Part shown: positions 1 through 64,000 of the stretch, in pieces | How the letters are laid out: the number at the start of each line of letters is the position of its first letter | Numbering within the stretch: position 1 is the first letter of the stretch | Assembly (NCBI GenBank): GCA_020832285.1 | Contig: JAFIFB010000008.1 | Location: 1-64,000, forward strand | Reading direction: 5' to 3' | Source of the DNA: Balneolaceae bacterium | GTDB taxonomy: Bacteria > Bacteroidota > Rhodothermia > Balneolales > Balneolaceae | Length of the DNA: 64,000 bases | Position numbers and translations under genes: made by a program | The notes under the pieces: generated by a model | Told to the model about the DNA's origin: nothing | Database searches by the model: none | Seen by the model: the letters and a program-made list of their open reading frames with translations, nothing else

Positions 1-25
1 CCAAAAACACCCTGTCAGATGCTGC

Positions 26-128
26 GAAATTTGCCCGTGGGCTGTGTTGTCTCGGAAATGATTTGCTCAACGTACTCTGGTACGTTTCCGCCACCATTTC
101 CGAGACGCCTTGCCCACAACCAAATTTC
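26..128. repeat. Large interrupted palindrome
   Basis: Nested inverted repeats share one centre. GAAATTTG (26-33) pairs with CAAATTTC (121-128), GTGGGC (37-42) with GCCCAC (112-117), GTCTCGGAAATG (49-60) with CATTTCCGAGAC (95-106), and AACGTAC with GTACGTT around a 4-nt loop near 76-79. The whole could fold into one long cruciform or RNA hairpin. It sits about 100 bp upstream of pruA and abuts a copy of the TTGGTGA repeat. It has no T-tract like a simple terminator, so a dispersed hairpin element (MITE or REP-like) is more likely. Confidence 0.7.
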
Positions 129-149
129 TTGGTGAGAAATGTGGGCTAT
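122..149 (+). repeat. Dispersed TTGGTGA repeat, copy 1
   Basis: This ~27-bp stretch (core TTCTTGGTGAGAAAT) matches elements at 13945-13976, 34303-34327, 38671-38698 and 60868-60895. Shared core: TTGGTGA, then A-rich, then TGCAGGyTAA or a variant. It lies directly beside the palindrome at 26-128, in the upstream region of pruA. Confidence 0.6.
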
Positions 150-222
150 CCCAATTCAGCATTCAATTTCGCTGCAAATCCTTTATCTTTCAGGCAGAAA
201 ATATAAAAGAAATCACCAACCC

Positions 223-227
223 AGGAG
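223..227 (+). promoter_or_regulatory. Ribosome binding site deciding the pruA start
   Basis: AGGAG lies 5 nt before the ATG at 233. The open frame extends upstream to 110, but that extension runs through the palindrome and repeat, so 233 is the better start. Confidence 0.7.
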
Positions 228-232
228 ATTAT

Positions 233-1867
233 ATGCCGAATGCGTATTTTAACATTCAGGAACCAAAAAACGAACCCTATTTTTCTTACGCGCCGGGAAC
301 ACCGCAGCGCGAATCACTCCAAAAAAGGCTGAAAGAATTACGGGCGGAAACCATTGAAATTCCGGCCATCATCAATGGAAAAGAGGTAAAGACCGGTCGC
401 ACGGCCGATGTAGTAATACCCCATAATCACAGTCACAAACTTGCTACAGTTCATCTGTGTGGCGAGAAGGAAGTGGCGATGGCTGTGGATGCAGCACTCA
501 AAGCCCGCCGGGAGTGGGCCGAACTGCCGTGGGAAGAACGAGTAGCTGTCTTCAGAAAAGCCGCCGACCTGGTTACAGGCCCGTGGCGTGACACCATGAA
601 TGCTTCCACCATGCTGGGTCAGTCCAAAACTCCGCACCAGGCCGAAATTGAAGCTGCTGGAGAACTGGCCGATTTCCTTCGTTTTGGAGCCTGGTACCTT
701 GCCAAAATCATGGAAGAGCAGCCCCACTCACCCGATGGCGTCTGGAACCGTGTGGAGTATCGCCCGCTTGAAGGTTTTATTTTTGCCGTAAGCCCATTCA
801 ATTTCACGGCTATTGCAGGCAATCTGCCCTCTGCACCGGCCATGTGCGGAAATGTGGCACTTTGGAAACCGTCGACAGAATCGGTCTATTCCAACTACTT
901 TTTTATGAGGCTGCTGAAAGAAGCTGGCCTTCCTGATGGAGTAATCAATTTTTTACCGGGCGAGGGTCCGGATGTGGGTGATCCCGTACTGGCCAATCCG
1001 CACCTTTCGGGACTCCACTTTACCGGCTCTGAAGCCACCTTTAACCACCTTTGGAAAACTATCGGCAATAATATTGGCACGTACAAAACCTACCCGCGAA
1101 TTGTAGGTGAAACCGGCGGAAAAGATTTTATATTTGCTCACAACAGCGCAAATGCAGATCAGCTTGTGACAGCCACGCTTCGTGCAGCTTATGAATATCA
1201 GGGACAGAAATGTTCGGCAGCTTCACGTATGTATATACCAGAATCGATCTGGGACGATTTCAGGGAGAAATTCCTGGCCGAAGTTACTGAGGTGAAAATG
1301 GGCGATGTGGAGGATTTCTCCAACTTTATGGGAGCCGTAATCAGCCGGAAAGCATTCGATAAAATTTCGGGTTACATCGACTACGCCAAAAAGGCCGATG
1401 ACGCAGAGATCATCGCGGGAGGCGGATACGATGATTCCAAAGGATTCTTTATCGAACCCACGGTAATTCTGACCTCCAACCCCAAATTCAAAACGATGCA
1501 GGAGGAGATCTTTGGACCGGTTCTCACAATCTATGTATATAAAGATAAAGAGTTTGACAAAACATTGACTCTTTGTGATGAAACCTCCCCTTACGCCCTT
1601 ACAGGAGCCATTTTTGGCAAAAACCGTTTCGTGATAAAGAAAATGGCCGATCGCCTGAGGAATTCTGCGGGAAACTTCTACATCAACGAAAAACCGACCG
1701 GAGCTATCGTGAACCAGCAGCCTTTTGGCGGCTCACGCAGATCGGGAACAAACGACAAAGCCGGAAGCATTATGAACATGCAGCGCTGGCTGTCGCCCAG
1801 AGCCATTAAAGAAGTTTCTGCTGCACCAACAGCTTGGCGTTACCCGTACATGAATAAAGAATCATAG
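233..1867 (+). CDS. pruA: 1-pyrroline-5-carboxylate (L-glutamate gamma-semialdehyde) dehydrogenase
   Basis: NAD-dependent aldehyde dehydrogenase that oxidises glutamate semialdehyde to glutamate in proline catabolism. From the ATG at 233 the product is 544 aa, the usual length of stand-alone P5C dehydrogenases of the ALDH4A1 type. The general-base Glu lies in VGETGGKDF (E293) and the catalytic cysteine in GQKCSAAS (C327). The C-terminal motifs EEIFGPVL and QQPFGGSRRSGTN are also typical. No proline dehydrogenase gene is adjacent, so this is not a local put operon. The next gene is convergent. Confidence 0.95.
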   Translation: MPNAYFNIQEPKNEPYFSYAPGTPQRESLQKRLKELRAETIEIPAIINGKEVKTGRTADVVIPHNHSHKLATVHLCGEKEVAMAVDAALKARREWAELPWEERVAVFRKAADLVTGPWRDTMNASTMLGQSKTPHQAEIEAAGELADFLRFGAWYLAKIMEEQPHSPDGVWNRVEYRPLEGFIFAVSPFNFTAIAGNLPSAPAMCGNVALWKPSTESVYSNYFFMRLLKEAGLPDGVINFLPGEGPDVGDPVLANPHLSGLHFTGSEATFNHLWKTIGNNIGTYKTYPRIVGETGGKDFIFAHNSANADQLVTATLRAAYEYQGQKCSAASRMYIPESIWDDFREKFLAEVTEVKMGDVEDFSNFMGAVISRKAFDKISGYIDYAKKADDAEIIAGGGYDDSKGFFIEPTVILTSNPKFKTMQEEIFGPVLTIYVYKDKEFDKTLTLCDETSPYALTGAIFGKNRFVIKKMADRLRNSAGNFYINEKPTGAIVNQQPFGGSRRSGTNDKAGSIMNMQRWLSPRAIKEVSAAPTAWRYPYMNKES

Positions 1868-2205
1868 CTCTCAGCTTTCAGGCATCAGCTATCAGCATGT
1901 GAATTGCAAGAATGTAACTCTCCTGAAGAGGATCTGTAAAAAATATCCTGTTCATCATGTGATAGTAAAATTTTTATAGGCTGATATTTTTTTAAGAGCT
2001 CCCCTCAATATGATGTACCTTTCGCTGGAGGGAGGGGGCGGGCTGACATTACCCATGCAATTTTTATAATAGTTAAAGTTTTTGATTGAGTTTTTCCAGG
2101 CCTTGAATCAATTGGCCGGAACACCTGTTCTTCGAAGCCTCAGCGTAGTAGAAGGGTGGCTGATGGGTGAGGGTAGAAAAATTTCAGCAGCGGTTGGGTC
2201 AACTA
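1868..2205. other. Intergenic region between convergent genes
   Basis: No gene seen. It holds an ATAGCT/AGCTAT inverted repeat just after the pruA stop (1865-1893), a copy of the CTGACATTACCC repeat with extended similarity (2043-2110), and CGAAGCCTCAGCGTAGTAG (2133-2151), which resembles the loop of the hairpin at 38620-38666. It looks like a landing site for small dispersed repeats. Confidence 0.6.
2043..2110 (+). repeat. CTGACATTACCC repeat, copy 1 (long form)
   Basis: CTGACATTACCC at 2043-2054 recurs at 51656-51667 and, inverted, at 8977-8988. Similarity to the 51.7-kb copy extends about 65 bp: a G/C-rich lead-in, the 12-mer, an A/T stretch with TTATAGTT-like sequence, GATTGAGTTTT, then GGCCTT. 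It is non-coding. Confidence 0.6.
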
Positions 2206-3156
2206 CTAACTCAGTGCATTCTTGCAAAATTCAAGGCACCGCTTAATTTCCTGAATGGCATCTGACCCATCGGGTATTGGATATTCAAGCTCAATGGTTG
2301 CCACAAACTCTGCATTGCGGTCGCGCATCAGCTGCAGTACTTCTGCGATCGGAGTATCGCCCTCTCCCCAAGGCATATTATCACCATTATTAATTTTCCG
2401 GTCTTTCAGATGGAGGCTCCCGATGTGTTCCCAATGGCGTTCAATCAGCGGGATGGGACTGTCGTTGGTTCCTGCCACATAATGGCCGATGTCCAGGTTG
2501 AGCCCATTGTACTCAGATTGCCAAAGAGCACGGTCCCAGAAATTAAAATTGGCCTGGGTGTGATTGTGATATGCCACCATAACCTGATGCTTTTCAGCGA
2601 GCTGACCGATACGATTCGTAAGTGTTCCGTCTGAATCATTCCGGGGCAGTTCCATCGTAACCTGCCAGGCACCCAGTGATTTTGCAGCATTGAAAATGTA
2701 ATCGCACTCCGCATCCGACATTTCATGTGTAATCGCTTCTTTAAATGCATAAATGTCAACACCTGCATCATTATAAAGCTGTCGCAGTTCTTGATAGCCT
2801 TCCATGCCTGCCGATTCCCTCCAGGCACTCAGCCGTTCGCGATCATCACGCGATGGTGCACCCACAAAATTTTCAGCCGGTGGAATCTGAAGTTCAACCA
2901 TGCTGATACCGGTTTCAAGAACTGCTTCCAGCAGCTCTTCCGCCGAGTTGGATTGCAAGCTTCTGAACGCATACGGAACAATCACTCCAATTTTAACTCC
3001 ATTGATAACCGAATTCGGTTTTTGAGTATGAACTGAATGAGTAGGAGAACTGATCAGTGCAGAAGGAGCAAGAGAAAATCCTGCAAGAGCGGCAGCACTG
3101 GTACCGATAAATTTACGGCGGGAAAAATGAACCGGAACATTTTTTTGGTTTTTCAC
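2206..3156 (-). CDS. Tat-exported sugar phosphate isomerase/epimerase-like TIM-barrel protein
   Basis: A 316-aa protein of the xylose-isomerase-like TIM-barrel superfamily (AP endonuclease family 2). The N terminus has a twin-arginine signal, SRRKFIGTSAAALAGFSLAP, so export of a folded protein is likely. Candidate metal ligands lie in VELQIP, MELPRND, AYHNHTQANF, NLDIGHYVAG, IGSLHLKDRK and ATIELEYP. Such proteins often isomerise or epimerise sugars, but the substrate cannot be read from sequence. It is monocistronic and convergent to pruA. The fold assignment is firm; the activity is not. Confidence 0.85.
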   Translation of the reverse strand: MKNQKNVPVHFSRRKFIGTSAAALAGFSLAPSALISSPTHSVHTQKPNSVINGVKIGVIVPYAFRSLQSNSAEELLEAVLETGISMVELQIPPAENFVGAPSRDDRERLSAWRESAGMEGYQELRQLYNDAGVDIYAFKEAITHEMSDAECDYIFNAAKSLGAWQVTMELPRNDSDGTLTNRIGQLAEKHQVMVAYHNHTQANFNFWDRALWQSEYNGLNLDIGHYVAGTNDSPIPLIERHWEHIGSLHLKDRKINNGDNMPWGEGDTPIAEVLQLMRDRNAEFVATIELEYPIPDGSDAIQEIKRCLEFCKNALS

Positions 3157-3852
3157 AATAGTTTGATTGTGCAGGTTACGGGACAGATTAACTGTTTATG
3201 CCCGATGGTTTAAACGGAGAAACCTCTGTTCTATTATATCATCACAAATCGACGTTTTCAATAGAGAATTGAATTATTTTTAAACTTCTATTGAAAGTAT
3301 CTCAATAAACTATTGGTTATGAAAATACCTGAACTTAGATCATAAAGTAATTCAAATCAAATGATTACAATACGTTTAATATATTTACTGTGAGATATCC
3401 GGACTAATCTTGCCCAAAATCTTGCCTCCATTTGCTGCCAACTTCGCTAAAGCTTAACTCTTTTCAATACCATGGAGTTTTCTCCACTACGCACCGGATA
3501 TCCACCGGTGCTCCGGTCTTTCGAAATCACAAAGGCGTTTATGTTGAAAGTGCGGCGTAAATCAGAATGGCGCAAACATGGGATTCTCATACGCCGTCTA
3601 CTTATAGATAAAAGCTCCTGTTGTCATCTCGACTAAACGAGCGGAGTGAGTGCATGGAAAGATCTCCTTGTTCTTAGGACTAACCAAAACAACCCCTAAA
3701 TACACTCACCAATTCGCCAACTCTCCTGGTAATATTTCTAAAGGAAACAGATAATTTCAGGCTATGAATGTGCAAATGGGCAACATATGAGATGAAACAT
3801 CAATAAAACCTGGTGTGAAAGAGACTTGCCGATAAAACAAAAGAATCAGGAA
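3157..3852. other. Long intergenic region with dispersed-repeat debris
   Basis: About 700 bp without a convincing gene on either strand. The left part (3180-3420) is AT-rich and probably holds the promoter of the Tat-exported protein. The right part is more GC-rich. At about 3619-3674 there is a stretch beginning TTGTCATCTCGACTAAACGA and ending GAAAGATCTCCTTG, which resembles the GTCAT...GAGCGGAGTG...AGATCTCC intergenic repeat common in this group of bacteria (recognised from memory). I see no hallmark of a structured RNA. Confidence 0.5.
3619..3674 (+). repeat. Probable dispersed GTCAT-type intergenic repeat
   Basis: The stretch reads TTGTCATCTCGACTAAACGA, then GCGGAGTGAGTG, then GGAAAGATCTCCTTG. 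Similar elements are widespread between genes in Bacteroidota-like genomes. Only one copy is visible in this window, so the call rests on recall of the family and not on an internal duplicate. Confidence 0.4.
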
Positions 3853-4845
3853 TCAGGCGAGTGAAAACTGGCCGGAATATTCGGTAATCAGCTTCAGTTC
3901 TTCCTCCGATAATGTGAAATCCAGGGATCCGGCATTATCTTTTACCTGCTGTTCGTTCCGGGCCCCAACCAGAACTGAGCCGATTCCCGGCTGATTTGCT
4001 GTCCAGTTGATCACAAGCTGTGCCAATGTTGCGTTATGTTTTTCTGCAATCGGCCTGATTTGATCGAGTAAACTGTTTGCCCGGCGAATATTTTCATCCT
4101 GAAAATACTTGCTGTCTTTCCGCGTGTCGTAACCGGTAAACTTGTGCCCCGGCTTAATTTTGCCTGTCAGCAGCCCCCGCTGGAGCGGACTGTAGGGAAG
4201 AATCTGTATTCCTTTCTCAACTGCCTGAGGTATCACATCCTTTTCAATGTCGCGGTTAATCATACTGTACGGTACCTGATTCGACGTAAGTGGTACGGTT
4301 TTCAATGCCTCTTCAACCTCATCAACGTTGTAGTTACATACTCCCGCAGCACGTACTTTTCCTTCATCTATCAGCTCCGAGACTGCCTCCATCGTTTCAG
4401 AAATCGGTGTGGAAGGATCGGGCCAATGAATCTGATACAGGTCGATATAATCGGTTTTAAGGCGTCGCAGACTATCTTCACATTCTTTTTTAACCCGCTC
4501 TTTTGATGACCATCTGTAAACTTTCACGGGATTTCCGTCATCATCCTCACTATTGAAATGAAATTGACCGTCATCACTCTCCCAGTTCAGGCCATACTTT
4601 GTAAGAATCTGATAGGTATCTCTTGGTACATTTTTGAGAGCTTTGGCTACCAGCTTTTCACTTTTGCCAAATCCATAAACTGCCGCCGTATCGATCGTTG
4701 TGATTCCGAGGTCAACCGATGCCTGTACAGCTTTAATTGCATCCGTCTCTTCGGCCCCGCCCCACATCCAGCCGCCAATAGCCCATGCACCAAATGAGAG
4801 AGGAGTTACTTTGATGTCTGATTTTCCAAGTTGCTTTAATTCCAT
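3853..4845 (-). CDS. Aldo/keto reductase
   Basis: A 330-aa NAD(P)H-dependent oxidoreductase of the AKR superfamily, with a (beta/alpha)8 barrel in the cytosol. The catalytic tetrad is visible: Asp and Tyr in TTIDTAAVYGFGKSE, Lys in ILTKYG and His in YQIHWPDP. The cofactor-binding end, SVLVGARNEQQVKDN, is also typical. It resembles the YghZ/Tas/IolS-like branch, but the substrate is unknown. It stands alone, with long intergenic regions on both sides. Confidence 0.9.
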   Translation of the reverse strand: MELKQLGKSDIKVTPLSFGAWAIGGWMWGGAEETDAIKAVQASVDLGITTIDTAAVYGFGKSEKLVAKALKNVPRDTYQILTKYGLNWESDDGQFHFNSEDDDGNPVKVYRWSSKERVKKECEDSLRRLKTDYIDLYQIHWPDPSTPISETMEAVSELIDEGKVRAAGVCNYNVDEVEEALKTVPLTSNQVPYSMINRDIEKDVIPQAVEKGIQILPYSPLQRGLLTGKIKPGHKFTGYDTRKDSKYFQDENIRRANSLLDQIRPIAEKHNATLAQLVINWTANQPGIGSVLVGARNEQQVKDNAGSLDFTLSEEELKLITEYSGQFSLA

Positions 4846-4975
4846 CTGTCAATCTGTTGAGTTTGAAATATATCCTGTTTAAACTAAAGGTTTTTCTGCA
4901 GGATTTCATATTCAGACATAACTTTCTGATCGCGTATTTTTTATCACAATAAGGTACAGATTCGATAAACCCAAT

Positions 4976-5068
4976 CGTCAGACGAAATAATGGCCTCGTC
5001 TGAATATTTCATTTAGTCTGAAGAATGGATGAGGCGTAGTATTTTATCTGTATCAATTCGTCAGACGA
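4976..5068. repeat. Cluster of CGTCAGACGA motifs
   Basis: The 10-mer CGTCAGACGA occurs at 4976-4985 and 5059-5068, and its inverted form TCGTCTGA at 4996-5003. The first and middle copies form an 8-bp stem (TCAGACGA / TCGTCTGA) with a 10-nt loop. The cluster lies between the rdgB stop and the AKR start, both on the minus strand. A regulator binding cluster or short-repeat debris are both possible. Confidence 0.35.
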
Positions 5069-5116
5069 TTTGTTCAAAGCTCTGTATGAAAATGCGTTTC
5101 GGATGATCTGTTCGTT

Positions 5117-5701
5117 TCAACCCAAAAACTCCGCGAACTTCTGCAGCGCCCGCCCCCGATGGCTGATCCGGTTTTTTTCTTCAGATAAAAGTTCGGCAAA
5201 GGTTTGTTTATATCCATTGGGAACAAATACAGGATCGTACCCAAACCCTTTGTCACCTCTTGGCTCAGAGATAATCGTCCCCCGGCATATTCCCTCAAAC
5301 AGATGTTCTCGTCCCTTCCCTTCTACAAAAGCAATAACGGTCCGGAATTGAGCACTGCGGTTGTTTTGACCATTTATCTCGTGAAGCAGCTTTTCCGTGT
5401 TCTGTAAGTATGAAGCATTTTTGCCTGCGTACCGTGCAGAATATACTCCTGGTGCACCGCTGAGTACATCCACTTCGAGCCCGGTATCATCGGAAAGGGA
5501 TGGCAGCCCGGTTTTTTGATGCCAGTAACGGGCTTTTTTCAGGGCATTTCCTTCAAGACTGGGCTGATCTTCATCCACCTCTTCACCATCCGGGAAATCT
5601 CGCGTGGACTTCAGGGCAATTCCGAGCGGCATCAGAATCTGTTCCAGTTCTTCAATTTTATGAGGGTTTGCAGATGCAAGCAGGATTTCTTTGATAAACA
5701 T
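5117..5701 (-). CDS. rdgB: RdgB/HAM1 family non-canonical purine NTP pyrophosphatase
   Basis: House-cleaning enzyme that hydrolyses ITP, dITP and XTP to monophosphates, keeping deaminated purines out of nucleic acids. At 194 aa it has the family's normal length. Signature motifs: LASANPHKIEEL at the N terminus, SDDTGLEVDVLSGAPGVYSA with catalytic acids, FGYDPVF, and the C-terminal SHRGRAL. It is followed on the same strand by the AKR gene after 271 bp, probably a separate unit. Confidence 0.95.
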   Translation of the reverse strand: MFIKEILLASANPHKIEELEQILMPLGIALKSTRDFPDGEEVDEDQPSLEGNALKKARYWHQKTGLPSLSDDTGLEVDVLSGAPGVYSARYAGKNASYLQNTEKLLHEINGQNNRSAQFRTVIAFVEGKGREHLFEGICRGTIISEPRGDKGFGYDPVFVPNGYKQTFAELLSEEKNRISHRGRALQKFAEFLG

Positions 5702-5892
5702 GGTAAAATCAGAAGATTTACAGAACCGTATTCGTAGTTTCTTCAGGTAATGATAAAGGTTAGAAAGATAACTTATATCTTAACAAGGATTATTACTAAA
5801 GTCGTGTCATTTGTAATAGTATGAGGCAGTCATCATATGAGTCGATTCGGGATCATCCCAATGATCTTAATTGGTTCATTTTTCGAAAAAAC

Positions 5893-5925
5893 TTGCCCGA
5901 TGACTTACCCGTCTTTTTATCTTTG
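5893..5925 (+). promoter_or_regulatory. Bacteroidota-type promoter for the GT61 gene
   Basis: TTG at 5893-5895 and TATCTTTG at 5918-5925 fit the -33 TTG / -7 TAnnTTTG pattern with a 22-nt spacer. The predicted start lies about 30 nt upstream of the ATG at 5965. Confidence 0.45.
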
Positions 5926-5964
5926 ATATATCAAAAAAAAGATTCTGCTCAAAAACAGTAAATA

Positions 5965-7056
5965 ATGAAAGCATTTAGACGGCTTATTCAGTTTATAGGT
6001 GAAAAAATCAATCAACTTACAGCCTATTTTCTGTATGCACCTGATGAGATTTTATCTTTGTCTGAACATAATGAAATTAATGTTCTGGTGAAATCGATCG
6101 GCGGATTTGACTATAAACAATTGCATATACCTGGTGCAGCCATTTTTAAAGTCGATACGCACAATGTCAGCATTTTGTATAAAGGAAAACTTGTTCCAGA
6201 GGTCTCCATACAATTTGATGGCCATAACACTCTCTCCGATTCTGAAAATACATTTCTTTTAAAAAAATCTTTCCCAAAAAGAAGGATTAAAAAGGTGCCC
6301 GGTACAGTCATAAGCCTGATAAGCGGCACCAATTCGATGTACAATTATTATCACTGGTTGTATGATGCGCTGCCAAGATTAAAAATCATTGAATCAAACA
6401 GTGATATAAACCAAAATGCAAAATACTATGTACCGAATATCGAATTTCAATTCCAGAAGGAAACCCTCGATTTGATTGGCATTAACCCGGATCAAATTAT
6501 TTCAGGTAAAGAAATGCCATGTATCCGGGCTGATGAAGCAATAGTTACGACTCAAATCAATTATCCGAGAAAGTTAAGGCCGTGGACTGTTGACTTTCTT
6601 CGAGAAAAGTTCCTGCATCATGCATCCTCGGTCCAATTCAGTCCATTTGTATACATTAGCCGCGGTGATGCTCCGAATCAACGTAAACTCCTTAACGAAA
6701 AAGAATTACTTGATAAATTGATCCCTTTAGGCTTTCAATCCTATAAGCTTTCAGAGTTTTCGGTGAAGGATCAAATTTCGCTCTTTTCAAATGCAGCTGC
6801 TGTCGTGGGAGTTCACGGTGCGGGGATGGCCAATCTGACCTTTTGCAAGCCCGGAACTGTTGTTTTTGAACTGTTTTCTGAGAACTATCAACCTATGATC
6901 TTTAAGAAAATTTCCGATTATCTAACTCTTGAATATCACTATATCTTCACAACACCAACTGAAAAGTATAAAATTAATCCTGTTTTCCAGTCCATTGAAC
7001 TGCCTGGAAAAGAGATGGATCGCATTAAAAAGCGATTTGGTAAGATATATAATTAA
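5965..7056 (+). CDS. Glycosyltransferase family 61 (DUF563) protein
   Basis: A 363-aa inverting glycosyltransferase of the GT61 type, probably acting in cell-surface polysaccharide or LPS assembly on the cytoplasmic side. Family landmarks are NYYHWLYDALPRL in the middle and VVGVHGAGMANLTFCKPGT near residues 280-300, followed by VFELF. The gene is AT-rich compared with its neighbours and has no other glycan gene nearby, so it is an orphan and possibly acquired. Acceptor and donor are not predictable. Confidence 0.85.
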   Translation: MKAFRRLIQFIGEKINQLTAYFLYAPDEILSLSEHNEINVLVKSIGGFDYKQLHIPGAAIFKVDTHNVSILYKGKLVPEVSIQFDGHNTLSDSENTFLLKKSFPKRRIKKVPGTVISLISGTNSMYNYYHWLYDALPRLKIIESNSDINQNAKYYVPNIEFQFQKETLDLIGINPDQIISGKEMPCIRADEAIVTTQINYPRKLRPWTVDFLREKFLHHASSVQFSPFVYISRGDAPNQRKLLNEKELLDKLIPLGFQSYKLSEFSVKDQISLFSNAAAVVGVHGAGMANLTFCKPGTVVFELFSENYQPMIFKKISDYLTLEYHYIFTTPTEKYKINPVFQSIELPGKEMDRIKKRFGKIYN

Positions 7057-7151
7057 CCTGCCCGTTTCCTGAAGCTTAAGGTATCCCTTAAATGACATCT
7101 TCAACGAAGCCTGCTTCAGAATAAATATGTTTTGATTTCATAATCCAGTGA

Positions 7152-8069
7152 TCAAGAAATCTCCGGAATCTGGCTGAGTGCACGAAAATCCCTGTAACGG
7201 TCGAAAATCTCTTTTTCTGTAAGGTTTTTAAGTCGTTCAGGTCCAAACTTTTCCACGCAAAAACTTGCCATTACCGATCCCATAATAACGGCCCGGCGCA
7301 AATTTTCAGTAGAGAGGTCATCTGTGTATGCGATCCACCCCAACAGACCTCCCATAAAGGTGTCTCCTGCACCGGTAGGATCGAAAATATCAATCACGGG
7401 ATAGGCCGGTGCAGAAAATATGTCACCGCCTGCAAACAGAAGCGCCCCGTGTTCTCCTTTTTTGATAATGAGCGATTCCGGACCCATCTCCATCACCTTA
7501 TTGGCTGCTTTGATCAGATTGGGTTCATCAGCCAGTTCTCGTGCTTCAGAATCGTTAATCACAAGCAGATCTACCGATTTCAGCGTTTTTTTAAGAGCAT
7601 CCGGGGTGCCTTCAATCCAGAAATTCATCGTATCCATCACAACCAAGGCGGGGTTGTTTACTTGTTCCAGAACCTTCCCCTGCAAACTCGGCTCGATGTT
7701 ACCAAGAGCAATATACTTTGCGTCGCGATATAATTCGGGAATTACCGGATCAAAATGTTCAAAGACATTGAGCTGGGTATCGAGTGTATCACGGTTGTTC
7801 AGATCGTAGTGATATTTTCCTTTCCAGAAGAACGTATTCCCGCTGTTATCCACTTGCAGGCCCTTCAGGTTAATCTGTTTGCTTTTGAACAGTTCAATGT
7901 CTTCTTCTGCAAAATCCTTTCCAACAACTCCCACTAGGTTTACATCATCAGTAAAATAAGAAGAGGTTAGAGAAATATACGTAGCAGAACCACCCAAAAT
8001 ACGGTCTGTTTTTCCGAATGGAGTTTCAATTCCGTCATAAGCTACAGATCCGACAACTAAAAGAGACAT
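7152..8069 (-). CDS. PfkB family carbohydrate/nucleoside kinase
   Basis: A 305-aa ribokinase-like kinase. The N-terminal substrate region is GSVAYDGIETPFG plus LGGSATYIS. The C-terminal PfkB signature DPTGAGDTFMGGLLGWI carries the anion hole and catalytic Asp. This subtype resembles adenosine-kinase-like and sugar-kinase proteins of Bacteroidota whose substrate is usually left open. It is convergent with the GT61 gene (96-bp gap) and divergent from guaD. Confidence 0.88.
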   Translation of the reverse strand: MSLLVVGSVAYDGIETPFGKTDRILGGSATYISLTSSYFTDDVNLVGVVGKDFAEEDIELFKSKQINLKGLQVDNSGNTFFWKGKYHYDLNNRDTLDTQLNVFEHFDPVIPELYRDAKYIALGNIEPSLQGKVLEQVNNPALVVMDTMNFWIEGTPDALKKTLKSVDLLVINDSEARELADEPNLIKAANKVMEMGPESLIIKKGEHGALLFAGGDIFSAPAYPVIDIFDPTGAGDTFMGGLLGWIAYTDDLSTENLRRAVIMGSVMASFCVEKFGPERLKNLTEKEIFDRYRDFRALSQIPEIS

Positions 8070-8261
8070 AGATTTACATTGATTTTCAGGATTACTTTTT
8101 CAGGCCAAAAATACAGTATTTCAGCCAGTAATGTTACCGGAGAGAAAGAGAAGTATCTATTTGTTGAAGTGCAGAACTGATCGTCTTTCAGTTTAATTGC
8201 AGAATAGCTGTATCTTTTGTAATTCTAAAAGCAAAGAGATCAATCCAGAACCATTTTTTTT

Positions 8262-8729
8262 ATGAATACAACATTTATGCACCGCGCTATCGAACTGGCC
8301 CGGCAGGGAATGGAAAAAAACGAAGGTGGCCCGTTTGGCTGTGTAATCGTGAAAGATGGCAGTGTTATTGCAGAGGGAAACAACCGTGTTACCTCTGATA
8401 ACGACCCAACCGCCCATGCAGAAATTGTGGCGATCCGCCGCGCATGTGAAAACCTGGGCGAGTTTCAACTAACAGGGTGCGATATTTACACTTCCTGCGA
8501 ACCCTGCCCCATGTGCCTCGGAGCCATCTACTGGGCTCGCCCAAATCGTGTTTTTTATGCCGGAACGCGAAAAGATGCTGCTGAAGCCGGCTTTGATGAT
8601 GATTTTATATATGCCGAGCTGAATATTGAACCAAAGCACCGGAGCATCCAAATGATTCCAATGGAGCGCGAGCTTGCCGAAGAAGTTTTCCAGAGATGGA
8701 CAGAGAAAGAAGATAAAGTTGACTACTGA
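8262..8729 (+). CDS. guaD: Guanine deaminase
   Basis: Zinc-dependent cytidine-deaminase-fold enzyme that converts guanine to xanthine. Zinc ligands and the proton shuttle are in THE family motifs PTAHAEIVAI (His, Glu) and SCEPCPMCLGAIYWA (two Cys). At 155 aa, with the sequence DAAEAGFDDDFIY and a charged C-terminal tail, it matches the domain-swapped GuaD of Bacillus more closely than the tRNA deaminase TadA. It is a single gene whose promoter region is shared with the divergent PfkB kinase. Confidence 0.9.
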   Translation: MNTTFMHRAIELARQGMEKNEGGPFGCVIVKDGSVIAEGNNRVTSDNDPTAHAEIVAIRRACENLGEFQLTGCDIYTSCEPCPMCLGAIYWARPNRVFYAGTRKDAAEAGFDDDFIYAELNIEPKHRSIQMIPMERELAEEVFQRWTEKEDKVDY

Positions 8730-9048
8730 CGCTTGCCTATCAATATCTTATTAGAGATAGACAGAGGAGTTACCCCATTTTCAAATCAAATTCCTCACGA
8801 GTTTCTTTATTCTTTTGTCCCCACACCACACAAGGCTTTGAGGGGCAGGCTTGATAAGAATCAAAAAATCAAGCGCCGAAAGCATTCGGTGTTGGCGGCG
8901 GGTGCTGCTGGGCGACGGAAAAATTTCAAGGCTGCAAAACACCATCAAATAACTTTGAATACACCAACATTTTTACGGGTAATGTCAGGCCCCCGATTTA
9001 TTCCCGTCCTTTTTGTTATTTTCAGTCGCGAATATTGATTGATTTGAA
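8730..9048. other. Intergenic region with an inverted CTGACATTACCC repeat
   Basis: About 320 bp. A frame from a TTG at 8733 could encode about 100 aa, but its composition is basic and low-complexity and resembles no family, so I do not call it. The notable element is GGGTAATGTCAG at 8977-8988, the reverse complement of the repeat at 2043 and 51656. Confidence 0.5.
8977..8988 (-). repeat. CTGACATTACCC repeat, copy 2 (inverted)
   Basis: Exact reverse complement of the 12-mer at 2043-2054 and 51656-51667. A run of C on its right side mirrors the G/C-rich lead-in of the other copies. Confidence 0.55.
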
Positions 9049-9687
9049 ATGAAGCTCCATCCCTTTTATCACTTTTTACAACAGTCTGCCGGATCCGGTT
9101 TGCCGGGACGCGATGCGCAGATGAAAATGTCACCCATCCCCCTTGACCCCGATTTTGTACTTCCGAGAGACCCTTCTGGTACGGCTCACCCAAGCGGAGT
9201 TCTGATTCCGCTTTTTCCAGATCGCAATGAACAGCTTAGCGTGGTGCTGACACTCCGAACCGGCAACATCCGCCATGCCGGACAGATCAGCTTTCCGGGC
9301 GGACGAAGGGAAGGTGAAGAAACTCTTGAACAAACTGCACTGCGCGAAACTGAGGAAGAGATTGGCATTAAGCCGGATCACGTGATTTTGGCAGGTTCCA
9401 TCACTCCGCTTTATCTCTACCGGACCGACAACCAGATTACTCCTTATGTCGGTTTTTTACGGGATAAACCTGAACTGAAACCCAATCCCGATGAAGTTGA
9501 AGAAGCTTTTACCGTTTCGCTGGATGACCTGATCTCCGGTAAATATTTTAAAAGGGAAGAGTGGCATCTGAACCACACCTCGTTTGATGTGCCTTTCTGG
9601 AACATTCACCAGGTGCCGCTCTGGGGCGCAACGGCCATGATGCTGAATGAACTGCTGGAAATCTATAAAATTTTTAAAAAAAGTTGA
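9049..9687 (+). CDS. Nudix hydrolase, CoA pyrophosphatase type
   Basis: A 212-aa Nudix enzyme. The Nudix box lies in GGRREGEETLEQTALRETEE followed by EIGI, and it is preceded by TGNIRHAGQISFPGG, the UPF0035 extension typical of NudL/YeaB-like CoA diphosphatases, which split CoA into 4'-phosphopantetheine and 3',5'-ADP. It is convergent with the FGase-like gene (12-nt gap). Family is certain; the CoA preference follows from the extended motif. Confidence 0.88.
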   Translation: MKLHPFYHFLQQSAGSGLPGRDAQMKMSPIPLDPDFVLPRDPSGTAHPSGVLIPLFPDRNEQLSVVLTLRTGNIRHAGQISFPGGRREGEETLEQTALRETEEEIGIKPDHVILAGSITPLYLYRTDNQITPYVGFLRDKPELKPNPDEVEEAFTVSLDDLISGKYFKREEWHLNHTSFDVPFWNIHQVPLWGATAMMLNELLEIYKIFKKS

Positions 9688-9699
9688 TTTGCCAGTTCC

Positions 9700-10419
9700 T
9701 TAACGTGAACCGGTAATCTCAGATATAATTTGGGCAATCACCACACCATTTTGCTTAACAAAGTTTTCATCCAGGGCAAGTTTTTGGTTGACTTCCAGTT
9801 CAATTCCCAAATAATGAACTTCATCAAACTTTTTCCTTAGTGCAGTGGTAAACCCATCCGATGTGCCTTTGTAAGGCTGATTCATACGCACACGCATATC
9901 CGGCATTTTACTTTTCATTCGCTGTTTCCATTCCCGGCAAAAATCCTTCTCACTGGGTCGTGATGGATCATAAAGCAATCCAATTTCAAAATCCCGTTTT
10001 ATCCCGTTCAACTCCGGGACAAAGGAGTGAATCCCAACATGAACAGCTTGGCTGCCACTTTCGGTAATTTTCTCAATCGCCCCCTCCACACGCTGTCTGT
10101 ATGGATGGTAATAATTATTCAGCAGCTTCTCTTTCTCCCGTTCGGTCAGTTTTTGGCTAAACTCTGAATATAGCCTGGGGTGCCCTTGTGACCGGTTGAC
10201 CTCAATGAGCAGCCGGGTCCAGGGATAAACAAACAGAGGGCCACCCATGTTCTCTGACAAAATTTCCGCCAGCTGCAAGGCACCGGGATCCCACCCGCGA
10301 TGTGATTCCAGCACATCTTTTGCATCATCAACTTCAAAAAGATGGCCAAACTCTTCAGGGACATAATTCGAGGCATGCTCACAAGTAAAGATGTATTTAC
10401 GGCTGAAACGATCTCCCAT
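9700..10419 (-). CDS. N-formylglutamate amidohydrolase-like protein (FGase fold)
   Basis: A 239-aa zinc hydrolase of the N-formylglutamate deformylase/amidohydrolase family. It has the family marks EHASNYVPEEF, SHRGWDPGA, LIEVNRSQGHPRLY and VHVGIHSFVPELNG. It is the last gene of a four-gene unit and its start overlaps the preceding GCS2 gene by 23 nt, implying translational coupling. hutH lies nearby, but no hutU or hutI is present, so a role in histidine breakdown is not supported. I infer that it hydrolyses an amide made by the upstream ligases. See the findings for the operon. Confidence 0.85.
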   Translation of the reverse strand: MGDRFSRKYIFTCEHASNYVPEEFGHLFEVDDAKDVLESHRGWDPGALQLAEILSENMGGPLFVYPWTRLLIEVNRSQGHPRLYSEFSQKLTEREKEKLLNNYYHPYRQRVEGAIEKITESGSQAVHVGIHSFVPELNGIKRDFEIGLLYDPSRPSEKDFCREWKQRMKSKMPDMRVRMNQPYKGTSDGFTTALRKKFDEVHYLGIELEVNQKLALDENFVKQNGVVIAQIISEITGSR

Positions 10420-11656
10420 CCCTCAGACTGTTACAAAGTTCCGTGTAAATATTAAAAAGGTCGGGTTTTGTAAACCTGTTCGGGAGTGCATTTAAAATTC
10501 TTCTCGCAAGCGGTCCCTTCTCAAATATCAGATTAAGGTGAATCTCGGAGGTTTCTGAAAATAGATATACATCTTTCAATTCATCAAAAAGATAGTGGCA
10601 TAATTCTCCTGCAGAAATTTTCTTTTCCCGAAGTCCGAAAAGTGATAAAAAATCGGCATTTTGGATTACCGCCTGGTCTCCAAGTTTTATCGTTTTCATC
10701 AAAATGTGATAAAGTTCAGTTTCGCTCCATGCTTGTTGTTCTGCTCTTGTAGCCCATTTTTCATCCACAAGTGCTTTGGTAAGGTTAACCACCCATTCCA
10801 ATACTGCAATATCTGCACCCGGATATTCCTGATTATCGATCACCCTGATTTCTATGGTTTGCCGGTCCCACCGCGACATGGCACCCCGTGAGTTGAGCCA
10901 CTCTTCCTGCAGTATGCCATCGGTGTCGAACGGGGCAATTTCCCGGTACATAGGCTGAAAAATCTCCTGCTCATAACCAGATCTTGAAAACACCGGTTCA
11001 GGCACAATTTTTCCCGTAACCGAGGGAATCCTCATAGAATTGGTGCGGTACATCTCCATTCTGTAATCGAGAAATGGTTTCCGTTCAGCATCGGCGACGG
11101 GTGAGCTTGCCGCAACAGCAGGTATCAGTGGCAGCGTCAGGCGTGTTGCGGCATGAAGTTTCCCGAATTCATCATCACCATCGAATGGAAGATTCAGGTG
11201 TGTGCTTTGCAAGTTTGCCCAGCCATGACCCCGGCAATCGAATATGCGATGATAGGCCTCATAGATCAGGTTTTGTTCATGCGGCCAAAGTTTTACTTCT
11301 GTGAAGGGATTCATCCAGGGATGAATCGCGCCGGGCATCAAACGTGCTCCAAAACGTTCAAGAATTTTCTCTATAGCCCGGACCTGGCCCATAAATGCAC
11401 TGCGAAGAGGTTTGAGCGAAACCGCCGGACCGTTGGTTTTTATCTCAATCACATGCAGTACCAGTTCGTTACTCCATGCCATGCCTCCGAAAGAGTGTTC
11501 ATTTACAATTTTACCAGCAGCCTTTTCCAGCAGTCGGTCAGATACAGGCTTTACATCCAGAGTCTCACTGTCTGCAATCATATATTCCAGCTCAACACCG
11601 TATCCCTCAAATAGTGAAAGCGGGCGTTTTGTGTTGATTTCTACAGGACTGCTCAT
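10397..11656 (-). CDS. GCS2-family carboxylate-amine ligase (glutamate-cysteine ligase-like)
   Basis: A 419-aa protein of the GCS2/YbdK family (glutamine-synthetase-like fold), which joins the gamma-carboxyl of glutamate or a similar acid to an amine using ATP. Visible marks: GVELEYMIAD near the N terminus with an ATP/metal Glu, IHPWMNPFTEVKLWPHE, GHGWANLQSTHLNLPF, RTNSMRIPSVTGKIVPEP, and WDRQTIEIRVID near the C terminus. Its start codon overlaps the stop of the upstream ATP-grasp gene by 4 nt (ATGA). Here it most likely acts on a peptide or amino-acid conjugate and not in glutathione synthesis. Confidence 0.88.
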   Translation of the reverse strand: MSSPVEINTKRPLSLFEGYGVELEYMIADSETLDVKPVSDRLLEKAAGKIVNEHSFGGMAWSNELVLHVIEIKTNGPAVSLKPLRSAFMGQVRAIEKILERFGARLMPGAIHPWMNPFTEVKLWPHEQNLIYEAYHRIFDCRGHGWANLQSTHLNLPFDGDDEFGKLHAATRLTLPLIPAVAASSPVADAERKPFLDYRMEMYRTNSMRIPSVTGKIVPEPVFSRSGYEQEIFQPMYREIAPFDTDGILQEEWLNSRGAMSRWDRQTIEIRVIDNQEYPGADIAVLEWVVNLTKALVDEKWATRAEQQAWSETELYHILMKTIKLGDQAVIQNADFLSLFGLREKKISAGELCHYLFDELKDVYLFSETSEIHLNLIFEKGPLARRILNALPNRFTKPDLFNIYTELCNSLRDGRSFQP

Positions 11657-13116
11657 GAAGTACCTTTCTTTTTTTCTTCGATACGCCGCAGAAGTTCAAG
11701 CATTATTTTCCTGTACAATTCATCTTTCAGAACAGCATCTTCCAGCCCCGCATCAACACTCGGATTGTCATTCACCTCAATCACATACGACTGGTTATCC
11801 ACCTCCTTGAGGTCAACGCCGTAAAGGCCATCCCCGATCAAAGCAGCAGCCTTGATTGCGGTATCCAGCACATGTGGAGGGATCTCATCAGCCGGTATGG
11901 TTTCACTGTCGCCTTCATAAATTTTTCCGTCATCCGGACGTTCATAAATCTGCCAATGTTGCCTTGCCATAAAATACTTGCACGCGAATAGAGGGCATCT
12001 GTTCAGGATACCAACTCTCCAGTCAAATTCAGTCGGAATAAACCGCTGAACAATCAAAAGTTCTGACTTTTCAAAAAGATTTTCCGCCATATGCACAAAT
12101 TCCTCAACATTATCGGCCTTCACAACTCCCTGGGAGAAAGAGCTGTCGGGCTGCTTCAGTATACAGGGGAATCCCAGCTTTTCCTGAACCATATTCGTTT
12201 GAACCGATTGGATAATCAGAGTATCTGGTGCAGGAATGTTGTGTTTGTTCAGAAGCTCGGCCAGGTATACTTTGTTGGTGCACTTCAGGATTGATTCGGG
12301 ATCGTCAATTACAATCAGCCCCTCGGCAGCTGCACGGCGGGCCATACGGTAAGTATGATGGTTTACATGTGTCGTTTCCCTTATAAAAAGGGCGTCAAAC
12401 TCATTCAGGCGCGAGGCGTCATCTTTGGTAATAAGCTCAGTGTAGAAATGTAGAGCTTCGGCTGCCTGAATAAATTTGCGGATCGCCTTTTCATTGGATG
12501 GCGGCATTTTTTCATCCGGGTTCACCAAAATAGCAAGATCGTATCGCGATTCCTTTTTGGAAACTCCCCGGTATCTTTTTTTAAAAAACTCCTGAGCCAT
12601 TTCCGATACGAAGGGCCGGTGCTCTCCCGGGATTTCACTTGTGGCAATTGGTTGAATATTCTTTAAGAACCATTCCTTATCTTTGCGGAAAAACTCTGCA
12701 CGAAGTAAGGGTGCCTGGAAATGGTCAAACAACCGGCCTGATAGCTTATCGTATCGTTTAGCAAGATTTTTTCCAAAGTAAATACTGAGCGTAAACCTCT
12801 TTCCCTGAATGGGTTTAAGGCTTTTTTGAATAAGTACGTCCAGTTCATCCGAAACGATTCGGATAATAGTTTTGGACTTGAGATCCTGGATAGCCAGTAC
12901 ATTCGGAAAGGGTTTATGCCCCCGTGCAGTTGCCAGCAGCGAAACATAATAGCCAAGGGTCTGATAACGATAGCTCCGGCTCAGATTAAATACTTTTGCA
13001 TTACGAAGTGCAATGTATTGAGGATCGGTGATATAATTTTTTGCCGAAATTACCTGCACACCGGGAATATCCAGCAGCCAGTTTTCAGGATTGTTAACTA
13101 CCACAAGTTGATGCAT
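11653..13116 (-). CDS. RLAN-domain RimK-like ATP-grasp ligase
   Basis: A 487-aa protein. The first ~150 residues form the RLAN (RimK-like ATP-grasp N-terminal) region, with SAKNYITDPQYIALRNAKVF, SRSYRYQTLGYYVSLLATAR and GHKPFPN. The C-terminal ~220 residues are an ATP-grasp domain with FPCILKQPDSSFSQGV, LIVQRFIPTEFDWRVGIL and the metal-binding GVDLKE plus VIEVNDNPSVDAG. Relatives add glutamate or other amino acids to a carboxylate through an acylphosphate. It follows the C39 peptidase gene by 8 nt and overlaps the GCS2 gene by 4 nt. Confidence 0.9.
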   Translation of the reverse strand: MHQLVVVNNPENWLLDIPGVQVISAKNYITDPQYIALRNAKVFNLSRSYRYQTLGYYVSLLATARGHKPFPNVLAIQDLKSKTIIRIVSDELDVLIQKSLKPIQGKRFTLSIYFGKNLAKRYDKLSGRLFDHFQAPLLRAEFFRKDKEWFLKNIQPIATSEIPGEHRPFVSEMAQEFFKKRYRGVSKKESRYDLAILVNPDEKMPPSNEKAIRKFIQAAEALHFYTELITKDDASRLNEFDALFIRETTHVNHHTYRMARRAAAEGLIVIDDPESILKCTNKVYLAELLNKHNIPAPDTLIIQSVQTNMVQEKLGFPCILKQPDSSFSQGVVKADNVEEFVHMAENLFEKSELLIVQRFIPTEFDWRVGILNRCPLFACKYFMARQHWQIYERPDDGKIYEGDSETIPADEIPPHVLDTAIKAAALIGDGLYGVDLKEVDNQSYVIEVNDNPSVDAGLEDAVLKDELYRKIMLELLRRIEEKKKGTS

Positions 13117-13124
13117 TGACCGAT

Positions 13125-13817
13125 CTATTTTGGGGTGATGATGATTAGGTTCGCATCATATGTTACGATACCAAGCAAGATAGCATTAATTACACGATCT
13201 ATTTTAAGCTTGTAAAACAGCCCGTCAGTAACCGGACTTTTTCCCAGAGGATCGGCTATATAGACTTCCCGGTTTTGCACATCGTAGCCTTGCAGCACCA
13301 CAAAATGACCCGTAGGCTCTCCGCGAATATCATCATAAATAAGCTCCGGGCCGAACTCCCTCGCGCTCTGATAGAGGTAGGTTGCGCTTAAACCGGCAAT
13401 AATCGGTTGGTCTTTTCTAAGGTACCTTCGTATAATGGCCGGGCGCAAATCTTCGAACCGAATACGGCCACCCAGCTTCAAAAACCTGACATATGCATCT
13501 ATAGCGGTTTTCAGTTTTTCATCCTGTTTGAATTCGGCCTGTTTTTGAAGCTTTTCTATAATAATTTTTCGGGTCTGGCCTTTCCAGGTTGGATCAAATA
13601 CGTGCAGGTTATAAGTACAAATTGTTGCTTGATATCCCCTTTTAAGTGCATGAACAGCTAAAAGAGCTCCCAGAGTGCCTCCATCTTCCAATTGAGGCAC
13701 TTGTTCAATTACTGTACTAAGTGATACCGGATCGTTGTAATATTCATAAATAGTTTGCAAACAGGTCGGGCCACAGGTTGTTTCATCAGGTTGTTTTTTA
13801 ATAGGGATGTTCAGCAT
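13125..13817 (-). CDS. C39-like cysteine peptidase, first gene of the ligase operon
   Basis: A 230-aa papain-fold protein. Residues fitting a C39/BtrH-like active site are Q9 (oxyanion hole) and C15 in KKQPDETTCGPTCL, H171 in PTGHFVVLQGYD and D189 in YIADPLG. It has no signal peptide or transporter fusion, so it should act in the cytosol, unlike the bacteriocin-processing C39 domains of ABC exporters. It heads a unit with the RLAN-RimK, GCS2 and FGase-like genes. Peptidase and transpeptidase activities are both plausible. Confidence 0.82.
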   Translation of the reverse strand: MLNIPIKKQPDETTCGPTCLQTIYEYYNDPVSLSTVIEQVPQLEDGGTLGALLAVHALKRGYQATICTYNLHVFDPTWKGQTRKIIIEKLQKQAEFKQDEKLKTAIDAYVRFLKLGGRIRFEDLRPAIIRRYLRKDQPIIAGLSATYLYQSAREFGPELIYDDIRGEPTGHFVVLQGYDVQNREVYIADPLGKSPVTDGLFYKLKIDRVINAILLGIVTYDANLIIITPK

Positions 13818-13944
13818 CGGCAGCAGGCAATTTCTAAATCAGATTTACGGTTATTAACGTAAATGAAAGTAAAACAGATATTTTATACTCATAATAATTG
13901 CCATATTCCCTGTAAAATTCAGCATTTTTTGTCCTCCGGGCTGC

Positions 13945-13976
13945 TTAACCTGCATTATTCACCAAGAAATTTGGTT
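13945..13976 (-). repeat. Dispersed TTGGTGA repeat, copy 2 (fullest copy)
   Basis: Read on the minus strand it runs ACCAAATTTCTTGGTGAATA, then ATGCAGGTTAA. It lies in the divergent promoter region between the C39 peptidase gene and hutH, about 60-90 bp before the hutH start. It matches the copies at 122, 34303, 38671 and 60868. Confidence 0.65.
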
Positions 13977-14033
13977 GAATAACTGTGCCCCGGCCCGTTT
14001 CACTGTTCCCGGCAATCTAAAAAAGATAAAACG

Positions 14034-15548
14034 ATGGAATTCCTTCAGACAGATCTAACCATTTCAACTCTTTATGAAGATCTGGCGAAATGCCTTCAGC
14101 AACTTGAACAAGATCCCTCAGCCGTAATTTCATCCCGCGCAATCGTGGATGAAGCATTGAAGGATGGTAACGCTTACTACGGAATCAATACCGGTTTCGG
14201 AGTCATGGCTACGCAGCGGATTTCTGATGAACAGCTCACTCAACTTCAGCGAAATCTGATACTCTCGCACGCGGCTGGGGTTGGTGATTTAATTCCCAAA
14301 GAGATTTGCAGACTGATGCTTCAGCTCAAAATTCATTCCCTGTCCATCGGATATTCTGGAATTTCGATGGAGACTCTGGAACGGCTCATCTTTTTTTTAA
14401 AACATGATCTGATTCCCGCCATTCCTCAAAAAGGTAGCGTTGGAGCTTCGGGCGATCTGGCCCCGCTGGCTCATATGTCGCTGCCACTCCTTGGACTTGG
14501 AATTTTCTGGAATGATGAGGGAACTGGCGTAACCGATGCACCGGAAGTGCTTGAAAAGTATAACATCGAACCGATTGAACTAAAACCGAAAGATGGACTT
14601 TCGTTAATCAACGGTACCCAGCTGATGAGTGCTTACGGTGCGTTTGTTCTTGAAAAAACGCTGCATCTTCTCAAAATGGCAGATGTGGCTGCCGCGATGA
14701 GTCTTGAAGCACTACAGGGAAGTATAATACCATTTGATAAACGTATTCTTGCTATTCGACCGCATAAAGGTCAGGATGAGGTTGCGGCCAATGTACGCTT
14801 TCTACTCGAAAAGAGTAAGATTCTGGAGTCTCACCGCCATTGCGGCAAAGTACAGGATCCCTATTGCCTGCGATGCGTTCCGCAGGTTCACGGTGCCAGC
14901 CGCGATGCAATTCGGCATGCTATCTCTGTGGTAGAAACCGAAATCAACTCCGTAACCGATAATCCGCTGGTTTTCCCCGGCGGCGATATTCTGAGCGGAG
15001 GTAATTTTCACGGTCAGCCGCTGGCACTTGCAATGGACTATGCGAAAATCGCTATTGCTGAACTCGCAGGCATCTCGGAACGAAGAATTTACCTGCTTCT
15101 GGATGGGCACGACGGACTTCCCAAACTGCTGATGCAGGAGACGGGAATCAACTCCGGGTTTATGATTCCGCAGTACACCGCAGCAGCACTCGTTTCAGAG
15201 AATAAAGTCCTTTGCCATCCTTCTTCTGTCGATTCCATCCCAACAAGCCTCGGGCAGGAAGATCACGTGAGCATGGGCAGCATCAGTGCGCTCAATCTGC
15301 TGAAGGTGTACGAAAACGTGGAGACAGTACTTGCCATCGAACTCTTCACAGCGGCGCAGGCACTCGACTTCAGGAAACCACTGAAGCCGGGTAATGGTGT
15401 GGAGGCAGCCCATAAAATTATCCGTGAATCGATACCCCACGCCACCGAAGATCACTATTTTAAAGATGACATCAATAAAGCGATTGATCTCATACGACTC
15501 CGTGATTTCGTTCTCCAGCTTGAAACATCAGATACGACCTTATATTGA
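14034..15548 (+). CDS. hutH: Histidine ammonia-lyase
   Basis: A 504-aa enzyme that converts L-histidine to urocanate and ammonia. The Ala-Ser-Gly triad that self-cyclises to the MIO cofactor is at residues 138-140 (GSVGASGDLAPLAHM). YYGINTGFGVMAT near residue 50 carries the active-site Tyr, and NGTQLMSAYGAF and the VTDNPLVF region are also standard. The rest of the hut pathway is absent from this window, so hutH is separated from hutU/hutI or serves another role. It is divergent from the ligase operon. Confidence 0.95.
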   Translation: MEFLQTDLTISTLYEDLAKCLQQLEQDPSAVISSRAIVDEALKDGNAYYGINTGFGVMATQRISDEQLTQLQRNLILSHAAGVGDLIPKEICRLMLQLKIHSLSIGYSGISMETLERLIFFLKHDLIPAIPQKGSVGASGDLAPLAHMSLPLLGLGIFWNDEGTGVTDAPEVLEKYNIEPIELKPKDGLSLINGTQLMSAYGAFVLEKTLHLLKMADVAAAMSLEALQGSIIPFDKRILAIRPHKGQDEVAANVRFLLEKSKILESHRHCGKVQDPYCLRCVPQVHGASRDAIRHAISVVETEINSVTDNPLVFPGGDILSGGNFHGQPLALAMDYAKIAIAELAGISERRIYLLLDGHDGLPKLLMQETGINSGFMIPQYTAAALVSENKVLCHPSSVDSIPTSLGQEDHVSMGSISALNLLKVYENVETVLAIELFTAAQALDFRKPLKPGNGVEAAHKIIRESIPHATEDHYFKDDINKAIDLIRLRDFVLQLETSDTTLY

Positions 15549-15699
15549 TCTGCAGAAACAGCCTTTTTGATGTAAAAACAGAAATTTAACGAGCGGTGCA
15601 CTCGTAATCCTTAAAAAATTGAACTTGGCATGTGTATCGTGCTTGATTATAATTTTTATAAAACAACGCTCAACACCGCCTGATCCTAAAAAATCTTTT

Positions 15700-16623
15700 A
15701 TGGAATACCGATTCATGATTGCCGGGCCAACCGCTTCCGGTAAAACCGCCCTCTCTATTGACCTGGCAACGCAGATCAACGCAGAGATTATCTCTGTGGA
15801 TTCCCGCCAGTGTTACCGATACCTGGACATTGGAACGGCCAAGCCAACGAAATCTGAGCAGAGTGAAATTCCCCATCACAATATTTCTGTGCTCAACCCC
15901 GACCAGGAAGACAGTGTTGCAGATTTTCTGAAACGGGCGGAAGTATACACCAAAGATATTAAATCCCGCGGGAAGAGAGTGATTTACTGCGGAGGAAGCA
16001 CACTGCATCTTCAGTCGCTCATTCGCCCGCTGGATGATATTCCATCGGCCAATCCCGAAAATATTCGAAAACTGAATGATAAAGCGGATAATCAGGGACT
16101 GGAATCTCTTTTCAGTCAATTGCAAAAGACAGATCCGGAATATGCTAAAAAAATGGATGGTTTAAACCGTCAGCGCATCATACGTGCGCTGGATGTTTGG
16201 TACCAAACCGGTAAATCGTTCAGCAGTTTTCACTCAGATGAGCCGCTTGAACCGCCTAATGACCTGCTCGTGTTTGCTCTTCATCACCCCCGGAAAGAAC
16301 TTCACCAGCGTATCTCTGTGCGTACAGAACAGATGTTGGAACAGGGCTTCCTGAACGAAGTAAAGAGCCTGCTTCAACAGGGCTTCAGCCCGGATTTGCA
16401 GGCCATGAATACCGTGGGTTACCGCCAGGCCATATCATATCTTAAAGAAGAAATTTCTTTCGATCAGATGAAAAAAGAGATCAAAACAGCCACCCGCCGT
16501 TATGCCAAGAGACAGATTACCTGGCTGCGCCGCTGGCCGTTCTTAACCTGGCTCGACATGGACAGGCTTTCTACACAAGAGGTTATAAAAACGATACTTT
16601 CCTATCAGAATCAGCCAGACTGA
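15700..16623 (+). CDS. miaA: tRNA dimethylallyltransferase
   Basis: Transfers the dimethylallyl group to A37 of tRNAs that read codons starting with U. The P-loop GPTASGKTAL sits at the N terminus, followed by SVDSRQCYRYLDIGTAKPT, YCGGSTLHLQ and LNRQRIIRALDVW. I start at ATG 15700 (307 aa); the frame is open back to 15619, but the extra residues have no counterpart in the family. It follows hutH after about 150 bp and may be cotranscribed. Confidence 0.93.
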   Translation: MEYRFMIAGPTASGKTALSIDLATQINAEIISVDSRQCYRYLDIGTAKPTKSEQSEIPHHNISVLNPDQEDSVADFLKRAEVYTKDIKSRGKRVIYCGGSTLHLQSLIRPLDDIPSANPENIRKLNDKADNQGLESLFSQLQKTDPEYAKKMDGLNRQRIIRALDVWYQTGKSFSSFHSDEPLEPPNDLLVFALHHPRKELHQRISVRTEQMLEQGFLNEVKSLLQQGFSPDLQAMNTVGYRQAISYLKEEISFDQMKKEIKTATRRYAKRQITWLRRWPFLTWLDMDRLSTQEVIKTILSYQNQPD

Positions 16624-16714
16624 CCCAAAGCCAATCACGAACAAAGCATCCGGGGAACTTACTCGCCGTTTCATTATTAAAGAAAGAAACGCTTAAACAA
16701 ACTGATTTTCCATT

Positions 16715-17194
16715 ATGAAAACAACTATACGGGTTCTTGTTTTATTCGCTGTAATTTTTTCATTTACTTTGCAAACATCGAAAGCTCAGGTAACCGCAGG
16801 TGCGGGAATGGCTTTTGGGGCCGATATTGAACAGGTCGGGATTCAGGGTGATCTTCACTACCGGCTTTCCGGAATGCCTTCAATCCATTTCGGGGGCGGA
16901 TTTACCTACTATTTCCCGAAAGATAACCATGATTTTTACGAGATAAATTTGAATGGAGCGTACACGTTTTATGAAGAATTTATGTTCAGATCGTACGCCT
17001 TCACGGGGCTGAATTATGCCCGATCCAAAACCGCACATCAGAACGCTTCCGTTTCGGATTCAGCATTTGGTTTGAACGCCGGTATCGGTGCGGAATACGA
17101 TTTCGGCCGGCTCAGAGCGTTCGGCGAACTGAAATATGTGATCAGTGAATTTGACCAGGCGGTCTTTACCATCGGGCTGCGGGTTCCTTTCTGA
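16715..17194 (+). CDS. Small outer-membrane beta-barrel protein
   Basis: A 159-aa protein with a Sec signal peptide (cleavage near SKAQ), then alternating aromatic and glycine-rich strands (GGGFTYYFP, FRSYAFTGLNYARS, GIGAEYDFG) and a C-terminal VFTIGLRVPF ending in Phe. These are features of an 8-strand OmpW/OmpA-like barrel. The function is unknown. It stands in its own transcription unit after miaA. Confidence 0.75.
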   Translation: MKTTIRVLVLFAVIFSFTLQTSKAQVTAGAGMAFGADIEQVGIQGDLHYRLSGMPSIHFGGGFTYYFPKDNHDFYEINLNGAYTFYEEFMFRSYAFTGLNYARSKTAHQNASVSDSAFGLNAGIGAEYDFGRLRAFGELKYVISEFDQAVFTIGLRVPF

Positions 17195-17499
17195 TTTTGG
17201 GACAATTTTGTATTTATGCGCTTGAATATAATCAGACCTTATTAGCAACAGGCTTTCAGTTATCAACAGGGAACCAGGACATTGATATACTGATAGTTGA
17301 ATGCCGAAAACCATCAGCCTTTCACAAGGAAATTTAAAACTCCTTCAATGGCTCCAGACTTGCTTTTAACTGCTATTCGGGGTCTTGATTATTCATTTTT
17401 ATTCAACTTATATCGCCCTCCTCTTTTTCGGATCAGTGGTAGCAGCTAAGCTGCATAACCGTTAACTTATGAGTTTAGAATCAATCCGAATAAAACCGT
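17195..17499. other. Intergenic region upstream of purS
   Basis: About 305 bp. A 13-bp dyad, GCAGCT-A-AGCTGC, lies at 17442-17454, about 45 bp before the purS start, and could be a regulator site. I looked for a purine-riboswitch-like fold and saw none. The ORFs here are shadows only. Confidence 0.45.
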
Positions 17500-17745
17500 A
17501 TGTACAAAGCAAAAGTAAACATTACGCTTAGAAAATCCATTCTCGATCCAAAAGGCAAAGCCGCTCATCATGCACTTCAGAATCTTGGGCTGAATGATGT
17601 AAAAGATGTGAGAATCGGAAAGTTTATTGAGCTGAATATTAATGCCAAATCGAAAGATGAAGCTCATCAGCTGGCTGAAACTGCCTGTACAAAACTGCTT
17701 GCAAATGAGGTGATGGAAGATTATCACATTCAAATTGAAGAATGA
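17500..17745 (+). CDS. purS: Phosphoribosylformylglycinamidine synthase subunit PurS
   Basis: An 81-aa subunit of the three-part FGAM synthase (PurS-PurQ-PurL), fourth step of purine synthesis. PurS joins the glutaminase PurQ to the synthase PurL. Typical sequence: YKAKVNITLRKSILDPKGKA, followed by the VRIGKFIELNI strand and LLANEVMEDYHIQI at the end. purL is not in this stretch. It is the first gene of a purS-clpS-purQ cluster. Confidence 0.93.
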   Translation: MYKAKVNITLRKSILDPKGKAAHHALQNLGLNDVKDVRIGKFIELNINAKSKDEAHQLAETACTKLLANEVMEDYHIQIEE

Positions 17746-17758
17746 CGATCAAACCGGA

Positions 17759-18094
17759 ATGCACAAAGATGCCGCCCTGTTTTCTCTGATGGCCCAGATT
17801 GAACCGAAAAAAAAGCCGCTGGTTGAAGTGGACGTGATGGAGGAGACTCAGGAAGATGAAGCTCTGGACACTCCGTGGAAACTCATCTTGTATGATGATG
17901 ACATCCATACATTCGATGAAGTGATCAATCAGCTCATCAAAGCGCTGGGCTGCAGTAAATCTCACGCTGAAGAGTTAACCTTCAGAGTACATAACGAAGG
18001 TAAGGCTGTGGTTTTCGAAGGCAGTTTCGAAGAGTGCCTCAAGCGAAATTCTGTACTACAGGAAATTCAACTTATTACTGAAATAAAAGGATAA
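17759..18094 (+). CDS. clpS: ATP-dependent Clp protease adaptor ClpS
   Basis: Adaptor that delivers N-degron substrates to ClpAP. The core spans PWKLILYDDDIHTFDEVINQ through KALGCSKSHAEEL and HNEGKAVVFEGSFEEC, including the DD.H.F substrate pocket. The N-terminal ~30 residues are poorly conserved and the start is uncertain: ATG 17759 is used here, while TTG 17735 (overlapping purS) and ATG 17789 are alternatives. Lying between purS and purQ with only 4 nt before purQ is unusual for this gene. Confidence 0.88.
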   Translation: MHKDAALFSLMAQIEPKKKPLVEVDVMEETQEDEALDTPWKLILYDDDIHTFDEVINQLIKALGCSKSHAEELTFRVHNEGKAVVFEGSFEECLKRNSVLQEIQLITEIKG

Positions 18095-18098
18095 TACC

Positions 18099-18800
18099 GT
18101 GTCAAAAAAAATTGGAGTCATCGTTTTTCCCGGATCAAACTGCGATCACGATGCATACCACGCCATGAAGCACATCATGAATGTTGAAACTGAGTTTCTG
18201 TGGCATAAAGATACCGATCTCAAAAATATCGACCTGTTGATTGTACCGGGTGGCTTCTCTTATGGAGACTACCTCCGGTCTGGGGCTATTGCCCGGTTTT
18301 CACCCATTATGAATGCTGTTCAGGAGTATGTGAAACAAAATCGGCCTGTTCTGGGTATTTGCAACGGGTTTCAGATTTTGCTTGAAGCTGGCCTTCTCCC
18401 CGGTGCTATGCTTCACAACGAAAAATTGCGATTCATTTGCAAAAATGTACACCTTCGCGTAGAAAGCACCGGATCAGCCTTTACAGCAGGTTTTAAGAAG
18501 GGTGATGTGCTGGAAATTCCAGTTTCCCATGGCGAAGGAAACTATTTTATTGATGATGAAGGTCTGGATCAACTGAAGCAGAATGATCAGATTGCGTTCC
18601 GGTATAGTGACTCCGAAGGGAACATCACACCAGATGCCAACATCAACGGGTCGGTTTGGAACATAGCTGGTATCACCAATAAGCAGGGAAATGTTCTTGG
18701 AATGATGCCCCATCCCGAACGGGCGATGGAGCCTGTTCTGGGTTTGACCGATGGTGTGACGTTCTTCGAGTCGGTTCTGAACGAGCTGCAAATTGCCTGA
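18099..18800 (+). CDS. purQ: Phosphoribosylformylglycinamidine synthase subunit PurQ (glutaminase)
   Basis: A 233-aa class I glutamine amidotransferase subunit that supplies ammonia to PurL. The nucleophile is C88 in VLGICNGFQ, and His and Glu lie in MMPHPERAMEP. The N terminus GVIVFPGSNCDHDA is family-typical. It begins with GTG at 18099. It is followed after 3 nt by the M42 peptidase gene, so the purine genes continue into an unrelated housekeeping run. Confidence 0.94.
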   Translation: MSKKIGVIVFPGSNCDHDAYHAMKHIMNVETEFLWHKDTDLKNIDLLIVPGGFSYGDYLRSGAIARFSPIMNAVQEYVKQNRPVLGICNGFQILLEAGLLPGAMLHNEKLRFICKNVHLRVESTGSAFTAGFKKGDVLEIPVSHGEGNYFIDDEGLDQLKQNDQIAFRYSDSEGNITPDANINGSVWNIAGITNKQGNVLGMMPHPERAMEPVLGLTDGVTFFESVLNELQIA

Positions 18801-18803
18801 CCG

Positions 18804-19835
18804 ATGAACACCGAACTGCTCGAAAAAATTGTGAACGCTCCGGGAGCTCCCGGCCATGAACAACCCATCAGGGAACTGCTCATTGAACTGCTCAGCGGTC
18901 ATGTTGATGAACTGAATACCGACCGTATGGGCAACCTGATAGCCCGGAAAAAAGGCAGCGGGCCGAAAGTGATGTTTGCCGCACACATCGATGAAATTTC
19001 ACTTATTGCCACACGTGTTGACAGTAACGGATTTATACGATTCTCCACCCTCGGGGGTTTTGATCCTGAAACACTCATTTCTCAGCGTGTACTGGTTCAC
19101 GGCAAAGAAACACTGCCTGGTGTTATCGGAAACAAACCCATCCACATTCAAACCGATGCCGAAAAAAAACAGAAAAGCAAAACCAAAGACCTCTATATCG
19201 ATGTAGGCCTGAAAGAAGAAAAAGTAAAAGAATTGATTCCCAATGGTACAGTAATAACAAGAGACCGAAGTCTGATGAAAATGGGAGATTGTATAACGTC
19301 CAAATCACTCGATAATCGGATTTCTGTTTATATTCTGGTTGAAGCTCTCCTCAAAAATCCCAAACCCAATGCCGACATTTACGCAGTATTCACGGTTCAG
19401 GAAGAAGTCGGCCTCCGCGGAGCCCGAGTGGCTGCACAGGCCATTCAGCCCGATATCGGCGTAGCCCTCGATGTAACACTTGCCAACGATCTGCCCGGTG
19501 TTAGCGATCATGAAAAATGCACTACACTTGGCGAAGGTATCGGAATTAAAGTAATGGACAGCAGTATTATTTGTACCCCGGCACTCGTTACATTTCTGGA
19601 AGAGCTGGCGGAATCTAAATCGATCCCTCACCAGCGCGAAGTTCTCACAGCAGGCGGCACCGATACCTCGGCCATGCAGTATCTGATGGGTATAGGCAGT
19701 CATGTTACTTCTATCTCCTGCCCAACAAGGTATATACACAGTACAGTAGAAACGTGTGCAGTTTCGGATGTGGAGGCGGGTATTGCATTGACTGTTGCCT
19801 GCATGGAATCGTTAGGAAAATACCCGTTCGAATGA
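18804..19835 (+). CDS. M42 family metallopeptidase (glutamyl aminopeptidase/cellulase-like)
   Basis: A 343-aa dinuclear zinc or cobalt aminopeptidase of the M42 (FrvX/YsdC/TET) family. Metal and catalytic positions are in [11 protein letters not shown] (His-x-Asp), SLDNRIS (Asp), [11 protein letters not shown] (Glu-Glu), ALDVTLAND (Asp) and [11 protein letters not shown] (His). Members form large tetrahedral particles that degrade peptides. Its stop overlaps the lptB start (ATGA). Confidence 0.92.
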
Positions 19836-20590
19836 AGAAACACGTTGATGAAGAACTGAAACTCCACTGCAAGGATCTTGTAAAAAGCTATCGCAAAAGA
19901 GTAGTGGTAGATCACGTTTCAATAAATGTTAACCAGGGAGAAATTGTAGGCCTTCTGGGTCCAAACGGTGCAGGAAAAACAACTACCTTTTACATGTTCA
20001 CGGGAATTATCCGCCCCAATTCAGGTAAAGTATTCCTGAATGAAAAAAATATTACACGAAAACCGATGTATCAGCGGGCACGGATGGGTATCGGTTACCT
20101 TTCCCAGGAACCAAGTGTGTTTAGAAATTTAACAGTTCGACAAAATCTTGAAGCAGTGCTCGAATTTTTATCATACAGCAGAAAAGAGATTCGCGAACGA
20201 TCCGACCGTTTGATTGATGAATTTGGCCTTGCTAAAGTTGTGAACAGTAAAGGATACAGCCTGTCTGGCGGTGAACGGCGACGAACAGAAATTGCAAGGG
20301 CCCTCGTCACCAACCCCAAATTTATTCTTCTTGATGAGCCATTTGCAGGGGTTGACCCAATCGCTGTTGAAGACATTCAGGAAATAGTGGCCGACCTGAA
20401 AAACCGGAATATTGGTATTTTTATCACCGATCATAATGTCCATGAAACGCTGGCTATTACCGATCGTGCCTATTTGATGTTTGAAGGAAAAATTCTGCGC
20501 GAGGGAACTGCCGAGCAACTTGCCGAAGATGAGGAAGCCAAAAAACTCTATCTCGGCCGTCAGTTTAAATTAGACCGGTACGAACAGTAA
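19832..20590 (+). CDS. lptB: LPS export ABC transporter ATP-binding protein LptB
   Basis: A 252-aa ATPase powering LPS extraction from the inner membrane with LptF/LptG. It has Walker [11 protein letters not shown]-loop YLSQEPSVF, signature SLSGGERRR, Walker [13 protein letters not shown] and H-loop TDHNVHE. The [15 protein letters not shown] region is LptB-specific. The frame is open upstream to 19754, but the ATG at 19832, overlapping the M42 stop, gives the standard N terminus. The rhodanese gene follows after 5 nt. Confidence 0.93.
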
Positions 20591-20595
20591 CTTTT

Positions 20596-20922
20596 ATGAA
20601 AGAAATTACCGTTGAAGAGCTAAAACAAAAAATCGACAATAACGAAGGTTTTATCTTTCTGGATGTAAGAGAACCGTTTGAAGCCTACATGTCGAAAATT
20701 GATATTGAAACTTTATGTATTCCAGACCAGGAACTTGAAGAAAGAATATCGGAACTTGAGAGTGACAAAGAATCCGAAATTATTGTGATGTGCAGAAGCG
20801 GAAACCGAAGTGAAAAAGCTTGCAAACTCCTCAAAGAAAACGGTTTCCCAAATGTAAAAAACCTCAAAGGCGGTATCAATGAATGGGCCCGGAAATTTGA
20901 CCCGGGTTTGCCAGTTTATTAA
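20596..20922 (+). CDS. Single-domain rhodanese-like protein
   Basis: A 108-aa rhodanese. The active-site loop is CRSGNRSEKA (Cys at its first position), preceded by FLDVREPFE and followed by NLKGGINEWA. It may transfer sulfane sulfur; the acceptor is unknown. It is the last gene of the purS-to-rhodanese run and convergent with rho (7-nt gap). Confidence 0.9.
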   Translation: MKEITVEELKQKIDNNEGFIFLDVREPFEAYMSKIDIETLCIPDQELEERISELESDKESEIIVMCRSGNRSEKACKLLKENGFPNVKNLKGGINEWARKFDPGLPVY

Positions 20923-20929
20923 TTTTTTA

Positions 20930-22141
20930 TCAGACAGTTGCTGCTATCTGGGCAAAAAGCTCTTCGTTACTTCCCGTTCGCCTGATTACCTGCAGGAGCA
21001 TCTGGAGGGATTCCTTAGGTGATTTTTTCAGCAGAAAACGTCTTACCATATTCCGCTCTTCGAGAGAATCGGTTATGAATTTATCCTCATTTCGTGTGCC
21101 CGATGCAGCAATATTTATCGCTGGATAAATACGGTCATTGGCAAGATCTCTGTCCAGTACCAGTTCCATATTCCCTGTTCCTTTGAACTCTTCAAAAATC
21201 AGATCGTCCATACGGGAGTTGGTTTCTATCAGGCAAGTAGCAATAATCGTCAGAGATCCCCCCCCTTCAATTTTCCGGGCAGAACCGAAAATTTTCTTGG
21301 GAATTTCGAGTGCCCGGATATCTAATCCACCCGAAAGTGTTCGTCCGCTATTTGTTTGTGCTGCATTGTAAGCCCGTCCCATACGTGTAAGAGAGTCGAT
21401 AAGCAGAACGGCGTGTTCTCCATATTCTGCTTTTCTTTTTACGTAACCCAGAGCCATTTCGGAAATACGAATGTGATTCTCAGTTGGTTTATCATTAGAT
21501 GATGCAAAAACTTCGGCACTGGTGGATCGCAAGAAGTCAGTTACTTCTTCAGGCCGTTCATCTACCAGCAAAATTCCAGTGTGTATATCGGGATGATTTT
21601 CAGTTAGGCTTTTCGCAATTTTTTTCAAAAGAACGGTTTTGCCTGTTCTCGGTGGAGCCACAATAAGTGCCCTTTGCCCGCGTCCGATAGGTGCAATCAG
21701 GTCGATTACGCGCAGTTCGAGATCATCCGGGTTTACTCCAAGTTTTATATACTCGTTTGGCATTATGGGGGTTTGCAGCTCAAAACGATTTATTTTTTGC
21801 CACTCTTCTGGCGATTTTCCGTTAATCCGCTCTATAGAGTGGACGTGTCGATTGCCGCTTTGATCCTGTTCAAATTCCCCTTCCATTACCAGTCCGGACC
21901 GAAGATCGTTCAGCTTCACTTCTTCAGGTTTCATAAACGGATCTTTGGGATTATAGCTGAATTCAAAATCAATTCTTCTGATAAAACCGTACCCTTTTTC
22001 GTTGATTTCGAGAATTCCGTTATAACGCCCGCCAATTTTTGTTTGCTGATTATGATGAAACTGTGGGACGAAAGCATTTCGCTTTGGGCCCTTTTTCTTC
22101 GGTGGCTTTTTTCGCCCTTTATTTTTACGTGGTCGTGCCAT
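20930..22141 (-). CDS. rho: Transcription termination factor Rho
   Basis: Hexameric RNA-dependent ATPase helicase that ends transcription. The 403-aa protein starts with a very basic stretch (RKNKGRKKPPKKKGPKR), then the cold-shock-like RNA-binding domain (GILEINEKGYGFIRR), then the motor with Walker A APPRTGKTVLLK, LVDERPEEVTDFLRS, Walker B AVLLIDSLTRMGRAYN and the Q/R-loop regions. The usual N-terminal helical Rho domain seems replaced by the short lysine-rich tail. It closes the long minus-strand run. Confidence 0.95.
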   Translation of the reverse strand: MARPRKNKGRKKPPKKKGPKRNAFVPQFHHNQQTKIGGRYNGILEINEKGYGFIRRIDFEFSYNPKDPFMKPEEVKLNDLRSGLVMEGEFEQDQSGNRHVHSIERINGKSPEEWQKINRFELQTPIMPNEYIKLGVNPDDLELRVIDLIAPIGRGQRALIVAPPRTGKTVLLKKIAKSLTENHPDIHTGILLVDERPEEVTDFLRSTSAEVFASSNDKPTENHIRISEMALGYVKRKAEYGEHAVLLIDSLTRMGRAYNAAQTNSGRTLSGGLDIRALEIPKKIFGSARKIEGGGSLTIIATCLIETNSRMDDLIFEEFKGTGNMELVLDRDLANDRIYPAINIAASGTRNEDKFITDSLEERNMVRRFLLKKSPKESLQMLLQVIRRTGSNEELFAQIAATV

Positions 22142-22255
22142 GCACTTGTTTAAACTACTTTAGATTAATTAAAATTTTTTTGTTTTAGGGCTCTAAATGG
22201 TTCTTTCGGCAAGAAGAGCACTGAAATTCCAAAGATGGGTGAAATCGAAAAAGAT

Positions 22256-22277
22256 GAGTGATGCTCAGGCATCACTC
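22256..22277 (-). terminator. Intrinsic terminator after the TPR gene
   Basis: A perfect 9-bp stem, GAGTGATGC / GCATCACTC, with a TCAG loop. On the minus strand it is followed within a few nt by CTTTTTCG, which fits termination of the run that ends with the TPR gene and separates it from rho. Confidence 0.65.
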
Positions 22278-22317
22278 AATTATAAAAAGAAAAGGAAGGA
22301 ATTGAAAGGTAAAATGT

Positions 22318-23634
22318 TTACCGAACTGTAGTTGTTTCATTAATCCAGGCGTAGCATTGTGAAAGATTGCTTCCAATCTGGAACGAATCACCAGTTTCCC
22401 AGCCTCTGAAAAATTTATCCTCTGAGGTTGGCATTACAGGCTCATACGTTCTGTAATCTCTGCTAACGGCTGTAGCTACAGAAGGGTCTGCATTTCTGGC
22501 TCTGTCGAGATAGTCCAGCACTAGCCAGTAAACGGCTCTGTCATCTCTTTCGATCTGCCTTCCTTGTGTACATTGTGAAATAGCTGATGCATAGATTCGT
22601 GCCATTCGAATATATGGCTGTCCCCAGCTTGAGTCAAGACTGATAGCTGCTCTTGCATACTGTCTTGCATTCTGTAAATTACCTTCGTTTTGATACAGTT
22701 CAGCAATTTCAAGGTTAATCCGTTTTTTTCTATCCGTATCGCCATCCATCTCGAGTGCATCTCGCAGATATGTAATCGCTTTTTGATTTTGGCCATCAGC
22801 TTTTGCATAGTCGGCAAGTCGCCTGAGGTTTGTAAAGTTCGGTTCGATCTCATACAGTTTTTCAGCAAACTCTATCGCTTTGGCCCGGTTACCCATATTC
22901 TCATACATCGAAGCGAGTTCTCTGATAATGGATTCATCACCAGGATTATCGGCAAGTCGAGACTCAAGGAATTCAACTCTCTCAGTGGGATCAGAAAACA
23001 GTCCGTCTCGTGTATCATCCAAAACCTGAGATAGAGCAGAACCAGCCAGCGGTTCAACGGCCTCAATCATTGCAAGAGCTTCATCTCTTTGATTGTTAGA
23101 TACATAATTACTGAGGAGAATTTGAATATAGTAACCATCTGCAGCCTGAATCAGGCGTTCGGCATCCAGTTCAAAAGCTTTCATGTATTCAGCATAAGCC
23201 TTATCCAATCCATCTCTGATCTGGCTTTGGTGCTCCTGGTAAAAACGGCCTCTGTTGAAGTGCCATCTGTAAAGGTCTATTTCTTCCTCATCAAAAGTCT
23301 CAAATGCATCTTCATAAATCACAAGAGCAGAATCGAGCAGTGCTGAGCTTGTTGATGGGTCTGTTTCTCGTTCAGATAGCTGTACATATACATCAATCAT
23401 ACGCTCATACTGTCTCGGAAGATTAAAACGGTTTACTCCCTGAATCTCTCTGGGCTTTTTTTCCAGCATCCATTTTCCAAACTGCAGGGCCATGTCATAA
23501 TCACCGGTGCGATAGTTTTCATAAAATATAGAATAAGCCTGGATTTCACTCATTCCATACGGTGGTTCACTCTGTGAATGTGCCTGTGAAGTAACAGCGA
23601 ATAAGAGCGCTATTGATAATATGTACTTTTTCAT
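22318..23634 (-). CDS. Secreted tetratricopeptide repeat protein
   Basis: A 438-aa protein with a Sec signal peptide (cleavage near AHSQS). Several TPR-like helical repeats follow, clearest around residues 235-340 (for example LADNPGDESIIRELASMYEN and LQNARQYARAAISLD). Probably a periplasmic scaffold. It directly follows the PorV/FadL-like barrel gene (55-bp gap), so the two may work together in the envelope. No enzyme motif is seen. Confidence 0.8.
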   Translation of the reverse strand: MKKYILSIALLFAVTSQAHSQSEPPYGMSEIQAYSIFYENYRTGDYDMALQFGKWMLEKKPREIQGVNRFNLPRQYERMIDVYVQLSERETDPSTSSALLDSALVIYEDAFETFDEEEIDLYRWHFNRGRFYQEHQSQIRDGLDKAYAEYMKAFELDAERLIQAADGYYIQILLSNYVSNNQRDEALAMIEAVEPLAGSALSQVLDDTRDGLFSDPTERVEFLESRLADNPGDESIIRELASMYENMGNRAKAIEFAEKLYEIEPNFTNLRRLADYAKADGQNQKAITYLRDALEMDGDTDRKKRINLEIAELYQNEGNLQNARQYARAAISLDSSWGQPYIRMARIYASAISQCTQGRQIERDDRAVYWLVLDYLDRARNADPSVATAVSRDYRTYEPVMPTSEDKFFRGWETGDSFQIGSNLSQCYAWINETTTVR

Positions 23635-23689
23635 TTTTCTGATTTTGGTTTATAGAGTGTATATAAACTGTTTTTACATAATTTTTATT

Positions 23690-25009
23690 TTATTGAAACC
23701 TCTGCCTTACGAACATATTTTCTGATAAATTCAGGGATAATTTAAATCCCCATATATTTTCTTTAACCAAATTTGAGGAATCTGTTCCCCGGATTCCATA
23801 ATGGACACTTAAATCAATGGATGATGCAGATCTTTGAGAGATAATCCCAATTCCTGCATTTAGAAACAAAGTTTCTATATCCTCTCCATTTATGGACAGA
23901 TGGCCTGTATCGTAGGTAGTTCCCAAACTATATCTGAAATTAGAGAAGAAACCACCTGCCTGCTCAGTTCGGTAAGGATGATACTGAAAACCCAAGCCAG
24001 CCCTAACTCTGTCTTTAAAGTATTCTTGCTGAGTAGGATTGTAACTATATTCAGCATTTCCCCACTGCTGCACAAGAAGTTCTGCTACAACGTTTGTAAA
24101 GCGGTTTAAATTATACGTAAGTCCGGTGTTAAATTCCAATGGTAACTTTACAGTTCCAAAACGGTCTGCAGCCCCCTCATTTATGTCAACCTGCCTGCGC
24201 TGGTTGTTGATATTACGGAATGACGTCACTGAACGCTCGGCATCAATACTTATCGGCAATGTAACTGTAGCTCCGAAAGACATCCAGTCATCATCACGCA
24301 ACAGGCTGCCGGTATATGCAAAAACCCCGAAACGATGCCCTAAACTATGCCCTTCTGTTTTTCGGGTATATTGCACCCCGCGAAACTGTGTATCGGAAAA
24401 AACAGGAGTTACTTCATCACGGTTTACTAAAATATTGGCTGATAATGCATAGCCAATGGTAAGATTGTTATGAAGCCTGAAACCAAGTCCCCCCTCAAAT
24501 CTGTTTACACCTCCGGAACCAACTGTATCTATCAAATATTCAACATCACTGGACAGATCGGGCATGGGATTGAAAAAATCTCGTGTTCTTTGATGAAAAT
24601 CCGACCGGACTACCGGAGAAAATGCAATGGATGCCCCTAACCGGTTGCGTAAAAAAGGAAATGCAAATTGAAAATTTTCGATACCAAAGTTAGCACTTTG
24701 AATGGTGTTTACATTATCGTAAGATTCAAATTGATCGAGTCCAATAGCAAGGTGCCCCTGCGAAAAACTAATGAGCCCCCATTGTGCCGGATTACTAATA
24801 TTTGCACTATATGAATCAAAGTTGGAAACACCACTCAAACCCATACCTGTAGAAAACGGAGAGTTCAGGTCATGCGGAACACCAAAACCGATTCCCGAAT
24901 AAAATGAACCTGAGTTTGAGCGATCGTTCTGTTGTGCATTCATCACCGTACTCAATGAAAATATCAAAGTAATGACTATTGTTAATAATTTGGCGCTCTG
25001 TTTATACAT
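23690..25009 (-). CDS. PorV/FadL-like outer-membrane beta-barrel protein
   Basis: A 439-aa exported protein (signal peptide ending near VMNAQQ). The N-terminal GMGLSGVSNFDSYSANISNP followed by AQW recalls the plug region of FadL/PorV-type barrels, and the remainder alternates strands typical of a 14-strand barrel. It begins 4 nt after the DUF4270 gene ends, so it is almost surely cotranslated with it. It may be a transporter or an anchoring partner of the lipoprotein. Confidence 0.72.
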   Translation of the reverse strand: MYKQSAKLLTIVITLIFSLSTVMNAQQNDRSNSGSFYSGIGFGVPHDLNSPFSTGMGLSGVSNFDSYSANISNPAQWGLISFSQGHLAIGLDQFESYDNVNTIQSANFGIENFQFAFPFLRNRLGASIAFSPVVRSDFHQRTRDFFNPMPDLSSDVEYLIDTVGSGGVNRFEGGLGFRLHNNLTIGYALSANILVNRDEVTPVFSDTQFRGVQYTRKTEGHSLGHRFGVFAYTGSLLRDDDWMSFGATVTLPISIDAERSVTSFRNINNQRRQVDINEGAADRFGTVKLPLEFNTGLTYNLNRFTNVVAELLVQQWGNAEYSYNPTQQEYFKDRVRAGLGFQYHPYRTEQAGGFFSNFRYSLGTTYDTGHLSINGEDIETLFLNAGIGIISQRSASSIDLSVHYGIRGTDSSNLVKENIWGFKLSLNLSENMFVRQRFQ

Positions 25010-25013
25010 AATC

Positions 25014-26357
25014 TTATCTGACGGATGTAATTACAATTCTTGGTTTAAGATTATCTGGCCCATCCGATCCAATAAAGGAGGAGGAATATATAATTCCATC
25101 TACATTCTGAATCGTTAAAAAGAGATTACGGTCTGCAGTATCTCCATGAATTTTATCCAGTATATGGTCAGTAATATCAATTTTAAATGTGTCTTGATTA
25201 TCTTCGAGAACTGCAAAGAAGACGGGATCCACAGTGAAAATTTCTGCCATGAGATCCCTGGGCTGGCCATTAAATACGTTGATTCTTACCAAATCAGCTC
25301 CGGGTCTTATTATGCCTGGAGATTGTGATTGAGAATTTTCGTCTTTGGTAAGAATTAACTGTGCATTTACGATATTTTTATTTCTGAGATCCTGAACAGG
25401 AAGGTCTGTTTCAATCTTGAGTACTCTTTCGGTACTGTGCAGAATAATATTCTCTTCGGTTTCCGGTTCATCAGTTCTAATAAATGAAGCCCCCCAATCG
25501 CGCAGCCTTATCGTTTCAATGCCCTCTTCATCTTCTTCATCATCACCGTTGTCATCATTATCATTATCGTCTCCGTTGTCCTCTCCATTTCCATTCCCGT
25601 TTTCATCGTCGTCAGAATCAGTAAAACTTTCTACCAAAAAACCGGTAACGAGATCGCCCTCCTCTTCTTCAGCATGTTTCAAAAAATGAATTTTTTGATT
25701 GTTTTCTGAAGGGACAATAGCTAGGCCGGGGAAGTTTCTAATATAAAGAGAGTCGCGGTTTGAGGCCGATTCGTTGTAGAAGTCAATAAACCGATCACTC
25801 CATTCCCGGCTCATTTCAATTTCAAGAGTATCTTCATCGGCCACCTGAAACTCGCCTACTTTGCTGGAATAATTCACACTTACCTGATTGTTATATCTCA
25901 ATTGTGTGCCGCGCCAGATTTCGCCCGCTTCAAAAATCTCGAAAGAGGAGGTCGAATTTTCGTTCCCGTAAAAAGATGAGCTAAAAATGAGCCTCAGATA
26001 CATTTTATCGCCATGCTTCAGTGTATCAGCTTGTGCCCGGGAAATGTCGGGCTTAAGCAGGGCAACCGAGTTTATCGTACCAAAAACGGGATCTTCAAAA
26101 TGGCCCAAAGCAGTGTACTGAAGCCTGCCTGAATACGAATTTTCTTTTAGAACCGAGTAACTGTCAACAATTACGTTGGTGGTTTCCACAGACTCTTCAC
26201 CTGTTCCAATGCCCTCACCTACAGAGCCGGGAGACTCACATCCCAAAAACAGAAGTGCCGTAATAAGAAGAAGAAAGGCAACGGCGGAAGGCCGGTTGCC
26301 TTTTTGTGAAATTATTCTGTCGTATGCACTAAATGAAAAAAAATTAGAATAGTTCAA
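25014..26357 (-). CDS. DUF4270-type lipoprotein
   Basis: A ~447-aa lipoprotein: hydrophobic AVAFLLLITALLFLGC with the lipobox Cys, then a region (YTALGHFEDPVFGTINSVAL) matching the DUF4270 family of Bacteroidota. An acidic low-complexity stretch of D, N, G and E (about 25530-25620) interrupts the middle. The frame is open back to 26474, but only a TTG at 26357 gives a sensible signal peptide; it follows the upstream stop by 4 nt and a GGTGAAAAG-like site. Position after the GT5-like gene is a conserved Bacteroidota order. Function unknown. Confidence 0.75.
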   Translation of the reverse strand: MNYSNFFSFSAYDRIISQKGNRPSAVAFLLLITALLFLGCESPGSVGEGIGTGEESVETTNVIVDSYSVLKENSYSGRLQYTALGHFEDPVFGTINSVALLKPDISRAQADTLKHGDKMYLRLIFSSSFYGNENSTSSFEIFEAGEIWRGTQLRYNNQVSVNYSSKVGEFQVADEDTLEIEMSREWSDRFIDFYNESASNRDSLYIRNFPGLAIVPSENNQKIHFLKHAEEEEGDLVTGFLVESFTDSDDDENGNGNGEDNGDDNDNDDNGDDEEDEEGIETIRLRDWGASFIRTDEPETEENIILHSTERVLKIETDLPVQDLRNKNIVNAQLILTKDENSQSQSPGIIRPGADLVRINVFNGQPRDLMAEIFTVDPVFFAVLEDNQDTFKIDITDHILDKIHGDTADRNLFLTIQNVDGIIYSSSFIGSDGPDNLKPRIVITSVR

Positions 26358-26361
26358 TTGG

Positions 26362-27165
26362 TTACTTTTCACCGGTGATATCCCGGTAGTACTGTGCAAA
26401 TTTTTTCGATACATCTTCGGGCGAACCCTGAATTTTAGTGGGGTTAATATTAAATTCTTCAAATATTTCATCAAATTGATCGGTAAGATGGTTTCCGGTC
26501 ACAACATGATCACTGTACTTTAAACCGATTTTCAGCATATTTACCACACCATCTTCGGTAAGAGAGTCCAAATCAACATCATCGGGGAGGCCAAGCAGTT
26601 CGAGAATTCGGGCATTGTTTAAAATCCCTTTATTCTCGGGATGATGAAGATTGTACACAATCTGTGTTTTTTTGAAAATTTCTTCATCTTTATACTTTGT
26701 CCGAACAAGCAACGGAATCAATCCTGCCGGCCAGTCGTGGCAGTGGATAATATCCGGCTGCCATCCGAGACTAATAACTGTTTCAAGCACTCCTTTATTG
26801 TAAAAGGCCAGACGTTCGTCATTGTCATCGTAGAAAGACTTGGTTTTAGGATTTTCGAACATCGCCTTTCTCTTGTAATACTTGTCATTATCAAGGAAAT
26901 AAACCTGAAGCTTGGCGTTGGGGATACTGGCTACTTTAATTTTCATACTTTCAACATCCTCACCCACTTCCACTTCTATTCCCGACAGGCGAATCACCTC
27001 ATGAAGTCGGTTCCGGCGGTCATTGATGGTTCCGTATTTTGGCAAAAGTATCCTTATTTCGAAGCCCTGATCCTGTAAAGAAGCCGGCAAAAAACGAAGT
27101 AAATCGGCTGTATAAGTCATTCTTGCGAAAGGGGCGATCTCGGCAGCTGCGTACAGTATTTTCAT
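26362..27165 (-). CDS. Short glycogen/starch synthase-like protein (GT5 N-terminal domain only)
   Basis: A 267-aa protein matching the N-terminal Rossmann domain of glycogen synthase: MKILYAAAEIAPFA, LPKYGTINDRR, WQPDIIHCHDWPAGLIPLL and YNLHHPENKG. The C-terminal ADP-glucose-binding half is absent, and the KxGGL loop expected after the AAEIAPFA strand reads RMTYT. It is therefore unlikely to be a normal glycogen synthase. Such short forms are recurrent next to DUF4270 genes in Bacteroidota, which suggests a retained separate role. It lies downstream of comA, malQ and glgB. Confidence 0.8.
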   Translation of the reverse strand: MKILYAAAEIAPFARMTYTADLLRFLPASLQDQGFEIRILLPKYGTINDRRNRLHEVIRLSGIEVEVGEDVESMKIKVASIPNAKLQVYFLDNDKYYKRKAMFENPKTKSFYDDNDERLAFYNKGVLETVISLGWQPDIIHCHDWPAGLIPLLVRTKYKDEEIFKKTQIVYNLHHPENKGILNNARILELLGLPDDVDLDSLTEDGVVNMLKIGLKYSDHVVTGNHLTDQFDEIFEEFNINPTKIQGSPEDVSKKFAQYYRDITGEK

Positions 27166-27189
27166 AATGGTGGTCTCGTTAGGATAATT

Positions 27190-28014
27190 TTAGGATGTTT
27201 CTTGTGAAAAGTCTGAGTTATTATCGGGATAAAGGCTTTGAATTTCTGAATCATCGATAGAATAAAAGTCGAACAGGGTATCACTTCTTAAACCCAAACG
27301 CAGTGTTTCCAGCGAGATTACTTCACAGGGTTCAACATTTCCAAGATTCACATTACTTCCAAATTTCTTGATAAACCAGGTTTGCTGCTCTTTTTTGGGT
27401 GCCTCAAAAAGCAGATTCTCAACCGGAATCTGATCGGCAATTTCATCTATCAAACCTGATCGGATTTCGCCATTTGGCCTGAACACTCCTACATTTCCCG
27501 ATTCTCTGGCTTCGCAAATTACTTTCCAGGCACCGGATTCCAGCTCAGATTCGATCATCTTAACCCATTTGTATGGCGGAATAATATCATCGGGATTTTT
27601 GCTGCCTACTTCCGATAATACAGTAAATTCGCTGCTCAGATCTTTAATAATTTGATTCTTTCTTTTATCTGACAACCAGATAGTGCCGTTCGATACCTCA
27701 ATAAAGCTGATTGAAAAACCTTGAAGAAGCTTTATGTAATCATCAAGCTGATTTCTCAAAATGTATGCTTCAAACAATGTACCCCCGAAATATACAGGAA
27801 TATCATAATTCTTGTACACCGCTAATTTTTCACCCAAATTCTGAGTAACAAACGAAGTACCCCAGCCAAGCTTAACTATATCGGTGTAGTTCGAAGCTAC
27901 TTCGCAAAAATCTTCTGCCTGCCGAACACTAAACCCTTTATCAAGAGCAAGAGTAATTCCTTCATTTCTGGGTTTTTCCGTCCTCTTGGGCAGATGATTT
28001 AGTTGAAAAGACAT
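27190..28014 (-). CDS. comA: Phosphosulfolactate synthase (ComA) family protein
   Basis: A 274-aa TIM-barrel protein of the ComA family, which adds sulfite to phosphoenolpyruvate to give phosphosulfolactate. Family sequence: DKGFSVRQAEDFCEVA, DIVKLGWGTSFV, PVYFGGTLFE, FIEVSNGTIWL, VLSEVGSK, VICEARESGNVG and LFEAPKKEQQTWFI. In archaea this begins coenzyme M synthesis; in this bacterial group a route to sulfonates or sulfonolipids is more plausible (inference). It lies between malQ and the GT5-like gene. Confidence 0.85.
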   Translation of the reverse strand: MSFQLNHLPKRTEKPRNEGITLALDKGFSVRQAEDFCEVASNYTDIVKLGWGTSFVTQNLGEKLAVYKNYDIPVYFGGTLFEAYILRNQLDDYIKLLQGFSISFIEVSNGTIWLSDKRKNQIIKDLSSEFTVLSEVGSKNPDDIIPPYKWVKMIESELESGAWKVICEARESGNVGVFRPNGEIRSGLIDEIADQIPVENLLFEAPKKEQQTWFIKKFGSNVNLGNVEPCEVISLETLRLGLRSDTLFDFYSIDDSEIQSLYPDNNSDFSQETS

Positions 28015-28103
28015 TCACCTATGTTAAAAGTTCGCAAACGGCTCAAGATACAAAACCATGCTTTTATTAAAAAGCTTCATTCTGTATAGGTGTATTACTT
28101 TGT

Positions 28104-29603
28104 TTAACTGCTCGGTTTACGGTTAGAAAGTTGGGTAAAATAGCGAATTTTGTCGCGGTCAACCTGATCGAGCATCTTTTTGGTATATCTCCAAAGCCAG
28201 TTTTTTTGAACTGTTCCGGGAGTGTTCATCCTGTGAGATTCATCCAGACCCATAAAATCCTGCAGTGGAAAAATGGCCTGGTCGGCAACCGAAAGCATCC
28301 CCAGGCGAATAAGCTCCCAGTTAATATTATTGCCATCGCTGCGTGTATATTCCCTGGCACGGTGCTGTTCAATTTCCGGTGTAGTTCGATACCACCCAAT
28401 GGTTGTATCGTTATCATGCGTACCAGTGTAAACCACACAGTTTTGAGAATAGTTGTGGGGAAGAAAGCTGTTGGTTTCATCGGAATTGAATGCAAATTGA
28501 AGGATTTTCATCCCCGGAAACTGAAAATCATCCCGCAACTTTTCTACCGATGGCGTCATTACACCAAGGTCTTCAGCGATAATGGGCAGTTCACCCAGCT
28601 CTTTTTTAATCGTTTGAAACAGCTTTTCACCCGGCGCTTTTATCCATCGCCCTTTTTGCGCGGTTTTTTCACTGGCAGAAACTTCCCAGTAAGCATCGAA
28701 GCCACGGAAATGATCTACCCGAATGGCATCATACAGTTCAAACATTTGCCTGAAACGATCTACCCACCAGGAAAAATTATCTTTTTCGAGAACGTCCCAC
28801 TTATAGAGCGGATTGCCCCACAACTGTCCGGTTTCGCTAAAATAGTCGGGAGGCACACCTGCTACGAGCTTGCGGTTCCCTTGTTTGTCCACTTCAAAAT
28901 ATTGGGTATTGCCCCACACATCCGCACTATTGTGATCTACAAAAATGGGGATATCACCCACCACACGAACCCCTTTGCTGTTTGCGTAGGCTTTGAGATC
29001 GAACCACTGTTCAAAAAATTCAAACTGCACCCAAACCTGGTAATCAATTTCTTCCCGGTGTACTTTTTTAAGCTTATTGATCACAGATGGTTTCCGCTGG
29101 GCAATTTCGGCAGGCCACTGGTTCCATGATTTGCGGCCGTTTGCCTTGGAACAGGCAATAAAAAGACAATAATCCTCCAGCCACACTTCATTGATTTTTT
29201 TGAAAACTTTCAACTTAGCTACATCCTCAGCTGTCATTAAATCATAAAACCTGCGGGATGCAATGCGAAATAGTTCGTTCTTGATGCTGTATGAGCCTTC
29301 GTAATCTGCCTCATTTGTTACCAGTTTTTCGGCTCTGTTTACTTCGCTTTTTTTCAGGAGTCCTTTTTCTACAAGTGTATCAAGACTCATAAGAAAATGA
29401 TTGCCTGCAAAAGCAGAATAACTGGCATAGGGTGAATTACCGTACCCGGTTGGTCCAAGCGGAAGAACCTGCCAAATGGATTGTCCGGTATCTTCCAGGT
29501 AGTCGATAAAGTTTCTGGCTTCTTTCCCAAGGTCTCCCATACCATACTTAGACGGAAATGACGTAGGATGAACCAGTGTACCACAGGATCTGGGGAATTT
29601 CAT
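28104..29603 (-). CDS. malQ: 4-alpha-glucanotransferase (amylomaltase)
   Basis: A 499-aa GH77 enzyme that transfers maltooligosyl units between alpha-1,4-glucans. Catalytic regions: VDHFRGFDAYWEVSA with the nucleophile Asp, LPIIAEDLGVMTP with the acid/base Glu, and YTGTHDNDTTIGWY with the transition-state Asp. The N terminus SCGTLVHPTSFPSKYGMGDL is standard. It follows glgB by about 30 bp, so both form a glucan-processing unit. Confidence 0.95.
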   Translation of the reverse strand: MKFPRSCGTLVHPTSFPSKYGMGDLGKEARNFIDYLEDTGQSIWQVLPLGPTGYGNSPYASYSAFAGNHFLMSLDTLVEKGLLKKSEVNRAEKLVTNEADYEGSYSIKNELFRIASRRFYDLMTAEDVAKLKVFKKINEVWLEDYCLFIACSKANGRKSWNQWPAEIAQRKPSVINKLKKVHREEIDYQVWVQFEFFEQWFDLKAYANSKGVRVVGDIPIFVDHNSADVWGNTQYFEVDKQGNRKLVAGVPPDYFSETGQLWGNPLYKWDVLEKDNFSWWVDRFRQMFELYDAIRVDHFRGFDAYWEVSASEKTAQKGRWIKAPGEKLFQTIKKELGELPIIAEDLGVMTPSVEKLRDDFQFPGMKILQFAFNSDETNSFLPHNYSQNCVVYTGTHDNDTTIGWYRTTPEIEQHRAREYTRSDGNNINWELIRLGMLSVADQAIFPLQDFMGLDESHRMNTPGTVQKNWLWRYTKKMLDQVDRDKIRYFTQLSNRKPSS

Positions 29604-29633
29604 ATTTTTTACAATGCCTTGATTACTGAATAT

Positions 29634-31829
29634 TTATTTGACCGGCTTAAGGATAATCCCGCCCAATGGCGGAACCGGAATATTGATGTGGCAGGCCTGA
29701 TTGTGCCAAGGGCCTTCCTGTCCTTCAATCACAGTTGGGCCTGCGTTACTGCCGCCGTAAAAGGATGAATCGCTGTTTAAAATCACTTCATATTTTCGCG
29801 CCTCAGGCACACCAAACCGGTACACATTGTGATAGGCAGGAGTAAAATTGAGAATGAATACCAGATAATCATCCGGATTTTTTCCTTTCCTGATGAATGA
29901 GAGCAAACTGTTATCTGCATCGCTCAGGTCAATCCATTCAAACCCTTCCCATTTCGAATCCACTTCATACAGGGCAGGTTCGTTTCGATACAATTTATTC
30001 AGGTCTTTTACCAGGTTTTGAACTCCCTTATGCGGTTCCCACTGCAGCAGATGCCAGTCAAGAGATTTTGCTTCGGTCCATTCATCCCACTGGGCAAACT
30101 CACCGCCCATAAAAAGCAGTTTTTTACCGGGATGGCCAAACATATATGTGTAGAGAAGGCGCAGATTTGCAAATTTCTGCCAGTCATCGCCCGGCATTTT
30201 CGATAGCAGTGACTGTTTCATGTGTACCACCTCATCGTGCGACAGCGGAAGGATAAACTGCTCGGAAAATGCATAAATCAGTGAAAAAGAGAGCTGATCC
30301 TGATGATACTTTCTGTAAATGGGATCTTTTTCTATGTAAGAAAGGGTATCGTTCATCCAACCCATATTCCATTTAAAATCGAACCCGAGGCCACCGGATG
30401 ATGTGGGTTTCGATACACCTTGCCATGATGTGGATTCCTCAGCAAAGGTTATCACCCCCGGATAATATTCATGTGTCACTTCGTTAAACCGTCTCAGAAA
30501 CTGAATAGCTTCAAGGTTTTCGCGGCCGCCATACTGGTTTGGCACCCATTCGTCATCTTCACGGGAATAATCAAGGTAAATCATCGAAGCTACGGCATCT
30601 ACCCTAAGTCCGTCGATGTGAAACTCTTCCAGCCAATAGATGGCATTGGAAATTAGAAAGTTCACTACTTCGGTTCGCCCGAAATTAAAAATACAGGTTC
30701 CCCAGTCCCGGTGTTCGCCCTGCCGGGGATCTTCGTGTTCGTAGAGTGCCGTACCGTCAAATCGCCTTAGTCCGTGCTCATCTTTTGTAAAATGAGCCGG
30801 AACCCAGTCCACAATCACACCAATGCCGGCCTGGTGGCACTGGGCAATAAAATATCTCAAATCATCAGGATTGCCGAACCGGCTGGTTGGTGCAAAATAA
30901 CCCGTAATCTGATATCCCCAGGATGGATCGTAGGGATGTTCTGCAATGGGCATCAGTTCGATGTGGGTGAAGCCCATCTCCTTGACGTAGGGCACCAGAT
31001 CATCAGCCAGTTCACGATAGCTCAAAAAACCGGGCTTCTCACCCACTTTACGCTTCCAGGAGCCGGGGTGTATCTCATAAACGGAGACAGCCTCCCCAAA
31101 ATGGGCGATTTTGGAGCGCTCTTGCATCCACTCGGCATCTTTCCATTCATATCTGCTGTTCCACACTTTGGATGCTGTTCCCGGCCGCAGCTCACTGAAA
31201 CGTGCATACGGATCGGCTTTTTTCACAGGGCCGGGCTGCATATGAGATTTTACCTCAAATTTATAAAGATCACCTTCTGTTACGTGAGGAATAAAAATTT
31301 CCCAAATGCCCTGGTCGTGATATTTTCTCATTCCGTGTACACGGCCGTCCCAATTGTTGAAAGACCCGATCACACTCACGCGACTTGCACTTGGTGCGCT
31401 CACCACAAAATGAGTACCTTTTACATCATCAACCGTTTTGGTGTGAGCACCCTTCCACCGATAGGCGTGGTGATGGTTTCCTTCACCCCATAGCTGGAGA
31501 TCGAAATCGGAAATCAGGGTACTGAATCGGTATGCATCATCAATTTCATAGGTATCACCCACATAAGGCACAACTTTCAATTTGTACGAAAACCGGTTCT
31601 TTCGGCGAACAAATATGTATTCAAACAAGCCTTCGTCCGAAATACGTTTCAACGTTACCGGTTTCCCGCTATCTGGTAAAACGGTTACCGATTTGGCATC
31701 GGGCCGAAAACATCTTACCACAAGTTTTTCTTTGCCCTCAACGTTTATAGTATGCAGACCAAGCACAGAAAACAGATCCCCGTGATCGCCGTTGGAAATT
31801 GCCCTGATTTCTTCGATTTTTAAAGTCAC
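29634..31829 (-). CDS. glgB: 1,4-alpha-glucan branching enzyme
   Basis: A 731-aa GH13 branching enzyme: tandem N-terminal CBM48-like beta domains (DLFSVLGLH, then [20 protein letters not shown]), a catalytic barrel with [18 protein letters not shown] (nucleophile Asp), TFAEESTSW (acid/base Glu) and [10 protein letters not shown], and a C-terminal beta domain. It makes alpha-1,6 branches in glycogen. It is first in the minus-strand glucan run. No glgC or full-length glgA lies in the window. Confidence 0.96.
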
Positions 31830-31944
31830 GTTATCTCACCGTTTTGATTTTTTTGATAGGCGGCTAAAGATATAAATTTTAGCTGAAAATTAAATTTATC
31901 AATCCAAATGAACCCAATGAAAGGGATAAATACAAATTTACAGA

Positions 31945-33171
31945 ATGAATGTCATTCAATTTATTTCGAGACGCTACCTTTTTTCAAAAAAACACATCTC
32001 GCTGATTTCAGTTCTCACATCCATCAGTATTGCGGGGATTACTATTGGCACGGCACTGCTCATAATTATACTTTCGGTATTTAACGGCTTTTTTGATGTG
32101 ATACGCAGCTACCTTCTCTCGTTCGATCCGGACATCCGCGTGGAACTGGTGGGGCAGCCAAATATGCTTTACGACCCCGAACTGCTGGACCAGGTGCGCG
32201 AACATCCGGAAGTAGTAAGTGTGGCGCCCTATATCGAAGGAAAAGCGATGATGGTTTTTCAAAACGGACGCAACGAAGTGCTGACTGTGAGGGGTATTGA
32301 AAGCGATTCTGATATTCTGACAACCCAACTGGCCGGCCTCATTGCAGACGGGACAACAGATCTCTCTGTTATAGATGGCCGTCCCGGTGTAATTGTCAGT
32401 GAATCACTAGTAAACCGATATCGTCTGGACCCTAACGACGAAATTGCAATGCTCAGCCCCACAGGTATGCGGCGGGCTCTTACACAGTTTTCTGCACCAA
32501 GAGTGAGCCGTTTTGATGTGCGTTCCAGTTACAATATGCACCAGATTGTAGAGGGCGATGTGGTTTATATCGACATGACGGCAGCCCAGCGCCTATTTAA
32601 CATGAGAAATGAAATTACCGGTTTTGATCTGCAACTCAAGGATACCGATCGTGCCGAAACAGTGAAAGCCGATCTTGTAAAAACGCTGGGTGAAGATTAC
32701 CGTATTCAGACATGGTATGACCTGCAGAAGCCCCTCTATGATGTAATGTACCTCGAAAAATGGGGATCCTATTTTATCCTGATGATTATTGTTATGGTGG
32801 CTGTACTCAATATTGTGGGATCTCTTACCATGATTGTAATTCAGAAAAAACGCGACATCGGTGTGTTGATATCGATGGGGATGACACCCAAAAGAATTAA
32901 AAATATTTTCAGAAGCCAGGGTTTACAGATCGGGTTAATCGGGTGCGGACTTGGGGGCATCCTGGGTATTGGCATGTGTCTGGCTCAGCAGGAATTCAGC
33001 CTGTTCAAGCTCTCCTCATCCTTTATAATTGATGCCTACCCGGTGACTATTCGTTTTTTTGATGTAGGGATTGTACTTGCCGGTACGATGGTGCTTTGTT
33101 TGCTGGCGAGCTGGTACCCCGCCGTACGTGCAGCATCGATTCAACCCGCAGACGCAGTGAGGGATGAATGA
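31945..33171 (+). CDS. LolC/LolE-type ABC transporter permease
   Basis: A 408-aa FtsX-like permease. An N-terminal helix (about 20-45, ISVLTSISIAGITIGTALLI) is followed by a periplasmic domain of about 225 residues and three C-terminal helices (YFILMIIVMVAVLNIVGSLT, LQIGLIGCGLGGILGIG, GIVLAGTMVLCLLASWYPA). This is the topology of lipoprotein-releasing LolC/E. The conserved KKRDIGVLISMGMTPKRI coupling loop is present. The ATPase LolD is not adjacent. Confidence 0.87.
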   Translation: MNVIQFISRRYLFSKKHISLISVLTSISIAGITIGTALLIIILSVFNGFFDVIRSYLLSFDPDIRVELVGQPNMLYDPELLDQVREHPEVVSVAPYIEGKAMMVFQNGRNEVLTVRGIESDSDILTTQLAGLIADGTTDLSVIDGRPGVIVSESLVNRYRLDPNDEIAMLSPTGMRRALTQFSAPRVSRFDVRSSYNMHQIVEGDVVYIDMTAAQRLFNMRNEITGFDLQLKDTDRAETVKADLVKTLGEDYRIQTWYDLQKPLYDVMYLEKWGSYFILMIIVMVAVLNIVGSLTMIVIQKKRDIGVLISMGMTPKRIKNIFRSQGLQIGLIGCGLGGILGIGMCLAQQEFSLFKLSSSFIIDAYPVTIRFFDVGIVLAGTMVLCLLASWYPAVRAASIQPADAVRDE

Positions 33172-33203
33172 TTTGCAATCCAGGAATTTCAACATCCGAT
33201 TTG

Positions 33204-33236
33204 AAACCGGGAATGTCGGATGATTTCCGGTTTTTC
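33204..33236 (+). terminator. Possible terminator after the LolC/E-type permease gene
   Basis: AAACCGG (33204-33210) pairs with CCGGTTT (33227-33233), followed by TTC; an overlapping alternative stem CATCCGA/TCGGATG (33193-33222) could compete. Weak, with a 16-nt loop. Confidence 0.35.
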
Positions 33237-33298
33237 AGGCTTCCAGATCACACCCACTTCAAGAAGGTAAATCAGGCAAGAATTAAATTCAGCACAGC

Positions 33299-34294
33299 AT
33301 GGACCCACTAACACACGGCATTGTGGGAGCAGCTGCTTCGCAGTCTGTGGCCAAAAAGGAGTTAATGAAACCTGCTGCCGCAGCCGGTTTTGTGGCAGCG
33401 ATGCTGGCTGACCTGGATTACTATATACACATCCCTTCTGACCCTCTTTTCAATATCGAAATTCACCGGCAGTTTACCCATTCCCTCATTTTCATTCCCG
33501 TGGGTGCACTTGTGGCATCTCTGCTGCTCTGGTGGTTTCTCCGGAAACATCTCACTTTCAGGCAGCTTTATATCTGCAGCTTTGCTGCTTATGCTACCAG
33601 CGGCCTGCTCGATTCATTCACCAGTTACGGCACACAGCTTCTCTGGCCTTTTCTGGAAACGCGCTATGCGTGGAATCTCATTTCAGTAGTGGACCCAATC
33701 CTCACCACCGGGCTGATTGTACTGGTTGGTCTGGGGGTGTATCAGAAACGAAAAGCGCTGATTGCTGCTTCCTGGTGCTGGCTGTTTCTGTTTCTTGCAT
33801 TTGGCTTTATACAAAAAGAGAGGGGTAAAAGCGCACTTGAAGAGCTTGCCAGTCAGCGGGGACATTCAACAGAAGAAATCGTGGTGAAACCGACCATTGG
33901 GAACCAGTTTTTATGGCGGGGAAATTATATTTACAACGGCCGGGTATTCACAGAGGGAATCCGCACAGGACTGTTCAGCGGGGTGAAAATATACGAAGGA
34001 GAATCGGCCGAACTTATTGCTCTGGATAAAGATTTTGGTAATTACAAAGGCACTACATTATATAACGATCTGAAACGATTCGAAAGATTGTCAGAAGGAT
34101 TTTTAATCCGTCACCCCGATAAACCGGAAGTAATCGGCGACGCCCGTTACTCCATGCTTCCTACCTCTCTCGTCCCTCTGTGGGGAGTAGAAACCGACAC
34201 AACCAACACTGATACCCATCTGCCTTTTCTCTATTTCCGTGATGCGAGCGAAGAAGTGCGGAACGAGTTTCTGGAGATGCTGAGAGGGAAATAA
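33299..34294 (+). CDS. YdjM-like membrane-bound metal-dependent hydrolase (DUF457)
   Basis: A 331-aa membrane protein. Its N-terminal DPLTHGIVGAAASQ, LADLDYYIHI and HRQFTHSLIFIPVGALVA carry the His/Asp pattern of the YdjM/DUF457 family, with about five helices in the first 170 residues and a soluble C-terminal domain of about 160 residues. Relatives include a LexA-regulated inner-membrane protein of E. coli, but the reaction is unknown. It is a single-gene unit. Confidence 0.82.
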   Translation: MDPLTHGIVGAAASQSVAKKELMKPAAAAGFVAAMLADLDYYIHIPSDPLFNIEIHRQFTHSLIFIPVGALVASLLLWWFLRKHLTFRQLYICSFAAYATSGLLDSFTSYGTQLLWPFLETRYAWNLISVVDPILTTGLIVLVGLGVYQKRKALIAASWCWLFLFLAFGFIQKERGKSALEELASQRGHSTEEIVVKPTIGNQFLWRGNYIYNGRVFTEGIRTGLFSGVKIYEGESAELIALDKDFGNYKGTTLYNDLKRFERLSEGFLIRHPDKPEVIGDARYSMLPTSLVPLWGVETDTTNTDTHLPFLYFRDASEEVRNEFLEMLRGK

Positions 34295-34302
34295 TGTACG
34301 TG

Positions 34303-34327
34303 TTTAGCCTGCATTATTCACAAAAAA
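34303..34327 (-). repeat. Dispersed TTGGTGA repeat, copy 3
   Basis: On the minus strand it reads CTTTTTTGTGAATAATGCAG then GCTAAA. It lies between the convergent YdjM-like and tryptophan dioxygenase genes. The 15-bp core GTGAATAATGCAGGY is shared with copies 2 and 5. Confidence 0.6.
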
Positions 34328-34350
34328 GCTGTTAGATATTCTGATAAATT

Positions 34351-35157
34351 TCAAAACTTCGTACGGATAGCCCACAGATCCGGGAATATGGGATTGTTCA
34401 GAGTTTTGTGCAGGTAGGCCGCTCCATCTGATCCACCCGTTCCCTTTTTGGTACCTATGGTCCGCTCCACCATTTTTACATGCCGGTAACGCCACTCCAT
34501 CAGCCCCTCATCATAATCCACCAGCAATTCTGTAAGCACGGCTGCTTCAGAGTCGTTTTTCATCACTTCCACCAGCAGTTCCTGATTATTCTCAGACGGA
34601 TTGTGGACAAGTCCCCTTTCATTCACCCGTTGCGGAATTTCCATTTTATATCCCCGCTTTTTCAGGTAAATGCAAAAACTCTCCCACAGGGTACTCTCTT
34701 CTTCTCGGATGAAGAGCTGCTGTTGCAAATCGGGCTGATCTTTATGAACCTCAATGATGAGCGGGGAACGCATTCCGCAAACGATCTCCATTTCACGGAA
34801 CTGCACCGACTGAAAACCGCTGGCATTCTGTAAAAATCCGCGAAAACTGCTGAACTCGAGCGGTGTCATCGTTTCAAGAATATCGATCTGGGAAACCATT
34901 GTTTTCAAGATGGTTAGAATCCGACGCATCGTCTTGGCAGCATCCCAGGTTTTTCCTGTTTCCAGATCGGTCCGGAATTTGTCCAGCTCGTGAAGCACCT
35001 GCTTAAACCAAAGCTCATACACCTGGTGAATGATGATAAAAAGCATCTCGTCGTGTTCTTCCGGGTCAGAAGCTGGCTCCTGAAGAGACAGAAGTTCTTT
35101 TACTTTCAGGTACGATGTGTAAGTGAGGCTTTTGGATTGGCTCATGTGGTTGTTCAA
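34351..35157 (-). CDS. kynA: Tryptophan 2,3-dioxygenase
   Basis: A 268-aa heme enzyme that opens the indole ring of tryptophan to N-formylkynurenine. Characteristic sequence: LTYTSYLKVKELLSLQ, LFIIIHQVYELWFKQVLHEL with the active-site His and Phe/Tyr, MTPLEFSSFRGFL, and the C-terminal heme-ligand region WRYRHVKMVERTIGTKKGTG. The start could also be four codons later (MSQSKS). No other kynurenine-pathway gene is adjacent. Confidence 0.94.
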   Translation of the reverse strand: MNNHMSQSKSLTYTSYLKVKELLSLQEPASDPEEHDEMLFIIIHQVYELWFKQVLHELDKFRTDLETGKTWDAAKTMRRILTILKTMVSQIDILETMTPLEFSSFRGFLQNASGFQSVQFREMEIVCGMRSPLIIEVHKDQPDLQQQLFIREEESTLWESFCIYLKKRGYKMEIPQRVNERGLVHNPSENNQELLVEVMKNDSEAAVLTELLVDYDEGLMEWRYRHVKMVERTIGTKKGTGGSDGAAYLHKTLNNPIFPDLWAIRTKF

Positions 35158-35350
35158 CAGATGATTGAATTTTTGTTTTTTGGAATATAGGAAATAGAAG
35201 AGAGTTGTGAGATCTTGGTGAGGATGCTTAAATCAACATCCAGTTTACCGCTATTCGAGTAATGTCGCATGTGTCCCGTGTGCTGGTGCAAGCATCTTGC
35301 TTTTACCCACTTTTAAAGACAAAAATTTCAAGACCCAGGAGTACTCTCCA

Positions 35351-37102
35351 TTACGATGTTATCCACTTTTCAAACTCCTTCGCACTCTTCGTATTGAGCA
35401 CTCTCGCCGGCTCAAACTTCGCTTTCCGGGCAATCATCACACCATAGCGTATATCATCAATACCATCAGTGCTGTGGGCATCGGGGTTAATGGAGGTGAA
35501 GAGGCCGGTTTCTTTCGCTTTATTTCCATATCGCCAATCGAGGTCGAGCCGCCAGGGACTGGCGTTTATTTCGATAGCAACTCCGCGCTCAACAGCCCAT
35601 TCAATCATTTGGTTCAGATCGACTTTGCTGCCATCCCTCTTCAAAAGCAGTCGACCTGTGGGGTGACCCAGCATGGTGGTAAAGGGATTTTCAATCGCCC
35701 GTTTAAACCGCTCCATCATTTTCTCTTGCGGCATCTCGAGTCCGCTGTGAACGCTGGCAATCACAAAATCAAACCCTTCGAGAATCTCATCGGGATAATC
35801 GAGTGAGCCATCGCTCAAAATGTCGGACTCCATTCCTTTAAAAATCTTGAAGTTTGTTCCATCTGAGGCGAACTTCTCATTCAGCTTATCAATCTCATCC
35901 CACTGCCTTTTTACATCATCAATGCTGAGCCCTCCGGCATACGCTGCCGTTCGTGAATGATCGGAGATTCCAAGGTATTCATAGCCACGATCCAAACACG
36001 CTTCGGCCATCTGTTTGATGGTATATTTCCCATCACTGTAAGTGCTATGTGCGTGGATCACCCCGCAAATATCCTCATCACTCACCAGTTCCATCGCCTC
36101 ATATTCGGTATAAAACTCAAATTCGCCCCTGTCTTCACGGTGCTCTGGCGGCACGAAGTACAGATCCAGTTTTTGATAGATCTCCTTTTCGGACGATGCT
36201 TCCACCGGCCGGTCAAAATCGGTCTCTTTTTCGTCATTCAGTTTAAACAGGCCATATTCGTTGAGCGCCATGCCGCGTTCACGGGCACGCTGTCGCATCA
36301 CAATGTTGTGCTCCTTGCTGCCGGTAAAATACATCAGCGCGGCGGGGTACTCTTTTTCACTTACAATGCGCAGGTCTACCTGACGGCCGGTTTCGGTTCG
36401 CACTGAGCTTTTGGTATCGCCACGACCCAGGATTTCAACAACAAGTTCGTGGCCGGTAAAAGCGTCAAAAATAGCCTCGGTATCATCTGCATCAGCGGCA
36501 ACGATGATGTCGATATCCCCGATGGTTTCGCGCGAACGCCGAAGGGAACCCGCAATGTCGCAATGCAAAATACCATCCAGGTTTTTTACAAAATCAAAAA
36601 TGGGTTCTGCTATTTCCAGGGCCTGATCCAGCCGTGCCCGTTCACCAAATTTTTCGAGATATTCGATGGATTTGATGATTTTTTCCGCGGATTTCTGCCC
36701 CAATCCCGGCAGATCGGCTACGGCACCGCTCTGGCATGCTTCCTTCAGTTCTGTAATTTCGGTGATACCCAGCTCCTTGTGGATTTTGGCGATGTTTTTC
36801 GGACCCAGGCCTGAGATGTTCAGCCACTCAATCAAACCCTTTGGTACACGCTCTTTCAGTGATTCCAGCACAGGCATGGTTCCGGTTTCCTGGAATGCCT
36901 TGATGTCTTCCGCTATAGACTTTCCGATCCCCTTAATATCCGTAAGTGTTCCTTCTTCAATATGTTTGGTGATCTCTTCGTTGAGGCCTTCGATGGTTTG
37001 TGCGGCACGGTCGAACGCAATAGCGCGGAAACGGTTTTCGCCGGCGAGCTGCATCAAATTATATACTTCACGGAGTTTTTCGGCTACATCCTGGTTAGTC
37101 AT
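35351..37102 (-). CDS. polX: DNA polymerase/3'-5' exonuclease PolX
   Basis: A 583-aa repair polymerase. The N-terminal 8-kDa and helix-hairpin-helix regions (LTDIKGIGKSIAEDIKAF, NISGLGPKNIAKI, DLPGLGQKSAEKI) come first. The Pol X nucleotidyltransferase domain follows with CDIAGSLRRSRETIGDIDII. A C-terminal PHP domain has GVIHAHSTYSDGKYT, GISDHSRTAAY and GHPTGRLLLKRDG, and gives the exonuclease or AP-endonuclease activity. Single transcription unit. Confidence 0.95.
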   Translation of the reverse strand: MTNQDVAEKLREVYNLMQLAGENRFRAIAFDRAAQTIEGLNEEITKHIEEGTLTDIKGIGKSIAEDIKAFQETGTMPVLESLKERVPKGLIEWLNISGLGPKNIAKIHKELGITEITELKEACQSGAVADLPGLGQKSAEKIIKSIEYLEKFGERARLDQALEIAEPIFDFVKNLDGILHCDIAGSLRRSRETIGDIDIIVAADADDTEAIFDAFTGHELVVEILGRGDTKSSVRTETGRQVDLRIVSEKEYPAALMYFTGSKEHNIVMRQRARERGMALNEYGLFKLNDEKETDFDRPVEASSEKEIYQKLDLYFVPPEHREDRGEFEFYTEYEAMELVSDEDICGVIHAHSTYSDGKYTIKQMAEACLDRGYEYLGISDHSRTAAYAGGLSIDDVKRQWDEIDKLNEKFASDGTNFKIFKGMESDILSDGSLDYPDEILEGFDFVIASVHSGLEMPQEKMMERFKRAIENPFTTMLGHPTGRLLLKRDGSKVDLNQMIEWAVERGVAIEINASPWRLDLDWRYGNKAKETGLFTSINPDAHSTDGIDDIRYGVMIARKAKFEPARVLNTKSAKEFEKWITS

Positions 37103-37295
37103 GTTTGGCTGGTGTTGATTTTCAGATAATAGTTGTGTTGTTCTTTATCTGCCAAACAGAAACTACGAAAATCCAATTCATGGTATGATGAAAAAAAGGC
37201 ACAATTCTTAGATAATTACTGGTTTTTAAGGCCAGATATCAAATAAAATCTTGGTGAAAAAATTCAGACGTGAAAATAACTGTAAAACCAAAAGT

Positions 37296-38030
37296 TTAAT
37301 CAAGAATACATCGAACCGATATTTTTTGGGTTCGATGATAAAAACGCCAGTTGATTCCCGTTTCATCATGCCTGATGCTGCGATAAATTGCATATATATT
37401 AGAAGATTGCGAGCTGGTCCAAAATGAAGCAGACTGTCCTTTTTGCCAAAATCCTCTATCTTCAATTCCAGCAGGCAATGCGCTAAAGTTCAGTTCATCA
37501 GTTGCGCCGGTGTTTGGGCTATCCCAGTCATCTGTTCCCGTGGCCTTTAATTTACCTCCAACATTCTGGTCGCTTCCTCTCGAACTAAAAAGGGTATTTC
37601 TGTTTATTACATCCTCTTCGGTCATTCCAAGAGTTCTTTCCAATTCCTGCCACTCTTCATCCGATGGAACCTTCCATCCGGCAGGGCACAATCCTCTCGA
37701 ATCGGTTACTGCATAAAAGTTATACAACTTACCATACGCTTTGTTTTCCGGCTCTGTGTTGTTGTACCATACTGAAGCGGATTGGCTGCCGGAAGCGGGT
37801 TCTATGGGATCACCATTGCGAAATCTCGATGTTCGCAGGTTTTCTGCCATCCAGAATTGATCACCTAATTTTATTACGGGATAGATGTTTCCATCGATAT
37901 CCTCAACGGTTTCCGGATTATTATCCCGTTTATTATCCGTGGAGGATGGGTTCTCTGAACAAGATGAAGTGCTGGCAGCTATCAGAAATAGAAGGATGAC
38001 TGACAGAGATCTCAATAGTATAGCGTCCAT
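37296..38030 (-). CDS. FISUMP-domain lipoprotein
   Basis: A 244-aa lipoprotein (lipobox TSSC, Cys24) with a Fibrobacter succinogenes major paralogous domain: VEDIDGNIYPVIKLGDQFWM, AENLRTSRFRNG, GKLYNFYAV, LCPAGWKVPSDEEW, LSALPAG-like FSALPAGIEDRG, and VRCILD at the C terminus. The family has a C-type-lectin-like fold and is common on Bacteroidota/Fibrobacterota cell surfaces. Its role is unknown; adhesion is a guess. Confidence 0.88.
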   Translation of the reverse strand: MDAILLRSLSVILLFLIAASTSSCSENPSSTDNKRDNNPETVEDIDGNIYPVIKLGDQFWMAENLRTSRFRNGDPIEPASGSQSASVWYNNTEPENKAYGKLYNFYAVTDSRGLCPAGWKVPSDEEWQELERTLGMTEEDVINRNTLFSSRGSDQNVGGKLKATGTDDWDSPNTGATDELNFSALPAGIEDRGFWQKGQSASFWTSSQSSNIYAIYRSIRHDETGINWRFYHRTQKISVRCILD

Positions 38031-38619
38031 TGTCGTGTAGATTTTTTGATAAGTTGATTACACTCTGTATGCTGTATGCAACATTTGGCATCAAAAAAGC
38101 TCACATTAAAGGGAATAAATATGCAGGAGTTTTGAATCGTTTAGCGATTAAATATCCCAAAAACTGTCTGGTTCTGAAGCAATAACTGTTTCCATGTTCT
38201 TTGTTCTTTTGGCAATTATTACAGACTACCGGCATGGTAACTGGCGTTGACTGACATTACTATTATTATAGATTTAATTTTAGCACAATGAATAAAAGTA
38301 TTAAGCCTGTTTGTTCTTCACCACAAGGGACGAACTAACCGATTTAAGACGAAATACCATTCATAAGCATTTAGGTTTCCCAAACCCTGATTCCGTTGCA
38401 CGGGAATCGCTTTACTTGGTGCTCACAGTGAATATAATAATCGAAGTGTAAATTTTGATATAACGTACTTTATGATCCATAATTTAGGATCTTCGAAATA
38501 AACACACGGTTTTTCTGCGACATTTCCCCCCTCAGCTGTGTTTGCCAAAGGAATGCCCATGGCAGAATCTAAAATAGCTCTCCTACGCATAAAGCTATGG
38601 AGAGCAAGCATGCAAACTA

Positions 38620-38666
38620 CTTAGCAAGGCCCTTACGAAGCCTTGGCATAGTAGGGCCTTGCTAAG
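38620..38666. repeat. 14-bp-stem hairpin element
   Basis: CTTAGCAAGGCCCT (38620-38633) pairs perfectly with AGGGCCTTGCTAAG (38653-38666) around a 19-nt loop containing CGAAGCCTTGGC. Like the palindrome at 26-128 it sits just before a TTGGTGA repeat copy, in the same order. No U-tract follows on the plus strand, and neither neighbouring gene needs a terminator here. Confidence 0.65.
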
Positions 38667-38670
38667 GAAA

Positions 38671-38698
38671 AATCTCTTGGTGAGAAATCCAGACTAAG
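38671..38698 (+). repeat. Dispersed TTGGTGA repeat, copy 4
   Basis: AATCTCTTGGTGAGAAATCC then AGACTAAG. It is closest to copy 1: both have TTGGTGAGAAAT and both follow a large hairpin. Confidence 0.6.
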
Positions 38699-38725
38699 TC
38701 CCGATAAAGATTTGGTAAATAGTTA

Positions 38726-38756
38726 TTGAATTTAAAATCATTATGCCATATTTTTG
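38726..38756 (+). promoter_or_regulatory. Bacteroidota-type promoter of rpmB
   Basis: TTG (38726-38728), a 20-nt spacer, then TATTTTTG (38749-38756), an exact TAnnTTTG. It lies 35 nt before the rpmB ATG. Confidence 0.6.
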
Positions 38757-38790
38757 GTGTCTATCAAATTTTTAGACAACAGGAAAGATT

Positions 38791-39036
38791 ATGGCACGTA
38801 AAGACGATATTACTGGCAAAGGAGCCCTGAACGGATACAGGTCGTCAAAAGCGAATAACAAAACCAAACATCGCTTTCAGCTGAATTTACAAAAACGGCG
38901 CTTTTACATCCCTGAAGAAGATCGGTGGATCACTCTCAAAGTAAATGCAAAAACCTTGCGAACGATCAATAAGAAGGGAATTTCAGCCGTTCTGAAGGAT
39001 GCCAGGAAAAAAGGAACTTTATTAAAAGAGGTATAG
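38791..39036 (+). CDS. rpmB: 50S ribosomal protein bL28
   Basis: An 81-aa ribosomal protein of the large subunit. Sequence landmarks: [40 protein letters not shown] and [20 protein letters not shown]. An AGGAAAG ribosome binding site precedes the ATG. bL33 follows after 4 nt; the pair is a conserved ribosomal protein unit. Confidence 0.95.
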
Positions 39037-39040
39037 AACA

Positions 39041-39205
39041 ATGGCGAAAGGCAATCGTGTTCAGGTAATTCTCGAATGCACAGAAAAACCGGGAAGTTCG
39101 CGCTATGTTACAACGAAAAACCGGAGAACTACCACAGAGAGGCTCGAACTGAAGAAGTACAATCCTGTACTCCGCAAGCATACCATCCACAAAGAAATTA
39201 AATAA
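39041..39205 (+). CDS. rpmG: 50S ribosomal protein bL33
   Basis: A 54-aa protein read directly from the sequence: it starts [20 protein letters not shown] and ends KHTIHKEIK, with [20 protein letters not shown] in between. The zinc-binding CxxC pairs of other bL33 paralogues are absent (a single Cys at residue 13), so this is the zinc-free type. It lies between rpmB and the DUF4295 gene. Confidence 0.93.
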
Positions 39206-39214
39206 CATAAAACC

Positions 39215-39385
39215 ATGGCAAAGAAACAGGTATTCGGTGAAGAGGCAAAATCCTTGAAATTTGCCCACCGCAAAATGGCAAAGGTAATTATCTCCACAAA
39301 AAACGAACGTGGAAAATATTCTTTTAAGGAAACGATGGTAGATCAGGATAATGTCACTGATTTTATAAATAAAAATAAAGCCTGA
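39215..39385 (+). CDS. DUF4295 family small basic protein
   Basis: A 56-aa protein starting MAKKQVFGEEAKSLKFAHRK and ending DFINKNKA. Position right after bL33 (9-nt gap) and its lysine-rich composition match the Bacteroidota-restricted DUF4295 family, which is thought to be ribosome-associated (inference from context). A strong terminator follows. Confidence 0.88.
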   Translation: MAKKQVFGEEAKSLKFAHRKMAKVIISTKNERGKYSFKETMVDQDNVTDFINKNKA

Positions 39386-39405
39386 TTGATATTAATTTTT
39401 TTTCT

Positions 39406-39444
39406 AAAAAGGTTTCATCTCACCGGGATGAAACCTTTTTTTTT
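39406..39444 (+). terminator. Intrinsic terminator of the rpmB-rpmG-DUF4295 unit
   Basis: A stem of about 13 bp (AAAAGGTTTCATC / GATGAAACCTTTT) with a short loop, followed by a run of T on the plus strand. Confidence 0.9.
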
Positions 39445-39478
39445 GAGCAAACTTTGCTAAGATGTAAATTTATTTACA

Positions 39479-39512
39479 TTTGCAATATTCTCATCTCGTA
39501 ATGATAACTTTG
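39479..39512 (+). promoter_or_regulatory. Probable promoter of the yqeY-cvpA-tyrS unit
   Basis: TTTG at 39479-39482 and TAACTTTG at 39505-39512 (22-nt spacer after TTG). A second TAnnTTTG, TAATTTTG, lies at 39526-39533 but lacks a well-placed TTG. Confidence 0.4.
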
Positions 39513-39608
39513 CCTGGAAACTTTTTAATTTTGCAGAGTTTGTTAATATTTATACTTAGTAAATATCAGGGAAATCATGCAAATAAAAACCTACATAAAT
39601 AAAGCCCG

Positions 39609-40070
39609 ATGAGTTTAAAAGAACGTATACTTGATGATTTAAAAGCCGCAATGAAAGCCAAAGAAACCGACAAAACCATGGTACTTCGTTCGTTAAAGGC
39701 AAAGATTCTTGAAAAAGAGATCAGTGAGAGAAAAGGAGGAGAATCTTCGCTCAATGATGAACAGATTATCGAAGTTTTGATGAAGGCTGCAAAGCAGCGA
39801 AAGGAATCGATTGAGCAATTTCAGGAAGGCGGACGGGAAGAACTCGCAGAAAAAGAAGCCAATGAACTGAAAATCATAGAACGATACCTGCCTGCTATGA
39901 TGAGCGAAGAGGAAATCCGTGAAGCTGCACAAAAAGAAATTGAACGACTTGAAATCTCATCAATGGCCGAAATGGGAAAAGTGATGGGTGCCTTAATGGG
40001 TAAATTAAAAGGAAAAGCAGAAGGTTCCGTTATAAGCAAGGTTGTTAAAGAAGAACTCTCAAAAAAATGA
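39609..40070 (+). CDS. yqeY: GatB/YqeY domain protein
   Basis: A 153-aa helical protein similar to the tail domain of GatB. Landmarks: LKERILDDLKAAMKAKETDK, LRSLKAKILEKEIS, KQRKESIEQFQEGGREELAE, and LPAMMSEEEI. It may bind tRNA, but its role is not settled. It forms a tight unit with cvpA (1-nt gap) and tyrS. Confidence 0.93.
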   Translation: MSLKERILDDLKAAMKAKETDKTMVLRSLKAKILEKEISERKGGESSLNDEQIIEVLMKAAKQRKESIEQFQEGGREELAEKEANELKIIERYLPAMMSEEEIREAAQKEIERLEISSMAEMGKVMGALMGKLKGKAEGSVISKVVKEELSKK

Positions 40071-40071
40071 A

Positions 40072-40641
40072 ATGAACCTGGTAGATCTGTTTATTCTGTT
40101 CCCGATCGGATATTTTGCCTTCAGAGGTTTCAGGAACGGATTTATTCAGGAATTTTTCAGCATTGCAGGTATCATCATAGCTGTATTCGTTACATTCAAG
40201 TACATGAGGCCGGTTTCCGGTTTTGCCCGACCTTTTATAGACAATCCTGATTCAGCCGTTATTGCAGCAGGAATTATTATTTTTATTTTTACTTTGGCAG
40301 CGATACAGATGGTTGCCTATTGGCTTGAATCTATATTTAGAGTCATTCGCCTTAGTATTATTAATCAGGCAGCAGGGTCCATTTTCGGGGCATTAAAATC
40401 TGCAATTGTGGTGAGTGCAACCTTGTTACTTCTCGCAGGTTTTAACCTTCCAGATGAAGAAAAAAGAAAGGCCTCGACTACTTACCCCATAGTTATTTAT
40501 ATTGCTCCGGCCGCTTACAACGCGGTTGCCTTACTCTACCCCGGCACCGAAGATTTTATCCAAACCATTGAAAAATCCATCAGGGAAAGTAATACACTGC
40601 GTTCCCTTCCAATTTTTGAAAAAATAGATCTGAATTCATGA
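40072..40641 (+). CDS. cvpA: CvpA family inner-membrane protein
   Basis: A 189-aa membrane protein with four predicted helices: [50 protein letters not shown] and the [20 protein letters not shown] region, where the conserved G-x3-G-x-h-K of CvpA is visible. The family affects envelope integrity and colicin V export in E. coli. I start at ATG 40072; the frame extends to 40042 inside yqeY. It overlaps tyrS by 4 nt. Confidence 0.85.
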
Positions 40642-41852
40642 GTTTTTTACCGGTTAAAGAACAACTAACCGTCATAAAAAGAGGTACAACAGAAATTGTA
40701 CCCGAAGAAGAATTAATTGAAAAAATTAAAAAATCCAGGACAGAGAACCGTCCGCTTAAAATCAAGCTTGGCGTTGACCCCACCCGACCCGACCTGCACC
40801 TGGGGCACTCGGTTATACTGAGAAAACTTCGTCAGTTCCAGGATCTCGGCCATGAAGCGATTCTTATTATTGGTGGTTTTACAGCCACCATCGGAGATCC
40901 GTCAGGCCAGAACAAAGCCCGGCCCCCACTCTCTGCTGAAGAGGTTCAGAAAAATGCCGAAACCTATGTAAACCAGGCCTGGAAAATTCTCGACAAGAGC
41001 AAAACCACTATCGTCAACAACAACGACTGGCTGGGACCGATAAAATTCATGGATGTAATTCGGCTCGCATCCAACCTGACGGTAGCACGTATGATAGAAC
41101 GGGATGACTTCTCAAAAAGATACCAGAATAACGAGCCGATTTCTCTGCATGAATTTTTATATCCACTGGCTCAGGGACAAGACTCGGTACACCTTAAATC
41201 AGATGTGGAGCTTGGAGGCACCGATCAAAAATTTAACCTTCTTGTGGGACGCGACCTTCAGAAAGCGAACGGACAAAAGCCGCAGGTTTGCTTGATGATG
41301 CCTCTGCTCGTTGGAACTGACGGGACCATGAAAATGAGTAAGTCGTATGATAACTACATTGGCATTGATGAACCAGCTAACGAGATGTACGGAAAATCGC
41401 TCTCTATTCCTGATGAGCAGATCTATCCCTATTTCGAACTGGTGACCGATCTGCCCGTTGAAGATCTGCCCGCATTGAAAAAGAAAGCGCAGCAGGACCC
41501 GCGGAATACGAAACATGAACTGGCATTTACTATCACGCGGATGTATCATGGAGATCAGGCAGCCAAAGACGCACGCAAACATTTTGAAAAAACAGTCATC
41601 CAGAAAGATATCCCTGATGATGCCCCGATCCTTGAATTTAAGGAAGGAACCGAACACCGCCTGATGGATATCATCTCTGATGCCGGTCTCACATCAAGTA
41701 ATGGTGAAACCAAACGGATGATGAAGCAGGGCGGAGTGAGTGTGGATGATAAAAAAATAAAAGACCCAAACTTTTCCATCACCTTCGCGGCAGGTGATCA
41801 GTTAAACCTGAAAGTTGGAAAGAGAAATTTTGCAATATTAAAGGCCGGATAA
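40638..41852 (+). CDS. tyrS: Tyrosyl-tRNA synthetase
   Basis: A 404-aa class I synthetase. Motif HLGHSVIL is the HIGH signature and KMSKSYDN the KMSKS loop. The C-terminal S4-like RNA-binding domain ([16 protein letters not shown]) is present. Length and the [14 protein letters not shown] opening place it in the longer TyrS type found in many Gram-negative bacteria. Last gene of the unit. Confidence 0.96.
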
Positions 41853-41895
41853 TTTAGTACCATTGTTTGGCGAAGCTCTATATATTGCGCAGTCT

Positions 41896-41912
41896 ATTGT
41901 ATGCTGAACAAT
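41896..41912. promoter_or_regulatory. Possible MarR operator
   Basis: A dyad ATTGT-N7-ACAAT ends 8 nt before the start of the MarR-family gene. MarR proteins usually bind such 17-20-bp dyads in their own leader. Weak evidence from one site. Confidence 0.3.
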
Positions 41913-41919
41913 TTTTGAT

Positions 41920-42372
41920 ATGGGAACAAATTTTTCCGGCACCGAATCTGAAAAAAACACGCTGAACGCCTTCATTAAACTGATGCGGGCCACTGAATCG
42001 ATTAATAACAGGCTGAACCGCCATTTAGCTGAGGCTGATTTGACTGTTAGCCAGTTCGGCACGCTGGAAGCACTCTATCACCTTGGCCCGCTTAATCAGC
42101 GAACTATCGGTGAAAAACTGCTTAAAAGCGGCGGTAACATAACGATGGTGATCGACAACCTGGAAAAGTGTGGATACGTTATACGAAAAAAAGATCCTGA
42201 TGACCGCCGGGCCGTTTTGATTCATCTTACCCCGGATGGCAAAAAGTTCATCAAAAACTTTTTCCCAAAGCACCTTGATAGAATCAAAAAAGAGTTCAGT
42301 GTTCTCTCCGAGAAAGAAAAAGAAACACTGGCTGATCTTTGCAAAAAACTGGGCTTAAGAGAAAACGAATAA
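41920..42372 (+). CDS. MarR family transcriptional regulator
   Basis: A 150-aa winged-helix dimeric repressor. The recognition helix lies in RTIGEKLLKSGGNITMVIDN and the wing in VIRKKDPDDRRAVLIHLTPD, the classic MarR DxRxxxhxLT signature. The ligand is unknown. No divergent target gene exists; it sits between tyrS and the convergent acetate kinase gene. Confidence 0.92.
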   Translation: MGTNFSGTESEKNTLNAFIKLMRATESINNRLNRHLAEADLTVSQFGTLEALYHLGPLNQRTIGEKLLKSGGNITMVIDNLEKCGYVIRKKDPDDRRAVLIHLTPDGKKFIKNFFPKHLDRIKKEFSVLSEKEKETLADLCKKLGLRENE

Positions 42373-42394
42373 TCTTCACTCGTCAGAAAAAACT

Positions 42395-43618
42395 TCAAAC
42401 CCACGGACTCTGGTCACTCGCCGATGCAATTTTAGCCGCATCGATGGCAATCACCAGCTCTTCGTTAGTGGGCACAACGTAAATTTCAGTTCTTGAACTA
42501 TCTGAACTGATCTTCTCAATTCTTCCCGGTTTTACATTTTCGTTTCGTTCATCTTCTATTTCAATACCGAGAATATCCAGATTTTCCATTGATTTTTTTC
42601 GGATTAGCGCAGAATTTTCTCCGATTCCCGCAGTAAAGAGAATGGCATCACACCCATTGAGTGTAGCAATATACGATCCCACATATTTTTTGATATTGTA
42701 ACAAAACACATCAATTGCCTGCTGGCAGCGCCTGTCACCGTTGTTAGCCTCGGCAATCAGGTCTCGCATATCACTCGCATATCCACTCAGCCCCAGGAGC
42801 CCGCTGTGCCGATTCAGCATGGCATGCAGGCTGTTCAGCGGCAACTCCTCTTTTTCCACGATATAAAACAGAATGGAAGGGTCCAGATCCCCGCTGCGAG
42901 TGCCCATTACCATGCCGGAAAGGGGTGTAAAACCCATTGAGGTATCTACTGAGTCCCCGCCCCGAATCGCTGCAATTGATGCACCGTTACCCAGATGGCA
43001 AGTGATAACTTTGGTATCTTTTTTGGGTTTGTCGGTCAGTTTATAATACTGGCGGCTCACAAAATAGTGTGAGGTTCCGTGGAAACCATACCGCCGGATT
43101 TTGTGCCTGCGGTAGAGCCTGTTCGGAATTCCGTAAAGGTACGCGTAAGCTGGCAGTGAATGGTGGAAAGCAGTATCAAAAACTGCCACGTGAGGAACAT
43201 CCGGAAGGCGTTCTTCTGCCGCCTGAATACCTTTCAAGTTGGGCGGATTGTGAAGCGGAGCCAGATCAAAAGCCTGCTCTATGGCATCTTTCACTACATT
43301 GTCAATCAGCACGGAATCTTTGAACATCTCCCCGCCATGCACCACCCGATGTCCCACAGCTTTGATATCGGAAGGGGAGGAAATAAGACTGCTTTCCGGG
43401 CTAAGCAGATAGTTCATAATTTCAAGAAGGGCCTCACTGTGATTCGAAATCACTTTGGTATCTTTCAGATAATCTCCTTCTGCGGGCTGATGCTTTACAA
43501 TAGATGTAACCGCACCAATTCGTTCTACAATTCCACTACAAACTTCCGATTCTCCCTCGGTTTCAATCAGGTTATACTTTACAGACGAACTGCCACAGTT
43601 TATTACAAGTACCAGCAT
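42395..43618 (-). CDS. ackA: Acetate kinase
   Basis: A 407-aa enzyme linking acetate and acetyl phosphate. Signatures: VINCGSSSVKYNLI, GHRVVHGGEMF, AVFDTAFH, YGFHGTSHYFVSRQY, CHLGNGASIAAI and FTAGIGENSALIRK. Phosphotransacetylase is not adjacent. Convergent with the MarR gene. Confidence 0.96.
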   Translation of the reverse strand: MLVLVINCGSSSVKYNLIETEGESEVCSGIVERIGAVTSIVKHQPAEGDYLKDTKVISNHSEALLEIMNYLLSPESSLISSPSDIKAVGHRVVHGGEMFKDSVLIDNVVKDAIEQAFDLAPLHNPPNLKGIQAAEERLPDVPHVAVFDTAFHHSLPAYAYLYGIPNRLYRRHKIRRYGFHGTSHYFVSRQYYKLTDKPKKDTKVITCHLGNGASIAAIRGGDSVDTSMGFTPLSGMVMGTRSGDLDPSILFYIVEKEELPLNSLHAMLNRHSGLLGLSGYASDMRDLIAEANNGDRRCQQAIDVFCYNIKKYVGSYIATLNGCDAILFTAGIGENSALIRKKSMENLDILGIEIEDERNENVKPGRIEKISSDSSRTEIYVVPTNEELVIAIDAAKIASASDQSPWV

Positions 43619-43689
43619 GTTATTAGTTGAGTCATGTTTTAAATTGATTTACCTCAGAATATATCCAAACAATAAAAAGAAGTAATGAA

Positions 43690-43938
43690 TTAAAATCGAT
43701 CTTCTTTATTCCGTTCAGTCCTGATGATGGGACGCAGGATATGATCCAGTCCGTTGGTTCTTATTTCGAACATTGTAGAGAGATACTGGCCCAGTGCTCC
43801 TTTCGGATAACCTTTTCTCCCGAACCACTCCAAATAATGAAGAGGGAGATCAGTAATATACCAGCCTTTGTATCGGCCGTACGGCATTTTTGCTCGTACA
43901 AGTTTAAAAAGAAATGTCCTGTCGAATGAAACGTTCAT
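43690..43938 (-). CDS. DUF3820 family small protein
   Basis: An 82-aa protein with MPYGRYKGWYITDLPLHYLE and WFGRKGYPKGALGQYL, the conserved core of DUF3820, plus NGLDHILRPI. The family is related to a quorum-regulated factor in Pseudomonas and to a module found with exonucleases; the function is unknown. It overlaps the upstream frame extension of the ABC-F gene, which supports the later ABC-F start. Confidence 0.82.
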   Translation of the reverse strand: MNVSFDRTFLFKLVRAKMPYGRYKGWYITDLPLHYLEWFGRKGYPKGALGQYLSTMFEIRTNGLDHILRPIIRTERNKEDRF

Positions 43939-44029
43939 CTTATTTGAGATAAATAATAAGGCTTGGTTCAGAAAAGTACTATTTTTCAGCCAGAAAAATG
44001 CATTTAATCAGATTTACAGACTTCCATTT

Positions 44030-45922
44030 ATGACCTATCTCTCCGTAGAAAACCTGTCCAAAAGTTTTGGAATGACACCGCTATTTGAAAATATCACTTT
44101 TGGCATCTCAAAAGGTGACAAAACTGCACTTGTTGCAGCAAACGGAACCGGTAAGTCCACACTTCTCAGAATACTGGCCGGAAAGGAGGTACAGGACAAT
44201 GGCCGGGTGATGGTACAAAACAAGGTTGATATTGGCTACCTTGAACAAGAACCGGAACTGGATCCCTCGTTCACCATTCGTGAATTTATTTCGCAGGGAA
44301 ATTCCGGAATGATAGAAATTGTACAGGAATATGAGAGAACTGTATCAGCCCAGGCAGAAAATTTTAATGAGAGCACCCAGGAAGCCTTTATGAAAGCTTC
44401 TTCTGCTATGGACAGAGCCAATGCGTGGGATTACGAGCAGCGAATGGAACAAATTTTAGGCAGGTTGAATATTCATAATCTTGATCAACCGATATCCACA
44501 CTTTCGGGAGGAGAGCGTAAACGGGTAGCCCTCGCTTTTGTTCTACTGGATCAACCTGACCTGCTTCTTTTAGATGAACCAACCAACCATCTGGATGTCG
44601 AAATGATCGAATGGCTGGAAGCCTACCTTGCCAAGAGCAACATCACTCTTTTTATGGTAACGCACGACCGCTATTTCCTAGACCGGGTCTGCAATCACAT
44701 CATAGAAATGGAAGACAGCCAATTGTATCATCATAAAGGCAATTACAGCTATTTTTTACAGAAACGAGCCGAGCGGGAGGAGATCGAAAAAACAGAAACA
44801 GCCAAAGCCGGTCAGCTGCTCAAAAAAGAGCTGGAGTGGATGCGCCGCCAGCCCAAAGCGCGCACATCAAAATCAAAATCGAGGATTGATGCTTTTTATG
44901 AAATAAAGGATCAGGCATCGCAGGGCAGGCAGGAGAGCGAGATTGAACTGAATGTTTCGATGAAGCGAATGGGCGGTCAGATACTGGAGCTGGAAACGAT
45001 TTCCAAAGAGTTCGGCGATACAGTTATCCTGGATGATTTCAGTTACTCTTTCAAGAAAGGGGAGAAAGTCGGCATTATCGGAAAAAACGGAGTGGGAAAG
45101 AGCACTTTTTTGAAAATTATAACTGGTGAAGAAAAACCCGATTCGGGCGATGTAAAAACGGGCATGACCATCGAATACGGTCACTACCGGCAGGATGGCA
45201 TTCATTTCGATGAAGAGATGAGAGTGATTGATGTGATCAAAGAAGTGGCGGAGGTGATCGAACTGGCAGATGGAAATCGGGTGTCGGCATCCAAATTTCT
45301 CGAGCATTTTATGTTCACACCGGAGATGCAGTACACTCCGGTTCATAAATTGAGCGGAGGAGAAAAACGGCGTCTCGGCCTGATGATGGTACTTGTCAAA
45401 AATCCCAATTTTTTAATCCTGGACGAACCGACCAATGACCTCGATCTAACCACCCTGCAAAAGCTGTAAGAGTTCATGGAAAATTTTGGCGGATGCCTGA
45501 TAGTTGTCTCTCACGATCGCTTTTTTATGGACAAACTGGTACAGCACTATTTTGTGTTTGAAGGAGACGGGGTTATTTACGACCATCATGGCACGTATAT
45601 GGAGTATCGGCAGATGAAGGATAATGAGGAAACCGAACAGAAAAAAAAGGGAAAAGCGAAGAGTGAACCCAGAAAAGTGAATAAAAAACCTGCCCGCAAA
45701 AAGGAATCAGATAAACTTTCATTTCAAGAACGAAAGGAATTCGGCAAACTGGAAAAAGAGATTCAAACACTCGAAGAAGAAAAATCACAAATTGAAAATG
45801 CCCTTTCCAGCGGAAATCTCTCCTCAGAAGAACTACGGAAGGAGTCGGAACGCTATGGAGAAATCTCAGAGCTGATCGATAAAAAAACCATTATATGGCT
45901 CGAATTGGCAGAAAAAGAGTAA
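44030..45922 (+). pseudogene. uup: Uup-type ABC-F ATPase gene interrupted by an in-frame TAA
   Basis: Two ABC domains on one chain, as in ABC-F translation factors of the Uup group. Domain 1: Walker A AANGTGKST, signature STLSGGERKR, LLLDEPTNHLD and THDRYF. Domain 2: Walker A GKNGVGKST, signature KLSGGEKRR and LILDEPTNDLD. A TAA at 45467-45469 follows LDLTTLQKL, and the same frame then continues EFMENFGGCLIVVSHDRFFM to a coiled-coil C-terminal domain ending at 45922. The stop sits where Glu is expected (GAA to TAA) and would remove the second H-loop and the C-terminal domain. Start ATG 44030 is used; the upstream extension runs over DUF3820. Confidence 0.88.
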
Positions 45923-45937
45923 TTTTTAAAAAAAGAA

Positions 45938-45966
45938 ACCCGCCCGGTTTAATAAACCTGGCGGGT
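45938..45966. terminator. Bidirectional terminator between uup and the baeRF-like gene
   Basis: The stem ACCCGCCcGGTTTA / TAAACCtGGCGGGT is nearly perfect, with flanking A-rich and T-rich stretches. It lies between convergent genes and can serve both. Confidence 0.8.
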
Positions 45967-45981
45967 AATAGTAGATAAAAA

Positions 45982-47109
45982 TCAAAAACGAAATTCTGCC
46001 GCAACGGTAGAACGTATTGGCATCTCTTCTTTTGGCAGAATATAAACCTTGCTGCCGGTTTTAAATGCTGTGATGGAAAGCCAGTTCAGCAACTCCACAT
46101 CATCGTTTTTGGGCTGGCTGCTGTAGTGAACCGTATGATTCTCGGCATCATAAACGCCCCATTTTTTTTCACCCTTTGAGATAAAAATGGTTTGAGATTT
46201 ACCCATCACAGTGGCTTCAACAATTTCACCCAGATTGTTCGATACTTTATCATCTGTACTTTTCGCAAATTTATCCAGTGAGTTATACATATCACTCAAA
46301 AAATACTCACGAACAACATCCCAACCTTTCTCTTTCAGCTCCTTGTCGGTGAGCTCATCCGGATTGTGTTTCACTTTAGTATCAACCGTGCGCTTATACG
46401 TGTTTACTTTTCTATAAAGGCCGGTATTTTCAACAAGGCCGACCAGGATAAGAGGATCACTAATCGATTTGAGTGTTTTTGTTATCTCTTTTTCGATTTC
46501 ACGATAGTACTGTTCTACCACAACCATCTTATCCTCTTCGTTAGCATTGTGACCAAAAAACACTGCGGCCTGGCCTCTGGCTCCTGTGTGGAACTGAAGC
46601 TGCTTTTCCGGGTCAATTTCGAGATAGTCTGAAATAGAAGTAGGTATTTCTGACGGTGTGATATCCTGCACTGTGTTGCGGGTACATCGAAGCAGACGGA
46701 TATTCTGGCGGCTCACAGAAAGCACACTAAAGGTACCGTCCATACTGGTCATAGGCAAAAGCGGAGTAATCAGGAAATGATCTCCCACAAATACCTGCTC
46801 CTCAACATCATAGGGAAGTTTATGAATTTCAAATTTATCTTCGGTCAGGTAAACAGCCAGGCCTTTATCCAGATGGGACCAAAACAAAGGTTTCTCCAAC
46901 AGTTCTTTTGCTGGTTTCAACAGTTTTTCTGAAAATCCGTTTTTCTTTACTTTTTCATTTACTTTTGATGAAGCTTCTGCAATCAGGTTTTTAAATCGAA
47001 TTGGGTCTTGTTTTGATTCTTCTCCTTTTTTATGAGTTGGCAAAGTTATGGTGACAGAAAGGTCACTTTTATGATCGATGAGTTCTTGGATTGTTTTTTC
47101 GCTTACCAT
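45982..47109 (-). CDS. Bacterial eRF1-like (baeRF) family protein
   Basis: A 375-aa cytosolic protein. The N-terminal VTITLPTHKKGEESKQDPIR followed by FKNLIAEA matches the opening of the bacterial archaeo-eukaryotic release-factor-like (baeRF) families, and the middle region GARGQAAVFFGHNAN followed by an acidic stretch and VVEQYYREIEKEI fits the second domain. The superfamily includes ribosome rescue factors and the hibernation factor Balon. I cannot assign the subfamily securely or see a GGQ. Convergent with uup; probably stress-related, which is inference. Confidence 0.6.
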   Translation of the reverse strand: MVSEKTIQELIDHKSDLSVTITLPTHKKGEESKQDPIRFKNLIAEASSKVNEKVKKNGFSEKLLKPAKELLEKPLFWSHLDKGLAVYLTEDKFEIHKLPYDVEEQVFVGDHFLITPLLPMTSMDGTFSVLSVSRQNIRLLRCTRNTVQDITPSEIPTSISDYLEIDPEKQLQFHTGARGQAAVFFGHNANEEDKMVVVEQYYREIEKEITKTLKSISDPLILVGLVENTGLYRKVNTYKRTVDTKVKHNPDELTDKELKEKGWDVVREYFLSDMYNSLDKFAKSTDDKVSNNLGEIVEATVMGKSQTIFISKGEKKWGVYDAENHTVHYSSQPKNDDVELLNWLSITAFKTGSKVYILPKEEMPIRSTVAAEFRF

Positions 47110-47313
47110 CCTTTAAAAACCTCCATTTTAAATATTAGTTAGTACTTCTTTAAAATAAAAAAAATCTGAGTCGAAATGTTCCATTTTGATTTGTTGATTT
47201 GGATTTAAGGCAGATAAATAAGTTATTCTTACCCTGGTAAATTAATGAGATTAACTTGTAAAATAATAAACATCAATAAGTCGTGTGATTGTAAAAGCTT
47301 TTAGCCAGAAAAA

Positions 47314-48570
47314 ATGAGTTCATCTACACTACAGGGAATTAAATACAGTTTGGGACCGGGAATCATAATGGCTGCCGCAGCAATAGGTGTTTCTCATTTG
47401 GTTCAATCAACCCGTGCCGGAGCTGAGTTTGGGTTTGCACTGGTCTGGGCAGTTGTACTTGCAAATTTTTTCAAATATCCATTTCTCGAGTTTGGGCCCC
47501 GTTATGCCCTCGCCACAGGTAAAAATATGATTGAAGGTTATGCAGGAATGGGTCGCTGGGCACTTTGGGTTTTCAATATTTTTACAGTGAGCACCATGTT
47601 TGCCGTACATGCTGCTGTAACCATGGTAACTGCGAGCCTTGCCACCAATCTTACCGGGATAGATCTTCCCGTCCTTTTATGGAGCGCCATCATTCTCCTG
47701 TTCTCCGTTTTATATCTTGTGAGAAACACCTATGCATTACTCGATAAAGCGATTAAAGTGCTGATGATTGTCCTTGCATTTTCGACCATAACGGCAATGA
47801 TTCTCGCATTTCTGAACATAGGCTATACACCAAAACCCGATTTTCTCGCACCCGATGTGTGGACCGTTTCCGGTGTAGCATTTTTGATTGCTCTCATGGG
47901 CTGGATGCCAATTCCAATTGATGCCTCTGCATGGCAGTCGATCTGGACAGTGGAGCGAATAAAGCAAACCGGTTACAAACCCAAACTCAGTGAAGTACTC
48001 TTCGATTTCAACCTGGGATATATCGGGGCAGCTGTCATTGCGCTTTCGTTCCTTACACTTGGCGCCCTGGTGATGTACGGCTCTGGAGAGGATTTTGCTG
48101 CAAGTGCTGCCGGTTTTTCAAATCAGCTTATAGAACTTTACACAGTTGCACTGGGTGACTGGGCTTATTTCATCATTGTTATCTGTGCATTCACCACGAT
48201 GTTCAGTACCACACTAACGGTGACCGACACCTATCCGCGAGTGGTAAACCAAATGATTTTTGTAACCAGGGATGGCAAAAAACCGGACGAAAACCGTTCT
48301 GTATATGCCTATCTCCTGGTGGGCATCAGTGCAGGCACTCTTATTTTACTGTTTGTTTTAGGAGATCAGTTTCGATTTTTAATTGATCTTGCAACCACTC
48401 TCTCTTTTCTGGCAGCCCCAGTTCTGGCATTTATGAATCATAAACTGATCCATCGGCCCGAAGTTGCAGAATCGTTCAGGCCAAAAAAATGGTTATATTG
48501 GCTGAGCGTATCCGGCATTACTTTTCTCACGGTTTTTGCCCTGATATATCTCTACTGGATGCTGATTTAA
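47314..48570 (+). CDS. Nramp-related transporter with an altered metal site
   Basis: A 418-aa, 11-helix membrane protein of the Nramp (SLC11) family. It opens with GPGIIMAAAAIGVSHLVQST followed by RAGAEFGFA, which aligns with the Nramp TM1 segment, and helix 6 has WMPIPIDASAW. In canonical Mn/Fe importers TM1 carries DPGN and TM6 MPHN; here TM1 reads GVSH and TM6 MPIPID, so both metal-coordinating segments differ. Substrate is therefore uncertain and could be something other than Mn2+ or Fe2+. It ends 10 nt before the next gene. Confidence 0.85.
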   Translation: MSSSTLQGIKYSLGPGIIMAAAAIGVSHLVQSTRAGAEFGFALVWAVVLANFFKYPFLEFGPRYALATGKNMIEGYAGMGRWALWVFNIFTVSTMFAVHAAVTMVTASLATNLTGIDLPVLLWSAIILLFSVLYLVRNTYALLDKAIKVLMIVLAFSTITAMILAFLNIGYTPKPDFLAPDVWTVSGVAFLIALMGWMPIPIDASAWQSIWTVERIKQTGYKPKLSEVLFDFNLGYIGAAVIALSFLTLGALVMYGSGEDFAASAAGFSNQLIELYTVALGDWAYFIIVICAFTTMFSTTLTVTDTYPRVVNQMIFVTRDGKKPDENRSVYAYLLVGISAGTLILLFVLGDQFRFLIDLATTLSFLAAPVLAFMNHKLIHRPEVAESFRPKKWLYWLSVSGITFLTVFALIYLYWMLI

Positions 48571-48580
48571 CCCGCTGTAT

Positions 48581-51511
48581 ATGGCCCGTAAACTCTCTGT
48601 ACTGGTTTTTTTCCTGCTTTTAGCATACCCGGTTTACGGTCAGTTTTATCATACAGAATATCGTGCTCCCGGACAGAACTGGATGGAAATTGCAACTGAT
48701 CATTTCCGGGTTATCTATCCCGAACTTTATCAGGAACAGGCTATTCGCTCACTGAAAATCCTGGAGAGTGATTACAAATATGCCCAAAAGCTAATTGGAG
48801 GCAGTATCCGCAGCTTTCCATTCATCATTAACACCGAGAGCGACATTCCGAATGGATTTGTTTCAACAAATAACTTTCGTTCCGAATTTCAACTGGCCCC
48901 AAACATTGGAAAAAGCATGAATCCCCGCACAGGAGACTGGCTTGAACTGGTACTTCCACATGAGCTGGCCCACGTAATGCACTTTAGTGTAAATCCGCTA
49001 TCATTCACCAGCCTGGTAGGAATTTTTTCACCTGACATGCGCCGCAGTGTCCACTCGGCAGCACCATTTGGAGTGCATGAAGGGATTGCTGTCTATCACG
49101 AAAGCCACGGCCCGATAGAAGGTTCGGGGCGGGGCCACTATCCTTATTTCAGAAACCAGTTTAATACCCTGCTGGATACGGAGCGGGAATGGTCGATGGG
49201 ACAACTATTTCAAAGAACGGATTTTACTCCTCCGTTCGACCGCCACTATATCGGCGGCTATGAGTTTACCCGATGGCTTTTGCAAACATACGGAAACGAA
49301 GCGATGAAGGAAGCCATCGAATTTCACTATAAATGGCCATTTCTCGGTTTTGGAACCGCCCTTCGCCATACAACCGGATATTGGCCGCGAACTATTTACA
49401 ATCGATTCAGTGAAGAGAAAAAAGAAACTGAAAACGCCCGGCTTGCCGATTTGGAACCGGAAACAGACACCTTTTCCCGTGAAGTAAATTTTCGGGCAAA
49501 CTGCCAGAGGCTTCAGCGTCCGCTATGGCTGGATCATGAATCCCTTATTTTTTTTGCCCGTTCCTGCAATCGGCCTACCGGTTTTTACCGCTATAATACC
49601 GTCAACGGAAAGGTCGATTTTGTCCATGAAGTATCGATCACCTCAGATCATCAGTATGCACTTTCGGAAGACAGAAGTTCGCTCATCTATTCCAGGTACC
49701 ATGCCGATTTACTATACGACAATATTTTCCAGGGCGACCTGCACCAGCTTGATTTGAAAACGAAACAGACCGAACGGATCACACAAAAAAAACGCCTCAA
49801 TTCGCCTGCGGTTATGAATGATGATATCGCTGCACTACAGGTTGATGCCAATGAGATGAGTCTCATAAAGCTGAATTATTCCGGTGAAATCAAAAGAAAA
49901 TATTCCCGCCCGTACCACTCCACGGTTGTGCAGGTTGCCCCGAACCCTTTTCACGAAGGCAAAGCGGCGGTCATTGGCAGGGTTAAAAGTGTACAGGGGA
50001 TCTGGTTTGAAGATCTCGACGAAACCGAAGAGCTTTTTCTTGATGATCCGGAGATCGTTTTTGAAAATGGTGCTGTGTATGATGTGGTATGGCATCCCGC
50101 CGAAGAGAAATTTCTATTTGTAAGTGATTTTACCGGAATAATGAATCTGTTTGAGTACGATGCCCGCAGCGATGAAGTCCGTCAACTAACCGAGAGCTCA
50201 CATAACGCATTTGAAGCCTCATACTCACCCGATGGAAACACGATCGCTTACATCGGCCAGAAAAAAGATGAGCGAAAACTCTTTCTGCTCGATCTTGATG
50301 ATGCCCTCTCCCGTACAATTCCGCGTGAACTCTGGACACATCAGCCCGTAATTGATGAACAACTTGCCCGGCCTCTCATGAACCGGGATATAGAACTTGA
50401 CGAGGATGACTGGGAGATTACAGAATATCGTACCGGAACAGGTTGGCTGAGTCCCCGGATCTGGCTACCCACTTATGAACGCCAAAACGGGCACAACCGG
50501 ATTGGAGTCCGGCTTGAAGGTGTGGACCAGATGAACCAGCAAGCATGGTCTGGCGAAACGAACCATCTTGCTGACAAATTCTGGTACAGCTTTACATACG
50601 TAAACAAGCGTTTTTATCCGGGATTTCGTACGGAGTTATTTAATGAACCGGTGTTTACAGGGTTTAATGTTGGCGGTGAGTTTGAAAACGGAGATACCGA
50701 TCAGCAACCCGCCTCTGAAATTATCACACTACTTCAGCAAAATCGCGGAGCCTCGCTGAAAGTTCCCATTCCGCTGAGGTTTGAGAGCAATGCACGGTTC
50801 AGCTCGCTGCTCTTGGAACCGCAGTATTTTATTTCACAGCTTCGGTTTTTGGATCCGGAGCTTTCATCTTTACCCGTATCGGAGTTCGGAACTCGTCATA
50901 CCATAGGGTTTCGCACCGTACTGAACCTGAACCTGCGTCAGTTTACACGCGATGTTCAGCCCAACAGCGGCTGGGCACTGTTTGCCGAAGGCCGTTACGG
51001 TTTGAACAGTGATGAAATCAGAATTCAAACCGGTCAGCAGCCGATCACAGGCAATCTTTCACAAAGGAAAGGATTGAGAGCAGGAATCATCACATTTATA
51101 TCACCGCTTTCACGCTGGAACCAGTCGCTGCGAATTTCGGCAGAAACTTATACACAAACCGATGTTCCGGTGTTTAATGTACAGAGCCAGTTTTCAGAAA
51201 ATTTCTCTGAAATCCCGGTCATTGGAGCTAATAACGTGGGCATCCTCAATACCCGGTACACCATTCCGCTTGTTTATCCCGATGACGGCGGACTACTGCT
51301 CCCGTTCTACCTTTCCAATATTTATCTGGTTCTGTTTTCACAGACTGTGGCAGACCTGGACCAGCCCGGACTTATGGAAGGGTCAAGAGGTCTGTTCGGG
51401 GCAGGTATTAGATCCCGCTTTCGTCTCAGCAATCTTTCAGTGGATATCGGGATTTCCATTGGATGGGAGCCAACCCGAAACGAAGTCACGTATTATTTCG
51501 GAAGTTTTTAA
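48581..51511 (+). CDS. Exported HExxH protein with beta-propeller and C-terminal beta-barrel
   Basis: A 976-aa protein. Signal peptide ends near VYGQF. An N-terminal zincin-like domain has HELAH at residues 127-131 and a likely third ligand E167 in GVHEGIAVYHE. The middle (about 300-600) has TolB/PD40-type propeller repeats, for example EASYSPDGNTIAYIGQKKDE. The last ~330 residues alternate strands like an outer-membrane barrel and end in Phe (YYFGSF). It probably sits in the outer membrane with a protease-like domain; direction and substrate are unknown. It follows the Nramp-like gene by 10 nt. Confidence 0.75.
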   Translation: MARKLSVLVFFLLLAYPVYGQFYHTEYRAPGQNWMEIATDHFRVIYPELYQEQAIRSLKILESDYKYAQKLIGGSIRSFPFIINTESDIPNGFVSTNNFRSEFQLAPNIGKSMNPRTGDWLELVLPHELAHVMHFSVNPLSFTSLVGIFSPDMRRSVHSAAPFGVHEGIAVYHESHGPIEGSGRGHYPYFRNQFNTLLDTEREWSMGQLFQRTDFTPPFDRHYIGGYEFTRWLLQTYGNEAMKEAIEFHYKWPFLGFGTALRHTTGYWPRTIYNRFSEEKKETENARLADLEPETDTFSREVNFRANCQRLQRPLWLDHESLIFFARSCNRPTGFYRYNTVNGKVDFVHEVSITSDHQYALSEDRSSLIYSRYHADLLYDNIFQGDLHQLDLKTKQTERITQKKRLNSPAVMNDDIAALQVDANEMSLIKLNYSGEIKRKYSRPYHSTVVQVAPNPFHEGKAAVIGRVKSVQGIWFEDLDETEELFLDDPEIVFENGAVYDVVWHPAEEKFLFVSDFTGIMNLFEYDARSDEVRQLTESSHNAFEASYSPDGNTIAYIGQKKDERKLFLLDLDDALSRTIPRELWTHQPVIDEQLARPLMNRDIELDEDDWEITEYRTGTGWLSPRIWLPTYERQNGHNRIGVRLEGVDQMNQQAWSGETNHLADKFWYSFTYVNKRFYPGFRTELFNEPVFTGFNVGGEFENGDTDQQPASEIITLLQQNRGASLKVPIPLRFESNARFSSLLLEPQYFISQLRFLDPELSSLPVSEFGTRHTIGFRTVLNLNLRQFTRDVQPNSGWALFAEGRYGLNSDEIRIQTGQQPITGNLSQRKGLRAGIITFISPLSRWNQSLRISAETYTQTDVPVFNVQSQFSENFSEIPVIGANNVGILNTRYTIPLVYPDDGGLLLPFYLSNIYLVLFSQTVADLDQPGLMEGSRGLFGAGIRSRFRLSNLSVDIGISIGWEPTRNEVTYYFGSF

Positions 51512-51655
51512 CCCGGACTTCCTGGTGTCATGTCAACGACCTAGTGTCGGGTGATTAGAAAAGTGAGGCTGTCCAAAAAGATAAAATTATCTAAAACCTG
51601 CCTAAATTATTTAGGAATTAGCAAGTCCCGATCTTTTATGACCCACCCCCGCCCC

Positions 51656-51718
51656 CTGACATTACCCAAATAATTTTTGTTATAGTTTAAGCTTAGATTG
51701 AGTTTTGCTCGGCCTTTT
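51656..51718 (+). repeat. CTGACATTACCC repeat, copy 3 (long form)
   Basis: Aligned with 2043-2110: CTGACATTACCCA, AATTTTT, TTATAGTT, GATTGAGTTTT and GGCCTT are shared in order. A C-rich lead-in (51641-51656) precedes it. Confidence 0.6.
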
Positions 51719-51899
51719 GGTTCGTTTTGGATCAAGCCAAAATGAACAATGAGTCTAACGAACGCTTTAAATCTTTGTGCAACAATACTTTTTGTATTAT
51801 ATAATAATATTACATGGGTAATCTAAGCCCCTCCTTAATAAGAAGAGGATTCTACCAAATTCAACTCTTTTATGATAAAGTTAGCGCTTATGCCCCCGG

Positions 51900-51930
51900 C
51901 CCCTCCTACCATAAGGAGGGGAGAATTTTT
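51900..51930. terminator. GC-rich hairpin with trailing T-run
   Basis: CCCCTCCT and AGGAGGGG form an 8-bp stem with a 6-nt loop, followed by GAGAATTTTT on the plus strand. It could end plus-strand transcripts from 48.6 kb, though it lies about 390 bp past the stop; it may equally be repeat debris. Confidence 0.4.
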
Positions 51931-51972
51931 AGCTCTACATAAAACCCGAAACTTTAACCTACTGACACTGGT

Positions 51973-52887
51973 TTACTCATCAAGGTTTTCCAGCAGGTCA
52001 GCTTCACTTACCTGGCACTGCACTCCATCAGCCGGAACATCCAGGCCCGACAACCAAACGAGTGCGTTCAGTACATAGGTAAGATTGTGTTCATTGCCCC
52101 AGTTTTCATGAAAATGGCCACCTGTATAGCCAAAACCGCGGCCGCCATCATTGCGCTCCACCACCCAGGAAAGCACTTCGCTCTGCCCTTTTGCATCCTG
52201 GATATGCTCGTAAGGTCCCTCGGGCCAAACGTAAGGGCCGTCGCGGGTATCATCAGACGGAGTAGCCACGAGAAGCGGTGTAACTCCGGCCATATCAGGA
52301 CGAAATCGGATGCTGAAGTACCACTCATCATTCGTGGAAAACGACTCCACTCCGTTCATCACAGGATGATTGGGAATATATTTAAATTCAGCCTCCCAGA
52401 TGGGGTTGGCGGAATAATGAGTTTCATAGTAGCCTCCAATCCAATCGAGGTACTGCCCGCCGCCGTTCTCCTCAGGCACTTCCACGGCGTAGTGCATCGC
52501 TCCGTAACTGGCTCCCCGGTCGATATGAGTCTGAATGAGATCAAGCCTGTCGCCCTGTACAACGGGGTGATTTTCACCGCCATCCATAAACATGAAAATA
52601 GCATCGGCATTCTCGAAAGCGGAATCATCTTCCGGCCACCCTTCAAAATGAGTGTTCACATCCAGTCCCTTTATATCGGCCAGGCAGCGTTCAAAAAGAA
52701 TAACTCCTGCGCGATGTTCGTGGGTTCCGGTACTGTGGCTTGCTGCTCCCGCTACCAGCACCAGTTTTTTTGTTTCTGTTTCAAAGTTTGCAGGCTCTTT
52801 TTCAATATTGGAATCAGCAGAATATATCGCAGTACCGAAAATCAGTAAAACAGCAGTGATTGAAGTAAGAAGTGAAGTTTTCTTCAT
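51973..52887 (-). CDS. Secreted ThuA-domain protein
   Basis: A 304-aa protein with a Sec signal peptide (cleavage near YSADS) and a ThuA-like domain of the glutamine-amidotransferase-like fold: LVLVAGAASHSTGTHEHRAG, IFMFMDGGENHPVVQGD, YGAMHYAVEVPEENGG and GYTGGHFHENWG. ThuA proteins occur in sugar catabolism and in glycan-degrading clusters. The classical catalytic Cys is absent, as is usual for ThuA. Single gene. Confidence 0.88.
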   Translation of the reverse strand: MKKTSLLTSITAVLLIFGTAIYSADSNIEKEPANFETETKKLVLVAGAASHSTGTHEHRAGVILFERCLADIKGLDVNTHFEGWPEDDSAFENADAIFMFMDGGENHPVVQGDRLDLIQTHIDRGASYGAMHYAVEVPEENGGGQYLDWIGGYYETHYSANPIWEAEFKYIPNHPVMNGVESFSTNDEWYFSIRFRPDMAGVTPLLVATPSDDTRDGPYVWPEGPYEHIQDAKGQSEVLSWVVERNDGGRGFGYTGGHFHENWGNEHNLTYVLNALVWLSGLDVPADGVQCQVSEADLLENLDE

Positions 52888-53216
52888 TTTTTTGGAATGG
52901 GTAATTTATAATTCTGATTAAATGAGCACATTCATCGACTGAACTGCGATACCAGGCAACTTTTTATTCCCTCAGATATCGTCGCTAAAAAAAGCCGCAC
53001 CACTGTGAATTAAACTTTTTATACTATCTTCAAAATTGATCAACGCATAAAAAGCAGGCCGGCTCAGGCCTCCGACTGAAGCTGAGTCAGCATTTTTACG
53101 AACAGCTCACAACAATTTTGTGATAAAATAATAAAGATGAGTGAATTTGCATTCATTACGGCAGAGAAATTATTATTTTTACTGCAAAATCAAATCAACT
53201 TTAGATTAACATATTT
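52888..53216. other. Intergenic region between divergent genes
   Basis: About 330 bp holding the promoters of the ThuA and DUF3347 genes. An 11-bp dyad, GCTGAGTCAGC, lies near 53086-53096, and a GC-rich patch (GGCCGGCTCAGGCC) near 53056. No gene or classic terminator. Confidence 0.4.
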
Positions 53217-53786
53217 ATGATTCGTTCATTCGTTTACCTTATCCCCTTTGCCTTACTTTTTTTTGCCGCATGTGGTGAAACTGAACAAGAGCAGGCTCAA
53301 CAGGAACAGCGCCAGCAGCAGATGCAGATGCAGATGATTGAAACCACACCGGAATTTACCGGACAGATGGCCACAATCCTGGAGCACTATTTTGACTTGA
53401 AAAACGCACTGGTTGAATCGGATGCAGAAAAAGCCAAAACGTATGCTGAAACCTTTAAAAACGAGGCGGATGGTGTAGATGCATCCAGCCTGAATGAAGA
53501 GACACAGGCGATATGGATTTCCTTCAGCGAAGTAATTGTTAACAGCAGCAGTGAACTAATCAGCCAGGATGATGTAGACAATCAGCGGTATCATTTTGAG
53601 TATATATCCGATGCGATGATCGATATGGTAGACACCTTCCGTCCCGTTGGATACGAAGTGTATCACCAGAGCTGTCCGATGGTGCGTGATGGTTCTGCCG
53701 ACTGGCTGAGCCGGGAAGAAGATATCCGCAATCCTTATCACGGAGACCGAATGATGAGGTGTGGTGAAGTGATCAGGCAGATTTAA
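53217..53786 (+). CDS. DUF3347 domain lipoprotein
   Basis: A 189-aa lipoprotein (FFAAC lipobox). A Gln-rich linker with repeated QQQ and QMQMQM follows, then a DUF3347 domain with LEHYFDLKNALVESDAEKAK and the conserved C-terminal VYHQSCPMVRDGSADWLSRE followed by NPYHGDRMMRCGEV. In CusB-like proteins this domain is linked with metal handling; His, Met and Cys here fit copper binding (inference). Its stop overlaps the convergent pap gene by 14 nt. Confidence 0.87.
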   Translation: MIRSFVYLIPFALLFFAACGETEQEQAQQEQRQQQMQMQMIETTPEFTGQMATILEHYFDLKNALVESDAEKAKTYAETFKNEADGVDASSLNEETQAIWISFSEVIVNSSSELISQDDVDNQRYHFEYISDAMIDMVDTFRPVGYEVYHQSCPMVRDGSADWLSREEDIRNPYHGDRMMRCGEVIRQI

Positions 53787-55263
53787 GTGCCTCTTTCAAC
53801 TTATCCCGTATAATTCTCAGAACGGAGATTCGAGCGTGGTTTTTGTCATCAGCGGCGATAATATTCCAGGGTGCATACTCCGTGCCGGTTTTGGCTATCA
53901 TATCGTGAACAGCGTCTTTATAAAGTTCATGCTTGTCGCGGTTGCGCCAATCATCTTCAGTTAATTTGTGCTTTTTATAATCTGTTTTTTCACGCTCTTT
54001 GAATCGTCTCAACTGTTCATCAGAACTGATATGCAGCCAAAATTTCTGAACGATAGTTCCATGTTCGGTTAACTGCTGTTCAAACTCATTGATTTCGCTG
54101 TAGGCCCGGCTCCACTCCGCTTCTGTGGCAAATCCCTCTACCCGCTCCACAAGTACGCGGCCATACCATGAGCGGTCGTATATCGTAATTTTACCATCCC
54201 TCGGAATATGCCGCCAGAACCTCCACAGGTAATGGTGGGCATTCTCTTCATCGGTGGGAGCGGCAATCTGAATAACACGGTAAAGTTTAGCGTCCATCGC
54301 CTGAATCAGCCGACGTATGACTCCTCCTTTCCCCGCCGCATCCCATCCTTCAAACACAAAAACCGATGAGATCCCTTCCCGGTAGCACTGCCAGGCCAGG
54401 AAATCGATTTCCAGTTTTAATTCATCAAACTCTGAAGAGTAGACGTCCTTTTCAATAACCTGCGTTAAACCAACCCGGTCGAGAATGTTTTTTGGTTTGA
54501 GGGCAGATTGTGACTGGATATTTTTTCCTGCTGAACTCTCATTTTCACTGCCGTTGTATTTGAGTGCCATCTTCATTTTTTGCAGCAAAATTTCCATCAC
54601 AGCAAGGTCACGATATCGATCCTGTGAAGCGTCTAACACGTGCCAGGGTACATCGGCAGTGTCGGTTCTTCGAATAGCGCGCTCACTCGCTTTTTTATAA
54701 TCATCATATTGGTCGTGGTGTTTCCAGTCCTCATCAGTGACCCTCCACTGTGTACGTTCATTTTTTTCCAGCACCCGGAGACGTTTTTTCTGCTCTTTTT
54801 TAGAAATATGGAACCAGAATTTTGCAATCAGCATCCCGTCTTTGGCAAGCATCTGTTCATAGATTCGAATGCGGTGCAGTTCCGAATCGTATTCGGCATC
54901 GTTGATACCATCGTGAACACGTTTGAGAATGGAAGTACGATACCACGAACCGATGAAAATACCCACCTGTTTTTTTGACGGCAGCTTTCGCCAGTACCGC
55001 CAGTAGAAAGGGCGGCGTTTCTGTTCATCCGATTCAACCCGAAACACATTTGTTTCGATATACCGGGTATCCATCCAACTATTGAGCCGGTTTACGACTT
55101 CACCTTTTCCGGCACCCTCCACTCCGGACAGAATAATAAGCAGCGGAATCCCGGCCTCCTGAAGTGCAAACTGAGCTTCTAACAGTTCAAACCGGAGCTT
55201 CGGCAACCTTTTTTTGTATTGTGCCTTGCTGATTTTAGCACCGGATTCCACAATTTCGAACAT
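53773..55263 (-). CDS. pap: Polyphosphate:AMP phosphotransferase, two PPK2 domains
   Basis: A 496-aa enzyme that makes ADP from AMP with polyphosphate. Domain 1 has Walker A LSGVEGAGKGEVV and a GSWYRTSIL stretch where DRSWYxR is expected. Domain 2 has EGWDAAGKGGVIRRL and YDRSWYGRVLVERV, which look fully competent. The two-domain length is typical of PAP. Convergent with the DUF3347 gene, with overlapping 3' ends. Confidence 0.92.
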   Translation of the reverse strand: MFEIVESGAKISKAQYKKRLPKLRFELLEAQFALQEAGIPLLIILSGVEGAGKGEVVNRLNSWMDTRYIETNVFRVESDEQKRRPFYWRYWRKLPSKKQVGIFIGSWYRTSILKRVHDGINDAEYDSELHRIRIYEQMLAKDGMLIAKFWFHISKKEQKKRLRVLEKNERTQWRVTDEDWKHHDQYDDYKKASERAIRRTDTADVPWHVLDASQDRYRDLAVMEILLQKMKMALKYNGSENESSAGKNIQSQSALKPKNILDRVGLTQVIEKDVYSSEFDELKLEIDFLAWQCYREGISSVFVFEGWDAAGKGGVIRRLIQAMDAKLYRVIQIAAPTDEENAHHYLWRFWRHIPRDGKITIYDRSWYGRVLVERVEGFATEAEWSRAYSEINEFEQQLTEHGTIVQKFWLHISSDEQLRRFKEREKTDYKKHKLTEDDWRNRDKHELYKDAVHDMIAKTGTEYAPWNIIAADDKNHARISVLRIIRDKLKEALKSA

Positions 55264-55348
55264 AAGAAATTCATTTAGCCTGACGAAAACAGGCAGATTG
55301 AAGTTGTCCCATCAGTATAAAATCTGCTGAGCTCAATTGCTATCTTGT

Positions 55349-56929
55349 TTACTCTACAATCTCCAGCACTTTCGTTTGAGTAAATCCCTGCCCGAACATG
55401 TCACGGGATCGAATTTCCAGTTTATGGATGCCTTTGCTAAGCCCTTCCGGGAGATCGGCCCGCCAGATGTGGGTGGTCTGGATGGGCTGAATCCAACCGA
55501 GAAATTTCTCGTCATACTCTTCCCTCATTTTTTCAAAGAAAGTGGAGATTGCCAGATCAAGCCGTTCCATATCAGCCCATTCGCCGTTATTGACCCGGTA
55601 GGCCACTTCGGAACGCTCACTGCCGTTGAACACATTTACGCGAATCTCTTCATCCGGCAAGTCGTTGATGGAGAGCTGTGCCCGGGGAGCTTCAATTCTC
55701 ATCTGGTAATCGGGATCGAGACCAGCGGGTTTGTAAATATCACTGTAGCTGTTGCCATCAAATGTGTAGATGTGATAACCATTGGGTGTGCCATCTCGCT
55801 GAGTAGTAACTGGAATGCCATTTTTATTATACGGACCCTTCCACCATGAACCGGAGGCAGCTGCGGTCAAGTGTTGATGGATGGGGTTGGGATTTTGCCG
55901 GCCGAAATCTTCGCCCAGAAAACTATGGAAAATGGTGTGAACATGACCGCCGAGAAATAGTACATTATCGAAATTTTCCAATAGTTCGAAAAGTTCACCC
56001 CGGTCACCTGTTCGGAGTGACGCTGTCTCATCCCTTCCTGGTGCATAAAGGGGAATATGAGCCATCAACACAATCAGCTTGTTTTCATCCACATGTTCCA
56101 GATTGTTGGCGATCCATTCCAGCTGCCCGGGTCGAATATTACCCACATAGCTTGGGTTTCCCTCTTCATTATAACCGAGGTAATCCACATTATCCAAAGC
56201 GATGAAGTGGACGTCACCCTCCTCGAATGAGTAGTGCGAAGGCCCATAATACCGCTTGAAAGTTTCACGAGCGTAGCGGTTTCCATCAGCATCGAAATTG
56301 ATGTCGTGATTACCAATGATGTTGAATACAGGTTTTTCGAGTACGGCCATGATTTCGTTGTATCGGCCGAAAAGGTCCAGATTGTCAAACATAATATCTC
56401 CCAGCGGGATGATCATGTCAGTCTCTACACCAATCAGTTCGGACACCACACCATCGCGATAGTAATCCAGCTCACGGTGATTGGCAGGCTGCGGATCACC
56501 AAAAATTACGGCACTGAATTTTTCTCGCTTTTCGGCTGAAATCAGGCCGAAATCTACCGATTCAGGAAGATGGCCAGTGGGCTCAAGGCCGGAGTAATTC
56601 AGTTCCGGCGAGCCTTCGGGTTGATGGATGTAGAAAAATTGCGGGATATACTGCTCATCCAGCACAAATTTATATTCCGGTGGTTTGGTTACAAAAATAA
56701 TCATCTCTTCTTCGATGGGGAGACGGTAAAATCCGTTTTCATCGGTAAGTACCACATCAAGCTGGTTAGAGACCATCACTCCGGCAATTCCGGGGTCACC
56801 GTCATCACGCTGGCCGGTTTGACTGATGTCTTCATACACATATCCTTGTACATAATTTTGGGATATGGCTTCATCAAAAAAGAAAAGAAGGAAAAGGAAG
56901 GCGGTAACAATGGAGAAAACAGGCTTCAT
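55349..56929 (-). CDS. Secreted calcineurin-like metallophosphoesterase
   Basis: A 526-aa exported protein. After the signal peptide (ending near AISQ) comes a beta-sandwich (GYVYEDISQTGQRDDGDPGI, then DENGFYRLP). The metallophosphoesterase domain follows with AVIFGDPQP, IPLGDIMFDNLD, IGNHDINFD, LMAHIPLY and GGHVHTIFH, which supply the dinuclear metal ligands. A C-terminal beta domain ends the protein. This three-part architecture is common in Bacteroidota. Substrate unknown. Confidence 0.9.
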   Translation of the reverse strand: MKPVFSIVTAFLFLLFFFDEAISQNYVQGYVYEDISQTGQRDDGDPGIAGVMVSNQLDVVLTDENGFYRLPIEEEMIIFVTKPPEYKFVLDEQYIPQFFYIHQPEGSPELNYSGLEPTGHLPESVDFGLISAEKREKFSAVIFGDPQPANHRELDYYRDGVVSELIGVETDMIIPLGDIMFDNLDLFGRYNEIMAVLEKPVFNIIGNHDINFDADGNRYARETFKRYYGPSHYSFEEGDVHFIALDNVDYLGYNEEGNPSYVGNIRPGQLEWIANNLEHVDENKLIVLMAHIPLYAPGRDETASLRTGDRGELFELLENFDNVLFLGGHVHTIFHSFLGEDFGRQNPNPIHQHLTAAASGSWWKGPYNKNGIPVTTQRDGTPNGYHIYTFDGNSYSDIYKPAGLDPDYQMRIEAPRAQLSINDLPDEEIRVNVFNGSERSEVAYRVNNGEWADMERLDLAISTFFEKMREEYDEKFLGWIQPIQTTHIWRADLPEGLSKGIHKLEIRSRDMFGQGFTQTKVLEIVE

Positions 56930-57230
56930 ATAAAAGGTGATTTGAAAAATAATAAGTTAAAGTTTTAAGGCTAAAAAATTGCAACACTAAGAGTCGGAAA
57001 TCAAGATTAATATTCTGTTTATTATAACAACTGAAACGATTTCGCCTCTGAAAATGGAAAAGAGAACTTTCCCCGATGAATCTCAAAATTTTTCATGGAT
57101 AATATTCAACTCTAACCTATATTATTGGGAACAACCTGGTGAAAAAGAAGTATGTGCCGGTGGGCAGGGACGTTTGATTTCCGGCGCCTCATTCTTCCTG
57201 CAAAAAAACGATCATTCAATCAAAAGTTTC

Positions 57231-58067
57231 ATGAAAATTAATACTCTGGCAGTTTCTGTCCTCTTCTTTATGTTTTTAAGCGCCTGTACCACGATCGAAA
57301 TCACCGAGCGCGATGCTTTTGATGCCTACCGCACCGTTACACCTGAAACTTTCAATATTGACCCGTACCAGCTACATGATATCAGCCTTCAGTCGGAAGA
57401 CGGCACTGAAATTGATGCGTGGTTCCTGGAGCGCGATGATGCCAGTGCGACAGTCATCTTTTACGGTGGTACCGGTTTTTTAATGGTGACCTCACGCACG
57501 CTGATTGAGGCGTACCGAAATGTGCCTGTGAACATTTTGCTGCTCGATTACAGAGGGTACGGGCGAAGCAGCGGAACTCCAACGGTTGATGGTCTCAAAA
57601 CCGATGCCAGGGTGGCTTACAGTTATGCACGAAGCGCCTCCCCCTCCCCGCAGGAAACTATTTTTGTGCACGGCCATGCGATGGGAACCTTCCTCGCCGC
57701 AATGATTGCCGAAGAGGAAACAGTGGCCGGATATATCCTGGAAAGTCCCATTACCGAGGTTAATCGCTGGACCCGCCGCCTGGTGCCGTGGATCGCCCGT
57801 CCGTTTGTGCGTTTTCGCATCGATCAGCCCATTCAGGATCAGAACAATGTGGTGCGTGTGGAGCGTATCAACATTCCCGTATTAATCATGGGCGGTGCGT
57901 TTGATGATGTAACGCCTTTCCGGATGGCCGAAGAGCTGTATGAGGCATCCGCCTCCTCCCAAAAGCGCCTCGTTGAAATTGCCGGTGCAAAACACACTGA
58001 TCTGCCACGTTTCCGCCAGTACCGCGATGTTCTTGTTGAATTCTACGCCAGGGCTGGATTGGATTAA
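57231..58067 (+). CDS. Alpha/beta-hydrolase-fold lipoprotein lacking the nucleophile Ser
   Basis: A 278-aa lipoprotein (FLSAC lipobox, Cys19). The fold marks are present: FYGGTGFLM, LDYRGYGRSSGTP, GGAFDDVTPF with the acid and AGAKHTDL with the His. The nucleophile elbow, however, reads GHAMG at residues 148-152, with Ala150 in place of Ser. I start at ATG 57231; an upstream frame from 57054 lacks a signal peptide. Inactive binding protein or enzyme with a different mechanism. Confidence 0.85.
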   Translation: MKINTLAVSVLFFMFLSACTTIEITERDAFDAYRTVTPETFNIDPYQLHDISLQSEDGTEIDAWFLERDDASATVIFYGGTGFLMVTSRTLIEAYRNVPVNILLLDYRGYGRSSGTPTVDGLKTDARVAYSYARSASPSPQETIFVHGHAMGTFLAAMIAEEETVAGYILESPITEVNRWTRRLVPWIARPFVRFRIDQPIQDQNNVVRVERINIPVLIMGGAFDDVTPFRMAEELYEASASSQKRLVEIAGAKHTDLPRFRQYRDVLVEFYARAGLD

Positions 58068-58337
58068 ATTTTCTTTCATGACCTCATCGGATGATTTTCC
58101 CTGGAATGAACAGGCATTTTTATAATTGTCTATTTTTTTCTTATAAAACTCATCCGGTGGCTGTTTAAAAAACTCACTCACTGCATCCCCGGTATTTAAA
58201 GTCTTCAATTTATCTGATCAGACCCAAACCTGTCAGGTTTCATTTTTGGGAAAGCTGGAAATTTCCTATCACCACCCTTTGCATTCCTTCTCCGGAAAAG
58301 GTTTCTTTAGGTAGCATATCATAACCACGGGGAAATC

Positions 58338-60800
58338 ATGGCCAAACCACCTGAAGAGAAAAGCAAACTACCCACGGAAGAGGAACTGAGGGAGCTATCA
58401 CGATCGGCAATTTTAACGTATTCAATTCGATGTGCTCTAAGAGTAGTACCTTTTTTAAAAGAATCAATTGAAACAACATTACTATTTCAGGATGCTCTAC
58501 AATTTTGTGCTCTTTATTCAACGGGTTCATTTACACAAAACGATTCAAATAAACATTTTAAGAGAATAAAAAGAATTGTTAACAGAACTTCGGATTCTAA
58601 TGTAAAATTTGCAATACATGCTTCTCAGGCAATAAGAGCCACTCTTAATCTGGCATCTGAGGTGGAATTCAAAGAAAAATCCGACTCGGCTAAACAAGCC
58701 CAACTTGTGTCTGAGGCCATGTTAGATTGTATATCAGAGAAAGAGTCAGTTTTCACTTTTGATGCACTTCTCGAAGTTCAATCTGACTTCAATGACTTAA
58801 GCAAAAGATATAAAGACACAGATCGACCTATTGATAGTGATTTCTACGCTAAACCATTATGGGTAGATCTTAACAAATCCGATCTTTCATTTCTTGTTGA
58901 AGTTGTTGGCAAGTGGATAGAGGGTATTCAAAGCCAAAGTGAAGAGACAACCCCCATTAAGTATTGGCATTTTTTTGATTCGAGAAAGTATGGTGAAATT
59001 CCCTGGCATGAAATTGAGGCAGAAGTACGCGAGTGGCTGGCTCAGTTGGAAGCCGCGGATACAGAGGAAACATCTGATGAGGAGAGTGGTGATCCAGTAA
59101 TGCCATCACTCAATGCAGATGGGGCGCCTTCATCTTTGGGAAGTGGAATGTCGGACACCGATCTGCTGGGCCGTCAAAACCTGGTGAATTCCCTGGCAGC
59201 AATGATCGCCTCACCCGGGCAGGATACCCCGTTTACCATCGGGCTGTTGGGCGACTGGGGTTCTGGTAAAAGCAATGTGATGCATCTGCTCAGAATGGCT
59301 CTTGGTGAACGTGCAGATAAAGACCGGTTCTATTTCGCCGATTTTAACGCTTGGGAATATGAACACACCGATAATATGGCAGCGGGTGTGGCTCAGGAAG
59401 TGCTGAAAGGTTTTTTGGAGAGAAAATCAACCTGGCAGAAATTCATCATTAAATGGAAGTTTGGGAAACAGGAAAATGGGGTGTTTCTCCCCTTTATTTT
59501 TTTCTCGGTTTTTGTTGTTGCTGTCCTCTCTCTGATCATGATTTTTATTAGTGACTCCCAGGGATGGATTGCTGCTTTTGGTGTATCATCGGTTTTAATC
59601 GCAGGCTTCATCAAACAGATATTTACCATTCTTGAACATCCTTTAACTTCAAAAGTAAACAATTATCTGAAGCTGCCCAGTTATGCGGTACACCTTGGAA
59701 CCATCCCCATGCTCAAAAAACATTTGAAAATTTTGAGCGATATTATCATCCCGCCGGGTGATGACAACCCCAACCGCCTCATCGTTTTTGTGGACGACCT
59801 CGACAGGTGCGAACCGCAAGCGATCTCTAAAACGCTGGATGCCATCCGCCTGGTAATGGATATCGAAAATGTGGTGGTGATTATCGGGATTGACCATCGC
59901 ATTGCCTTCCGTGCTGTGGAAAAACAGTATGTAGACCTGGCCGATGATGAGCGTACCTCTGCCGATATTGCCCGGGACTATCTCGGGAAAATCATTCAGC
60001 TTCCGGTGATGTTGAATCAGCCGGGTGAAAACGAACTGGCAAATTTTATTTCAAACTCCCTTTTTAAAGGTGTGGAAGATCCGCCAAAACCAAAAGATCA
60101 GAAAGAAAAAACAGAGAAGAATGAGATCTCAAAAACTGTTGATGAAACTGTAGTAGCAGTTGAAAAAGCAGATGGTGACACTGCCATGCCGGAAGAAAAG
60201 ATAAAGAGTGAGAATGATAGTGATGAACCAAAACTGACAAATAGCGATATTACCAAGCCGGTTCAAATTTCTGAGGAAAAGGTTGATGTAAGCCGTGAAG
60301 TTGCCCTCACAAACGACATGGCCGAAACCGGTGATGAAAAAGACTATTTTAGCGAATTGTGCAAACTTTTTGGCCTGCACAACCCGAGGCAGCTCATCCG
60401 CCTCAGAAACTGCTACCGGCTGCTTAAGCGGATCTACAACCCAAGCGAAAAAGAGTGGAAACCAAAAATGGCCATGTTGTTCTGGCTGGAATTTCTCTAC
60501 GGGCAGCAACATGAAGATCGTATCAGAATTGAGAAGTGTATGCTGGCAAAAGACGCCGATTCATTAGCAGAATGTTTAACAAACGAAAGAGTTCAATCTG
60601 AACAAATTGCCCAATGGTTAAAGGGCCAATTCAAACTCGAAAACGACAATTTTAATTTTTACACACAAATTGAAAGAAAAGTGAAACGCCTGGTACTACC
60701 GCACAGTGAAAGCGCCAAGAGAGCAAAGGAAGAAGAACATACAGACATCGATGAGATAAAAAGCCATCAGCATGAGGATTCAAGCAAATCAAACCAGTGA
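58338..60800 (+). CDS. KAP-family P-loop NTPase
   Basis: An 820-aa STAND-like NTPase of the KAP (Kidins220/ARMS, PifA) family. Walker A GDWGSGKS is at 305-312, Walker B LIVFVDDLDR at 481-490, and two membrane helices (about 382-404 and 410-428) are inserted between them, the usual KAP layout. The first ~240 residues form a separate helical domain that I cannot assign. An acidic, Lys/Glu-rich linker (about 580-660) precedes a final helical part. DNA of the N-terminal third is more AT-rich than the rest. PifA excludes phage T7, so defence is plausible. Confidence 0.85.
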   Translation: MAKPPEEKSKLPTEEELRELSRSAILTYSIRCALRVVPFLKESIETTLLFQDALQFCALYSTGSFTQNDSNKHFKRIKRIVNRTSDSNVKFAIHASQAIRATLNLASEVEFKEKSDSAKQAQLVSEAMLDCISEKESVFTFDALLEVQSDFNDLSKRYKDTDRPIDSDFYAKPLWVDLNKSDLSFLVEVVGKWIEGIQSQSEETTPIKYWHFFDSRKYGEIPWHEIEAEVREWLAQLEAADTEETSDEESGDPVMPSLNADGAPSSLGSGMSDTDLLGRQNLVNSLAAMIASPGQDTPFTIGLLGDWGSGKSNVMHLLRMALGERADKDRFYFADFNAWEYEHTDNMAAGVAQEVLKGFLERKSTWQKFIIKWKFGKQENGVFLPFIFFSVFVVAVLSLIMIFISDSQGWIAAFGVSSVLIAGFIKQIFTILEHPLTSKVNNYLKLPSYAVHLGTIPMLKKHLKILSDIIIPPGDDNPNRLIVFVDDLDRCEPQAISKTLDAIRLVMDIENVVVIIGIDHRIAFRAVEKQYVDLADDERTSADIARDYLGKIIQLPVMLNQPGENELANFISNSLFKGVEDPPKPKDQKEKTEKNEISKTVDETVVAVEKADGDTAMPEEKIKSENDSDEPKLTNSDITKPVQISEEKVDVSREVALTNDMAETGDEKDYFSELCKLFGLHNPRQLIRLRNCYRLLKRIYNPSEKEWKPKMAMLFWLEFLYGQQHEDRIRIEKCMLAKDADSLAECLTNERVQSEQIAQWLKGQFKLENDNFNFYTQIERKVKRLVLPHSESAKRAKEEEHTDIDEIKSHQHEDSSKSNQ

Positions 60801-60867
60801 GCAAGTCTTCGGATTAGTCCTTTTTGATGTATCTTGCCGATGGAAATCGAAATAAAACCGATTAACT

Positions 60868-60895
60868 ATATTTTGTGAATAATGCAGGTTAAAAA
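60868..60895 (+). repeat. Dispersed TTGGTGA repeat, copy 5, carrying a start codon
   Basis: TATATTTTGTGAATAATGCA then GGTTAAAA. Its GTGAATAATGCAGG core includes the ATG (60882) used by the following hydrolase gene, so the first residues of that protein come from the repeat. Confidence 0.6.
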
Positions 60896-62186
60896 ATTCA
60901 CTCCTTTGAAAGCATTGAAAATTATCGGATTGACTCTTCTTTATCTCTTCTCAGGTGCTTTAATTTTCGCACTTTTCACTGGATTACTTTGGATAACAAA
61001 TGGCTACCTTCACGGCTACCCGGCATTTGGAATTACATTCGCGGCGGGATTTGGAATGGCATTGTTTGTAGCAAGAAGGGAACTGAGCTTAATCGGGAAA
61101 ATGCTGCGAATGGCTCCATTAGTGATTGCGTTTCTGCTTGCGGCCTGGTCAGTTGTACCGCTTAAACAGTTTGACTTTCCCATTTACCCGGATGATCCCC
61201 GCTTCGAAATGTGGGATTTGGGGGGTGACCGTACTGTTTCCGTTTCTCAGCACCTGCCGTCTGAGAATACAGAGCCGAGGGAGGAGACTATTCTCTTTAT
61301 ACATGGCGGCCCGGGGGCATATGTGCGCGATTTTGACCGTGACTTTATTTCCGGATTTTCTGATGAAGGATTTCGGGTGGTTATTTATGACCAGGTGGGT
61401 GCCGGCCATTCACCCACTGTAGACCTTTCCGAATATTCACACCAGGGAAATGTGGACGATCTCAAGGAAGTAATTAAAAAGATTGATACTCCTGTCATTT
61501 TATTTGGCCAGTCCTATGGAGCAGCTTTGGCTACATCATTTCTGGCTGACTATGGAGAACGTTTTGATGTTCGCCAAATCATATTTACCGAACCAGGTCC
61601 GCTGCCAGGTGCAGATATAGATTCAGACCATCCTCACTTTAAAAAGAAAACAACAAAAGCTGAGAATGTGGACGGGCTGGAATTCCATGATGTAATCCGT
61701 TCTCCAAGACTTCTGCTTGCCATGATACTTCCAACCGACAATCGGTTCGTGGGGCAGAAAGAGGTTTTATATTCATTTGGACCCGACCTTCAGAAAAAAG
61801 CAGTTAGTAATTCCTATTGCAGGGAACATGAAGATCAGCTTCTTGAATTTGAACACCTTCCTGTAAATCTATTAGCTACCATGATTATTCGGGAAACTTT
61901 CATGGAAGCGGAAAAGCCTGATCTTCGTGAACTTGGCATACCTGTGTTGCTGCTTCTTGGTGAATGCAGCTACGTTCCGCGCGGATTTGCGATGGAGTAT
62001 TTCGACCATTATTCCATTAGCCGAAGCCATCTTATCCGCAATGTCGGGCACATACTCTGGGCAACACCTGAGGGCCGCTCCATCACTCACAAAGCCATCA
62101 TGAGCTTTATTGATGAAGGCGAAATGCCACTGAAAAACAAACCCACCTATGAAACTCGAATTCAATTTATTGAAGAGGGGTTATGA
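60882..62186 (+). CDS. Membrane-anchored S33-type alpha/beta hydrolase (prolyl aminopeptidase-like)
   Basis: A 434-aa protein. The first ~110 residues contain about four helices (LTLLYLFSGALIFALFTGLL, FGITFAAGFGMALFVA, MAPLVIAFLLAAWSVV), followed by an alpha/beta-hydrolase domain with oxyanion region FIHGGPGAYVRDF, VIYDQVGAGHS and nucleophile elbow GQSYG, the S33 signature. The catalytic His is likely in NVGHILWAT. Substrate unknown: peptides or lipids. The N terminus is unusual in beginning inside repeat copy 5. Confidence 0.85.
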   Translation: MQVKKFTPLKALKIIGLTLLYLFSGALIFALFTGLLWITNGYLHGYPAFGITFAAGFGMALFVARRELSLIGKMLRMAPLVIAFLLAAWSVVPLKQFDFPIYPDDPRFEMWDLGGDRTVSVSQHLPSENTEPREETILFIHGGPGAYVRDFDRDFISGFSDEGFRVVIYDQVGAGHSPTVDLSEYSHQGNVDDLKEVIKKIDTPVILFGQSYGAALATSFLADYGERFDVRQIIFTEPGPLPGADIDSDHPHFKKKTTKAENVDGLEFHDVIRSPRLLLAMILPTDNRFVGQKEVLYSFGPDLQKKAVSNSYCREHEDQLLEFEHLPVNLLATMIIRETFMEAEKPDLRELGIPVLLLLGECSYVPRGFAMEYFDHYSISRSHLIRNVGHILWATPEGRSITHKAIMSFIDEGEMPLKNKPTYETRIQFIEEGL

Positions 62187-62393
62187 CGGATAGCTGAGAA
62201 TAGGTTCCGCACATTCCCTTGATGTTGTGTGAGATCATCTGTCTAAAGCCATCTCTCTTTATTCACAGTGAAATTGTTAAAATTATTCGACTTATTTTTA
62301 TGTAGAAATGGCCCTCTGCCATTGAAACACTGATTGCATATTTATCAGCCTGGTTCATTTATAGCAGATTTAATAAAAAAACTAAAAATATTC

Positions 62394-62423
62394 TTGACCG
62401 GGATATTATTAACTGTGTATATT
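62394..62423 (+). promoter_or_regulatory. Possible promoter of the Rrf2 gene
   Basis: TTGACC (62394-62399) and TATATT (62418-62423) with an 18-bp spacer. The -10 overlaps the dyad at 62421, which would allow repression. It does not match the TAnnTTTG pattern seen elsewhere in the window. Confidence 0.35.
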
Positions 62424-62442
62424 AAGATAAAATAGTCTTAAT
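62421..62442. promoter_or_regulatory. Rrf2 operator, site 1
   Basis: Perfect dyad ATTAAGA-N8-TCTTAAT, 24 nt before the start of the Rrf2 regulator. The same AAGA-N8-TCTT geometry recurs at 62939-62954 before the cytochrome gene. Confidence 0.65.
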
Positions 62443-62466
62443 ACCATTACTTCAGATTTCAACCTC

Positions 62467-62919
62467 ATGCTCTTATCAAAATCGTGTATTTACGCACTCA
62501 GGGCTTCTGTGCTGATTGCATCCAAAAAAAACGATGGTTTCATTACCATTCGCGAGCTGAGTGATGAGTTGAATATCTCGTTTCACTTTTTGACCAAGGT
62601 ATTGCAGGAGATGACAAAAGCAGAGCTTCTGGAATCGTACAAGGGTCCGAATGGCGGGGTAAAACTGGCCAGGCCGGCAAACAAAATTACATTCATGGAT
62701 GTCGTCGAATCTATCGATGGCAATTATATGATTAATGAATGTGTGCTTGGTTTGCCCGGATGCGGAGTTATGAAACCCTGTGCGCTTCATGATCAGTGGT
62801 CAGTTTTAAAAACAGATATCATCAATATGATGAATGAGTACAATCTGGAAGCGATCGCAAAAAACAGGGAATTGCAGCGATCCTTTGAAAGGAAAAGTGC
62901 TCAATTAGCAAATTTGTAA
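62467..62919 (+). CDS. Rrf2 family (NsrR/IscR-like) Fe-S transcriptional regulator
   Basis: A 150-aa winged-helix regulator. The recognition helix is in ELSDELNISFHFLTKVLQEM and the wing in GPNGGVKLARP. Three cysteines, C92, C99 and C105 (ECVLGLPGCGVMKPC), match the cluster-binding triad of NsrR and IscR, so it probably senses NO or redox state. It lies directly upstream of the cytochrome c and nosZ genes and likely controls them and itself through the two dyads. Confidence 0.9.
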   Translation: MLLSKSCIYALRASVLIASKKNDGFITIRELSDELNISFHFLTKVLQEMTKAELLESYKGPNGGVKLARPANKITFMDVVESIDGNYMINECVLGLPGCGVMKPCALHDQWSVLKTDIINMMNEYNLEAIAKNRELQRSFERKSAQLANL

Positions 62920-62935
62920 CCTTTTTTTGAATTAT

Positions 62936-62957
62936 TAAAAGACATAATACTCTTAAA
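62936..62957. promoter_or_regulatory. Rrf2 operator, site 2
   Basis: AAAAGA-N8-TCTTAAA, with AAGA at 62939-62942 and TCTT at 62951-62954. About 15 of 22 positions equal site 1. It ends about 10 nt before the cytochrome c start, a good place for a repressor. Confidence 0.55.
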
Positions 62958-62967
62958 TCTAATTACT

Positions 62968-63447
62968 ATGACCTCTATTAAAAACCTACTCACAACATTC
63001 ATTTTTTTAGTTCTGGCTTTTTCTTTTACTGCCTGCGGAGGGGAAGAGAGAGCTGATAGAACCAGCCAGCCTGACACCCAGGAGGAAGGGTTAACTGAAT
63101 TTGAACTGGAACACGGAATTGGCCCTATTACCGAAAAAATTACTCTGGATGATGAACTGGACCCTGAAAAAATTGAAAAAGGACGGAATATCTACGAGAT
63201 GAAATGTGAAATGTGCCACAATATGCAGGGGCGTATGGTAGGCCCACCGCTAGCGGGTGTTACTGAAACCCGCACTCCTGAATTTATAATGAACTTCATT
63301 CTGAACCCGCGGGAAAATATAGACAGACATCCTGTCGGTCAGGCTCTACTGCGAGAATATTTAACACAAATGCCCTATCAAAATGTAAGTGAAGAAGATG
63401 CAAGAGCACTTGTTGAATTTATGCGAGACTATGATGCAAACCTTTAA
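62968..63447 (+). CDS. Cytochrome c lipoprotein of the nos locus
   Basis: A 159-aa lipoprotein (FTAC lipobox, Cys23). The single heme site is CEMCH at 80-84, and MPYQNV (M135) is a likely distal ligand. Domain layout is that of a small class I cytochrome c. It lies 33 nt before nosZ and is probably the electron donor to it or a carrier in the same chain; such a cytochrome is common in clade II nos clusters. Confidence 0.88.
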   Translation: MTSIKNLLTTFIFLVLAFSFTACGGEERADRTSQPDTQEEGLTEFELEHGIGPITEKITLDDELDPEKIEKGRNIYEMKCEMCHNMQGRMVGPPLAGVTETRTPEFIMNFILNPRENIDRHPVGQALLREYLTQMPYQNVSEEDARALVEFMRDYDANL

Positions 63448-63480
63448 TGAATAACATCCAAACCACTAAAAACCAATACA

Positions 63481-64000
63481 ATGAAAAAAGATAAAACACA
63501 AAAACTACGCAGCCTTTTTGTCGGTATAGGCTTGATTGCTGCAGCCGGACTTATCTTGGCGGGATGTCCATCCCAGCAGGGTATGATGGATACGCGGGAA
63601 GCCGCCCAAAAAGTGTATGTAGCTCCGGGAGAGCACGACGAATACTACGGTTTCTTCTCGGGTGGATATAGCGGACAGCTCAGTGTCTGGGGGCTTCCTT
63701 CAGGCCGTTTTCTGAAAGTGATTCCAGTATTTTCACAGGACCCTGAAACCGGTTACGGATACTCTGAAGAGACCAAACCACTTCTGCAAACAAGCTATGG
63801 ATTTATCCCCTGGGATGATTCTCACCATCCGCATATATCACAAACCAATGGTGATGCGGACGGCCGTTGGATCTACATAAATGCAAACAATACGCCGCGA
63901 ATTGCCCGTATTGACTTGCAGACATTTGAAACCAAAGAGATTCTGGAACTTCCCAACACTGGCGGTAATCACGCTTCATCGTTTGTTACTTCCAATTCGG
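63481..64000 (+). CDS. nosZ: Clade II nitrous oxide reductase NosZ, 5' part (runs off the window)
   Basis: 173 codons are visible. The start MKKDKTQKLRSLFVG leads to a hydrophobic stretch ending LILAGC, a lipoprotein signal, so export is Sec-dependent as in clade II NosZ and not by the Tat route of clade I. The mature start has KVYVAPGEHDEYYGFFSGGY and GQLSVWGLPSGR, then DDSHHPH with two CuZ-cluster histidines. The enzyme reduces N2O to N2. The rest of the gene lies beyond 64000. Confidence 0.92.
   Translation, partial: MKKDKTQKLRSLFVGIGLIAAAGLILAGCPSQQGMMDTREAAQKVYVAPGEHDEYYGFFSGGYSGQLSVWGLPSGRFLKVIPVFSQDPETGYGYSEETKPLLQTSYGFIPWDDSHHPHISQTNGDADGRWIYINANNTPRIARIDLQTFETKEILELPNTGGNHASSFVTSNS

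What the first reader, a model, noticed from the sequence alone, without database searches (positions are those of the whole stretch)
9700..13817. Four-gene peptide ligation and cleavage operon: C39 peptidase, RLAN-RimK, GCS2 ligase, FGase-like hydrolase
The four genes are packed with an 8-nt gap, a 4-nt overlap and a 23-nt overlap, so they are very likely one translated unit. Two unrelated ATP-dependent ligases (ATP-grasp and glutamine-synthetase-like GCS2) are combined with a cytosolic papain-fold peptidase (Q9, C15, H171, D189) and a zinc amidohydrolase. Comparative work on amidoligases has pointed to gene neighbourhoods with RLAN ATP-grasp and GCS2 proteins, but I know of no defined product. 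Inference: a system that builds an amide-linked tag or small peptide, then trims or releases it. No separate precursor peptide gene is visible.
Basis: partly seen in the sequence, partly recalled or inferred. Interest (0 to 1): 0.75.

Follow-up and report, generated by a model that had tools for sequence, protein, structure and literature searches.

The report
Two-ligase, two-hydrolase peptide-making operon
Four adjacent bacterial genes form a real, widely spread module in which two unrelated ATP-driven ligases and two hydrolases probably build and trim a small capped peptide, and the capping ligase is swapped for an acetyltransferase in sister bacteria, but nobody yet knows the product.

Summary
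Window 9700-13817 (minus strand) encodes C39 peptidase, RLAN-RimK ATP-grasp ligase, GCS2 ligase and FGase hydrolase, with an 8-nt gap, 4-nt (ATGA) overlap and 23-nt overlap. C39-RLAN-GCS2 order recurs in 76 of 99 RLAN loci from many phyla (45 with FGase); active-site residues are invariant. In 198 genomes of the window's phylum the GCS2 and C39 clades occur in exactly the same 15 genomes, all RLAN-positive; the 7 other RLAN genomes are exactly those with one RimI-like GNAT family. In the phylum of Thiobacillus, GNAT lies beside RLAN in 56 of 58 loci and GCS2 in none. So RLAN-RimK nearly always works with an amine-acylating partner, GNAT or GCS2. No fifth gene or precursor is conserved. Best reading: a small-peptide pathway with the logic of NAGGN or glutathione synthesis; GCS2 supplies the gamma-glutamyl-type cap that GNAT supplies elsewhere, RLAN-RimK makes the second amide, C39 and FGase trim or recycle. 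RimK-like protein tailing is the main rival. The product is unknown. RLAN amidoligase neighbourhoods were predicted before (Iyer 2009, not readable here), so this is a new variant of a known kind.

The parts
13125..13817 (-). C39-like papain-fold cysteine peptidase, 230 aa, no signal peptide evident; Q9, C15, H171, D189
   Evidence: Pfam PF13529; triad invariant 79/79; AlphaFold model pLDDT 92.9; C39 peptidase domains Z 18.6, phytochelatin synthase Alr0975 Z 17.8, endoisopeptidase PeiR Z 17.5
11653..13116 (-). RLAN-RimK: RLAN domain (12604-13044) plus RimK/LysX-like ATP-grasp ligase (about 11755-12408), 487 aa
   Evidence: PF14401 and PF08443; K282, K321, E447, N449 invariant in 98 rows; model closest to ArgX/LysX and RimK
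10397..11656 (-). GCS2-family (glutamine-synthetase-fold) carboxylate-amine ligase, 419 aa; start overlaps the RLAN stop as ATGA
   Evidence: PF04107; E22, E24, E64, E71, H112, R257, R262, R265, E269 invariant in 75 rows; own clade, only weak similarity to YbdK and plant glutamate-cysteine ligase
9700..10419 (-). FGase-family metal-dependent amidohydrolase, 239 aa; start overlaps GCS2 by 23 nt
   Evidence: PF05013; E14, H15, H40, H127, H131 invariant in 44 rows; solved relative 2ODF/Atu2144 1e-37 with profile; HutG equivalog model not met
13818..14033 (.). Intergenic region between the operon and the divergent histidine ammonia-lyase gene; the probable promoter lies here (inference)
   Evidence: Divergent arrangement; sequence read; no promoter mapped

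Best explanation
A self-contained cytosolic pathway for a small, capped, non-ribosomal peptide. GCS2 activates a carboxylate (by family knowledge the gamma-carboxyl of glutamate) with ATP and joins it to the amino group of an amino acid X. RLAN-RimK then phosphorylates the free carboxylate of that product and joins it to an amine Y, giving gamma-Glu-X-Y or a short extension: the two-ligase logic of glutathione (GshA, then ATP-grasp GshB) and of NAGGN (N-cap, then peptide bond). In sister systems a RimI-like GNAT places an acyl cap instead of GCS2. The cytosolic C39 cysteine peptidase cuts or transfers the peptide (phytochelatin-synthase-like fold), and FGase, found only with the GCS2 version, hydrolyses the N-acyl-type amide to release or recycle the building blocks. 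Shown here: operon, co-inheritance, near-exclusive GNAT-or-GCS2 partner rule, intact active sites, folds of C39 and ATP-grasp. Inferred: order of steps, substrates, product, that it is a small molecule.
For: Order C39-RLAN-GCS2(-FGase) with gaps mostly between -29 and +20 nt in 76 of 99 loci from Balneolota/Bacteroidota, Planctomycetes, Proteobacteria, Nitrospirota, Verrucomicrobia, Omnitrophota and others. Identical 15-genome patterns of GCS2 and C39, inside the 22 RLAN genomes. The RLAN-associated GNAT family occurs in exactly the 7 RLAN genomes that lack GCS2, and in no other of the 198. Of 58 RLAN loci fetched in the phylum of Thiobacillus, GNAT is detected beside RLAN in 56 (L158 is cut at a contig edge and shows only the C39; L129 shows none) and GCS2 in none. 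GNAT-RLAN fusions nest inside the GCS2-type RLAN clade (97/89 support), suggesting a second, independent swap. All active sites invariant. A different FGase subfamily fills slot 4 in L114. No precursor or other fifth gene. NAGGN precedent: Ngg does N-acetylation and peptide-bond formation, in an operon with a peptidase (PMC8070244); a sister GNAT has a partial hit to the NAGGN synthetase model.
Against: No product, substrate or phenotype is known. The ATP-grasp is closest to LysX/ArgX/RimK, which act on protein C-termini, and the GNAT is closest to RimI, which acts on a protein N-terminus. GCS2 glutamate specificity is family knowledge, not tested; the clade is far from proven glutamate-cysteine ligases. 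C39 and FGase are missing in some loci. The AU test does not reject a single origin of the GCS2 type (p 0.25).
Confidence: 0.45

Rival explanations
1. Protein tagging: RLAN-RimK adds amino acids to the C-terminus (or a side chain) of a host protein, GCS2 or GNAT modifies the added chain or an N-terminus, and C39/FGase reverse it, as RimB reverses RimK.
For: ATP-grasp fold nearest ArgX-LysW, LysX and RimK-RpsF structures; GNAT nearest RimI; RimK/RimB precedent of ligase plus protease (PMC12239564); the RLAN domain could be a protein-recognition domain (inference).
Against: No conserved substrate protein in the neighbourhoods; LysW, the natural carrier of LysX/ArgX, is absent from 20 of 22 RLAN genomes including this one; sporadic distribution across distant phyla suits a self-contained metabolite pathway better than a host-specific target.
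Confidence: 0.3
2. Storage or stress polymer: the ligases make a repeated amide polymer (cyanophycin- or polyglutamate-like) and the two hydrolases degrade it.
For: RimK can make poly-glutamate (cited in PMC12239564); two ligases and two hydrolases in one operon; endoisopeptidase PeiR is among the nearest folds of C39.
Against: No cyanophycin-synthetase-like domain; a GNAT-for-GCS2 swap suits a cap better than a repeat unit.
Confidence: 0.1
3. RiPP maturation: C39 removes a leader and the ATP-grasp cyclises a ribosomal precursor, as in graspetides.
For: C39 is the leader-peptidase family; graspetide ATP-grasp PsnB appears among structural matches.
Against: No conserved small ORF of 30 aa or more within about 6 kb, no recurrent transporter, GCS2 and FGase unexplained; very short precursors could be missed.
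Confidence: 0.06
4. Amino-acid catabolism or salvage, for example histidine degradation next to hutH with FGase as HutG.
For: Histidine ammonia-lyase is the divergent neighbour.
Against: hutH is not a recurrent neighbour elsewhere; HutG equivalog model far below cut-off (17 against 279 bits); FGase travels with GCS2 in many phyla.
Confidence: 0.05

Closest known systems
RLAN-RimK / GNAT-C39 (DUF3335) amidoligase neighbourhoods predicted by Iyer et al. 2009 (Mol Biosyst 5:1636; PMC3268129)
   Same: Same RLAN-RimK core ligase and homologous C39 peptidase. A held paper states that DUF3335 peptidases are often fused to GNAT domains, which might be peptide ligases or acetylases, citing Iyer (PMC10318531). 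From memory the Pfam RLAN entry also mentions GCS2 neighbours.
   Different: The window type has stand-alone C39, GCS2 and FGase and no GNAT. I could not read the 2009 paper, so whether this exact four-gene order was drawn there is open; the phylum-wide GNAT-or-GCS2 partition is computed here.
NAGGN synthesis (Ngg, AsnO, peptidase)
   Same: A cap on an amine plus an ATP-dependent peptide bond, in an operon with a peptidase (PMC8070244); GNAT and ligase activities coupled, as in the GNAT-RLAN fusions.
   Different: No AsnO here; the window proteins do not match the NAGGN synthetase model.
Glutathione synthesis (GshA then GshB) and phytochelatin synthase
   Same: GCS2-family ligase followed by an ATP-grasp ligase; C39 fold close to phytochelatin synthase (Z 17.8).
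   Different: GCS2 clade far from proven GshA; ATP-grasp is RimK/LysX type, not GshB; cysteine and glycine use untested.
RimK/RimB and LysX/ArgX-LysW systems
   Same: Nearest ATP-grasp relatives by sequence and fold.
   Different: No RimB-type protease in the operon; LysW absent from most RLAN genomes.

Membership tests
RLAN-RimK amidoligase systems | RLAN domain N-terminal to a RimK-like ATP-grasp | tested here: met
   PF14401 8e-47 at 25-171, RimK/ATP-grasp after it; conserved in 98 rows
RLAN-RimK systems of the GNAT-C39 form | Genomic partner GNAT fused to or beside a C39 peptidase | tested here: not met
   GNAT absent from the window genome at E 1e-18; stand-alone C39 and GCS2 instead: hence a variant
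NAGGN synthetase (TIGR03103) | Match above the curated cut-off | tested here: not met
   No hit among NCBIfam results for the window proteins; only a partial sub-cut-off hit for a sister GNAT
Glutathione synthesis | GCS2 member is a glutamate-cysteine ligase by curated model | tested here: not met
   All NCBIfam glutamate-cysteine ligase and YbdK models far below cut-off
Glutathione synthesis | Makes gamma-glutamyl bonds | not testable with these tools
   Needs enzyme assay
LysW carrier pathways | LysW carrier protein present | tested here: not met
   TIGR01206 absent from the window genome and 20 of 22 RLAN genomes
HutG N-formylglutamate deformylase | TIGR02017 above cut-off | tested here: not met
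   17.3 bits against 278.75
C39/papain-fold cysteine peptidase | Cys-His-Asp triad plus oxyanion Gln, papain fold | tested here: met
   Invariant 79/79; fold Z 18.6 to C39 peptidase domains
Graspetide RiPP | Adjacent precursor peptide gene | tested here: inconclusive
   No conserved small ORF found, but very short genes can be missed
Anti-phage defence system | Match to PADLOC models | tested here: not met
   No hits for any of the four

The most novel reading that the evidence does not exclude
A widespread, uncharacterised bacterial peptide metabolite (gamma-glutamyl-capped in this version, acyl-capped in the GNAT version) made by one conserved ligase with interchangeable capping enzymes, that is, a glutathione- or NAGGN-like compound class present in many phyla and not yet known chemically.
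Probability: 0.3. Interest if true: 0.85.

Novelty: new variant of a known kind. Interest (0 to 1): 0.6.

Why it matters
A module that recurs intact across distant phyla with strictly conserved active sites almost certainly makes or modifies something useful. The partner rule (RLAN-RimK with GNAT or GCS2, nearly never both or neither) turns a vague 'amidoligase neighbourhood' into a testable claim about which chemical step is exchanged, and points to cultured, harmless carriers in which the product can be sought by LC-MS.

Tried and rejected
HutG/histidine degradation: rejected on model score and lack of recurrent hutH. LysW carrier: rejected. Defence system: no PADLOC hit. Secreted-protein processing: no transporter recurs. 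Fifth conserved gene or precursor: none; DnaJ, cNMP-binding and similar families recur only as scattered or lineage neighbours. Two genomes carry this FGase clade without RLAN (G081, G151); their loci show no ligase partner, probably remnants. Iyer 2009 not held; text searches for RLAN, DUF3335, PF14401 gave nothing functional. AU test did not reject one origin of the GCS2 type, so the repeated-swap claim rests on bootstrap support and on L106 (RLAN of the GCS2 clade without GCS2 or C39 beside it, with the GNAT 2.3 kb upstream).

Full report
Observation. Pfam confirms FGase, GCS2, RLAN plus RimK-like ATP-grasp, and a C39-like peptidase. NCBIfam assigns none to a curated function: the FGase is not HutG, the GCS2 is far below every glutamate-cysteine ligase and YbdK cut-off, and the ATP-grasp is nearest the RimK/LysX/MptN group, below cut-off.

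Is it a unit? RLAN occurs in 22 of 198 genomes of the window's phylum. I fetched their neighbourhoods and 80 named loci from genome contigs. Among 99 non-duplicate loci, 45 read C39-RLAN-GCS2-FGase and 31 C39-RLAN-GCS2, same strand, gaps mostly a few nucleotides. The 80 were picked for RLAN similarity, so the percentage is biased toward this type; the phylum survey is not, and there 15 of 22 have C39, RLAN and GCS2 together. The GCS2 and C39 clades occur in exactly the same 15 genomes. The FGase clade is in 10: 8 in the operon, 2 without ligases. L114 carries a different FGase subfamily in the same slot, and L057 an FGase fused to an HD domain. No other gene or small ORF recurs across lineages.

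Are the enzymes intact? In 44-98 aligned homologues per family the C39 triad and oxyanion glutamine, GCS2 acidic and arginine residues, FGase His/Glu residues and ATP-grasp lysines, Glu and Asn are invariant. The assignment of GCS2, ATP-grasp and FGase residues to catalysis is from family knowledge.

Sister systems. In 299 genomes of the phylum of Thiobacillus, 56 have RLAN. I inspected the 58 RLAN loci other than the centre's. A RimI-like GNAT, often fused to a C39 of the DUF3335 family and often divergent, was detected beside RLAN in 56; L158 is cut at a contig edge and shows only the C39, and L129 shows no detected partner. GCS2 of this clade occurs only in the centre genome. In the window's phylum this GNAT family (E 1e-18) occurs in exactly the 7 RLAN genomes without GCS2 and in none of the other 191; six of these are GNAT-RLAN-RimK fusions, one is GNAT-C39. 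Across the named loci only two GCS2 loci have any GNAT nearby, weak and distant. Exceptions to the rule in the named set are L096, L105 and L118, which have RLAN with neither partner beside it; their genomes have only much weaker GNAT matches.

Tree. GNAT-type and GCS2-type RLAN proteins separate with strong support; a GNAT-fused group sits inside the GCS2 clade (97/89), and L106 lies there too with the GNAT 2.3 kb away. An AU test does not reject a single GCS2 clade (p 0.25). Nominal chance figures for the phyletic patterns ignore relatedness.

Structures. C39 is confidently modelled (pLDDT 92.9); nearest folds are C39 transporter peptidases (Z 18.6), phytochelatin synthase Alr0975 (Z 17.8) and endoisopeptidase PeiR (Z 17.5); such near-ties do not decide function. 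RLAN-RimK (pLDDT 86.9) is nearest ArgX/LysX and RimK over the ATP-grasp part; the RLAN domain itself was not searched alone.

Mechanism. GNAT and GCS2 are unrelated but both acylate an amine, one from acyl-CoA, one from a carboxylate plus ATP. Their mutual replacement beside one conserved ligase suggests they fill the same slot: the cap. That gives a pathway with the logic of NAGGN (PMC8070244) or glutathione. The nearest-relative evidence (RimI-like GNAT, RimK-like ligase) keeps protein modification alive as a rival. LysW is excluded as the general carrier.

Novelty. RLAN/GNAT/C39 neighbourhoods were predicted in 2009 (cited in PMC10318531; the RLAN link itself is from memory); the paper was not readable here. 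No experimental work on RLAN systems was found in the held library. I file it as a new variant of a known predicted kind, with an unknown product.

Noticed in passing
L043:5071-7689: RLAN domain and ATP-grasp are encoded by two separate overlapping ORFs, followed by a GNAT-C39 (DUF3335) gene: split form of the ligase.
   Followed up: partly
L057:8705-9964: FGase fused to an HD-domain (HD_4-like) hydrolase in an Ignavibacteriales MAG; might link the pathway to nucleotide signalling.
   Followed up: partly
L096, L105, L118: RLAN-RimK of the GCS2-type standing alone in Nitrosomonadales-type genomes, with no C39, GCS2 or close GNAT beside it: exceptions to the partner rule.
   Followed up: partly
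L125:7976-8689 and L126:8089-8802: Orphan FGase of this clade in two genomes of the window's family without any RLAN.
   Followed up: yes
window 14034-15548: Histidine ammonia-lyase is divergent to the operon; probably incidental.
   Followed up: yes
L023, L049, L107: Core genes appear broken into two frames (RLAN/GCS2, C39, GCS2), probably assembly errors.
   Followed up: no
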